DNA from: Thermoplasmata archaeon
GTDB taxonomy: Archaea > Thermoplasmatota > Thermoplasmata > Lutacidiplasmatales > UBA184
Length of the DNA stretch: 43,884 bases
Assembly: GCA_035532555.1 (NCBI GenBank)
Contig: DATKQS010000016.1
Span: 1-43,884 of the forward strand
Reading direction: 5' to 3'
A program made the position numbers and the translations under genes. A model generated the notes under the pieces. The model saw only the letters and a list, made by a program, of their open reading frames with translations. It ran no database searches and was not told the origin of the DNA. Below are positions 1 to 43,884 of the stretch, piece by piece (the stretch's first letter is position 1; each line of letters opens with the position of its first letter).

Positions 1-742
<742 letters not shown>

Positions 743-767
743 GAACGCCTTCTTCGGAAGGTCGTTC
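743..767 (+). other. Stem-loop directly after the 16S 3' end
   Basis: A strong hairpin with a UUCG tetraloop (753-756) starts one base after the 16S 3' end. The arms are GAACGCCTTC and GAAGGTCGTTC, with one bulged T. It may be a 3' processing or stabilising structure of the 16S precursor. A T-rich stretch near 834-837 could be the actual terminator. The function is inferred from position only. Confidence 0.55.
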
Positions 768-854
768 GAGAATGATCGCAACCTGCGTGACCGATACACT
801 GCTGGTCTCCCTTCCCAAAGGGTCCATCAACCCATTTTCAGTTAGCTAAGCATT

Positions 855-862
855 CTTTATTA
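855..862 (+). promoter_or_regulatory. TATA box of the riboflavin operon
   Basis: The sequence CTTTATTA is centred about 27 nt before the GTG at 886. This is the spacing expected for an archaeal TATA box serving a leaderless or near-leaderless transcript. It stands out from the GC-rich surroundings and implies that ribB has its own promoter after the 16S gene. Confidence 0.55.
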
Positions 863-885
863 CCTACCACTTCTCGTTCGCCCTC

Positions 886-1598
886 GTGATGGGTCCTCCG
901 CAGTCCCGCACTCTTTCGAAGGAGATCGTGGACGCCGGCGAGGCGCTCGCTCGAGGCGAGCCGATTCTGGTCTACGACGCTCCCGAGCGAGAAGGCGAGA
1001 CCGACCTCATCTTCCTGTCCGAGCGAGCGACTCCCGAGCTGATCCACCTGGCCCGGCGGGACGCGGGTGGACTGATCTGCACGGCGATCTCCGAGGAGCT
1101 ACGGCTACGGCTCGATCTCCCCTTCTTCTCCGACCTCCTCGCGAACGCGCAGAGCCGCTACCCGCTCTTGGCCTCGCTCGCCGAGGCCCCGCGGTACGAC
1201 CGGCGCAGCGCCTTTGGCATCACGGTCAACCACCGGGCGAACTACACTGGGGTCAGCGACAACGAGCGAGCGCTCACGATCCGCACCATCGGAGAAATTG
1301 CGGCGAACGCGCGGGACCGTTCGGCCGAGGAGCTCCGTGACGAGTTCCGCGAGGCGTTCGTGTCGCCCGGTCACGTACCGTTGCTCTATGCGTCGCCGGG
1401 GCTCTTGCGGGAGCGAAAGGGCCATACGGAATTGGCCGTCTCGCTGCTGCGCATGACCGCACTTTCGGAATCGGCGACGGTCTGCGAGATGCTGGGGGAC
1501 TCCGGCGGTGCCCGCTCCCCGATCGCGGCGCGAAGGTACGCGGACGACCACGGCTGGATCTTCCTCGAGGGAAACACCATCACTGAGGCCTGGCAGCA

Positions 1599-1611
<13 letters not shown>
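886..1611 (+). CDS. ribB: 3,4-dihydroxy-2-butanone 4-phosphate synthase
   Basis: Converts ribulose 5-phosphate to 3,4-dihydroxy-2-butanone 4-phosphate and formate, giving the four-carbon unit of riboflavin. The 241-residue protein is the stand-alone archaeal form, without the GTP cyclohydrolase II domain. Family signatures are the N-terminal acidic block EREGETDL (residues 35-42), GGLICTA near 61-67, the central TGVSDNERALTI, and the C-terminal block GHVPLLYA followed by GHTELAVSLLRMT. Two starts are possible: GTG at 886, favoured by the TATA spacing, and ATG at 889. The 3' end overlaps ribL by 13 bp, so the two are translationally linked. Confidence 0.95.
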
Positions 1612-2509
<898 letters not shown>

Positions 2510-2556
2510 GCAGGAGTCACTGACGATCATCCAAATTAAGAACGGAGGAAACAACA

Positions 2557-2997
2557 ATGGCAAAGAACACAGGAGCCGGAGCGGGAGTATGCATAGCGGT
2601 GGTCGCCAGCGAGTACAACTTCGACGTGACGTCGTCGATGGTCGAGCGGGCCAAGGAGGAGATCCGCTTCCTGGGCGCGACCCTCGGGCCGGTCGTCCGG
2701 ACCCCCGGGGTCTACGACATCCCGCTCGCGGTCAAGGCGCTCTTCGCCCGGAAGGACGTCGACGCGGTGGTCGCGCTCGGAGCGGTCATCGAAGGGGAGA
2801 CTCAGCACGACGAAGTGGTCATGAACCAAGCCGCGCGCAAGCTCGCCGATCTGTCGGTCGATTACGGCAAGCCGCTCGGCCTCGGGATCACGGGCCCCGG
2901 CGAAACGCGGCTGCAAGCTCAAGAGCGGATCGAGAACGCGGCGAACGCCGTCCGGGCCGTGGTCAAGATGGTCCAGCGACTGCGGGATCTCGACTGA
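2557..2997 (+). CDS. ribH: 6,7-dimethyl-8-ribityllumazine synthase
   Basis: Condenses the RibB product with 5-amino-6-ribitylaminouracil to give lumazine, the RibC substrate. The 146-residue protein has the family motifs SEYNFDVTSSM (substrate pocket), PGVYDIPLA, GAVIEGETQHDEVV (phosphate and pyrimidine binding) and GITGPGETRLQA. A good ribosome binding site (GGAGG at 2544-2548) lies 8 nt before the ATG. It is the last gene of the riboflavin operon, 47 bp after ribC. The early pathway genes (GTP cyclohydrolase III, deaminase, reductase) are not in the window. Confidence 0.96.
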   Translation: MAKNTGAGAGVCIAVVASEYNFDVTSSMVERAKEEIRFLGATLGPVVRTPGVYDIPLAVKALFARKDVDAVVALGAVIEGETQHDEVVMNQAARKLADLSVDYGKPLGLGITGPGETRLQAQERIENAANAVRAVVKMVQRLRDLD

Positions 2998-3034
2998 GGT
3001 CCGGGGTCCCGTCGGGCGGCTCCGACGAATCGGG

Positions 3035-3394
3035 CTACAGGCCGAACCGGCTCCGCAGGAAGTCGTACGCCGTCTTCCCCTTCGACGTGTGGGGCGTGAC
3101 GCGCAGCGGGGGATCGCCGGCCGCCGGGGCCCGCTTCTGGCGCAGCAGGGTCGCGATGAGGGCGTCGTGCCCCCACTCGACGGTGACATCCGGGTTCGCC
3201 GGAGTTCCGGCTTCGACCACGACGGTTCCCTTCTTGTCCACGGTGAGCGTGGCGGAGCCGGCGTCCGTGGCGAACGACCAGGTTTGAGGCAGATAGCCAA
3301 CGATGAACATCCCCGCGAAGCTGGCGAGCCGCCCCTTCAGCTCCTTCTCGATACCCGGTGCGATCTCCTGTAGCGCGGGCAGTAGTTGGCTCAT
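3035..3394 (-). CDS. SCP2 (sterol carrier protein 2)-like lipid-binding protein
   Basis: This 119-residue protein resembles a single SCP2 domain: an N-terminal amphipathic helix, the strand region SATLTVDKKGTVVVEAG, and the block NPDVTVEWGHDALIATLL typical of SCP2 domains. Family members bind acyl chains or acyl-CoA in a hydrophobic tunnel. No signal peptide is seen, so it is probably cytoplasmic. Start ATG is at 3394-3392; upstream codons in this frame are arginine-rich and unlikely to be translated. It is divergent from birA and the transcarboxylase-like genes, which would suit an acyl-CoA-related role (inference). Confidence 0.75.
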   Translation of the reverse strand: MSQLLPALQEIAPGIEKELKGRLASFAGMFIVGYLPQTWSFATDAGSATLTVDKKGTVVVEAGTPANPDVTVEWGHDALIATLLRQKRAPAAGDPPLRVTPHTSKGKTAYDFLRSRFGL

Positions 3395-3538
3395 GGATCG
3401 GCCGGACCCGAAGCTCGACGAGGGATGACCGTAACGGGCGGTCTGGACCGGGAGCGGTCGATATCGGAGAGAGGGGGCGTCCGACGAGCGGCCGGGCCGC
3501 CGTACCCCACGGCCCACTCCTCGGGTACCCCAACCATT

Positions 3539-4315
3539 ATGGGCCATGCATTTTCTCACGCGACCGGGAGGCCGTCGTTGGGTCCTCGCGAGCAGTACGC
3601 CACGATCCCGTCGACCCAGGATCGAGCGATCGAGCTCGCGCGAGCCGGGGCTTACGAGGGCACGCGCGTCGTGGCCCGGGCGCAGAGCGCCGGACGCGGA
3701 CGGCTGGACCATACGTGGGAGTCGCCCCCCGGCGGGCTCTACCTCTCGCTCATCGCCCGCGCCCCGGAGGTTCACCGCTCGTTGGTCTCGCTCGCGATCG
3801 GAGCCGGTCTGCGGGAGGCGATCTCCGGCCGATTCGGTGTGCTCGCGTCCCTGAAATGGCCGAACGACCTTCTCGTCCCGACGCCGGGAGGCGCTCCGCG
3901 CAAGCTCTCCGGGATCCTCATCGATGAGGTCCCCTCCCCGACCCTCGGGCGGGCCGAGGTGGCAGGGATCGGCGTGAACGTGTCGCTCGATCGCGAGCAG
4001 CTGTCGGCGCCCCTGCGGGAGGCGACCGTCTCCCTCGGGGACTTCATGGACCCGCCTCCACCCCTGGAGGAGGTCGAGGAGGTGGTGGTGGATGCGGCTC
4101 TGCGTTCCATCCGGGAGCTCGATACGGAAGCCGGCGCGCAAGCGGCCCTCGCCCGGTGCCGTGCCGTCCTCTACGGGATTGGACACCGGGCGTGGGTCGA
4201 TGGGGTGCCCACGGGCATCATCCAGGGGATCGGAGAGGACGGAGAGCTCTTTGTCTCCCAGGGCTCGGCCCAGTTCGCGATAAGGGCCGGAGACCTTCGG
4301 GTGGAAGAACCATGA
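3539..4315 (+). CDS. birA: Biotin--[biotin carboxyl carrier protein] ligase
   Basis: Makes biotinyl-AMP and attaches biotin to the carrier lysine. The 258-residue protein has the ligase motifs STQDRAIELA near the N terminus, GRGRLDHTWESPPGGLY (biotinyl-AMP loop), KWPNDLL, KLSGILIDE and GIGVNV, then a small C-terminal domain. There is no DNA-binding domain, so it is not a repressor. ATG 3539 is used here; TTG at 3578 is also possible because the conserved sequence starts only after it. Its stop overlaps the start of the carboxyltransferase gene (ATGA). Linkage to that gene and to a biotin carrier makes the carrier at 7393-7932 its obvious substrate. Confidence 0.93.
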   Translation: MGHAFSHATGRPSLGPREQYATIPSTQDRAIELARAGAYEGTRVVARAQSAGRGRLDHTWESPPGGLYLSLIARAPEVHRSLVSLAIGAGLREAISGRFGVLASLKWPNDLLVPTPGGAPRKLSGILIDEVPSPTLGRAEVAGIGVNVSLDREQLSAPLREATVSLGDFMDPPPPLEEVEEVVVDAALRSIRELDTEAGAQAALARCRAVLYGIGHRAWVDGVPTGIIQGIGEDGELFVSQGSAQFAIRAGDLRVEEP

Positions 4316-5862
4316 CGGAACCGTACGACCGGTGGAACGCGCTCAAACGGGAAGCCCGGGAAGGGGGCGGGCCGGAGCGGCTGGCAAAACATCGAGCGTC
4401 GGGCAAGCTCACCGCGCGCGAGCGACTGGAGTCGCTCTTCGACCCCGGGACGTTCACCGAGATCGACCCGTTCGTCACGCACCGGGTGCAGGGCTTTGGA
4501 ATGGACGAGCGGATGGTCCCCGGCGATGGGGTGGTGACGGGCTGGGGAGAGATCGACGGTCGGCCGACCTGTGCGTTCTCCCAGGACGCGACGGTGTTCG
4601 GCGGCGCGCTGGGCGAGGCGCACGCGATGAAAATCGTCAAGATCATGGAGACTGCCCGAAGGGCCGGGGTGCCGATCATCGGGCTCGACGACTCCGGTGG
4701 CGCGCGCATCCAAGAGGGCGTGATGAGCCTCGCCGGGTACGGCGAGGTGTTCTTCCGAAATGTTCTATTGTCCGGCGTCGTCCCCCAGATCTCGGTGATC
4801 CTGGGTCCGTGCGCGGGCGGAGCGGTCTACTCCCCCGCGATCACCGACTTCGTCGTCATGGCCCGGGGCATGGGGCAGATGTTCATCACCGGCCCGGACG
4901 TCATCCGCACCGTCACGGGTGAGGAAGTCTCCGCGGAGGAGCTCGGCGGTGCGGAAACCCACGCCCGCGTCAGCGGGGTTTCCCACCTGACCGCGGCGAA
5001 CGACCGGGAAGCGATCGCGCTGACCCGGCGGCTATTGTCCTACCTGCCCCTGAACAATCTGGAGGAGCCTCCGGCCGTTTCCACGGTCGATCCGCCGGCC
5101 ACGGCCGCCCCCGAACTCGTGGGGATCGTGCCCGCGGATTCCAATGCTCCCTACGATGTCCATGCGGTCGTCGACCGGGTCATCGATCCGGGATCCTTCC
5201 TCGAGATCCAGCCCGAATGGGCGACGAACATCGTCGTCGGCTTCGGCCGGCTCGCGGGGCGATCGATCGGTCTCGTGGCCAACAACCCCGCCCAGCTCGC
5301 CGGGACGCTCGATATCCAAGCGTCGATCAAGGCCGCCCGATTCGTGCGGTTCTGCGATGCGTTCAATCTTCCGCTGGTGACACTCGTGGACGTACCCGGC
5401 TTCCTGCCGGGAACGGCCCAGGAGTTCGGCGGGATCATCCGCCACGGTGCGAAGCTGCTCTACGCCTACGCCGAGGCGACCGTCCCGATGATGACCGTCA
5501 TCCTCCGCAAGGCCTACGGAGGGGCGTACGACGTCATGTGTTCCAAGCATCTCGGTGGTGACCTGAACCTCGCGTGGCCCACCGCCGAGATCGCGGTCAT
5601 GGGCGCCGACGGGGCCGTCAACATCCTGTTCCGACGCCAGATCGACGCCGCTCCCGCCGACGCGCGCGAGAAGCTGCGGGCGGAGAAGGTCGGGGAATAT
5701 CGGGAGGAGTTCCTTAACCCGTATCTCGCCGCGGATCGGGGATACATCGACGACGTGATCGACCCGGCGGAGACGCGGACCCGGCTCATCGCCGGGCTCA
5801 AGTTCCTCGCCTCGAAGCGCGAAGACCGACCACCGAAGAAGCACGGGAACGGGCCGCTATAG
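4312..5862 (+). CDS. mmdA: Methylmalonyl-CoA/propionyl-CoA carboxyltransferase subunit (12S-type)
   Basis: A 516-residue crotonase-fold carboxyltransferase that moves CO2 between acyl-CoA and biotin. It has both halves of the family: an N-terminal acyl-CoA half with GLDDSGGARIQEG (124-136) and the oxyanion block GPCAGGAVYS (165-174), and a C-terminal biotin half with VDVPGFLPGT (359-368). Asp407 in AYGGAYD matches the residue that favours propionyl-CoA over acetyl-CoA in actinobacterial PccB. The start is ATG 4312, overlapping the birA stop; the longer frame from 4156 lies inside birA. The genes after it are a 5S-type subunit and a biotin carrier. Known relatives are transcarboxylase 12S, MmdA of sodium-pump decarboxylases and archaeal PccB. 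Confidence 0.93.
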   Translation: MTEPYDRWNALKREAREGGGPERLAKHRASGKLTARERLESLFDPGTFTEIDPFVTHRVQGFGMDERMVPGDGVVTGWGEIDGRPTCAFSQDATVFGGALGEAHAMKIVKIMETARRAGVPIIGLDDSGGARIQEGVMSLAGYGEVFFRNVLLSGVVPQISVILGPCAGGAVYSPAITDFVVMARGMGQMFITGPDVIRTVTGEEVSAEELGGAETHARVSGVSHLTAANDREAIALTRRLLSYLPLNNLEEPPAVSTVDPPATAAPELVGIVPADSNAPYDVHAVVDRVIDPGSFLEIQPEWATNIVVGFGRLAGRSIGLVANNPAQLAGTLDIQASIKAARFVRFCDAFNLPLVTLVDVPGFLPGTAQEFGGIIRHGAKLLYAYAEATVPMMTVILRKAYGGAYDVMCSKHLGGDLNLAWPTAEIAVMGADGAVNILFRRQIDAAPADAREKLRAEKVGEYREEFLNPYLAADRGYIDDVIDPAETRTRLIAGLKFLASKREDRPPKKHGNGPL

Positions 5863-5885
5863 CCGTCCGCGGGAGGATTCGTCCG

Positions 5886-7421
5886 ATGGTCGGCATCACC
5901 GAGACCGTGCTCCGCGATGGGCACCAGTCGCTGATCGCGACCCGGATGCGCACCCGCGACATGCTCCCGGCCGCCGAGCGGCTCGATGCGATCGGATACC
6001 ACTCGCTCGAGATCTGGGGAGGCGCGACGTTCGACGTGTGCCTGCGCTTCCTGCACGAGGATCCCTGGGAGCGACTGCAGACCCTGAAGCGGGCGATGCC
6101 GAACACGCCATTGCAGATGCTCCTGCGCGGGCAGAACCTCGTCGGCTACCGCCACTACCCCGATGACCTCGTTCGCAAGTTCGTCGCCGAGTCCGCCCGA
6201 CGAGGGATCGACATCTTCCGCGTCTTCGACGCGCTGAACGACCCGCGCAACATGGGAGTGGCGATCGACGCGGTCCGCAAGGCTGGGGGCCGGGCGCAGG
6301 GGACGATCTGCTACACGCAGTCGCCCGTCCACACGCTCCCGTCCTTCGTCCAGCTCGGCCGGGAGCTCGCCGCCCTCGGGGCGGAGGAGCTCTGCATCAA
6401 GGACATGGCCGGATTCATGCCGCCGGGCGACGCAGCGGCGCTCGTCCGGGCGCTCATCCGCGAGGTGGGTCTTCCGGTCGTGGTCCACACGCACTCCTCA
6501 AGCGGAATGTCGACCCTGACGTGCCTCGCGGCGGCCGAGGCCGGCGCGACGGTGGTCGACAGCGCGCTCGGCCCGTTCTCCGGCGGGGCCTCCCAGCCCC
6601 CGACCGAGGCGCTCGTCGGAGCCATGCGGGGCACGCCGCTCGATCCCAAGCTCGACCTCTCCGCCCTCGCCGATCTCTCCGAATACTTCCGCAAGGTCCT
6701 CGATCACTACCGGCCGCTGCTGAACCTGAGGAGCCTGCAGACCGACGGGGAGATCCTGCTCCACCAGGTCCCGGGTGGGATGCTCTCGAACCTCCTCTCG
6801 CAACTCCAGGAGCAGGACGCGCTCGCGCGACTGCCCGAGGTGTTCGCCGAGATCCCTCTGGTCCGACGTGATCTGGGCTACCCTCCCCTCGTGACCCCGA
6901 CCAGCCAGATCGTTGGGATCCAAGCGGTGTTCAACGTCCTCGCCGGAACGCGCTACCAGACGATCACCCGCGAGGTCCGCGATTACGTCCGCGGGCTCTA
7001 CGGCGCTCCCCCGGGGCCGATCGACGCCGACCTACGCCGCAAGGTCCTCGCCGACGCGGCTCCGATCCAGGGCCGGCCCGCGGACCTGCTCGCTCCCGAG
7101 TTCGATCGGGCCCTGCAGGAGGTGCGTGCGCTCGTCCCGGCCGCGGACGATGCGGAAGCGATATCGTACGCCGTCTTCCCGGCCGTGTACAAGGCCTACC
7201 GTGCCAGCCGCGATCGCGCCCTGACCGACGAGGCGCTCACGACCGCCGCGCTCGGGATCGTCGGTGCGCTCCGCGCCCGCCCTGCGAGCCTCGCCGTGCC
7301 CTCCTCTTTGCTTGCTCGAGAGGAGGCCGGCGGGATGAGCGCCTGGGCGCACGAGGGGCGCAGCCGGCTCCATTCCCAGCGGAGGTGGATCGATGCGAGT
7401 ACGCGTCGCACGCGACGGTAA
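5886..7421 (+). CDS. Pyruvate/oxaloacetate carboxyltransferase subunit (5S-type)
   Basis: A 511-residue TIM-barrel carboxyltransferase that exchanges CO2 between carboxybiotin and pyruvate/oxaloacetate. Catalytic features match transcarboxylase 5S: Asp11 in LRDGHQS, Lys172 in CIKDMAG (the lysine carbamylated in the family), and metal-binding His201 and His203 in HTHSSSG. Other family blocks are QMLLRGQN (77-84), FRVFDALND (111-119), PGGMLSN and PPLVTPTSQIVG. ATG 5886 follows GGAGGAT. The end overlaps the biotin carrier gene by 29 bp. Homologues also serve as pyruvate carboxylase B or oxaloacetate decarboxylase alpha. Those need a biotin carboxylase or a membrane beta subunit, and neither is nearby. 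Confidence 0.92.
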   Translation: MVGITETVLRDGHQSLIATRMRTRDMLPAAERLDAIGYHSLEIWGGATFDVCLRFLHEDPWERLQTLKRAMPNTPLQMLLRGQNLVGYRHYPDDLVRKFVAESARRGIDIFRVFDALNDPRNMGVAIDAVRKAGGRAQGTICYTQSPVHTLPSFVQLGRELAALGAEELCIKDMAGFMPPGDAAALVRALIREVGLPVVVHTHSSSGMSTLTCLAAAEAGATVVDSALGPFSGGASQPPTEALVGAMRGTPLDPKLDLSALADLSEYFRKVLDHYRPLLNLRSLQTDGEILLHQVPGGMLSNLLSQLQEQDALARLPEVFAEIPLVRRDLGYPPLVTPTSQIVGIQAVFNVLAGTRYQTITREVRDYVRGLYGAPPGPIDADLRRKVLADAAPIQGRPADLLAPEFDRALQEVRALVPAADDAEAISYAVFPAVYKAYRASRDRALTDEALTTAALGIVGALRARPASLAVPSSLLAREEAGGMSAWAHEGRSRLHSQRRWIDASTRRTRR

Positions 7422-7932
7422 GGTAGAGGAGATCGACGTCGATCTCGCCGGCGCAACGGTCGAGCTCGGAGGTGCACGCCACCCATTCGTCGTCGTAGCC
7501 TCGTCGCCGATGAAGGTCGAGCTCGAGATCGCCGGTGAGCGAATCGTCGTCGAGCAGTGGCCGGAAGGCATGCCAATCCCACCGGGGCCGGTCGATGTGA
7601 ACGGGGAACGATGGACGCTCTCGCGCGTCGAGACATCCGATCCTCGTCCGGCCGCCCGGGCGGCCGCTCCTCCTCCGCCAGCGCCCGCTCCCCCCGCGGC
7701 CGCGGAAGGGCCCGGGGTTCCCATCCTGCCTCCGATGCCCGGGAAGACGATCGAGGTGCGGGTCCAGAACGGAGACCATGTCACCAAGGGCCAGATCCTC
7801 CTGATCCTCGAGGCGATGAAGATGCGCAACGAGATCTCGAGCCCGACCGCGGGTCGAGTAGAACGCCTCCAGGTGCGTCCCGGCTCCAGCGTCCGCGCGC
7901 GCGAGCCGATGCTCTTCGTGGTCCCCGACTAG
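7393..7932 (+). CDS. Biotin carboxyl carrier protein (1.3S-type)
   Basis: A 179-residue biotin carrier. The C-terminal biotinyl domain has the EAMKM site with Lys143 as the attachment residue, and the opposite hairpin NGDHVTKGQ. A proline/alanine-rich linker (about residues 83-108) joins it to an N-terminal beta-rich region of about 80 residues. The propionibacterial 1.3S subunit is shorter, so the N-terminal part is larger than in that enzyme. The start ATG 7393 has a GGAGG-type site upstream and overlaps the 5S-type gene, indicating coupled translation. It is the natural target of the BirA encoded three genes earlier. Confidence 0.94.
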   Translation: MRVRVARDGKVEEIDVDLAGATVELGGARHPFVVVASSPMKVELEIAGERIVVEQWPEGMPIPPGPVDVNGERWTLSRVETSDPRPAARAAAPPPPAPAPPAAAEGPGVPILPPMPGKTIEVRVQNGDHVTKGQILLILEAMKMRNEISSPTAGRVERLQVRPGSSVRAREPMLFVVPD

Positions 7933-8261
7933 GGGGCCGGCGGGTCCTGCGTTCCCGCCTCCGGTCGCGGCGCGGTCTCGACGAGGGAGTCGAACAGGTC
8001 CGCCTCGATCACCGGGTCGTCGAACGCCTCCGGGGGAGGCATGGAAGCGGCCGGGTCGATCGCCGCCGGCGGCGCGACGGCCGCCGTGGCCGAGTACTCG
8101 GCCATGTACCACACCGCGAGGCCGATCGGGAGGAGGAGGAGCGCGAAGGAGTACAGTCCAAGCCCGATGCGGAAGCCCAGATAGATGACGCCGAACGTGA
8201 GCGCGGCGAGAAGGACGGCCATCGCCCAGTACGGGAGACGGCCGATCGTCAACCGCGTCAT
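7929..8261 (-). CDS. Small membrane protein, two transmembrane helices
   Basis: Not recognised. The 110-residue protein has two hydrophobic helices (about residues 8-28 and 34-53) followed by an acidic, proline- and alanine-rich soluble tail of about 55 residues. It follows the zinc-ribbon membrane protein gene by 15 bp on the same strand, and the two are probably co-expressed. Its end overlaps the biotin carrier gene by 4 bp in a convergent arrangement. No function can be assigned. Confidence 0.7.
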   Translation of the reverse strand: MTRLTIGRLPYWAMAVLLAALTFGVIYLGFRIGLGLYSFALLLLPIGLAVWYMAEYSATAAVAPPAAIDPAASMPPPEAFDDPVIEADLFDSLVETAPRPEAGTQDPPAP

Positions 8262-8276
8262 CGGGCGACCTCCCCT

Positions 8277-8618
8277 CTACGCAAGCCGCACCACCCGGCC
8301 GCACGCGGGGCAGACGGTGGTCCCCGTCGCGAGATGGGTCCCGCAGTAGATGCAGAACCCGATCCCCGAGGACGGGAGCGCAGTACCCGAGGAGGAGGGG
8401 GCATACTGGGCCGATCCCGACGCGGGCCCGAGCGGGGGACCGGCCGGGCGGATCTGACGGTGGCCGAAGGGCGTGTAAAAGATCACGAGGCTCGAGAACA
8501 TCCAGATCAGGACCGCGTAGACCGCGATCGTCGCGAGGGAGGGCACGAGGAAGAAGATCGCGAGCGCGACCGCGACGACCGCGAAGTTGACGATGGTTAG
8601 AACGGCGCGCAGGTGCAT
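8277..8618 (-). CDS. Membrane protein with C-terminal zinc ribbon
   Basis: The 113-residue protein has two hydrophobic helices near the N terminus (from about residue 4 to 46), a Pro/Ser-rich linker, and a C-terminal zinc ribbon with two Cys pairs (CIYC and CPAC). This layout is common in archaeal membrane proteins of unknown function. ATG at 8618 was chosen over a longer frame from 8759 because the extra residues are basic shadow sequence lying over the rtcB start region. It is divergent from rtcB and probably shares a transcript with the gene at 7929-8261. Confidence 0.72.
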   Translation of the reverse strand: MHLRAVLTIVNFAVVAVALAIFFLVPSLATIAVYAVLIWMFSSLVIFYTPFGHRQIRPAGPPLGPASGSAQYAPSSSGTALPSSGIGFCIYCGTHLATGTTVCPACGRVVRLA

Positions 8619-8688
8619 CGGAGCGCTCCAGAACACCAGGGGCACCGGTGTACTTCTGTCTTTGTCCCTTCGGCGGCGCCTCGATGGC

Positions 8689-8696
8689 CTAAATAG
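8689..8696 (+). promoter_or_regulatory. TATA box of rtcB
   Basis: CTAAATAG is centred about 26 nt before the GTG at 8719, in an otherwise GC-rich stretch. The spacing predicts a leaderless transcript beginning at or next to the start codon, and it supports the chosen start. Confidence 0.65.
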
Positions 8697-8718
8697 CCGC
8701 CATCGCTCGCGCCGCGCC

Positions 8719-10170
8719 GTGGCGAAGGTTCCCCGATTGATCGCCCGCGACGAGTTCACCTACGAGATCCCGATGGACGAGGTCCCGGGGATGCGCGTCC
8801 CCGGGGTGCTCTTCTCGAACGAGGCGCTGCTCTCGGGGGTCGAAGGGGACCCATCCCTGATGCAACTAGCGAACGTCGCAACGCTTCCCGGCATCCAGCG
8901 CAACGCGCTCGCGATGCCGGACATCCACTTCGGCTACGGTTTCCCGGTGGGTGGGGTCGCGGCCTTCGACCTCGAAGAGGGAATCGTCTCTCCCGGAGGG
9001 ATCGGCTACGACATCAATTGCGGCGTTCGGCTGCTCCGCACCTCGCTCACCACCGAGGAGGTCCGTCCCCGCCTCGGCGATCTCATGGATCGCCTGTACC
9101 GGGCGGTCCCGTCCGGGGTCGGTTCGAAGGGCGGGCGGCCGCTCAACCCGAGCGAGGTCGACGAGGTGCTGGCGGGCGGGGCCCGCTGGGCGGTCGAGCA
9201 CGGACTTGGCCGGACCGAGGACCTCGAGGTCCAAGAGGAGGAGGGCCGCATGACGGACGCCGATCCTGCCGAGGTCAGCGACAACGCCCGCAAGCGCGGC
9301 TCGAAGCAGCTCGGGACTCTCGGATCCGGGAACCACTTCCTCGAGGTCCAGAGCGTCGATGAGCTGTTTTACCCGGAGTGCGCGCTAGCGCTCGGCTTGG
9401 AGCCGGGGCAGGTCACGGTCATGCTGCATACAGGCTCTCGCGGGCTCGGGCACCAGATCGCGACGGAGTACATCCAACGCATGGACGACCGCCTCGTCCG
9501 CGAGGGCACTCAGCTCGTCGACCGGCAGCTCTCGTGCGCCCCGGTCGCCTCGGACGACGGCCAGAGCTACCTCCGTGCCATGGCCGCGGGGGCGAACTTC
9601 GCGTGGGCGAACCGCCAGGCGATCACCCACGGCGTGCGCCGCGCCTTCTCCGAAACGTTCGGCCGTCCCGCCGAGGATATGGACCTCGCGGTCGTCTACG
9701 ATATCGCGCACAACATCGCCAAGACCGAAACCCACCGCCTGGACGACGGCCCGAAGCGCGTGCTCGTCCACCGGAAGGGAGCGACCCGTGCCTTCCCCGC
9801 CGGACGCGAGGAAGTGCCGAGCGCCTACCGCCCGTTCGGTCAGCCGGTGCTCATCCCGGGAGATATGGGCACCGCGAGCTACGTCCTTGCCGGCCTTTCG
9901 ACGTCGATGGACCGTTCGTTCGGCTCGTCCTGCCACGGTGCGGGCCGGCGTCTCAGCCGGCACGCCGCCAACCGGACCTTCCGCTACGAAGAGGTGACGC
10001 GCGCGCTGCGCGCGAAGGGCATCCAGGTCCGAGCCGCGACCCACGAGGGCGTGACCGAGGAGGCCCCCGGGGCGTACAAGGACGTGGAGAACGTCGTCCG
10101 GGTCGCGGAGGGCGCCGGTCTCACACGGCGCGTCGCCCGACTGGTCCCGCTCGGGGTCGTGAAGGGATGA
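8719..10170 (+). CDS. rtcB: tRNA-splicing ligase RtcB (3'-phosphate RNA ligase)
   Basis: Joins RNA 2',3'-cyclic phosphate or 3'-phosphate ends to 5'-OH ends using GTP and Mn2+. In archaea it ligates tRNA exons after splicing. The 483-residue length is close to that of Pyrococcus RtcB. Visible active-site elements are Cys101 in GYDINCGVR, His206 in GNHFLEV, His237 in LHTGSRG, His331 in YDIAHN, and the guanylylated His406 in CHGAGR. GTG 8719 is supported by the TATA box 26 nt upstream; the frame extends upstream to 8587 but only with basic shadow sequence. The tRNA-Leu intron at 16449-16490 is a likely substrate in the same genome. Confidence 0.96.
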   Translation: MAKVPRLIARDEFTYEIPMDEVPGMRVPGVLFSNEALLSGVEGDPSLMQLANVATLPGIQRNALAMPDIHFGYGFPVGGVAAFDLEEGIVSPGGIGYDINCGVRLLRTSLTTEEVRPRLGDLMDRLYRAVPSGVGSKGGRPLNPSEVDEVLAGGARWAVEHGLGRTEDLEVQEEEGRMTDADPAEVSDNARKRGSKQLGTLGSGNHFLEVQSVDELFYPECALALGLEPGQVTVMLHTGSRGLGHQIATEYIQRMDDRLVREGTQLVDRQLSCAPVASDDGQSYLRAMAAGANFAWANRQAITHGVRRAFSETFGRPAEDMDLAVVYDIAHNIAKTETHRLDDGPKRVLVHRKGATRAFPAGREEVPSAYRPFGQPVLIPGDMGTASYVLAGLSTSMDRSFGSSCHGAGRRLSRHAANRTFRYEEVTRALRAKGIQVRAATHEGVTEEAPGAYKDVENVVRVAEGAGLTRRVARLVPLGVVKG

Positions 10171-10243
10171 ACGGGGGGCGCTCTCACCGCGTCCTCGCGA
10201 GAGCTCATAAACGCAGGCCGGCTCCGAGGGCCCCGGAGCGTTC

Positions 10244-11602
10244 GTGACGTCGTTTTCCTTCAACGGCTACGAGATCGCGCTCCTGGTCGTTCTCGTCTAC
10301 GGGCTCGCCGTCTACGGCCTGTACCGGGTCGGTTGGATCGGCAAGGACCGGACGATCGCGCTCTTCGGCCCCGCGCTGATGATCAAGACCCGACGCGGCC
10401 GGGCCTTCATCGATTGGGTCGGTCGGTCCCGCCGGTTCTGGACCGTAGCGAGCACGATCGGCGTCATCCTCGCAGCGATCGCGATGGTCGGCATGGTGAT
10501 CCTGCTCCTCATCGATGCGATCTTGGCGTTCCATGAGACCGCCGCGCAGGCGCCCAGCGTCCAAGAGGCGCTCGGGATCCCCGGGATCAACCCGATCATC
10601 CCGCTCGGCTATGGGATCGTGGCGTTGATCATCGCCGTCGTGCTCCACGAGCTGTTCCACGGGTTCGTGGCCCGTTCTCAGAAGATCACCGTCAAGAGCC
10701 TGGGCATTCTCTGGTGCGTCATCCCCATCGGGGCGTTCGTCGAGCCGGAGGAGGCGGAGATGGTCGCCGCTCCCCGCATCCGCCGGGACCGGGTCGCCGC
10801 GGCCGGGGTCCTCGCGAACTTCATTCTCGCCGGGGTGCTCTTCGTGGTGGTATCGGCGATCGTCGCGGGGTCGGTCGTGCCGAACGCGAACGGGGTGGGC
10901 GTCGTTCAGATCTTCCCGAACTCGCCGGCCCAGAATGCGAGCCTCTCCGCCGGCGACATCATCACCGAGTTGAACGGCACGACGATCACGACGAACGCGC
11001 AGCTGTCGTCCGCGCTCAGCACCGCGCACCCCGGTCAGACCGTTCCATTACAGTACTACTCGAGCGGTCTTGGAACGACGGTGACGACCAACGTCACGCT
11101 CGCGCCGTTGTCGGCCTTCACCAATCAATCGTCCGACGCGCAGACGGCATTCCTCGGCGTCTACATCTCCTTCCTCACACCGGCGCAGCTCCAGGGCACG
11201 CTCGTCTGGCCGCCGGGCACGCCGTACGGAGGGTACCAGGGCACGGTCAACTGGCTCGTGCTCCCGATCGCCGGGCTCGAACCGATCAGCGGCTCGACCC
11301 AGAGTTTCTTCCACGTGACGGGGCCCCTCGCGGCCTTCGGACCCAGCTCGTTCTGGATCGGGCTGAACATCCTGTACTGGGTCGCCTGGATGAGCCTCCT
11401 CCTCGGCGCCTCGAACGCGCTTCCGCTGATCCCGCTCGACGGTGGGCTGCTCGTCCGAGATTTCATGGCGGCGTTCGCCTCGAGGGTGAAGAAAGCCTGG
11501 ACCCCCGAGCGGGCCGAACGGTTCGGCGGGACGGCGGCCATTATCTCGACATTCGTCGTACTCATCCTGCTCGCATGGCAGTTCGTGATCCCCCGCCTCT
11601 AG
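10244..11602 (+). CDS. Site-2-type intramembrane metalloprotease (M50 family) with PDZ domain
   Basis: A 452-residue polytopic membrane protease that probably cleaves membrane-bound substrates. The zinc motif HELFH is at residues 135-139 inside a hydrophobic segment, and the third ligand region NALPLIPLDGG is at 391-401. A PDZ-like region lies between them (about 205-260, VVQIFPNSPAQNASLSAGDIIT). At least five hydrophobic helices are visible, including one at each end. GTG 10244 is preceded by a possible TATA element, CATAAA, at 10206-10211, about 35 nt upstream. The end overlaps priL by 28 bp. Its substrate is unknown. Confidence 0.9.
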   Translation: MTSFSFNGYEIALLVVLVYGLAVYGLYRVGWIGKDRTIALFGPALMIKTRRGRAFIDWVGRSRRFWTVASTIGVILAAIAMVGMVILLLIDAILAFHETAAQAPSVQEALGIPGINPIIPLGYGIVALIIAVVLHELFHGFVARSQKITVKSLGILWCVIPIGAFVEPEEAEMVAAPRIRRDRVAAAGVLANFILAGVLFVVVSAIVAGSVVPNANGVGVVQIFPNSPAQNASLSAGDIITELNGTTITTNAQLSSALSTAHPGQTVPLQYYSSGLGTTVTTNVTLAPLSAFTNQSSDAQTAFLGVYISFLTPAQLQGTLVWPPGTPYGGYQGTVNWLVLPIAGLEPISGSTQSFFHVTGPLAAFGPSSFWIGLNILYWVAWMSLLLGASNALPLIPLDGGLLVRDFMAAFASRVKKAWTPERAERFGGTAAIISTFVVLILLAWQFVIPRL

Positions 11603-12774
11603 CGGAATCGACGCTCTACGGGGAGTACCCCTTCCTCCCGGGGGCCGAAGCGCTCGCGGAGGAGATGGCCGTCTCGGTCCGGGGGCTCCTGGAGGACGGA
11701 GCGTTCGAGGTCTCCCGCGAGATCGGGCGGGCCCGGGTCCTCGCCGCCGCCGACGACCCCCGCGGGACCTCGACGATCGAGGAGCTCTCCCGCGCGGCTC
11801 CCGAGGTCCGGTTCTTGTCGTTCCTGTTCGCGCGCCTCGTGCTGTCGGCGGGGGCCTCGCCCGCCCCCCTTCGGCGGTGGGCCGTCGCCGAGTCGAAGCG
11901 CGCGCACGCCCGCCTGCGCTCGAGCTCCATCGAGGAGCTCGGCGAGGTCGCGCGCCGCCTCGGATACCCGATCACCGAGCTCGCATCCTCCGAGGTCGCC
12001 CTCTCCCTGACCGACTACGTTCGGCTCGCCGTGCCGATCCGAGACGCCGAGTTCCGCCTCGGGAGCCAGGACGTTCGGCACGGCCAGGTCGAGGTCTCCC
12101 GGGAGCGCGCCGCGCGCCTGCTCCAGGAGGCCGTACGAAGCGAGCTCGCCCGGCCGATGCCGATCGAGGAGGGGGCGCGGGCGGCCATCCGCGCCCGCGA
12201 AGCGGCCCTGCTCGAGGAGATCTCCCGGCGCGTTCCGCTGCCCGTCGCCCGCCCCGGAGCGAACACCGCGGAGCTGCGGCCGGATCGCTTCCCTCCCTGT
12301 ATCCGCAAGATGCGCCGGTCGCTCGAGCACGGCGAGAACCTCTCCCACGCCGGGCGCTTCGCGCTCGCGGCCTTCTTGCACCGGGCCGGCGCGGATCTCG
12401 AGACGATCGTCGACGCCTACCGCGGCGCTCCGGACTTCGACGAGTCGATCACCCGCTACCAGATCGACCACATCACGCATCGAGATGGCGGAAAGGGATA
12501 CGAGCCGCCGGAGTGCGCGACCCTGCGCACCCACGGGCTCTGCATCCGGGACGGCGATCCCACGGGCCCGACGCCCGTGGACCGCGCGCGCGATCCGCTC
12601 TGCTTCGAGCCGTTCCTGCGCCACCCGCTGCAATACTATCGGCTGCGCGGTGGGCGCGTCCTGGAGGGCGGAGAGGGCCAGGACGGGGGCGGGAGCCCTA
12701 CGAGCCGCTCGGGGGAAGGCTCCGGTACAGGCTCCGCGCCCGGGCGTACGCCGTCCACTGACCGGCGACAATGA
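11575..12774 (+). CDS. priL: DNA primase large subunit
   Basis: Regulatory subunit of the archaeal/eukaryal primase, which works with PriS to make RNA primers. The 399-residue protein has the four conserved cysteines of the [4Fe-4S] C-terminal domain: Cys242 (PPCIRKM), Cys314 (PPECATLRTHG), Cys323 (GLCIRDG) and Cys343 (DPLCFEP), plus HPLQYY near the end. The first 200 residues are the variable helical domain. ATG 11575 lies inside the end of the protease gene. The last 25 residues are a low-complexity Gly/Ser/Arg tail overlapping the convergent phosphatidyltransferase gene by 77 bp. priS is not in the window. Confidence 0.9.
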   Translation: MAVRDPPPLAESTLYGEYPFLPGAEALAEEMAVSVRGLLEDGAFEVSREIGRARVLAAADDPRGTSTIEELSRAAPEVRFLSFLFARLVLSAGASPAPLRRWAVAESKRAHARLRSSSIEELGEVARRLGYPITELASSEVALSLTDYVRLAVPIRDAEFRLGSQDVRHGQVEVSRERAARLLQEAVRSELARPMPIEEGARAAIRAREAALLEEISRRVPLPVARPGANTAELRPDRFPPCIRKMRRSLEHGENLSHAGRFALAAFLHRAGADLETIVDAYRGAPDFDESITRYQIDHITHRDGGKGYEPPECATLRTHGLCIRDGDPTGPTPVDRARDPLCFEPFLRHPLQYYRLRGGRVLEGGEGQDGGGSPTSRSGEGSGTGSAPGRTPSTDRRQ

Positions 12775-13363
12775 ACCACACCAGCGCGACGTCGATCACG
12801 GTGAAGCCGACTCCGCCGAGGACGAAGTGCGACCAGGGAGCGCTCGGGGCCCATGGCCATGGGAGCGACCAGTCGAACTCCAAGAACGTCGCCACCGCGA
12901 GGATCACGAGCCGGTCCGAACGGGACAGGATGCCCGCATAGAGCCGGCCCTGGCCGACGGCTTGGGCTTGCGTGCCCATGTAGCTGACGAGCAGTAGGCT
13001 CACGAGCGCGAGGAGCGCGAGGAAGGGGTTCGCATATCCGGAGATCGCGATCCCGATGAGCAGGGCCACGTCGGAATACCGGTCGAGGACGTGATCGAGC
13101 ACGTCCCCGCGCACGCTCATCGTGCCGTTGCGGCGGGCGACGTAGCCATCGAGCGCGTCGAAGAGCCCTCCGAGCAGGATCAGCGCCGAGACCGCGAGGA
13201 ACAGATCGGGCGTGGTCCAGCGGACGGCCGCCGCCAGAACGGCCGCCGCGACGCAGAGGCCGAAGGCGAGCCAGCTCAGCGCGGCCGGGGTCCAACGGAG
13301 CCAGGGTCGGGCGAGCCACTCGAGGTAGCGGTCCGCCCTTCCTCGGTACGACTCGATGACCAT
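12698..13363 (-). CDS. CDP-alcohol phosphatidyltransferase (archaetidylinositol-phosphate synthase-like)
   Basis: The 221-residue membrane enzyme carries the CDP-alcohol phosphatidyltransferase motif D-x2-D-G-x2-A-R-x8-G-x3-D-x3-D, read here as DALDGYVARR followed by GDVLDHVLD. It transfers an alcohol phosphate to a CDP-activated lipid, which in archaea would be CDP-archaeol. Several hydrophobic helices follow. In archaea a similar gene is often adjacent to an adenylate kinase-like gene, as here (10 bp downstream of that gene). The exact alcohol (inositol phosphate, serine or glycerol phosphate) cannot be read from the sequence. It is last in the minus-strand run and converges with priL. Confidence 0.85.
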   Translation of the reverse strand: MVIESYRGRADRYLEWLARPWLRWTPAALSWLAFGLCVAAAVLAAAVRWTTPDLFLAVSALILLGGLFDALDGYVARRNGTMSVRGDVLDHVLDRYSDVALLIGIAISGYANPFLALLALVSLLLVSYMGTQAQAVGQGRLYAGILSRSDRLVILAVATFLEFDWSLPWPWAPSAPWSHFVLGGVGFTVIDVALVWFIVAGQWTAYARARSLYRSLPPSGS

Positions 13364-13373
13364 GACGGGCCGG

Positions 13374-13943
13374 TTACGGACCGAGGCGCAAAAGCTCCTC
13401 GGTGACGGCCGGATCGGCGAGCCAGTCCACCCGGCCGTACCGGGAGGGTCCCCGGCGCGCGATGCGCCCGGCGACGCGCCGGGCGACCGCGTCGGGGTCG
13501 AGGCCGGTCGTGTCGATCTCCCACACGCAGCTCCCGGTCTCGATCGCCTCGAACAGGATCGCGTCCGTGGCTTCGGCGATGACGTTGTCCGCACGCTCCC
13601 GGGCCGAGCCCCGGCGGGCGCGAGCGAGTCGGCGCTCGAGCTCGAGGGGATGGCACCGCAGCACGATCGTGTCGCGGATCGGAAGGAGGTGCGCGAGGTG
13701 TCCGACGACGAGGTCGACGTCGGGCGGTTCTCGGCGCAGTCGCCGGGCGAGCCGAGGCAGGTCGACCGTGAACGAGCGCGGGCCCGTCCGGCGACCGAGG
13801 TCGAGGCGCACCGCGAGCTCACCGACCTCGATCGACCGCAGGCGGGAAGGGAGGCGCCGGGCGACCACGCTCTTGCCGGTCCCCGGCGTCCCGGTCAACG
13901 CGACGGGACCCCGACGCGCGCGCGTGCGGTGGGAGCGCGGCAT
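13374..13943 (-). CDS. AK6/Fap7-type adenylate kinase (NMP kinase, ribosome-assembly ATPase)
   Basis: The 189-residue P-loop protein has the motif GTPGTGKS at residues 18-25, then a short NMP-binding region and the block DLVVGHLAHLLPIRDTIVLRCHP. This matches archaeal homologues of eukaryotic Fap7/hCINAP (adenylate kinase 6), which act in small-subunit maturation. It lies 6 bp after glyA and 10 bp before the phosphatidyltransferase. ATG 13943 starts a short basic leader before the first strand. Kinase activity is inferred from the family. Confidence 0.85.
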   Translation of the reverse strand: MPRSHRTRARRGPVALTGTPGTGKSVVARRLPSRLRSIEVGELAVRLDLGRRTGPRSFTVDLPRLARRLRREPPDVDLVVGHLAHLLPIRDTIVLRCHPLELERRLARARRGSARERADNVIAEATDAILFEAIETGSCVWEIDTTGLDPDAVARRVAGRIARRGPSRYGRVDWLADPAVTEELLRLGP

Positions 13944-13949
13944 GGCTCG

Positions 13950-15188
13950 CTACGCGAACCGAAGTTCGCGGTAGGTGCGTCGCCAGGCGAGGACCTCCGG
14001 GGCGATCCTCTCCTTGCGGATTCCGCCCCGGACGAAGAGCTCCGCGAGCCGCGGCATCTCCTCCGGAGTCAGCCCGAGGCGAGTCGCTTCCGCGGTGCCG
14101 ATGCGACCGACGAGATCGATGAGGAGCCGCTGGCGCTCGAGGCGTCGCGCGAGGGCCGCGGGGCCGAGGCCGTGCGCCGCGCGCAGGCGGTCCGGATCGA
14201 TGTGCAGTTGGTGGGAGCGCGAGAACCCTTGCGCCTCGGCGATGATCGGGATGCCTCGTTCCGAGAGCGCCCCGCCGAGCGCTTGGCTGTTGCGGACGAT
14301 CGTCCGTGCGTACTCCGGTCCGACCCGCTCCATCTCGAGGAGCGTCTGCGTCACCCCGGCGATGCGGTTCCAGTGGGCGTTGTCGAAGATCCGCCAGACG
14401 AGGGCCGGATCCATCTGGCGGAACAGATCCTCCCGATCGGTGACGAGGATCCCGCCCTGCGGTCCGGGGAAGGACTTGTGCGTGCTTCCGAACAGTACGT
14501 CCGCTCCTTCTCGTAGCGGGTCCTGGAACTCTCCTCCGGCGACGAGGCCGAGCACGTGGGAAGCGTCGTAGAAGACGAGGGCGTTGCGCGCATGCGCCGC
14601 TTCGGCGATCTCGCGCAACGGGTACGGGAAGAGGAAGAAGCTCTGGCCGAGGATCACCGCATCGGGTCGCTCGCGTTCGATCGTTTCGACGGCGAGCGCG
14701 GCGTCGACCGTGAACCCGGGCCCCGACGCGGGCAGCGGCCGGACCGTGTAGCCGAAGAGCGCGGGGATGTACCCGGGAGCGTAGCCGTCGTAGCCGCCTT
14801 CCTTCGGTTCGATCGCGAGGATGCGGGATTTCGCAGGGAGCAGCGGGACGAGCGCGGAAAGGGCCGCGATGTGGCCGGACAGCGGACGGACGGTCGCGTA
14901 GCGGCCGTGAAACAGGCGGGCGGCCGAGGCGTTCCCGAGCTGCTCGATCTCGTCCGTGTACCGGGTCCCCGTGTACGAGTTGTCGATCCGCTCCCCGTGC
15001 CACTCGGTCTCCAGCGGGAGGGTGTACCGGCCGGCGAGATCGCTCGAGAGGTACTTGCGTGCGGTGGGCGAGACGGCGTTCTCGCTCGGCAACAGGTTCA
15101 GGACGTCGCGGCCCCGCCAGCGATCATGGGTGCGGACGAGCCGAGCGAGCGTGCGCTCGTTCTCGCTGGGCCCGGGGAGCGCGTTCAC
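13950..15188 (-). CDS. glyA: Serine hydroxymethyltransferase
   Basis: PLP enzyme interconverting serine and glycine with a one-carbon carrier, a folate or pterin in archaea. The 412-residue protein has the PLP lysine Lys238 in GSTHKSFPGPQGG, the cofactor block YDASHVLGL (Asp208, His211), LLPSENAVS near the N terminus, and the active-site block YTGTRYTDEIE. Length and motifs match the archaeal branch. The ATG overlaps the csl4 stop by 4 bp. It could be a related PLP enzyme, but the archaeal SHMT match is good throughout. Confidence 0.92.
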   Translation of the reverse strand: MNALPGPSENERTLARLVRTHDRWRGRDVLNLLPSENAVSPTARKYLSSDLAGRYTLPLETEWHGERIDNSYTGTRYTDEIEQLGNASAARLFHGRYATVRPLSGHIAALSALVPLLPAKSRILAIEPKEGGYDGYAPGYIPALFGYTVRPLPASGPGFTVDAALAVETIERERPDAVILGQSFFLFPYPLREIAEAAHARNALVFYDASHVLGLVAGGEFQDPLREGADVLFGSTHKSFPGPQGGILVTDREDLFRQMDPALVWRIFDNAHWNRIAGVTQTLLEMERVGPEYARTIVRNSQALGGALSERGIPIIAEAQGFSRSHQLHIDPDRLRAAHGLGPAALARRLERQRLLIDLVGRIGTAEATRLGLTPEEMPRLAELFVRGGIRKERIAPEVLAWRRTYRELRFA

Positions 15189-15760
15189 GAAGGGAGGACC
15201 GAGGGACGAGGCCCTTGGGCGAGCTTGCGCTGCTCGCGGTTGCCGCAGCGCGGACAGTTCAGATCCTTGTCGCCGATGATCATGAGCCCATGGCAGACCT
15301 GGCAGCGCGCCGAGATGACCCCGAGGGTCGACGGGGCGGTCGTGAGCTTGATCGAGGGGTGCGCCTGGAGGACCTTCGCGACGAGGATGTCCCCGACCGC
15401 GAGCTCGGTCGTCAGCGACTCCGTGTAGCCGTCCTTGACCTTGGAGATGTGCACGGTGCCCTCCGGCTCTCCGGGGATCCCGCGCCGGCTCTCGGTCGTC
15501 GAGAGGATCGTGCAGATCGCCATGGCGCTCTTCAACTCATCCACACGCGCGTAGACGACATCCCCTTCGGAGAGCGTCGGCACCGAGTTGGTTCCGGCCA
15601 CGCGGACGGTCCGGTCCGTCGGATCGATCGTGGGAATCCCCACGAGGCTGGAGAAGATGCGTCCCCCGTGCTCGTAGGTTCCCGGACCGGGAACGAACTC
15701 CTCCGCGGCGCCGATGTACTCTCCGGGGACGACGAACTTGGGCACTTCGCTGGGCGTCAT
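15185..15760 (-). CDS. csl4: Exosome RNA-binding subunit Csl4
   Basis: Cap subunit of the archaeal RNA exosome that helps present RNA to the Rrp41/Rrp42 ring. The 191-residue protein has an N-terminal domain (VPGEYIGAAEEFVPGPGTYE), a central S1 RNA-binding domain (about residues 65-140) and a C-terminal zinc ribbon with Cys pairs CQVC and CPRC. ATG 15760 overlaps the methyltransferase gene by 4 bp, and the stop overlaps glyA. The neighbouring METTL5-like gene is another RNA-metabolism gene. Confidence 0.94.
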   Translation of the reverse strand: MTPSEVPKFVVPGEYIGAAEEFVPGPGTYEHGGRIFSSLVGIPTIDPTDRTVRVAGTNSVPTLSEGDVVYARVDELKSAMAICTILSTTESRRGIPGEPEGTVHISKVKDGYTESLTTELAVGDILVAKVLQAHPSIKLTTAPSTLGVISARCQVCHGLMIIGDKDLNCPRCGNREQRKLAQGPRPSVLPS

Positions 15761-16368
15761 GGTTGGTTTTCCGTTCGGATCACCCAGAGGTCGACCGGGA
15801 TTGGGACCCGGGCGCGGCGATGGTGCGGGAACATCCGAACGAGTTCCCACGGGACCGGTCGCACCGACTCGACGTAGGCGTTCGCTACGAGCGCTCGGCG
15901 TGCTATAAAGGTTCGGGAGTCGGCGAGCGCGAAGGAGTAGATCGCGCGACCGGCCAGCGCGAACGCGCGGTCCCAGAAGGGCCGGTCGGCTCCGCGTCGT
16001 TGGGCACCGAACGGCGGGTTCATCAGGATCGTGTCGGCGTTCGAGTCCCACGCGCCGACCGCGGATTCCACGAAGCGGACCCGGACTCCGAGCCGCGTCG
16101 CTTCCTCGCGGGCTCGCGCGAGCGCCGAGGCGTCGATGTCGATTCCGACGACGCTCTTCGCTCCGAGCAGCGCGGCTCCGATCGCCAGGACCCCCGTGCC
16201 CGTCCCCAGGTCGAGGACGGTGCGATCCTCCAGATCTCCCGCCGAGAGCGCACTCTCGAGCAGCGTGGCCGCGGCCTCGGGAGGGGTGATGACCTGTTCG
16301 AGGTCCGCGCGGGGGCTCTCGAAGGGCCGGATCGACGAGAGGCGCGCGACGAGCGTGGCATGCCGCAT
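15757..16368 (-). CDS. METTL5-like RNA N6-adenosine methyltransferase
   Basis: The 203-residue protein is a Rossmann-fold SAM-dependent methylase of the COG2263/METTL5 group. It has the SAM motif VLDLGTGTGVLAIGA, the acidic residue after strand 2 (GIDID) and the catalytic NPPFG. Eukaryotic METTL5 makes m6A in 18S rRNA; rRNA is therefore the likely target, but this is inference. ATG 16368 matches the usual short N terminus. GTG 16401 would add 11 residues and would begin 3 bases from the tRNA 3' end. It overlaps csl4 by 4 bp. Confidence 0.85.
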   Translation of the reverse strand: MRHATLVARLSSIRPFESPRADLEQVITPPEAAATLLESALSAGDLEDRTVLDLGTGTGVLAIGAALLGAKSVVGIDIDASALARAREEATRLGVRVRFVESAVGAWDSNADTILMNPPFGAQRRGADRPFWDRAFALAGRAIYSFALADSRTFIARRALVANAYVESVRPVPWELVRMFPHHRRARVPIPVDLWVIRTENQP

Positions 16369-16403
16369 GGTACCGTCAGAGCTCCCGACCGCTTGAACCA
16401 CGA

Positions 16404-16530
16404 TGCGGGGAGCCGGATTTGAACCGGCGAACGCCTTCGCGGCAGGATCTCTTCGGACGGTTCGCGAGGAGAATCCGCGCGTACCTTCCGTTTAAGTCCT
16501 GCGCCGTTGCCCGGGCTTGGCTATCCCCGC
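16404..16530 (-). tRNA. tRNA-Leu (anticodon UAA) with an intron
   Basis: Read on the minus strand, the gene has acceptor arms GCGGGGA and TCCCCGC with discriminator A, a D arm (GCC...GGC), anticodon stem CAGGA/TCCTG, a long variable arm (CGC-GAAG-GCG) typical of leucine tRNA, and the T arm GCCGG-TTCAAAT-CCGGC. The anticodon loop begins CTTAAA, giving anticodon UAA. Removing a 42-nt insert leaves an 85-nt type II tRNA with all stems intact. CCA is not encoded. The 5' end lies 4 nt after the PRC-barrel stop codon, and no TATA box is visible just upstream. Confidence 0.93.
16449..16490 (-). other. tRNA-Leu intron (42 nt) with bulge-helix-bulge
   Basis: The intron sits between positions 37 and 38 of the tRNA. 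The predicted bulge-helix-bulge has a 3-nt bulge at each splice site, AA^C and AG^A, separated by a four-step helix CUUA/GAAG with one A-G mismatch. Inside, the intron folds on itself through GGA/UCC and CGCG/CGCG pairings. This is the standard substrate of archaeal tRNA-splicing endonuclease, and the exons would then be joined by RtcB. Confidence 0.85.
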
Positions 16531-16534
16531 TCCG

Positions 16535-16831
16535 TTAGCGGGTGTCGGCCGAGGCGTCGGCATCGTCCTCATTGGCGGGGGCGCCCTTCTTCAGCGAGAC
16601 CCGCTTCGGGAAGAACTTGAGGAGGATGACGTCGTTGACGGCCGAGACCCAACGGTACGGCACGTTGATGGGACGAGAGTCCTCCACTAACATCGGGCTC
16701 GACTCTACGACGTAGAGCCCATCGAGCTTGGACTCCTCCACGGAAACGACGAGGTTGTCCACCTCGCCGACGAGGCGTCCGTCCGGCGAGTAGATCTGGC
16801 GACCCAACAGTTCGGTCATCTCGACGAGCAT
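16535..16831 (-). CDS. PRC-barrel domain protein
   Basis: The 98-residue protein is a single PRC barrel. The opening GRQIYSPDGRLVGEVDNLVV is characteristic, followed by beta strands and the block INVPYRWVSAVNDVILL. An acidic tail ends the protein. Small archaeal PRC-barrel proteins are often linked to RNA processing or cell division (for example CdpB types), but the role here is unknown. Its stop codon is 4 nt before the tRNA-Leu 5' end, so both are probably on one transcript. Confidence 0.82.
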   Translation of the reverse strand: MLVEMTELLGRQIYSPDGRLVGEVDNLVVSVEESKLDGLYVVESSPMLVEDSRPINVPYRWVSAVNDVILLKFFPKRVSLKKGAPANEDDADASADTR

Positions 16832-16865
16832 GTCCCTGTCCTACAGGGGTCGGACGGCGGGAGCC

Positions 16866-16875
16866 CTTCTTATGC
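16866..16875 (-). promoter_or_regulatory. Possible TATA box of the PRC-barrel/tRNA/csl4 run
   Basis: On the minus strand the sequence reads GGCATAAGAA, centred about 39 nt before the PRC-barrel start. It overlaps the stop codon of the DNA ligase gene. It would place transcription start near 16844, with a leader of about 12 nt. Confidence 0.4.
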
Positions 16876-18669
16876 CTTTGGGCGGAGGCGAACGCCGTGC
16901 CCGCCGTGGGGAGTGCCGTGGCTCTGGGACTCGTACAGTTCGAGGAGCTCGTCGGTCGTCGTGGCATCGGTCGGACCTTTGTCGTCCCGGTAGCGCCCCG
17001 TGAAACGCGGGAAGCGCAGCGCGAGGCCCGCCTCCGGCTTGACCCGGCCGATCCCCGCGCGGTGGATCGGGCTGAGCGTCAGTTCCGCACCCCGGACCTC
17101 GAGCACGAGCGCCGGCCGGAACCAGGCGTCCGCGTTCAGCCCCGTGTCGACGTTCGCCGGCCGCTCGCTGACCGCGTGAGGATGCAACCGACGCGGCATC
17201 TCCTCCAACGCCTGGTCGTCGAAGCCGCTCCCCACCTTGCAGAACGATTCGTACCGATCCTTGCGGGAGTTGTAGACGGCGAGGAGGAACGCCCCGAAGC
17301 GGCCTCCGCGGCGGCCGCGACCGGAGAACGCGCCGACGATGACCCCATCGATAGAATCGGCGAGTCCGGTGACGTACTCGCGCTTGTACTTGATCCACCA
17401 GTACCCTCGGGCCCCGGCCTGGTAGGAGCTCCCTTCCTGGAGGGACTTCGCCATCACTCCCTCGGCGCCCCCGGCGACGGCCTCGTCGAAGAATCGGGTC
17501 GCCGCGTCCACCGAGGCAACGACCCGGCTCTCCGCGAGGCGGATGCGCTCGTTGGGGACGAGGAGCGCTTCGAGGCGTTTTCGACGTTCGGGGTACGGCC
17601 GTTCGTACACCGCCTCCCCCGCGTCGAGGAGGACGTCGAAGACGAACAGCGCCACCGGGGTCTCCTCTTGGGCCCGTTCGAGGTCCCGCTTACGCCCACG
17701 ACGGTGGGAAACTTCCTGGAAGGGCCGTAGCTCGTCAGTGATCGGGTCCACCGGGACGCACTCCCCTTCGACGATGGCGGGGCGGTGGGGGATCGCGCTC
17801 CCCAGAGCCCCGATGAGATCGGGGAACTGAGGCCCGATCTCTTCTAGACGGCGCGAAAAGAGCCGCACCGAGCCGTCGCGCGCGATGTGGGCCTGGACGC
17901 GGAGCCCATCGTACTTGTACTCGAGAGCCGCGCGTCCGCCCATCCTCAGGAGAATGTCGGAGAGACTGTTCGAGCGCTCGGCGAGCATCGAGCGGACGGG
18001 GCGACCCACGGTGAGACCGAGTCGCGCGAGCGCCGGGACCCCTCCGGCGGCGAGCCGCTCCGCGATCAGGCCAAGATCGCTCGTCATGTTGAACGCCGCC
18101 TCGATCTCGTGCCGAGCGTGCTTGTCCCCGGGCGCGAAGTGCTCGGCGAGCGCGTCGAGGATCGTCATCTCGCGCACCCCGACGCGCAGCGTTCCGAGAA
18201 CGAAACGCAGGAGGTACTTTCCCTCGAGCGGGGTCGCTCGGCGCAGCAGTGTCTCGAGGATCGCGATCTTCGCTTCTTGAGAACCGGCGCCGCTCGCGTG
18301 GGCGACCTCGAGCAGGCGCGCGTAGACCTCGGGGACCTCGAGAGCTTTCGATTCCTCTCGGCGGGGTGGGGGCGCGAGCACCTCGGCGGCCGTGGTACCG
18401 AGATCCCCCGAGGCACGGGCCTGCCGCGCGAGCCGCTCCTCCTCCTCCCCCGTCGCCCGGGCGAGCGCCTTGAGAGCGAGCGAACCGGCGACCCCGAGCT
18501 CGACGCCCTCGTACTCGGGCCGCAGAAGCCCTTGGGAGAGATAGAGCACGATTCCGAGCTCCTCGCCCTTCACGGCACCGATCAGCTCGACGAGGATCGA
18601 GCGCATCTCGAGCCGCTTCGTCGTCGCTTCGAGCGCCTCGTAGGCCCGCGCGAGCTCAGCGTACTTCAC
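16870..18669 (-). CDS. lig: ATP-dependent DNA ligase
   Basis: Replicative archaeal ligase that seals nicks. The 599-residue protein has an N-terminal DNA-binding domain (about 1-225), the nucleotidyltransferase core with the adenylated Lys252 in EYKYDGLR, then VEGECVP, FVFDVLL and EGVMAKSL, and a C-terminal OB domain with GYWWIKYKREY and VGAFSGRGRRGG. Length and domain order are normal for archaea. The start overlaps rpe by 14 bp, so the two are co-transcribed. Confidence 0.96.
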   Translation of the reverse strand: MKYAELARAYEALEATTKRLEMRSILVELIGAVKGEELGIVLYLSQGLLRPEYEGVELGVAGSLALKALARATGEEEERLARQARASGDLGTTAAEVLAPPPRREESKALEVPEVYARLLEVAHASGAGSQEAKIAILETLLRRATPLEGKYLLRFVLGTLRVGVREMTILDALAEHFAPGDKHARHEIEAAFNMTSDLGLIAERLAAGGVPALARLGLTVGRPVRSMLAERSNSLSDILLRMGGRAALEYKYDGLRVQAHIARDGSVRLFSRRLEEIGPQFPDLIGALGSAIPHRPAIVEGECVPVDPITDELRPFQEVSHRRGRKRDLERAQEETPVALFVFDVLLDAGEAVYERPYPERRKRLEALLVPNERIRLAESRVVASVDAATRFFDEAVAGGAEGVMAKSLQEGSSYQAGARGYWWIKYKREYVTGLADSIDGVIVGAFSGRGRRGGRFGAFLLAVYNSRKDRYESFCKVGSGFDDQALEEMPRRLHPHAVSERPANVDTGLNADAWFRPALVLEVRGAELTLSPIHRAGIGRVKPEAGLALRFPRFTGRYRDDKGPTDATTTDELLELYESQSHGTPHGGHGVRLRPKA

Positions 18670-19351
18670 GCCGGGCTCCTTCCTCGACCGAGGCGCGCAG
18701 GCTTCGGATATTGTCGTCCACGCTCCCCCCGGCGAACACGGAGTTGCCGCACACGAAGAAGGTCGCTCCGGCTTGCGCCGCCGGGATCGCTGTCGAGGGG
18801 GTAATGCCGCCGTCCACGGAGAGATCGGCCGAGGATCCGATGCGGTCGAGCCGCTCCCGTGCGGACCGGATCTTGGGGACGGTCTCGGGAATGAACTTCT
18901 GACCGGAGAACCCGGGATGAACGCCCATCACGAGCACCTGATCGAGCTTTTCGATCCAGCGATCCACGGCCCCGATCGGAGTGTCGGGACGCAGGGCCGC
19001 CCCGACCGTCGCACCGAGCCGGTGCCCTTCGCGGATCACCTCGGCCGGATCGGAGCGGGACTCGAGGTGGAAGACCAGCGAGTCGCCCCCGGCCTTCCGA
19101 AACGCATCGAGATAGCGGAGCGGGTCGTCGATCATGAGATGGATATCGAGCGGCAGACGAGTGCGCTCTCGCACCGCGCGCACGAGCGCGGGGCCGAAGG
19201 AGATGTTCGGGACGAAATGGCCGTCCATCACGTCCAGGTGAAAGGCGTCGGCGCCTCCCTTCTCGGCCGCCCGGACTGCTTCGCCGAGCGCGCCGAAGTC
19301 CGCGCTCAGCAGGGATGGGGCGAGGCGAAGTTTCCGAGGGTGAGCCTCCAC
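18656..19351 (-). CDS. rpe: Ribulose-phosphate 3-epimerase
   Basis: Interconverts ribulose 5-phosphate and xylulose 5-phosphate. The 231-residue TIM barrel has LAPSLLSADF, the catalytic/metal block HLDVMDGHFVPNISFGP, DIHLMI, the active-site loop MGVHPGFSGQKF and the second catalytic Asp in SVDGGI. GTG 19351 was chosen because the conserved region begins there and a TATA box lies about 25 nt upstream; the frame continues far upstream only as arginine-rich shadow. Rpe is uncommon in many archaea; here it could serve pentose supply for riboflavin and nucleotides (inference). Confidence 0.93.
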   Translation of the reverse strand: MEAHPRKLRLAPSLLSADFGALGEAVRAAEKGGADAFHLDVMDGHFVPNISFGPALVRAVRERTRLPLDIHLMIDDPLRYLDAFRKAGGDSLVFHLESRSDPAEVIREGHRLGATVGAALRPDTPIGAVDRWIEKLDQVLVMGVHPGFSGQKFIPETVPKIRSARERLDRIGSSADLSVDGGITPSTAIPAAQAGATFFVCGNSVFAGGSVDDNIRSLRASVEEGARREVR

Positions 19352-19372
19352 ATGCGCGCCATGGCCCGGGGC

Positions 19373-19378
19373 GTATAT
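19373..19378 (-). promoter_or_regulatory. TATA box of rpe
   Basis: The minus strand reads ATATAC inside GC-rich sequence, centred about 25 nt before the GTG at 19351. This predicts a leaderless rpe-lig transcript. Confidence 0.6.
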
Positions 19379-19431
19379 GTCTCCGCCCGCTCCGAGCGGC
19401 CGGCACGAGCGTGGGACACGCCGGAGGGAGT

Positions 19432-19815
19432 TCACAAGAGCGGTAGCGAGCCCGTGATGGGGTCGAGCTCGGAGGCGAGCGCCGGACCCAGCCCGAGGCA
19501 CGTACGGGTCCCCGGCGCGACCTCGGTAAACCCAGCGTCTTCGACCCAGACTGCCCCGATCCCCCGCGCGCGCGCCCGACGCTCGATGTCGACCATCTCG
19601 TCGAGCGTGCTCACGACGAGCGCGATCTTCTTCTGGCCCTGGGCGAGCCACTCCGCCATGCCTTCCTCATCCCGCCGGCGCGCCTGTTCCACCAGCATCA
19701 CGGCGGCGTGGGCCGCCTGAACCGCGGCCTTGCCCGCCGAGAGCCGAAGCTCCCCGCGAAGGACGAGGGCCATCTTCCGCTCGCCGCGCTCGGCGCCGCG
19801 CGGATTACGCGGCAT
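19432..19815 (-). CDS. pth2: Peptidyl-tRNA hydrolase, Pth2 type
   Basis: Releases tRNA from stalled peptidyl-tRNA. Archaea and eukaryotes share this Pth2 fold. The core has GELRLSAGKAAVQAAHAAV, LAQGQKKIALVV, GAVWVEDAGFTEVAPGT and the C-terminal GLGPALASELDPITG, all normal for the family. ATG 19815 (127 residues) overlaps the upstream membrane protein gene by 11 bp. ATG 19773 would give 113 residues, closer to the family norm, so the start is uncertain. Confidence 0.92.
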   Translation of the reverse strand: MPRNPRGAERGERKMALVLRGELRLSAGKAAVQAAHAAVMLVEQARRRDEEGMAEWLAQGQKKIALVVSTLDEMVDIERRARARGIGAVWVEDAGFTEVAPGTRTCLGLGPALASELDPITGSLPLL

Positions 19816-20341
19816 ATTCGGCCTCGCGTCGGCGTTGCAGCTCGGTTCGACGCGCCCGGACCGCACCGAGTTGGCTCTCCAGGTCCGCCTGTTGCTCGGT
19901 CGTGCCGACGCGATCGAGCTCGCGGTGCAGCCGCTTCTCCTCGCGATCGAGCCGGGTCAGTTCGCGGGCGAGCTCGAAAGGCCCATCCTCGCCGGGGGCG
20001 AGTGCGGGGGTCCGTACGGGAGGGGTCGCTCGGTAAGCTCCTCGAACCGCTCCTACCCCGAGGGCGATGATCGCGATCACGAAGAGGACCGCTTCGAGAA
20101 CCGGGTCCGACCACGCCGCTTGGAACCCCTGGGGTCCCCCCACGAGGAGCGCGTAGCCCACGAGCACGGTGAGCGCCACGCTCAGGACGAAGGATAGGGT
20201 GCCGATCTCGATCGCACGCACCAGCGCGTCCTCGCCCCGCACGCGCCACTCCGGGAACGTCGCCTTGGTCACAAAGTACCCCGGAACGAAGAACAAGAGG
20301 AGGATCCCGACGACGATCTCGAGGCCCGTCCAGTCCGACAT
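19805..20341 (-). CDS. DUF1616-like membrane protein with C-terminal coiled coil
   Basis: The 178-residue protein has three hydrophobic helices (about 8-28, 45-67, 83-103). The N-terminal FVPGYFVTKATFP resembles the start of DUF1616 proteins. The last 60 residues are charged and predicted to form a coiled coil. It lies between SRP54 and pth2 on the same strand, overlapping pth2. Function unknown. The 91 bp before it (20342-20432) show no clear TATA box or gene. Confidence 0.72.
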   Translation of the reverse strand: MSDWTGLEIVVGILLLFFVPGYFVTKATFPEWRVRGEDALVRAIEIGTLSFVLSVALTVLVGYALLVGGPQGFQAAWSDPVLEAVLFVIAIIALGVGAVRGAYRATPPVRTPALAPGEDGPFELARELTRLDREEKRLHRELDRVGTTEQQADLESQLGAVRARRTELQRRREAEYAA

Positions 20342-20432
20342 CGCGTGCGCGGCTCCGCGACCTCACGTCCGTTCGGCGCTTGAGGGTTTCACCGCATGAC
20401 CCGGCCGGCGGGGGCTGACGGGCCGCGCGCGA

Positions 20433-21776
20433 TCACGAGGGCGGAGGCGCCCCGCCTTGGGACATCTGCCGTTCGATCTGGCGGCGCAAGCGTCGGTTCG
20501 AAGTGATGCCGTGGGCGGCCTTCTTCGTCGTTTCGTAGTACTTGAGGAGCGCTCGGACCTCCGGCGGCTTGTTCCCGCTGCCGCGGGCGATGCGGTGGGC
20601 CCGTTCGGACTTGATGATGTTCGCGTCGTCGAGCTCGGCGGAGGTCATCGAATCGAGCATCGTGCGGAACTTCCGCAACTGGACCTGGGTCTCGTTGAGC
20701 TTCGAATCATCGATCTTGGCCGGGCCGAGGCCCGGAAAGAAGGACATGAGCTTGGAGAGCGAGCCCATCTGCCCCAGGGAGTCGAGTTGCGTGCGGAGGT
20801 CGCGCAGGGTGAAGCGGCCGGAGATGAGATGCTCGCTCGCCTTCTGCGCCTCCTCTTTTCCGCGGAGGTCCTCGAATCGTTCGAGGAGCGTCTGCAGGTC
20901 ACCCATGCCCAGCAATCGGGAGACGAACCGGGTCGGGTCGAACCGCTCGAGCTCGTCCAGGTGCTCACCGGTTCCGATGAACAGGATCGGGGCTCCGCTC
21001 GCCGCGACGGCGGAGAGCGCCCCTCCGCCCTTGGCGGAGCCATCGAGCTTGGTGAGGATCACTCCCGTGAGTCCCACCGCTTCCTGGAACGCCTTCGCGC
21101 TCCGGCCGGCGCTCTGCCCCATCGCGGCGTCCAGTACTAAGATCGTCTCATCCGGTTTCACGACATCGTGGATCTGCCGCAGTTCGGCGATCAACTCCGC
21201 GTCGATCCCACTGCGCCCGGCCGTGTCCACGATGATCGCGAAGTGCGGTGGGAACGCGGCGAGTCCCTCCCGGACGATCACCTCGGCGCGGCGCTCGGCG
21301 CGGTTCGCATAGAACTCGCACCCGACCTTCTGGGCGAGCTGTTGGAGTTGGTCGATTGCGGCGGGGCGATGGACATCCGCGGCGATCAGCCCGACCCGGA
21401 CTCCCTTCTTCTGGTACTGCCGGGCGAGCTTGGCGGCCGTGGTCGTCTTGCCCTGTCCGAAAAGCCCCGCGAGGAGGATCCGCCGGGGCCGGAACTCGAA
21501 GGGCCGATCCTTGCCTAGGATGCCGCGGATCTCCTCGTAGATGATGCGGATGAGGAAGTCGCGTAGGCTCGAACCGGCGGGGGGCTTGTCCTCCTTCGCG
21601 CGGCGCTTGACCCGGTCGGTGAGCTGGAGGGTCAACTCCACGTTGACGTCCGCTTGCAGGAGTGCGCGCTGGATGTCCCGGACGACCTCGGCGAGGAGCG
21701 CGTCGTCGACGGCCGAACCGCGGGCGATCTTCTGGAGCACCGCGCGAAGCGATTTGCCCAGCGAGTCCAGCACCAT
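20433..21776 (-). CDS. srp54: Signal recognition particle GTPase SRP54
   Basis: Binds signal sequences and 7S RNA and targets ribosomes to the membrane. The 447-residue protein has the N helical bundle (about 1-88), the G domain with P-loop GLFGQGKTTT (104-113), ADVHRPAA, DTAGRS and TKLDGSAKGGG, and the methionine-containing M domain with the SERAHRIARGSG RNA-binding segment. ATG 21776 gives the family-typical MVLDSLG start and follows GGGGGAGGT. The frame stays open 68 codons upstream, discussed among the findings. Confidence 0.96.
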   Translation of the reverse strand: MVLDSLGKSLRAVLQKIARGSAVDDALLAEVVRDIQRALLQADVNVELTLQLTDRVKRRAKEDKPPAGSSLRDFLIRIIYEEIRGILGKDRPFEFRPRRILLAGLFGQGKTTTAAKLARQYQKKGVRVGLIAADVHRPAAIDQLQQLAQKVGCEFYANRAERRAEVIVREGLAAFPPHFAIIVDTAGRSGIDAELIAELRQIHDVVKPDETILVLDAAMGQSAGRSAKAFQEAVGLTGVILTKLDGSAKGGGALSAVAASGAPILFIGTGEHLDELERFDPTRFVSRLLGMGDLQTLLERFEDLRGKEEAQKASEHLISGRFTLRDLRTQLDSLGQMGSLSKLMSFFPGLGPAKIDDSKLNETQVQLRKFRTMLDSMTSAELDDANIIKSERAHRIARGSGNKPPEVRALLKYYETTKKAAHGITSNRRLRRQIERQMSQGGAPPPS

Positions 21777-21968
21777 ACCTCCCCCGGAGGCGACCTCGAC
21801 GGGCCGCTCGAGTTCGGCTACGCAGCCGCCCTCCTTACCCTTTCGTGGCACGAGAAACCGCCCGTCCCGGGAGAGGTACGCGCCTTCCGACGTCCGAGAC
21901 GACCGCTCGCGTGCGCCGACGAATCGGCCCGAGCCGCGAACTGGCGCTCCTCGCCCTGCCAGCAAGAT

Positions 21969-21976
21969 TCTTAACG
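21969..21976 (+). promoter_or_regulatory. Possible TATA box of the GltD-like gene
   Basis: TCTTAACG lies about 31 nt upstream of the ATG at 22004 and resembles the CTTAAC element before pheS. The rest of the divergent gap 21777-22003 is GC-rich with no other clear signal. Confidence 0.4.
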
Positions 21977-22003
21977 TCACGACGGAAGGTAGGGACGTAG
22001 ACC

Positions 22004-23476
22004 ATGAACGCCGATCCCGTAACTCCGGCGGCGGCCGCGCCGGCGAAGGTCACGCCACCGAAGCTCAACCCGGTCCGCGTCACGATCGCGGAGGAATCGA
22101 TGCCGACGCGAGCGGAGGATTTCCGCGAGGTTCTCCACGCCTACTCGAAGGAGGACGCTATCCTGGAGGCCAAGCGATGCATCCAGTGCCGGCGCCCCTG
22201 GTGCGTCGAGGCGTGCCCCATCACGCAAGATTGCCGGCAGTACATCACGCTCATCGCGGACAGAGATTTTGATGGCGCCAAGCGAGTGACGATTCAGGAC
22301 AATCCACTCGCCACCTCTCTGTGCAAGGTCTGCTACCACTACTGTGAGGACTCCTGCGTGGTCAAGAAGAAAGGCGTGCCGATCGCCATCCGTCACCTGA
22401 AGCGCGCCGCGCTCGACTACGGAGCGGGCGACCTCGCCTACGTTGCATCGAAGCCACGGAACCAGCGGGTCGCGGTGATCGGCGCGGGCCCGGCCGGCAT
22501 GATGATGGCTTGGGAGCTCGGCATCCGCGGCTACTCCATCACCGTCTTCGAGCAGGAGCAGCGGCTCGGGGGCCTGATGCAAACCATCCCCGCCTACCGG
22601 ATGACGGACGCCGACGTCCAGGTCGACAAGGCGCGCTACCGCCACCTCGACGTGACCTGGGTGGACGGCACGAAGGTGGGGCGGGCGTTCCCGGTCGCGC
22701 AGCTCCTCACGGACGGATACCAAGCCGTGTTCGTCTCGATCGGCACCTCCCGGCACCGCGTGCTCGGGATCCCCGGCGAGGACCTCCCCGGGGTCCAGCC
22801 GGCGCTTGAGCTCCTCAAGCGGATGAACCGCGGGGAGAGCGTCTCCGTCGGCAAGAGGATCGTCGTGGTCGGAGGCGGAGACGTGGCGATGGACTCGGTC
22901 CGCAGCGCGCTGCGCCTCTCGGAGGGCGGTGACGTCACGCTCGTCTATCGACGGGGCCGCTCGGAGATGCCCGCGGACCCGGAAGAGGTTCACGGCGCCG
23001 AGCAGGAGGGGATCCACTTCCAATTCCTGAAGGCCCCCCTCAAGATGGTCGGAGACGGACACGTCGAAGGTCTGGTCGTCCAAACGATGGAGCTCGGTCC
23101 CCCGGACGCCGGGGGTCGGCGAAGCCCGATCCCGGTTGCCGGCTCGGAAGAGACGATCCCCTGCGACACCGTCATCGTCGCGGTCGGCCAGAAGGCGGAC
23201 CTCGAAGGGTTCGACGGCGGCCTCGATCTCCAGCTGACCAGTCAGGGATGGCCCGAGGGCAAGGGTCCCGGTTTCCAGACGGGGGTGCCGGGGATATTCG
23301 CGGCCGGCGGACGCTCGGTCGTCTATGCGATGGGCGCCGCGACTGAGGCCGCGATCGCGATCGACGCGTATCTCTGCGCGAAACGCGGGGAAGCCCCCAC
23401 GGCCCGGCCCGACCCGCTGGGCGGAGAGACGCCGTTCGTGCTGCCGGCCGGATACACGAAGCCGATCCGAGTGTAG
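22004..23476 (+). CDS. NADPH-dependent glutamate synthase small subunit-like flavoprotein
   Basis: The 490-residue protein has an N-terminal Fe-S domain with cysteine clusters CIQCRRPWCVEACPITQDC and CKVCYHYCEDSC, an FAD site VAVIGAGPAGMMMAWEL, an NAD(P) site VVVGGGDVAMDSVRSALR and the C-terminal block GIFAAGGRSVVYAMGAATE. This is the GltD/SudA/NfnB family, which moves electrons between NAD(P)H, flavin and Fe-S partners. No glutamate synthase large subunit is adjacent, so in this genome it could be a stand-alone archaeal glutamate synthase, a sulfide dehydrogenase-like or an NfnB-like subunit. Confidence 0.88.
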   Translation: MNADPVTPAAAAPAKVTPPKLNPVRVTIAEESMPTRAEDFREVLHAYSKEDAILEAKRCIQCRRPWCVEACPITQDCRQYITLIADRDFDGAKRVTIQDNPLATSLCKVCYHYCEDSCVVKKKGVPIAIRHLKRAALDYGAGDLAYVASKPRNQRVAVIGAGPAGMMMAWELGIRGYSITVFEQEQRLGGLMQTIPAYRMTDADVQVDKARYRHLDVTWVDGTKVGRAFPVAQLLTDGYQAVFVSIGTSRHRVLGIPGEDLPGVQPALELLKRMNRGESVSVGKRIVVVGGGDVAMDSVRSALRLSEGGDVTLVYRRGRSEMPADPEEVHGAEQEGIHFQFLKAPLKMVGDGHVEGLVVQTMELGPPDAGGRRSPIPVAGSEETIPCDTVIVAVGQKADLEGFDGGLDLQLTSQGWPEGKGPGFQTGVPGIFAAGGRSVVYAMGAATEAAIAIDAYLCAKRGEAPTARPDPLGGETPFVLPAGYTKPIRV

Positions 23477-23521
23477 GTCGCCCTCCCGGCGCCGGCTCAC
23501 GCGCCAGGTTTCGCGGAAAGA

Positions 23522-23527
23522 CTTAAC
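23522..23527 (+). promoter_or_regulatory. TATA-like element of pheS
   Basis: CTTAAC within AAAGACTTAACG is centred about 25 nt before the GTG at 23550, which suggests a leaderless pheS-pheT transcript. Confidence 0.5.
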
Positions 23528-23549
23528 GCGCCGGCCGAATGGGCCAACC

Positions 23550-25058
23550 GTGACGACCGCGATGAGCGAGGACCCGGACGGATCGACTCCGACGGATCTC
23601 TCGGATCCCGAGCGCGCGGTCCTTCTGCGCCTGCGCGAGTGCGAGAATCCCTCGACCGAGGAGGAGATCGCGGAGAAGCTCGCGACACCGATCGAGTCGG
23701 TCCGGGGGAGCCTGCAGCGGCTGCGCTCGAAGCACCTCGCGCTCGTCGAGGAGGAGCACCGGGCCCATCGCCGGCTCACTCCTCGCGGTCGCGCGACGCT
23801 CGACGTGGGCCTTCCGGAGCGTCGACTGCTCGACCTGCTCGCCGCCGGTACGCCCTTGACGGAAGGAGATCTTCAGCCGGAAGAGCGATCGGCCGCGATC
23901 GGCGTGCTCCGACGCCGCGGGTATCTCGCGGATGGGGCGCCGTTCCGGCTTCGGCCCGGGGCCCCTCCGCGCGAGACCGCGTTGCCGGAAGAGGCGACGC
24001 TCCGAGCCGTGGCCGACGAATCCGAATCCGTCGATCCCGAGGTCTTCTCCCGACTCGAACGCCGCGGTCTCGTCCGGGTCGAGCACGCCTCGTTCAAGCG
24101 CTGGTCCCCTTCCAAAGAGGGCCGGCGGATCTCGCTCGAAGGCGCGGAGACCGACCGGATCGGCGCCCTAACCTCGGAGATGATGCGCGCCCGCAACTGG
24201 GAGGGACGAGTGTTCCGCCCCTACGACGTTCGCGCGCCGGTGTCGTATCTCACGGGTCCCCGGCCCCACCCGTACGTCGCGTGGCTAGAGGAGTTCGAAG
24301 ATGTTCTGATCGGTCTCGGCTTTCAACAGGCCGAAGGGCCGCTCATCGAGACCGAGTTCTGGAATTCCGATCTGTTGTTCATGCCCCAAGACCATCCGGC
24401 ACGGTCCATCCACGACGTGCTGTACCTCGAACAGCTCGAGGGCAAGCCGCCTCCCGCGCGCCTGGCGGCACGCGTGGCCGCGGTCCACGAGGGCCGTGCG
24501 CTACCCGGAGAGCGACGCGCCATCGGCCCGGGGTGGGGAGGAGCGTACGATCCCCGCATCGCGTCGCACCCCGTACTCCGATCCCAGACGACGGCCGTCA
24601 GCGGCCGCTTCCTGGCCGCGAACCCGAAGCCTCCCTTCCGGATGTTCTCGATCGACCGGAACTTCCGGTTCGAAGCCCTCGACGCCCGACATCACATCGA
24701 GTTCACGCAGTGCGAAGGCATCCTCGGCGAGGAGGGCATCAGCATCCGCCATCTCGTCGGGATCTTCCAAGCGTGTGCGGAGGCGATCGGCATCCGCGAG
24801 ATGAAAATCCGCCCGAGCTACTTCCCCTTCACCGAACCGTCGATCGAGGGGTACGTTCGGCACCCCCGGCTCGGGTGGCTCGAGATCTTCCCGGGCGGGA
24901 TGTTCCGCCCCGAGGTGCTCGGGCCGCTCGGGATCGATGTCCCCGTCGCGGCCTGGGGGATCGGGATCGCCCGCCTCGCCATGGTCGCCCTCGGCCTCAA
25001 CGACGTGCGCGAGCTGTTCGACGACGACCTTCGGCGCCTCGAAGGGGGAGCGACGTAG
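23550..25058 (+). CDS. pheS: Phenylalanyl-tRNA synthetase alpha subunit
   Basis: Catalytic subunit that charges tRNA-Phe. The 502-residue protein has N-terminal winged-helix domains (about 1-190) and the class II core: motif 1 near HPYVAWLEEFEDVLIGLGF, motif 2 with FSIDRNFRFEALDARHHIEF, and motif 3 WGIGIARLAMVALG. Length matches archaeal PheS. GTG 23550 agrees with the TATA spacing; ATG 23562 is the alternative. It ends 1 bp before pheT. Confidence 0.95.
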   Translation: MTTAMSEDPDGSTPTDLSDPERAVLLRLRECENPSTEEEIAEKLATPIESVRGSLQRLRSKHLALVEEEHRAHRRLTPRGRATLDVGLPERRLLDLLAAGTPLTEGDLQPEERSAAIGVLRRRGYLADGAPFRLRPGAPPRETALPEEATLRAVADESESVDPEVFSRLERRGLVRVEHASFKRWSPSKEGRRISLEGAETDRIGALTSEMMRARNWEGRVFRPYDVRAPVSYLTGPRPHPYVAWLEEFEDVLIGLGFQQAEGPLIETEFWNSDLLFMPQDHPARSIHDVLYLEQLEGKPPPARLAARVAAVHEGRALPGERRAIGPGWGGAYDPRIASHPVLRSQTTAVSGRFLAANPKPPFRMFSIDRNFRFEALDARHHIEFTQCEGILGEEGISIRHLVGIFQACAEAIGIREMKIRPSYFPFTEPSIEGYVRHPRLGWLEIFPGGMFRPEVLGPLGIDVPVAAWGIGIARLAMVALGLNDVRELFDDDLRRLEGGAT

Positions 25059-25059
25059 C

Positions 25060-26853
25060 ATGCCGCGAAGCACGCTCTCCCGCTCGCGCATCGTCGAGCT
25101 GTTGCCCCGAAAGCCCACGGAGGCGGAGCTCGAGGAGATCCTGTTCCGCTCCAAGGCCGAGATCGAGTCCCGGGACGGCGACGCCCTCACGGTCTCGGTC
25201 ACGCCCGACCGTCTCGACCTCCTCTCGGAAGGTGGCCTGGCCCTCCACGTCGCCGGAGCCACGGGCGCGGCAGCCGGCCTCCCGCCTCTATCCATCGCTC
25301 GTCGCTCCCCCGCGTTGCGGATCGAGGTGGATGGATCGGTGCGCAGGTTGCGTCCGTGGATCGCGGGCGTGCTCGTCACCGCTCCGGCCACGTCCGGGCT
25401 GGACGCCGGTACCCTGGCCGAGGCGATCCGCTTCCAGGAGGTCCTCCACGCGAGCGTCGGACGAGATCGAGCGGCCGCCAGCCTCGGGATCTACCCCGCC
25501 GACGGAATCTCCGGCCCGATCCGCTACGCCATGGAACCGATTTCCCAGGTGTCGTTTGTACCGCTCGACGGAGAATCCCCGGTGGACGCGGCGACGTTCT
25601 TCCGGAGCCATCCTCTGGCGGCCCGCTACGGCGCCTTCGGGCGCGACGGCGATCGCTGCCTGACGATGCGCGATGCGAACGGAACGATCCTGAGCCTCCC
25701 GCCCGTCCTCAATGCGCGGGGTGCCGGGGAGGCCCGCGCCGGGGATCGGACGCTGCTGTTGGAAGCCACGGGAACGCGCGCGCGGAGCGTCCAGGAGAGC
25801 CTGAGCCTCTTGCTGCTCGTGTTCGCGGCGCGCGGGTTCGCGGTTTCCGCCGTTGCCACACGCGGGCCAGGAACGTATCGGCTCGACGGCCGCACGATCT
25901 ACCACCCGCGCGCCCTCTCTCTGCCTCGAGACCTCCTCGATGCGGTCCTCGGGACCCCGTTGCCCGCCCGAGACGTCGTTCGTTTCGCGGGGCAGGCCCG
26001 CATGAGCGCCCGGGCAGCGCCGGGAGGCTGGCGGGTCCAGGCGGCGCCGTGGAGGTCCGATCTCCTCGGGCCGATCGACGCGGTCGAAGAGGTCGTGCTC
26101 GCGCGGGGGGTCGGCCCCGCGGACGCCTTGGTGCCCCCGAGCCGAACGCTCGGCGGCCGTCGCCCGGAGGTCCACTTCCGCAGAAAGTTCCTGCCTCTGT
26201 TGCTCGGCCTTGGGTACCAGCCCCTATACCATCCTGTACTCACCTCCCGCTCCTCCATCGACCGGCTCCCAGGGCTCCACGCGATCCGACTCTCGAACGC
26301 GCCCTCCGCGGAATTCGGATCGCTTCGGCCGAGCCTCTTGGTCTCGCTCCTCCAGGCATTGGGAGCGAACGTACGGTACGGCTACCCGCAGCGGATCTGC
26401 GAGCTGGGCCCCGTTCTCGAGCCGGACGCCAGAGCCGAAGCCGGCGCCCGCACGGCCTACCACGTAGCGGCCGTCCTCGCCGCCGACGGCGCCGGGTTCG
26501 CCACGGCTGCCGCCCTCGGGGAGTATCTGCTGCGATCGATCGACGTGGTGGGTGTCCGGGAGAGCGCCGAGCTCCCGGGAACCATCCCGGGCCGGGCCGC
26601 GGAGATCCACGTCGCCGGAGGCGTGGTCGCCCAGATGGGGGAACTCCACCCTCGCATACTGGAGGAGCTCCGGGTCGTCGTGCCGGCGGCGTGGATCGAA
26701 CTCGATCTCACGGCCCTCTGGCCGCTGGTCGAGGCCCCGCGCACGGCCGGAAGCCGCTCGGTAGCGGCGGGCCCCGCCCCACGGAAGCCCGGGACCGGAC
26801 GAACGAGTCCAAAGCGCGCTCCTCGTCGTCGGTCTCGCCCGCGAACCCGATAG
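25060..26853 (+). CDS. pheT: Phenylalanyl-tRNA synthetase beta subunit
   Basis: Non-catalytic partner of PheS that contributes tRNA binding and editing. The 597-residue protein has the N-terminal block TVSVTPDRLDLLSEGGLALHVAG, the B3/B4 editing-type region and a degenerate class II domain ending near MGELHPRILEELRVVVPAAWIELDL. The last 40 residues form a basic Arg/Pro-rich tail beyond the usual end. ATG 25060 directly follows the pheS stop. The 170 bp after it contain only the promoter of the peptide transporter. Confidence 0.93.
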   Translation: MPRSTLSRSRIVELLPRKPTEAELEEILFRSKAEIESRDGDALTVSVTPDRLDLLSEGGLALHVAGATGAAAGLPPLSIARRSPALRIEVDGSVRRLRPWIAGVLVTAPATSGLDAGTLAEAIRFQEVLHASVGRDRAAASLGIYPADGISGPIRYAMEPISQVSFVPLDGESPVDAATFFRSHPLAARYGAFGRDGDRCLTMRDANGTILSLPPVLNARGAGEARAGDRTLLLEATGTRARSVQESLSLLLLVFAARGFAVSAVATRGPGTYRLDGRTIYHPRALSLPRDLLDAVLGTPLPARDVVRFAGQARMSARAAPGGWRVQAAPWRSDLLGPIDAVEEVVLARGVGPADALVPPSRTLGGRRPEVHFRRKFLPLLLGLGYQPLYHPVLTSRSSIDRLPGLHAIRLSNAPSAEFGSLRPSLLVSLLQALGANVRYGYPQRICELGPVLEPDARAEAGARTAYHVAAVLAADGAGFATAAALGEYLLRSIDVVGVRESAELPGTIPGRAAEIHVAGGVVAQMGELHPRILEELRVVVPAAWIELDLTALWPLVEAPRTAGSRSVAAGPAPRKPGTGRTSPKRAPRRRSRPRTR

Positions 26854-26977
26854 TCGGGTGCGCGAGCCTCAAGGCGAGAGACGCCGGAGAGGCGGACGGT
26901 CGATAGGCGCGTGGGAAACCCAACTCTCAGTCGTTACTTGGAATCCGGAGTGCGCCGACGCGCTGAATTCTTCGAAT

Positions 26978-26986
26978 ACATAAATA
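26978..26986 (+). promoter_or_regulatory. TATA box of the peptide ABC transporter operon
   Basis: ACATAAATA stands in an AT-rich patch in the 26854-27023 gap. It predicts a transcription start near 27008, leaving a leader of about 16 nt to ATG 27024, or about 31 nt to ATG 27039, which is preceded by GGAG. Confidence 0.65.
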
Positions 26987-27023
26987 CCGGGACCGCTGTC
27001 GATGAGTTATCCCGTGGCACGGG

Positions 27024-28286
27024 ATGGAGCGGACACCGATGCGGATGTGGGTGTACGTCGTGCGTCGCGTGGCCCTTCTCGTGCCGGTCATCATCGGGGT
27101 GATGACGATCACCTTCCTCCTCGTCACGGCCCTCGGTCCGCAGCAACAGTTGTATTCGGCGTTCGGGCCGCCCCCGATCCACGGGACGATCCATTCGTAC
27201 AACCCGACGATCCCCTGCAGCGAGATCACGCCCGGCGCGAACGGGACCTGCGCCAACCCGCTCTGGAACGAGCTCGCGCCGAAGTTAGGACTCAACCAAC
27301 CTATCTTCGTGCAATGGGGATTCTACATCTATCGTAGTTTCACCTTCCAATGGGGCCTCGTATCGAACTTTAGCGAAACGCAAGGGCCGCTCTCGGCGTT
27401 CATCCACGGTCAGTCGGTGTCCACGGTGCTCGCCCAGCTCCTCCCGTACACCCTCGAGCTCGCGATCTTCTCGCTCATCATCATCCTGGCCGTCGCCGTA
27501 CCGTTAGGGAACCTTTCCGCCGTCTACCGGAATCGTCCGGTCGATCAGGCGTCTCGCGTCCTGTCGTTCTCGGGGTTCGCCTTACCAGCGTTCCTGTTAG
27601 CGACGCTCCTCGTCCTTGCCGTGGTCCTCGTCTTAGGGACCAGCACGCTCGTGCACACCCCCTGGTGCCCGGGAGGGGAGACGTCGTACTCCGAGATCAC
27701 CGGCTCCTGGCCTACCCCATTGGGATGCGGGGCTCCCGGGGGTGGAGGACCCATCTCGAACTTCTACTACCCCACCTGGCTCACCTACGGGATCGTCAGT
27801 CATCCGACGGGCTTCCCGACGGTCGACGCGATGATCCACGGCAACTGGTGGCTGGCGTTCGACACGATCCTGCGGATGGTACTGCCCGCGATCGTGATCG
27901 CCTTCGGTTCGATCGCGATCCTCCTGCGGTTCGTGCGCAACAGCATGCTCGAAGTGATGAACCTCGACTTCGTGCGCACGGCCCGCGCGAAGGGGGTCCC
28001 CGAGTCGACGGTCGTCAAGCGTCACGCGGGACGCAACTCGCTCAACGTCACGATCACCGTCTTGGGCCTGACCTTCGCCTTCTTCATCGGGGGCTTTCCC
28101 ATCATCGAGGACGTCTTCCAGCTCAACGGAGTCGGCTACATCCTCGCCTTGTCGGTGCTCCCGGGCCAGGAGGACTTCGCTCTCATCTTCGGCTCGACAC
28201 TGCTGTTCACGTTCCTCGTCGTCGCGGCCAACATCATCGTCGACGTGCTGTACGCCTACCTGGACCCCCGGGTACGGCTGGGGTGA
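27024..28286 (+). CDS. Peptide ABC transporter permease, DppB type
   Basis: The 420-residue protein is an inner-membrane permease. Helix 1 lies at about 15-37 and is followed by a long extracellular loop, then five more helices. The cytoplasmic coupling (EAA) loop reads DFVRTARAKGVPESTVVKRH. The C-terminal LDPRVRLG is typical of the DppB family. A second extracellular insertion (about residues 210-260, with Cys residues) is longer than in bacterial DppB. ATG 27024 was used; ATG 27039 has a better ribosome binding site and would remove 5 residues. Confidence 0.92.
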   Translation: MERTPMRMWVYVVRRVALLVPVIIGVMTITFLLVTALGPQQQLYSAFGPPPIHGTIHSYNPTIPCSEITPGANGTCANPLWNELAPKLGLNQPIFVQWGFYIYRSFTFQWGLVSNFSETQGPLSAFIHGQSVSTVLAQLLPYTLELAIFSLIIILAVAVPLGNLSAVYRNRPVDQASRVLSFSGFALPAFLLATLLVLAVVLVLGTSTLVHTPWCPGGETSYSEITGSWPTPLGCGAPGGGGPISNFYYPTWLTYGIVSHPTGFPTVDAMIHGNWWLAFDTILRMVLPAIVIAFGSIAILLRFVRNSMLEVMNLDFVRTARAKGVPESTVVKRHAGRNSLNVTITVLGLTFAFFIGGFPIIEDVFQLNGVGYILALSVLPGQEDFALIFGSTLLFTFLVVAANIIVDVLYAYLDPRVRLG

Positions 28287-28292
28287 GGATCG

Positions 28293-29408
28293 ATGGCGAG
28301 CGCTCCCCCTCCATCTCCCGTCTCCTCGGGCCGCCGGCCGAGCCCCCGCATCGCCCAGTACAAGCGGACGTGGTTTTTCCTGCGCCGCAACACGCTCGCG
28401 CTCGTCGGTCTCGGGATCCTGATCTTCCTGATCGCCATGGCCCTCTACGCGCTGACGCTGCCGATCCCCTGGAACCAGATGGACGGTTACTGCGGGGTCC
28501 ACCTGCCCGGGTGCACCTACGTTTGCACCACCCCGCCCTCGCCTCCCGGGCCGAATTGCTATGCCGTGAACCAGAACTTCCCGTCGTTCATCCCCCCCAC
28601 GCTTTCGACCGCCGGTGGGACCCTTACCGCGGGACAGTTACCGCTCGGTTCGTTATCGCAGACCCCGTACTCCCAAATCTACTACAATACGCTCAGCGGG
28701 ATTCTTAGAGGGGCGGATTGGTCGCTCGTCATCGCCTTCTCGATCGTCGTGTCGGGGGCCCTGATCGGCCTGATGGTCGGAGCCATCGCCGGGTTCTGGG
28801 GAGGCGCGGTGGACGAGGCCCTGATGCGGCTCGTCGACATCTTCTTATCGATTCCCGTAATCTTATTCGTCATCATCACGGTCTCGGTCTTTTCTCAATT
28901 CACCATTCCCGGGTTGAGCCCCTTCAGCTCTCGGATGCTGTTACTGATTCTCGCGTTCATCGTGGTCTGGTGGCCGTTCTACGCGCGTATCGTCCGCGGC
29001 CAGGTTCTCGTGGTGCGGGAACAGAAGTATGTCGAAGCGGCCCGGGCGAGCGGAGCAAAGAAGGGCCGTATCGTCGCGCGCCACGTGATCCCGAACAGCG
29101 TGTACCCCGTCTTCATCCAGATGTCGCTGGACGTGGGGACGGTGCCGTTGCTCGTCGGTGCGCTCGCGTTCCTCGGCTTCAACCTCTTTGGTCTCTCCTC
29201 GAGCGAGGTCCTACCGGAGTGGGGCTCCCTGTCCGCGTTCTCGGTCAACCAGTTCGACGCGGTCTTCGGGGCCTGCTCGGTCGGGGTGTGCGTGCTCCCC
29301 TGGTGGCAGATCCTCTTCCCCGGCCTCATGCTCTTCCTATTCGCCATCAGCGTGAACTTCTTCGCCGACGGACTGCGCGACGCGCTCGACCCCAGGTTGC
29401 GGAGGTAG
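28293..29408 (+). CDS. Peptide ABC transporter permease, DppC type
   Basis: The 371-residue partner permease has an N-terminal cytoplasmic segment, helix 1 (about 33-54), an extracellular loop containing several Cys and Pro residues, and five further helices. The EAA loop is KYVEAARASGAKKGRIVARH and the C terminus ADGLRDALDPRLR is typical of DppC. ATG 28293 follows GGTGAGG and starts 6 bp after dppB. Two Cys-containing external loops suggest disulfides outside the cell (inference). Confidence 0.92.
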   Translation: MASAPPPSPVSSGRRPSPRIAQYKRTWFFLRRNTLALVGLGILIFLIAMALYALTLPIPWNQMDGYCGVHLPGCTYVCTTPPSPPGPNCYAVNQNFPSFIPPTLSTAGGTLTAGQLPLGSLSQTPYSQIYYNTLSGILRGADWSLVIAFSIVVSGALIGLMVGAIAGFWGGAVDEALMRLVDIFLSIPVILFVIITVSVFSQFTIPGLSPFSSRMLLLILAFIVVWWPFYARIVRGQVLVVREQKYVEAARASGAKKGRIVARHVIPNSVYPVFIQMSLDVGTVPLLVGALAFLGFNLFGLSSSEVLPEWGSLSAFSVNQFDAVFGACSVGVCVLPWWQILFPGLMLFLFAISVNFFADGLRDALDPRLRR

Positions 29409-29418
29409 GAAGCGGACG

Positions 29419-31044
29419 ATGACGGCCATCAGCCGCCCGCCGACCTCGGCGGTGGAACGATCGGTTCCTTCGGCCTCCTCGGCGTCCCCCGAGGCCCTGG
29501 CGAGCGCCCCGACCCCGATCCGCGACGTGAATGAGGTCCTGGTCCTGAAGGACCTGCGCACCTTCTTCTTCACCTACGATGGCGTCGTCCGGGCGATCGA
29601 CGGGGTTTCCTTCAAGATCCGTCGAGGGGAGACCCTCGGGCTCGTCGGTGAGACCGGTTGCGGCAAGAGCGTGACGGCGTTCTCGATCACGCGGCTCATC
29701 CCGGACCCGCCGGGGCGGATCCTCGAAGGGGAGATCTGGTACCGCGGAGCGAACATGCTCTGGGGACTCGAGCGGGAGGCGAGCTACCGGGTCAACCCGA
29801 GGACCCAGCAGATCAAGATCAAACGGCGGTTCCGCCGGATCAAAGAAGCGAACGACCGGATGGCCGCGGTGCGCGGCAGCGGCATCGGGATGATCTTCCA
29901 GGAGCCGAGCCAGGCGATGAACCCGATCTTCTCGGTCGGTGACCAGGTCGGAGAGGCCCTGCTCCTCCATCGCGGCGTCGAAATCATCGACAGCCTCCTC
30001 GCCGCGAAGCCGGACGCCGAGGGGATCCGGCCGGCGATCGACGCGATCGTGGCGGCCCATGCGGCGAAGACGCCGGGAGAATTGCGCGCGACGACCCGAC
30101 GGCTCGGAGAGATCGTGGGATCCCCCTCAATCGCGACGCAGGCCTACTACCTCGCCCGCGGGGCCGAAGGCGGATCGGCCGGCGATCTTGCCACGGACAT
30201 CGAGCGCTCGATCCGGCGGCTGAAGCTCTCCGGCCTCGAGCGGAACTATCTCGCGCATCGCCGCCGGCTGATGGTGCTCGACCGGCAGCGGAACCGGGAG
30301 TACATGGAGGAGATGCGGGCGCAGGCGACGCGCGGTTCGACGCGCGCCGCGATCCAGCGCCGGCGCCGCACCGAGCGCTACTCGCACTTCTACTACGGGC
30401 TCTGGGGGTTCCGCTCCCGGGTCGGACGCGCGCTCAAGAACGAGATGTTCTGGCGAGTGGTCGCGCATCTTGAAGGCGTCACGATCGCGAACCCGGTCCA
30501 GGTCGCGCGAGGCTATCCGCACGAGCTCTCCGGAGGGATGCTGCAGCGGGTGATGATCGCGATGGCCCTGTGCGCGGAACCGGATCTGCTCATCGCCGAC
30601 GAACCGACGACCGCGCTCGACGTGACGATCCAGGCCCAGATCCTCGAGCTCATGCGCGACCTGAAGGATCGGGTCGGCACGGCGATCATGCTGATCACCC
30701 ACGACCTCGCGATCATCGCGGAGGTCGCCGACCGCGTCTGCGTCATGTACGCGGGCCAGATCGTCGAGACCGGCCTCGTCCGCGACATCTTCAGCCGCCC
30801 GCTGCATCCGTACGCCCAGGGGCTCCTCGCGTCGATCCCCCGCCTCGATCAGCCGGACAAGGAGCTCGCTTCGATCCCCGGCTCGGTCCCGAACCTGATC
30901 CATCCGCCCGAGGGCTGCCGCTTCCACCCGCGCTGCCCGTACGCGATGCCGATCTGCAAGGAGAAGAGGCCCCCGACCACGGTCGAAGGACCAGGTCACA
31001 CCGTCGCGTGCTTTTTATACGAGGGACCAGTCGCGGCGGACTAG
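29419..31044 (+). CDS. Peptide ABC transporter ATPase, DppD type, with large helical insertion
   Basis: ATP-binding subunit that powers peptide uptake. The 541-residue protein has Walker A GETGCGKS (77-84), Q-loop QEPSQAMNP (161-169), signature LSGGMLQR (370-377), Walker B DLLIADEP (389-396), and the C-terminal [15 protein letters not shown] Fe-S/oligopeptide domain. Usual length is about 330. The excess is an Arg-rich, mostly helical segment of roughly 145 residues (about 190-345) between the Q-loop and the signature, plus about 25 residues near 115-148. A 40-residue Ser/Ala/Pro leader precedes the core. Confidence 0.92.
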
Positions 31045-31053
31045 GGAAGTCCT

Positions 31054-32271
31054 TTGCTGCCGAGCGGCGACGATCGAAACGAATCGCCGGTCGTTATCTC
31101 GGCCCGCCGGGTCCGAAAATACTTCCCGATCCGCGGCGGACTTTTCTCGACGCACATCGGGGATGTGCGTGCGGTCGATGGGGTCACGTTCAACGTCCGG
31201 GAGGGCGAGACCGTCGGCCTCGTCGGCGAGTCCGGGTGCGGCAAGACGACGGTCGGACGCCTGTTGCTCCGCCTGATCGAAGCGACCTCCGGTCACGTGT
31301 ACTACCGTCCTCCACCCCAGATCGACAGCCAGCTCGACGGGCTCTACGCCCGGCTCTCGCGCTCCGAACTGGGTCGCCGCGCCGGGGCGAAGCGGGGAAC
31401 GCTCGCACCGGATGCGTCGGCCGCGCTCGAAGAGCTCGACGAGCTCGCCGACCAGTACTCGATCAACCGGATGGGAGCGGCGCGGCTCCGAGACCTGCGC
31501 GGCAAGCTCCAGATCGTCTTCCAGGACCCGTTCAGTTCGCTGAGCCCGCGCATGCTCGTGCGCGACATCATCGCCGAGCCGCTCGAGATCCATCACTCGG
31601 GCAACCGGCGGGAACGGCAGCGGCGCGTCACCGAGCTTCTCGGGGAGGTCGGACTGAACCCGGAGCACGAGTGGCGTTTCCCCCACGAGTTCTCCGGGGG
31701 GCAGCGTCAACGGATCGGGATCGCTCGGGCCCTCGCGCTGCGGCCGGAGTTCATCGTTCTCGACGAGCCGACGAGCGCGCTCGATGTCTCGGTGCAGGCG
31801 CAGATCCTCGGCATCCTGAAGAAGCTCCAGTCGGAGCACCGGCTCGCCTACCTGTTCATCTCCCACCACCTTTCCGTCGTGCGAGCGATCAGCCACCGCG
31901 TCGTCGTCATGTACCTCGGCAAGGCCGTCGAGCAGGCGTCGACCGAGCGGCTGTTCTCCGAGCCGCTCCACCCGTACACGCAGGCCCTTCTGTCGGCCAT
32001 CCCGATCCCGGACCCCACCCTCAAGCGCGAGCGGATCGTGCTGGCCGGTGACGTCCCGAACCCGGCCGCGCCCCCGCCCGGCTGCACCTTCCACACCCGT
32101 TGCCCGGCCGTGATGCCCGTCTGCTCGAAGATCGAGCCCCCCCTGCTCGAGGTCCGGCCCCAGCACTGGGTCGCCTGCCATCTCTACCCCACTTCGATAC
32201 GGGGCGAGAGCGTGACGCCGCCCGAGGAAGCGGCGAGCTCCGGCGGCGAGGCCCCAGCCCCTCCGGCCTAG
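31054..32271 (+). CDS. Peptide ABC transporter ATPase, DppF type
   Basis: Second ATPase of the transporter, 405 residues. It has RKYFPIRGG, Walker [10 protein letters not shown] (58-66), Q-loop [10 protein letters not shown], signature FSGGQRQR, Walker B EFIVLDEP and the C-terminal [14 protein letters not shown] domain. About 60 extra residues (about 85-148) lie between Walker A and the Q-loop compared with typical DppF. The TTG at 31054 is used as start because no ATG or GTG precedes the conserved N terminus in this frame. It follows dppD by 9 bp. Confidence 0.9.
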
Positions 32272-32287
32272 AGAGGGAAGCGCGGCG

Positions 32288-32758
32288 ATGTCGCCGATCC
32301 TCGATCCGCCGGGTCCTGCCGAGTCTCCTCCCCTCCCCCAAAGCGGGATGGACGCCCCGTACCGGGCCCAGCTCGACCGGGTCGCCCAGGAGAAGCAGGC
32401 GGCGTTGGCGGAACCCGGCCTCTCTTGGCGTGACTGGCTGTACTTCTCGGCATTCAAGTGGTGGCTCGCGATCGCCTTGCTTGCGGTGGACGGGTGGATC
32501 GTCGGGTACTGGATCGAGGTTCCGAACGTCTACGGGCTCGCGGCCTCGCTTGCCCTGGCCCTCTATCTCGAGTTCGTTCTGTATCAGTATCTCTGGTACC
32601 GCCCTGAACCGAGGGAACGAGCGCCGAAGGGAGGGTTCCGCCCCAGTTGGCACCGCCCGGTCGAGTTCGGTCGCTGGACCCCGGAGCGCCGCCTAGCAGC
32701 GGAAGGGCATCCGGCGTACGATCCTTCGGGCGGCCCGGACCCCCGAGAGTTCCTGTAA
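32288..32758 (+). CDS. Small membrane protein at the end of the peptide-transporter ATPase genes
   Basis: Not recognised. The 156-residue protein has a cytoplasmic-looking, Pro-rich N-terminal segment, two hydrophobic helices (about 56-76 and 80-101), then a charged, aromatic tail rich in Trp and Pro. It begins 16 bp after dppF and is probably in the same operon. A role in transporter assembly is possible but only guessed from position. Confidence 0.7.
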   Translation: MSPILDPPGPAESPPLPQSGMDAPYRAQLDRVAQEKQAALAEPGLSWRDWLYFSAFKWWLAIALLAVDGWIVGYWIEVPNVYGLAASLALALYLEFVLYQYLWYRPEPRERAPKGGFRPSWHRPVEFGRWTPERRLAAEGHPAYDPSGGPDPREFL

Positions 32759-33086
32759 GCGGGGACTTGCGGCATCGCATCCAGCGTGGAAGGGCCCGAC
32801 TTCTCCCGAGGCATCTCGACCTTTCGAGGACCGTACTCTCATCGGGCACGCGCAAGGGCCGAACGCATTCCCGCTGGCCCCACCTCTCGAGCATCCAGGC
32901 CGGTCGACAGCTGCCTCGCTCCCGCCCAACTCATCTGTAGACGGGGGCAGGGGAGATCGAGAACTGAGGCGCTCCTCGATAATCGTCGGTTGGCCCTCGC
33001 GCGGGTTCGATTCCCTCCCCGCTTCGGGCGCCTCCCGAACCTGCGGGGTGGACACGGGATGGGGGCTTCCAATCCATGGCCAAACT
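32759..33086 (+). other. Gene-poor gap before the binding-protein gene
   Basis: No convincing gene is seen on either strand. The only local landmark is GCGGGTTCGATTCCC at 33001-33015, which resembles a tRNA T arm but lacks the matching arms. The promoter of the next gene begins at 33087. Confidence 0.5.
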
Positions 33087-33095
33087 AAAGTATAT
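33087..33095 (+). promoter_or_regulatory. TATA box of the peptide-binding protein gene
   Basis: AAAGTATAT lies within ACTAAAGTATATG. Transcription would start near 33115-33119, downstream of the ATG at 33109. The binding protein is therefore probably translated from GTG 33163, which has GGAAGGTGT at 33149-33157. The gene has its own promoter apart from the permease/ATPase operon. Confidence 0.65.
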
Positions 33096-33162
33096 GTAGG
33101 ATGGACGAATGGGTTCTTCTGCCCCCGAAGGTGACGCGGGGCGATTTAGGAAGGTGTCAAAA

Positions 33163-36100
33163 GTGAACGCATCGATGGTCTACCGAAGCGCCGGACTGAC
33201 CGCCATCATCGTGGCCGCCCTCATGCTGGGGAGCGTCTTCGTGCCGGTGGCGGGTTTGTCTCATGGGACTGCCGCCTCGACCGCTCCACTCACGCCAGTG
33301 GGCGCGGCGACTCCCGCGACCGCCTCTACGGCCCCGATCTCGGCCCCCTCCAGTAATGGACCGCACCCGGGAACCTTGGACATCTACGAGGTCGCTCCCG
33401 GTGGTGCTAAGACGGAAGATCCTTCGGTCGCATACGACACCCTCAGTTACGAGCCTATTCTCAACGTCTATCAGACCCTGATTGCGTACAACGGTTCCAG
33501 CACAACCCAGTTCGTTCCGCAGCTCGCGACGTGCGTTCCGGGCTCGGCTCAGTGCACGTCGCTCTACGGGTCCACGCTGATCCAGAACAATGCCACGACG
33601 GGCTACCCCCAGTACTTCACCTTCGTACTGGACTCCGCAGCCCAGTTCTATGACCCGAGCACGGGCGGCCACTGGGGAGTCTACCCCTCGGACGTCATGT
33701 TCACCCTGTCCCGGACGATGAGCTTCGCGGAGCTCCCCGGCGTGGGAACCCAGAACGGTTGGATCCAGACCCAGGCCCTCCTCCCGTACGGCAGTCACGC
33801 GTACGACGGCGGGATCCACTACCCGTGGAACAACACCCCGGGCAACGTTCTCAGTTCGATGCTGGTCAACGACTCCGCCTTCTGTCCGGCAGCGGCGATG
33901 AGCCAGAACGGATGCATCACCTTCAACGCGGCGGGAAGTGGCACCGACTGGCCGTTCTTCCTCCAGTTGGTGGCGGACCCGCTCGGATCGGGTATCGAGC
34001 CGTGCGGCTGGTTCACCTACGTGGGCGCGGGAGTCCCCGGCTACACGGGAACCGGCGCGGCCAGCGGAGACGGGCCTTGCCTGCTCCCCGGCGGCGCGAC
34101 CAGCACCTCCCAATCGGCCTTCCAGAACTACGTTGCAACGGTCAACCCGAAGAGCTGGGATGCGCTCCAGCTCCTCGCGGCGTCCAGCCCCCTGAACCCG
34201 CAGCCCGCGGTGAAGGAGAGCATGGTCGGATCCGGTCCATACTTCACGGAGGCGATCGACAACGCGATCGGGTACGTGCTCCAGGCCAGCCCGGCCTACC
34301 ACGCCCCGACCGGCTGCGCCGGGCAACAGGGATGCCAGCCGCTCCCGGGTGGCTATCAGGGTACGGTCAATGTCTTCTGGGAGCAGACGGACCAGCAGGG
34401 GATCGCGAACTACCAGGCCGGGCAAGCCGACCTGGCAGGGATCCAGCTACCGGCCCACGTTTCCACACTGAAGACGCTGCTCAGCGCTGGGAAGATCGAC
34501 CTAACGTACATCCCGACGATCTCTATCTTCTTCATGCCGTACAACCTGAACTTCAACGTGACGGTTACGAACACGCTGGTCGGGAACCCGTCGACGACGA
34601 ATGTCCCCGGTGATTTCTTCAGCCAGATCGGTCTGCGGCAGTTCATCACCAATGCCTACCCGTATGCTACGGTCAACTCGAGCTTGCTCCAGGCCGGCGG
34701 TATCTCCACGGGATTCGGCTACGGTGGTGCGCTCCCGAAGTACCTGGGTAACTACTACGCGTACAACATCAGCTGGCCTCAGGGCGACCCCAGCACGAAC
34801 CCCAGCGTTGTCGGTGGCGCGGCGTGGTGGTGGGCTCAGGCCAACAACCCGAGTTCGCCGTACTACGATGCCGAGCTCGCGGCGTGCACGACCGCGAACC
34901 CGTGCATCTTCCCGATCACGAGCGAGACGGGATCGACGTTCTACGATGCAGCGATCGTCGACCTAATCGGCGAGATCGAGTCGTTGACGGGCAACCGCCT
35001 GATGCCGTACACGTTCGACATCACCTTCGCGGCGTACCTCGGCTACGCGTTCGCTCCCCCGGGATCGAACGGGCTACCGCTGTGGAACCTCGGTTGGGCC
35101 CCTGACTACCCCGACCCCACGGACTACGCGGTCCCGATGTATCTGCCCGACTCGACGTACACCTACGGAGATTCGGTCGCTGAGGAGCTCAGCCTCCCGG
35201 CGTTCAACTCCCCCTCGTGTCCGTTCGCGGCGAACTACACCGATGCGAGTTCGGCCTGGGCGGCCTTGGTATACTACCACAGCCTCCAACAGCTCCCGAA
35301 CGCGTGCCAGGGTATCGCCTACGGTGTCTCGACCTATTGGTACAACGTAGCCGGCCCCCTCGCCGTGGGCGCTCAGCGAACCCTCGACTACCAGATGGCG
35401 AACCAGCTGGACTTCCTGCTGTCGCTGTACATCTGGAACTTCCAGTTGACGGAGCCCACGACCTATGCCCCGTGGATTGACGGCACCTCTCTGAACTCGA
35501 ACGTCATGCAGGGCGGCGGTGGAGACAACACCTGGTACACGGTGGGATACGCCTCGGCGGTGTCCACGGCCTCGGTCACTACGTCCGGTCTCCCAGCGGG
35601 AACGGCGTGGACGGCGACGGTCGGGTACGACACGCAGACCGGAACGGGATCCTCTCTGGCGTTCACCCTCGCGCCCGGGACGTACAACTACTACATCTGG
35701 CCGGCGAACGGCTACGCCGTCAGCCCCGCGAACGGCACGATCCAGATCACGGCGGGCAACACGACCACGGTGAGCGCGGCCTTCACCTCGTACGGGAGCA
35801 CGCCTCTCGTCCCGGTGACGTTCTCGCAGTCGGGCATCATCACTGGTTCTGCCAGCTGGGCGGCGATTGTTCCGGGCGTCGGTGCGTGGTATACCACCAG
35901 CACGTCGGTCACGGTCAACATCCCGGTAGGATCGTACCCGTACACGGTGATGCCGACGGCGGGCTACACGGTAGCCTCTCCCTCGGGATCCGTTACGGCC
36001 GGCACGGGCGGGGCCTCGGTAGCGATTGCCTTCGTGCCGATCTTCCCCACGCCGACCTACGCGGTCGTTGTGACGGAGTCGGGCCTCGCGGTGGGAACGA

Positions 36101-36726
36101 GCTGGAGCGCGACGCTCAACGGGTTTACCCAGACGTCCACCCAGTCGTCGATCACCTTCTACCAGGCGAGTGGGACGTACGCGTACACTGTCGGCTCGGT
36201 CGCGGGGTACAACCCCCCCAGCCCACCGAGCGGTGCAGTGTCCACGGCGGCCTCACTGGTGGTCGTGCCGATCGCGTTCACCGCGAGCATCACGGCGGGG
36301 ACCCTGGCGGTCACCCTGCAATCCGGTGGTCCGACCTCCGCGACGCTCTACATCAACGGGGTATCGGCCGGGACGATTAACGCGGGCACGCCGTACACGA
36401 CCCCGTCGAACCCGGGAAGCTACTCGATCTCCGTGGTCGCGAGTGGGTACTACACCTACTACAACAACGCGACCGTGGTGGGCGGGTCGACGACCTCGGT
36501 GCCGGTGACCATGAACTCGAACAGCGCCGGTTCGACCAGCAGCAGCAGCGGGATCAGCAACACCGCATGGGCTCTGATCGGACTGTTCATCGTGCTGACG
36601 GTGGTCTTCCTGGTCACGACGGTCTACTACATGCGCCGGGCGAAGCCGCCCGCGTCACCACCTCCAAGCTGGTCGTCCGGTAGCAGCGGGACCCAGGGTG
36701 GCAACATGCCGCCCCCGAGCAAGTAG
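33163..36726 (+). CDS. Very large membrane-anchored peptide-binding protein (ABC family 5) with Ig-like repeats
   Basis: Extracellular solute-binding protein, 1187 residues; ordinary family members have about 550. A signal sequence (about 10-32, GLTAIIVAALMLGSVFVPVAG) is followed by a Thr/Ala-rich linker, the family 5 binding core (PSVAYDTLSYEPILNVYQTL to about residue 780), three or four beta-rich repeats, a Ser/Thr stalk and a C-terminal helix (ALIGLFIVLTVVFLVTTVYY) with basic RRAK and a Pro-rich tail. It is therefore tethered to the cell surface at its C terminus and not through a lipid-modified cysteine. It is the likely ligand receptor for the transporter upstream. ATG 33109 is an in-frame alternative start. 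Confidence 0.9.
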   Translation: MNASMVYRSAGLTAIIVAALMLGSVFVPVAGLSHGTAASTAPLTPVGAATPATASTAPISAPSSNGPHPGTLDIYEVAPGGAKTEDPSVAYDTLSYEPILNVYQTLIAYNGSSTTQFVPQLATCVPGSAQCTSLYGSTLIQNNATTGYPQYFTFVLDSAAQFYDPSTGGHWGVYPSDVMFTLSRTMSFAELPGVGTQNGWIQTQALLPYGSHAYDGGIHYPWNNTPGNVLSSMLVNDSAFCPAAAMSQNGCITFNAAGSGTDWPFFLQLVADPLGSGIEPCGWFTYVGAGVPGYTGTGAASGDGPCLLPGGATSTSQSAFQNYVATVNPKSWDALQLLAASSPLNPQPAVKESMVGSGPYFTEAIDNAIGYVLQASPAYHAPTGCAGQQGCQPLPGGYQGTVNVFWEQTDQQGIANYQAGQADLAGIQLPAHVSTLKTLLSAGKIDLTYIPTISIFFMPYNLNFNVTVTNTLVGNPSTTNVPGDFFSQIGLRQFITNAYPYATVNSSLLQAGGISTGFGYGGALPKYLGNYYAYNISWPQGDPSTNPSVVGGAAWWWAQANNPSSPYYDAELAACTTANPCIFPITSETGSTFYDAAIVDLIGEIESLTGNRLMPYTFDITFAAYLGYAFAPPGSNGLPLWNLGWAPDYPDPTDYAVPMYLPDSTYTYGDSVAEELSLPAFNSPSCPFAANYTDASSAWAALVYYHSLQQLPNACQGIAYGVSTYWYNVAGPLAVGAQRTLDYQMANQLDFLLSLYIWNFQLTEPTTYAPWIDGTSLNSNVMQGGGGDNTWYTVGYASAVSTASVTTSGLPAGTAWTATVGYDTQTGTGSSLAFTLAPGTYNYYIWPANGYAVSPANGTIQITAGNTTTVSAAFTSYGSTPLVPVTFSQSGIITGSASWAAIVPGVGAWYTTSTSVTVNIPVGSYPYTVMPTAGYTVASPSGSVTAGTGGASVAIAFVPIFPTPTYAVVVTESGLAVGTSWSATLNGFTQTSTQSSITFYQASGTYAYTVGSVAGYNPPSPPSGAVSTAASLVVVPIAFTASITAGTLAVTLQSGGPTSATLYINGVSAGTINAGTPYTTPSNPGSYSISVVASGYYTYYNNATVVGGSTTSVPVTMNSNSAGSTSSSSGISNTAWALIGLFIVLTVVFLVTTVYYMRRAKPPASPPPSWSSGSSGTQGGNMPPPSK
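35575..36290 (+). repeat. Three SGLPxGTxW-type beta repeats in the binding protein
   Basis: Three units of about 75 codons start near 35575, 35806 and 36058. Each begins with a form of TSGLPAGTAW (SQSGIITGSASW, TESGLAVGTSW), has a turn ending in G-x-Y-x-Y followed by a glycine-tyrosine block, and ends in a short strand before the next unit. A fourth, PEGA-like unit with LYINGVSAG follows at about 36298-36513. Such modules are common on Thermoplasmata surface proteins and probably act as stalk or adhesion domains. Confidence 0.75.
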
Positions 36727-36754
36727 ATCGGGCGCTCGGAATCCCGGGACCAAC

Positions 36755-36774
36755 CTTTTCCCCCTTCCCTTTTT
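36755..36774 (+). terminator. T-rich archaeal terminator after the binding-protein gene
   Basis: Two T tracts (TTTT at 36755 and TTTTT at 36770) in a pyrimidine run follow the stop codon by about 30 nt. Archaeal RNA polymerase terminates on such U-rich tracts. The rest of the gap holds the next promoter. Confidence 0.6.
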
Positions 36775-36835
36775 CTACACCGGCAGCCATCGAGCGGGCA
36801 GCGTCCGGGAAGGACGCCGGGTCCCGAAGACAAGC

Positions 36836-36843
36836 TATAATAT
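36836..36843 (+). promoter_or_regulatory. TATA box of the methylmalonyl-CoA mutase operon
   Basis: TATAATAT is centred about 25 nt before the ATG at 36864, which predicts a leaderless transcript for mutase-epimerase-enolase-S2. Confidence 0.7.
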
Positions 36844-36863
36844 CGCCAATCGGTCGAGGGCCG

Positions 36864-38549
36864 ATGAACCGACGCAAGCCCACCCGGCGCTCGGTAGGTG
36901 GAGCGGCGGGTGCTCGATGGCACGCCCGCGCTCGGCAGGCGCTCGGGTCCCTTCCGGAGACGGAGGCAGTACCCTTGCTTGCGGAACCTTTCGAGGACGG
37001 GGAAGCGGGGTATCTCGAGCGGATCGGCTTTCCGGGCCAGAGGCCGTTCACCCGCGGCATCCAGCCTACGATGTACCGCGGCCGACCGTGGACCATCCGC
37101 CAGTATTCGGGGTTTGCGAGCGCGCGGGAGACCAATCGCCGCTTCCAGTATCTGCTCAGGGGCGGCCAGACGGGTCTCTCGGTCGCCTTCGATCTGCCGA
37201 CCCAGACGGGGTATGATTCCGACCACCCGCGCGCGCGCGGAGAGGTCGGCCGCTGCGGAGTCGCGATCGCGTCCCTCGGTGACATGCGGACGCTCCTCGG
37301 TGGGCTGCCGCTCGACCGGGCCACCGTTTCCATGACGATCAACGCCACCGCGCCGATCCTGCTCGCGCTCCTGGTCGCCGTAGGCGAGGAGGGCGGAGTC
37401 CCCCGCGCCCAGCTCGGGGGGACGGTCCAGAACGACATCCTGAAGGAGTACGTCGCGCGCGGGACCTACATCTACCCGCCCGAAGCGTCGATGCGCCTCT
37501 CGACCGACCTCATCGAGTTCGCGACCCGGGAGATGCCCCAGTGGAACTACGTCTCCGTCTCGGGGTACCACATGCGCGAGGCCGGCGCCACGGCCTCCCA
37601 GGAGGTCGCCTTTACGCTCGCCAACGCGCTCGCCTACGTCCGAGCGGTCCAGGAGCGCGGCCTCGATCTTGACGAGTTCCTCCCGAGACTCTCGTTCTTC
37701 TTCTCCTCGGACCGGGGGTTCCTGGAGGAGATCGCCAAGTTCCGCGCGGCGCGTCGGCTCTGGGGCTCGCTCGTCGCGGAGAGGCTCGGCGCCCGCCGCG
37801 CGCGATCGATGCAACTGCGCTTCCACACGCAGACCGCGGGCTCCAGCCTCACCGCCCAGCAACCCGAGCTCAACGTCGTCCGCACGACCGTCGAGGCCCT
37901 CGCGGCCGTACTGGGAGGAACCCAGTCGCTGCACACGAACGCGCTCGACGAGGCGATCGGCCTCCCGACGGAGTCGGCCGCGCGGCTCGCGATGCGCACC
38001 CAGCAGATCATCGCGGAGGAGTCCGGGATCCCGAACACGGTCGATCCTCTCGGCGGCGCCTACGAGATCGAGTGGTTGACCGATCGGATCGAACGCGAGG
38101 CCCGCGAGTACATCGAACGGATCGACGCGATGGGAGGCTCGCTCGTCGCGATCGAGAAGGGGTTCCTGCAGGCCGAGATCGCGCGCGAAGCGTATCGCAT
38201 CGCGCTCGCCCGCGAATCCCGGCAGGAGATCGTGGTCGGCGTCAACGGACACACCGAGGGCAATCCCCGATTCACGCTGTTCCCCCGCGAGGAGCGCGGG
38301 GGGGTCCGAGGGCAACGGATCTCTCCGGCCGAGGAACGTCGGCAGGCCGAACGGATCGCCCGCTGGCGCCGCGCGCGGGATGCGCGGGCCGCCTCCGCCG
38401 CGCTCGATGCGCTCGAGCGGACGGCCCGCTCTTCGGAGAACGTCATGGCCGGAGTGCTCGTGGCCGTGCGCGCGGGGGTCACCCTCGGAGAGATCGCCGA
38501 TACGTGGCGCGGCGTGTTCGGGGAGCACCGACCGTCGACGGCGTTCTAG
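36864..38549 (+). CDS. mcmA: Methylmalonyl-CoA mutase, large (catalytic) subunit
   Basis: Interconverts (R)-methylmalonyl-CoA and succinyl-CoA with adenosylcobalamin. The 561-residue protein is the archaeal split form: TIM-barrel part only, no B12-binding domain. Conserved blocks are TMYRGRPWTIRQYSGF, GYDSDHP, GTVQNDILKEY, YHMREAGA and GGTQSLHTN. Tyr81 and Arg199 have the same spacing as Tyr89 and Arg207 of the Propionibacterium enzyme, which distinguish it from isobutyryl-CoA mutase (Phe and Gln there). The small B12-binding subunit and MeaB-type chaperone are not in the window. The epimerase gene follows by 11 bp. Confidence 0.94.
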   Translation: MNRRKPTRRSVGGAAGARWHARARQALGSLPETEAVPLLAEPFEDGEAGYLERIGFPGQRPFTRGIQPTMYRGRPWTIRQYSGFASARETNRRFQYLLRGGQTGLSVAFDLPTQTGYDSDHPRARGEVGRCGVAIASLGDMRTLLGGLPLDRATVSMTINATAPILLALLVAVGEEGGVPRAQLGGTVQNDILKEYVARGTYIYPPEASMRLSTDLIEFATREMPQWNYVSVSGYHMREAGATASQEVAFTLANALAYVRAVQERGLDLDEFLPRLSFFFSSDRGFLEEIAKFRAARRLWGSLVAERLGARRARSMQLRFHTQTAGSSLTAQQPELNVVRTTVEALAAVLGGTQSLHTNALDEAIGLPTESAARLAMRTQQIIAEESGIPNTVDPLGGAYEIEWLTDRIEREAREYIERIDAMGGSLVAIEKGFLQAEIAREAYRIALARESRQEIVVGVNGHTEGNPRFTLFPREERGGVRGQRISPAEERRQAERIARWRRARDARAASAALDALERTARSSENVMAGVLVAVRAGVTLGEIADTWRGVFGEHRPSTAF

Positions 38550-38560
38550 GCGGAGCCTCC

Positions 38561-38956
38561 ATGCAGGTCGATCATCTGGGCATCGCGGTTCGTAGCCTCC
38601 CCGAGGCCATCGAGCGTTGGCGCCCGCTCATCGAAGGGCCCATCTCGGAGCCGGAGGAGGTCGCCTCCCAGCGCGTGCGGGTCGTGTTCGCCCAGCTCGG
38701 TGGAACGCACATCGAACTCCTCGAACCGACGGCGCCGGACTCTCCGATCGCCCGGTTCGTCGAGAGCCGAGGGGAGGGGTTCCACCACGTCGCCTTCCAC
38801 GTTGACAGCGTCAACGCCGAGCTCGACCGGCTCGCGGCCTCGGGCCGCCGGCTCGTCGACGCTCGGGCCCGTCCTGGAGCCCGAGGTCGCCGCGTCGGCT
38901 TCGCGCACCCTTCCGCGTTCGGGGGGGTCCTCGTCGAGTTCGTGGAGGGCCCATGA
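38561..38956 (+). CDS. mce: Methylmalonyl-CoA epimerase
   Basis: Interconverts the (S) and (R) forms of methylmalonyl-CoA, linking the carboxyltransferase to the mutase. The 131-residue vicinal-oxygen-chelate protein has metal-ligand candidates His5 (DHLGIAV), His76 (FHHVAFHV) and Glu126 (VLVEFVE), plus the active-site block THIELLEP. ATG 38561 follows GGAGCC and begins 11 bp after the mutase. The stop overlaps enolase (ATGA). Confidence 0.94.
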   Translation: MQVDHLGIAVRSLPEAIERWRPLIEGPISEPEEVASQRVRVVFAQLGGTHIELLEPTAPDSPIARFVESRGEGFHHVAFHVDSVNAELDRLAASGRRLVDARARPGARGRRVGFAHPSAFGGVLVEFVEGP

Positions 38957-40167
38957 GCCGCATCCGCTCGAGCGAGCTCGCGATGATCTACGATAGCCGC
39001 GGCCGACCGACCGTCGAGGCCACGATCGTTCTCGACTCCGGCGCGTGCGCCCGGGCGGGAGCGCCGAGCGGGGCGAGCACCGGTGTCCACGAGGTCCTCG
39101 CATTCCCAGCGGGAGGCGTGGGCGAGGCGATCTCGACCTTTTCCGGCCTCGTCGCCCCGCGCCTTCTCGGGCTGGACCCCTCCGATACGGCCGGGGTCGA
39201 CCGGGTCCTGGTCGAAGCCGACGGCACGCCGAACTTCGGTCGGATCGGGGGCAACGCGGCGACGGCGGCCTCCGTTGCCGCCGCGCTCGCTCACGCGCAC
39301 GACTCTCACCAGCCGCTCTGGCGCGTGCTCGCGCGTCCCGGGATCGACGAGCCTCGCTTCCCCGCGATCGTGGGCAACTGCCTGAACGGCGGGCGCCACG
39401 CGGTCGGGGGGCCGGACATCCAAGAGTTCATCGCCTTCGCGGAAGGCCGACGGATCGAGGAGTCGATCGAGGCCGCGATCCACGTGCACCGATGGATCGG
39501 GGCGAAACTGCACGAGCGCTTCCCCCAGGCCGCCCTCGGGCGCGGCGACGAGGGCGGATGGGTCGCGCCGCTCGGCAACGTGGAAGCGGTCGAGCTTCTC
39601 ACCGAAGCCTGCGCCGCCGTCCGGGACGAGCTCCACGTCGAGGTGCACCCCGGTCTCGATCTCGCGGCGAGCGAGTTCTACACGAACGGCCGGTACCACT
39701 ACCGCGAGCAGGTCCTCGACAGCATGGGACAGATCGCCTTCGTCGAGAAGCTCGTCGAGCGCTACGGCCTCCGATTCGTGGAGGATCCGTTCGACCAGGA
39801 GGCGTTCGGGGAGTTTGCCGACCTCACCCGGCGCGTCGGCGGCTCGACGCTCGTGGTGGGGGACGACGTCTACGTCTCCCAGGAGGCGCGGGTGCGCCGG
39901 GGCCTCGAGGAAAACGCCACGAACGCCGTCCTGATCAAGGTCAACCAGGTCGGCACCCTCTCGGGCACCTTCGCCACCGTCGATTACGCCCGCTCGCGTG
40001 GAGCGGCCCTCATCGCCTCGCACCGCTCGGGGGAGACCCCGGATTCCTGGCTCGCCCACGTGGCGCTCGGGATCGGGGCTCGGGGCATCAAAACGGGGGT
40101 TCTCGGCGGGGAGCGGGTGGCAAAGCTAAATGAACTCCTACGTCTCGCCCGCCCCACCGGAGCTTGA
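38953..40167 (+). CDS. eno: Enolase
   Basis: Interconverts 2-phosphoglycerate and phosphoenolpyruvate. The 404-residue protein has the Mg2+ ligands in GLDLAASEF, VEDPFD and VGDD, the loop GAPSGASTG, GDEGGW with the catalytic Glu, IKVNQVGTL with the catalytic Lys, and the signature SHRSGETPD. It is slightly shorter than many enolases but looks complete. The start overlaps the epimerase stop by 4 bp. It is followed by rpsB, a neighbour conserved in many archaea. Confidence 0.96.
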   Translation: MSRIRSSELAMIYDSRGRPTVEATIVLDSGACARAGAPSGASTGVHEVLAFPAGGVGEAISTFSGLVAPRLLGLDPSDTAGVDRVLVEADGTPNFGRIGGNAATAASVAAALAHAHDSHQPLWRVLARPGIDEPRFPAIVGNCLNGGRHAVGGPDIQEFIAFAEGRRIEESIEAAIHVHRWIGAKLHERFPQAALGRGDEGGWVAPLGNVEAVELLTEACAAVRDELHVEVHPGLDLAASEFYTNGRYHYREQVLDSMGQIAFVEKLVERYGLRFVEDPFDQEAFGEFADLTRRVGGSTLVVGDDVYVSQEARVRRGLEENATNAVLIKVNQVGTLSGTFATVDYARSRGAALIASHRSGETPDSWLAHVALGIGARGIKTGVLGGERVAKLNELLRLARPTGA

Positions 40168-40173
40168 GAATCG

Positions 40174-40833
40174 ATGGTACCTGAGGAGGATGTGGCGTCG
40201 GCCGATCGCCAGATCGTGAGCGACAGCCAGGACACCTCCCCGAGCGAGCTCCTGATCCCCGAGGAGACGTATCTGACCTCGGGCGTGCACATCGGGACCC
40301 AGCAGAAGTCGGCGAGCATGCGCCGATTCATCTACAAGGTCCGCTTCGACGGGCTGCACGTCCTCGATATCCGCGAGACCGACCGCCGGATCCGCGCCGC
40401 GGCCCGATTCCTCGCGCGATACCCGGCCGCGCGCGTGCTCGCGGTCTCCCAACGCCAGTACGGCCAGAAGCCGGTGCGCATCTTCTCGCAGACGACCGGG
40501 GCGGTGTCGTTCGCCGAGCGGTTCGTCCCCGGATGCCTCACCAACCCGAACCTCGCCGAATACTTCGAGCCGCAGGTGCTCCTCGTCACGGACCCGGCCA
40601 CCGACCAGCAGGCGCTGAGCGAGGCGGTCTCGATCGGGATCCCCGTGGTCGGTCTGTGCGATGTCAACAACGAGACCCGGAACGTCGATCTCGTGATCCC
40701 GGCCAACAACAAGGGCCGCGTCGCGCTCGCGACGGTCTACTGGTTGCTCACACGCGAGATCCTGAAGTGCCGGGCGGGCGGGGCCGAGGTCCCGTACACG
40801 CTATCGGTCGAGGACTTCCAGGCCGCACTGTAG
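40174..40833 (+). CDS. rpsB: 30S ribosomal protein S2
   Basis: The 219-residue protein has the archaeal S2 blocks [58 protein letters not shown] and [13 protein letters not shown]. It starts 6 bp after enolase. S2 assembles late on the small-subunit surface. The eno-rpsB pairing is old and common in archaea; the mutase and epimerase before it are not part of that usual cluster. Confidence 0.96.
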
Positions 40834-40871
40834 AGAGCCTCGGGCGCCCCCCGGACCTGATTTCGACGTGC

Positions 40872-40877
40872 TTTTAT
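40872..40877 (+). promoter_or_regulatory. TATA box of the TrmB-type regulator
   Basis: TTTTAT within GCTTTTATCG is centred about 25 nt before the GTG at 40900. It predicts leaderless transcription and supports the GTG start. Confidence 0.6.
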
Positions 40878-40899
40878 CGCTCCGCCCGCTCGTCCGTCG

Positions 40900-42174
40900 G
40901 TGACGCGGCAGGGAGCGGAGCTGGTCGGGCTCCTGACGGACCACGGGATCCCCGAGAAGGGGGCCCGGATCTACCTCGCGGCGACCCGCACGGGTCCCCA
41001 GACGGCGGCCGAGCTCGCCCGCGTGACGACGCTCCATCGGGTCGATGCCTATCGCTTCATCCAGCAGCTGACCCGGGAGGGACTCCTACGGGCCACCGGG
41101 GGCCGTCCCATGCGCTTCGCGGCCCTGCCGCCGGAGGCGCTCCTGGACCGGTGGATCCGGGCCGCGTCCGAGCGGCTCGACCGCCTCGAGCAGGATCGCG
41201 AGCGGATCCTGGCCCGGTGGCAGGAGAGCCTGGAGGAGATCGGCGAGAGCGACCCCCGGAAGTTCACGGTCATCGAGGGGCGGGAGGCGATCCGCCGGTT
41301 CCTCATCAAGCGGATCGGATCGGCCGAGCGCCAGATCCTCGTCAGCGTAAGCGGCGGAGCCCTCGCCCGTCTCATGGACACAGGGGTCGACCGGGCCCTG
41401 AAGGAGGCGCATGCGCGCGGGGTCAAGGTCCGCGTCGTCACCGAGGTCGATCGAGCGCACCTGGGCGAGGCGAAGCACTTCGCGGGGTTCACCGAGCTCA
41501 GGCACGTCGAGACGTCCGTCGCGAACCAGGCGGCGGTCATCGATCGCTCGGGCACGCTCCTGTTCCTCTCCGGGGAGGACGACGGAGGGCGCACAGAGGA
41601 GGAGCAGGTCGCCCTGTGGTCGAGTGCCCGGGCGTTCATCGATCTCGCCCGGGAGTACCACCGGCGGCTCTGGATCCCAGCGGTCCGGGCCGAGGAACGG
41701 CTCGTGGAGATCGAGGTGCCGGACACCGCGACGCTCCTTGTCGTGGAGGGTCACGAGCGCGAACCGTTCCGTCGCCTGAAGGAGATGACCGGGCTCGGGA
41801 TGCGCGCGACGGGGATCCGCGAGCTCCAGCTCAAGGTTCCCGAACTCATCCAGACGATCGCACGCCAGATCGGCCGGCAGATCGCCAACGAGGTCGAAGG
41901 AGGTACGCCAACGGAAGTGGCGCGCTCGCTCCAATCGTACTATCAGGCGCACACGTCGAGCCGGCTCGAGATCCTCAAAGAGCGGCCCCTCACCGTGCGC
42001 GTGACCAACTGCTTCGCGTGCACCAACGGCTCGACCGAGATCGGGCGCGTGATGTGCCCGCGCCTATTGCGCTCGGTGATGGAGACCCGCCTCGGCAGCC
42101 GCTGGGAGGTCTCGAAGCCCGACCCTACGCGGCACGCCACTCGCGGCTGCGTGTTTTCGATCACCGCGGGATGA
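40900..42174 (+). CDS. TrmB-family transcriptional regulator with C-terminal V4R-like domain
   Basis: The 424-residue protein starts with a TrmB-type winged helix (about 1-80; LTDHGIPEKGARIYLAATRTG), followed by a coiled coil (about 85-115) and a phospholipase D-like sensor domain (about 120-280). The last 90 residues carry Cys and acidic residues in the order of a V4R domain: VTNCFACTNG, VMCPRLLRSVMETRLGS and RGCVFSI. V4R domains bind small molecules or metals. Sugar-sensing TrmB proteins instead end in a sugar-binding domain. The target genes are unknown. Confidence 0.82.
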   Translation: MTRQGAELVGLLTDHGIPEKGARIYLAATRTGPQTAAELARVTTLHRVDAYRFIQQLTREGLLRATGGRPMRFAALPPEALLDRWIRAASERLDRLEQDRERILARWQESLEEIGESDPRKFTVIEGREAIRRFLIKRIGSAERQILVSVSGGALARLMDTGVDRALKEAHARGVKVRVVTEVDRAHLGEAKHFAGFTELRHVETSVANQAAVIDRSGTLLFLSGEDDGGRTEEEQVALWSSARAFIDLAREYHRRLWIPAVRAEERLVEIEVPDTATLLVVEGHEREPFRRLKEMTGLGMRATGIRELQLKVPELIQTIARQIGRQIANEVEGGTPTEVARSLQSYYQAHTSSRLEILKERPLTVRVTNCFACTNGSTEIGRVMCPRLLRSVMETRLGSRWEVSKPDPTRHATRGCVFSITAG

Positions 42175-42226
42175 TCGCTTCGCGACGCGCGCGTGCGAGT
42201 CCAGGGGGCCGAGGGAGGCGTCCGAT

Positions 42227-42472
42227 CTACGCTCCGCCACTCTCGGCAGAGTCCAGGGTCTTCTGGTAGGCTCCCGAGCCCCAATCCACTCGCGGGAGCC
42301 CCGTCTCGGCTCTGAAGAGGATCACCGACTCGGGGGCGAACCCCGCGTAGTGGTTGTTGAAGAAGGCGAAGGTGGAGCGAACGCGTGGGGCGACGTTCTT
42401 GACCCGTTCCGCAGCTGCATGGCGCGAGTGCTCTATCGCCCGGGGGTCGCTCCGGGATTTCTCGCGCCCCAT
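42227..42472 (-). pseudogene. DUF72 protein, C-terminal remnant
   Basis: The 81-codon frame encodes what looks like the C-terminal end of a DUF72 TIM-barrel protein: the helix before the block TFAFFNNHYAGFAPES, then the final helix. Complete DUF72 proteins have about 240 residues. Upstream in this frame a stop codon appears within 7 codons of the first ATG, and no other part of the family is seen in 42473-42608. The gene has therefore lost its first two thirds. No function is expected. Confidence 0.65.
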
Positions 42473-42608
42473 AGGAACTAGGTGCCTTTACCTCCGACCC
42501 CCGAGGTACGCCCTCCGCCGGACCGCGTGTGAAACGAACGACACACGAGACCGCGGGTTGGGGAGCCGTAATACCCCGGATCCTCCATTCCCACCGAAGA
42601 GGTACTAC

Positions 42609-43415
42609 ATGCCGAACGCCCCGATTTCGGTACCGGGAGAGGGCCGGACCCTCGAAGCATATCTCGCGCTGCCCGAGGAGCGGACGGGACCGCGCCCAGC
42701 CGTCATCGTGATCCACGAGATCTTCGGACCCGATCGCCACATCCAGGATGTGGCACGACGATTCGCCCGGGAGGGCTACATCGCCATCGCGCCCAACCTT
42801 TTCACTGGAGAGATCCAGCAGCTCCTGACGCCCGAGGCGATCGCGACCGGCTTCGGATTCTTGCGGGGCCTTCCGCCCGAGGTGCAGCGGGATCCCGCGC
42901 AGATCCAGGCGCGGATCGCGGCGCTTCCACCGGAGAAGAGGGCCGTGCTGGCCGCACTCATGAAGATCCAAGACCCTGCCCAGCACGCGAAATTCGCACA
43001 GGACCTTCGCGCGGTGGCTCGGTACCTCCGAGGGCGGAGCGACGTTGAGCCTCGGAAGGTCGCGAGCGTCGGATTCTGTTTCGGCGGCGCGATGTCCGGG
43101 CGGCTCGCATGTGTGGACCCGGATCTCGCCGCAGCCGTGATCTTCTACGGCAACGCTCCGCCGGCCGATCAGATCCCCCACATCCGGTGCCCCATCCTCG
43201 GGCTCTACGGCGCCGAAGATCATCGGATCGCCGACACGATACCGAAGTTCGCGGAGGAGGCGAAGGAAGCCGGCGTGCGTCTGACCTACCACATCTATCC
43301 CGGAGCTCCGCACGCGTTCTTCAACGATACCCGCGTCGAGCTGTATCGTGCCGAGGCGGCCGCGGATGCGTGGAAACGCGTGCAGGCGTTCCTCCGAACG
43401 GAGTTCGGACGCTAA
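42609..43415 (+). CDS. Dienelactone hydrolase family protein
   Basis: The 268-residue alpha/beta hydrolase has the Cys-type nucleophile in GFCFGGAMS, the acid in GAEDHRI and the histidine in PGAPHAFFND, which together are the dienelactone hydrolase triad. The N-terminal block VIVIHEIFGPDRHIQDVARRFA is also typical. A middle region of about 45 residues (rich in Gln and Ala) is longer than in the basic enzyme. ATG 42609 follows AGAGGT; a possible TATA element CGTAATAC is at 42567-42574. Natural substrates of archaeal members are mostly unknown. Confidence 0.9.
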   Translation: MPNAPISVPGEGRTLEAYLALPEERTGPRPAVIVIHEIFGPDRHIQDVARRFAREGYIAIAPNLFTGEIQQLLTPEAIATGFGFLRGLPPEVQRDPAQIQARIAALPPEKRAVLAALMKIQDPAQHAKFAQDLRAVARYLRGRSDVEPRKVASVGFCFGGAMSGRLACVDPDLAAAVIFYGNAPPADQIPHIRCPILGLYGAEDHRIADTIPKFAEEAKEAGVRLTYHIYPGAPHAFFNDTRVELYRAEAAADAWKRVQAFLRTEFGR

Positions 43416-43481
43416 GGGGGTCCCCATGCTCGCCGAGACAAGGAGCGTGCACGGTCGCTCGCTCTCCGCCGAAACCGACGC

Positions 43482-43613
43482 ATGGAGGATTCGCGCCTTG
43501 GTGAGGACTTGACGGGGCGTGCCCCGGTTCGCCGGTGCTCCTGGGCCGAGAGCGACCCGCTGATGCGCGCCTACCATGACGATGTCGGCGAGCGCAAGCC
43601 CCCCTACTTGTAG
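43482..43613 (+). pseudogene. tag: 3-methyladenine DNA glycosylase I, 5' fragment interrupted by an insertion
   Basis: The frame begins MEDSRLGEDL and continues with RRCSWAESDPLMRAYHDDV, which is the N-terminal signature of Tag proteins (RC-W---DPL--AYHD, with the zinc-ligand Cys). In Tag the next residues should be EWG or WG followed by proline. Instead the match ends at about 43583-43586 and the frame hits a stop at 43611-43613 inside the hairpin that precedes tnpB. The rest of the gene would lie beyond the inserted element, outside the window. Confidence 0.75.
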
Positions 43614-43648
43614 GGGGTTATAGCGAGCCCCCTATCTACGCTGGGGGC
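43587..43648 (+). mobile_element. Left end of an IS200/IS605-type element, with two hairpins
   Basis: Between the break in tag and tnpB are two stem-loops. The first, CCCCCTAC/GTAGGGGG, is a perfect 8-bp stem at 43600-43617 with a TT loop. The second, GCCCCC/GGGGGC, spans 43627-43648 with a 10-nt loop. IS200/IS605 elements carry subterminal hairpins at their ends that the transposase recognises, and lack inverted terminal repeats. The exact left boundary is uncertain by several bases. The right end and any tnpA lie outside the window. Confidence 0.6.
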
Positions 43649-43884
43649 ATGGATGGAGTGCTACCGCCGAAGATGTATCACCCGAACAAGTACCGCCTCT
43701 ACCCGTTTCCGAATCAGGAGCGGGAACTCCTCCGACAGTTCGACGAGTTGCGCTTTCTCTGGAACTACGCGCTCGAACAACGGCAAGATGCGTGGCGGAA
43801 AGAGAAGCGATCCATCTCGTACGTGGACCAGTGCCGGGGCCTTGCCAAGTGGAGAGCCTACGACCAGGAGGGGGTCGGGAGGGT
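43649..43884 (+). CDS. tnpB: TnpB-like RNA-guided nuclease, N-terminal part (runs off window)
   Basis: The open frame starts MDGVLPPKMYHPNKYRLYPF and continues with the helix-turn-helix region typical of IS605 OrfB/TnpB: LRFLWNYALEQRQDAWRKE. Only 78 codons are present, so the RuvC-type catalytic residues and the C-terminal zinc finger cannot be checked. ATG 43673 is an alternative start. TnpB proteins act as RNA-guided nucleases, ancestors of Cas12, with a guide RNA from the element's right end. Confidence 0.85.
   Translation, partial: MDGVLPPKMYHPNKYRLYPFPNQERELLRQFDELRFLWNYALEQRQDAWRKEKRSISYVDQCRGLAKWRAYDQEGVGR

What the first reader, a model, noticed from the sequence alone, without database searches (positions are those of the whole stretch)
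43482..43884. tag gene apparently interrupted by a TnpB-bearing element
Seen: a good N-terminal Tag signature ends abruptly around 43583-43586; within 65 bp come two hairpins and the start of TnpB on the same strand. Inference: an IS200/IS605-type element inserted near codon 35 of tag, leaving the cell without this 3-methyladenine glycosylase unless another copy exists. The junction would define the target site, which in these elements is also the TAM recognised by TnpB.
Basis: partly seen in the sequence, partly recalled or inferred. Interest (0 to 1): 0.65.

Follow-up and report, generated by a model that had tools for sequence, protein, structure and literature searches.

The report
DNA-repair gene broken by jumping element
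In this archaeon a small jumping element carrying a TnpB nuclease gene landed inside tag, a gene for repairing alkylated DNA, and a later deletion removed most of that gene together with half of the element; this is an ordinary mobile-element gene loss, here resolved to the base.

Summary
The window is one whole contig (C16) of a draft Thermoplasmata genome and ends inside tnpB because of a repeat-induced assembly break. A close relative (G001, about 94% DNA identity) has dienelactone hydrolase, an intact 195-codon tag and a methyltransferase in a row. Here tag runs to the conserved Tyr-His-Asp (window 43580). At 43581 the left end of a TnpB-only, IS200/IS605-type element begins. Of 14 left ends examined, 13 follow TGAC and one TGGC. 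Four sister insertions have empty sites in the window's genome, each with a single TGAC and no duplication, so TGAC is the target and the predicted TAM. Beyond the window, contig C7 holds the other side: tnpB cut at about codon 224 of 418, fused in frame to the last 8 tag codons and stop, then the methyltransferase. So a deletion of about 1.1 kb removed the element's right half and about 161 tag codons. No other Tag-family gene was found, but an AlkA-like glycosylase remains. The tag relic and this TnpB copy are probably dead. New member of a known kind; low general interest.

The parts
43482..43580 (+). 5' remnant of tag (33 codons from ATG 43482, or 24 from TTG 43509, which aligns with the relative's ATG), ending in the conserved Tyr-His-Asp
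   Evidence: TIGR00624 match of 24 aa; DNA alignment to the intact tag of G001
43577..43580 (+). TGAC target site, predicted TAM; native tag sequence (CAT GAC)
   Evidence: TGAC at 13 of 14 left ends, TGGC at one; single TGAC in four empty sites; YHD conserved in tags of relatives
43581..43884 (+). left part of the TnpB-only IS200/IS605-type element, up to the assembly break; continues, after an estimated 76 bp, in contig C7
   Evidence: 99% match to C21 and 81-82% to C13/C23 starting at this boundary
43600..43617 (+). left-end hairpin CCCCCTACTTGTAGGGGG
   Evidence: fold; covariation among sister copies
43649..43884 (+). 5' part of tnpB; in the full locus the frame is cut at about codon 224 and fused to the last 8 tag codons (C7:6884-6498)
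   Evidence: Pfam HTH_OrfB_IS605; C7/C10 comparison
42610..43415 (+). dienelactone hydrolase (DLH) gene upstream, the synteny anchor
   Evidence: Pfam DLH 4.1e-50; same gene next to intact tag in G001

Best explanation
A TnpB-only IS200/IS605-type element inserted, in the orientation of tag, directly 3' of the tetranucleotide TGAC in the Tyr-His-Asp codons, without target duplication, presumably moved by a Y1 transposase acting from elsewhere in the genome. A later deletion of about 1.1 kb joined tnpB codon ~224 to the last 8 codons of tag. It removed the element's right end with the presumed omega-RNA and guide region, the later RuvC motifs and zinc finger of TnpB, and some 161 tag codons. 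Both genes are now probably pseudogenes. Shown: insertion site, target, truncation, absence of another Tag-family gene in the assembly. Inferred: transposition in trans, order of the two events, loss of function.
For: Near-identical or homologous copies share the left boundary after TGAC. G001 holds DLH-tag-methyltransferase contiguously. C16 and C21 share exactly their last 141 bp, and C7 and C10 exactly their first 141 bp, as expected of a k=141 assembly-graph break at a two-copy repeat. C21 and C10 flanks are adjacent in G001 (C6:70661/70665), leaving C16-C7. C7 reads tnpB ... KFLRRD, then SVQRARRG-stop, then the tag downstream region at 93% identity to G001. No PF03352 match in the genome. 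Four sister insertions have empty sites with one TGAC. Hairpins at both ends covary.
Against: The C16-C7 link crosses a short unassembled piece (estimated 76 bp) and rests on synteny with G001. An inversion between the two element copies would pair the contigs the other way, though the 3' tag remnant would still abut a truncated tnpB. The empty tag site of G001 has CGAC, not TGAC (one synonymous difference), so the T of the target is inferred from the family rule.
Confidence: 0.93

Rival explanations
1. The junction is an assembly or binning artefact, with a tag fragment wrongly joined to a repeat.
For: The contig ends inside a multi-copy element.
Against: The junction lies 304 bp before the contig end, outside the 141-bp shared overlap. 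The boundary is exactly that of the other copies. Contig C7 independently shows the 3' end of tag fused to the same element.
Confidence: 0.03
2. Alternative pairing: recombination between the two near-identical elements inverted the segment between them, so C16 continues into C10 and C21 into C7. Tag would still be split by the element.
For: In G001 the two sites lie in opposite orientation on one contig, so inversion is geometrically possible.
Against: Needs an extra event; the pairing C16-C7 and C21-C10 reproduces the gene order of G001 at both sites.
Confidence: 0.07
3. A single event: the element arrived already truncated, or its insertion was coupled to the deletion of tag.
For: Both losses meet at one junction.
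Against: By the established mechanism (PMC8612924), a copy lacking its right end should not be excised and inserted by a Y1 transposase, and the left end is standard. Insertion first, then deletion, is simpler.
Confidence: 0.1
4. The truncated tnpB-tag fusion (about 232 aa) is kept as a domesticated DNA-binding regulator, like the nuclease-dead TnpB-derived repressors (TldR).
For: The frame stays open across the deletion, given the estimated 76-bp gap.
Against: The right end, which carries the omega-RNA and guide in known elements, is gone; the fusion was seen in one genome only.
Confidence: 0.03

Closest known systems
IS200/IS605 family, TnpB-only (IS1341-type) elements; ISDra2 and IS608 as reference elements
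   Same: TnpB with HTH, RuvC and zinc-finger regions in intact copies; hairpins near both ends; insertion 3' of a fixed short target without duplication (ISDra2: TTGAT, IS608: TTAC; PMC8612924)
   Different: Target is TGAC; no tnpA in the element; this copy lacks its right half
Solo-TnpB elements of Sulfolobus islandicus (PMC10640517)
   Same: Archaeal TnpB without TnpA; motif at the left end taken as TAM
   Different: TTTAT (solo) or TTTAA there, TGAC here, in a GC-rich genome (window 65-70% GC)
Tag, DNA-3-methyladenine glycosylase I (TIGR00624, PF03352)
   Same: N-terminal RCSWAESDPLMRAYHD motif, and the last 8 codons of an intact ortholog on C7
   Different: About 161 of 195 codons are missing; pseudogene

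Membership tests
IS200/IS605 (TnpB-only) element | TnpB protein with OrfB HTH, RuvC and zinc-ribbon domains | tested here: met
   Sister copy C13: PF12323, PF01385, PF07282. The window's own copy keeps only the HTH and the first RuvC motif.
IS200/IS605 (TnpB-only) element | Insertion 3' of a fixed short target, no target-site duplication | tested here: met
   TGAC at 13 of 14 left ends; four empty sites with one TGAC
IS200/IS605 (TnpB-only) element | Subterminal hairpins at both ends | tested here: met
   Compensatory changes; covariation score reached by 0 of 500 shuffles at each end and higher than every slid version
IS200/IS605 autonomous element | Y1 transposase TnpA within the element | tested here: not met
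   The one PF01797 gene found in the genome lies on C19 beside a different TnpB
OMEGA/TnpB RNA-guided nuclease | omega-RNA from the right end, and cleavage next to the TAM | not testable with these tools
   Needs RNA and biochemistry; the window copy has lost its right end
Tag glycosylase | Full-length PF03352 domain | tested here: not met
   No PF03352 match in the genome; the intact ortholog in G001 scores 3.6e-70

The most novel reading that the evidence does not exclude
The in-frame fusion of the TnpB N-terminal half (about 224 residues) to the tag C-terminus has been kept as a nuclease-dead DNA-binding regulator.
Probability: 0.03. Interest if true: 0.6.

Novelty: new member of a known kind. 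Interest (0 to 1): 0.22.

Why it matters
It gives a base-exact target (TGAC), supported by empty sites in a relative, for a TnpB family of GC-rich Thermoplasmata, hence a testable TAM prediction for an archaeal TnpB. It also documents how a repair gene was lost: insertion, then deletion.

Tried and rejected
The PF03352 search of the own genome did not find the tag ends because both are too short; C7 was found through tnpB instead. Rfam finds nothing in 42000-43884. No held paper links TnpB with a TGAC target (the two hits are unrelated by title). The C13 flanks have no counterpart in G001 and the C23 flank matches only on one side, so these two sites gave no empty-site test. Hairpin 2 was rejected as a conserved element feature.

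Full report
Place. The window is the complete contig C16 (43,884 bp) of a 1.60-Mb, 27-contig draft genome, G000. Its near relative G001 has a contig of 799,357 bp, equal in length to JAKASQ010000001.1, Thermoplasmata archaeon isolate YP1.bin63, so the window is very probably from a Thermoplasmata archaeon. The genome's own name was not shown.

Observation. The open frame at 43482-43613 begins with a Tag N-terminus. The 24 residues MTGRAPVRRCSWAESDPLMRAYHD match TIGR00624 at E = 0.0022, and the DNA aligns to the intact tag of G001 up to TAC CAT GAC at 43580 and not beyond. The whole 43-aa frame gives no Pfam match, not surprising for so short a piece. TnpB begins at 43649 (HTH_OrfB_IS605, 3.5e-12).

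Element boundary. DNA from 43577 on recurs at C21 (99%), C13 (81%) and C23 (82%). In 14 left ends from G000, G001 and other MAGs, 13 follow TGAC and one (L138) TGGC, with unrelated sequence before it. Right ends finish in GGAGGATGTCAC or a one-base variant. Full copies measured are 1361-1373 bp after TGAC.

Target and absence of duplication. For four G001 copies the window's genome holds the uninterrupted site. Joined flanks with a single TGAC align through the junction with no gain or loss there. Two joined flanks also restore reading frames: at C23 of G000 one reading ...LRLNVTDGNARAERLYRSMGF..., which looks like a GNAT acetyltransferase, and at G001 C6:459.7 kb MTPFECVPNFSEGRDE, which resembles a formiminotransferase N-terminus (the gene names are my reading). 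In tag the GAC encodes the Asp of Tyr-His-Asp, present in all 15 relatives' tag loci that the motif search picked up (that search required Tyr-His-Asp/Glu-type codons, so it illustrates rather than proves conservation), and G001 has it at this very place, so it is native. This is the IS200/IS605 rule: ISDra2 inserts 3' of TTGAT without duplication, and the same motif is the TnpB TAM (PMC8612924).

Beyond the window. C16 and C21 end at the same base of tnpB and share exactly 141 bp; C7 and C10 begin at the same base and share exactly 141 bp. That looks like a de Bruijn graph break (k = 141) at a two-copy repeat whose middle, about 76 bp by comparison with C13, is missing. The flanks of C21 and C10 are adjacent in G001, at C6:70661 and 70665. 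C16 and C7 correspond to the two sides of tag in G001: DLH, tag at 629458-628943, methyltransferase at 628780-628091. So C16 most simply continues into C7.

Second event. C10 carries tnpB to its end (314 codons from the break). C7 follows it closely up to ...KFLRR and then reads (D)SVQRARRG-stop, which is the C-terminus of G001 Tag (...FRRSSVQRARRG-stop), and goes on as the tag downstream region at 93% identity. The relic frame is tnpB codons 1 to about 224 of 418, plus 8 tag codons; 236 + 76 bases keeps the frame. About 161 tag codons and about 0.63 kb of the element are gone. The order, insertion then deletion, is inferred.

Consequences. No PF03352 gene was found in the 96%-complete genome. 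A 211-aa HhH-GPD protein on C24 is closest to DNA-3-methyladenine glycosylase 2 among NCBIfam models (E = 6.3e-8, but 32.6 bits against a cut-off of 229), and two other HhH-GPD genes exist, so some alkylation repair may persist. Several genomes of the genus that are over 90% complete also lack a Tag match, so it is probably dispensable in this group. The genome has one Y1 TnpA, beside a different TnpB; transposition in trans is plausible but unproven.

Hairpins. The left-end hairpin and a right-end hairpin show compensatory changes (covariation score reached by 0 of 500 shuffles in each case; the sequences are related, so this is supportive rather than a probability).

Verdict. A correct observation and a largely correct reading; the system is ordinary. 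What is added is the exact junction, the target TGAC, the other side of the locus and the second deletion.

Noticed in passing
G000:C23 (locus L007), element copy near 35.6-37.0 kb: A sister element interrupts what looks like a GNAT acetyltransferase gene; joined flanks restore the frame.
   Followed up: partly
G001:C6:459.7-461.0 kb (L092): A sister element sits just after the start codon of a gene whose restored N-terminus reads MTPFECVPNFSEGRDE; the window's genome has the uninterrupted site at C24:175035-175534.
   Followed up: partly
G000:C19:38685-40250 (L132): The only Y1 transposase gene found, next to and divergent from a distant TnpB (27% identity); a possible source of TnpA in trans. 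A hairpin near it (CCCCCCAACTTGTTGGGGGG) resembles those of the TGAC elements.
   Followed up: partly
L138 (DAIDCO010000018.1): One sister copy has TGGC instead of TGAC at the left and TCAA instead of TCAC at the right end, possibly a matched change of target and end.
   Followed up: no
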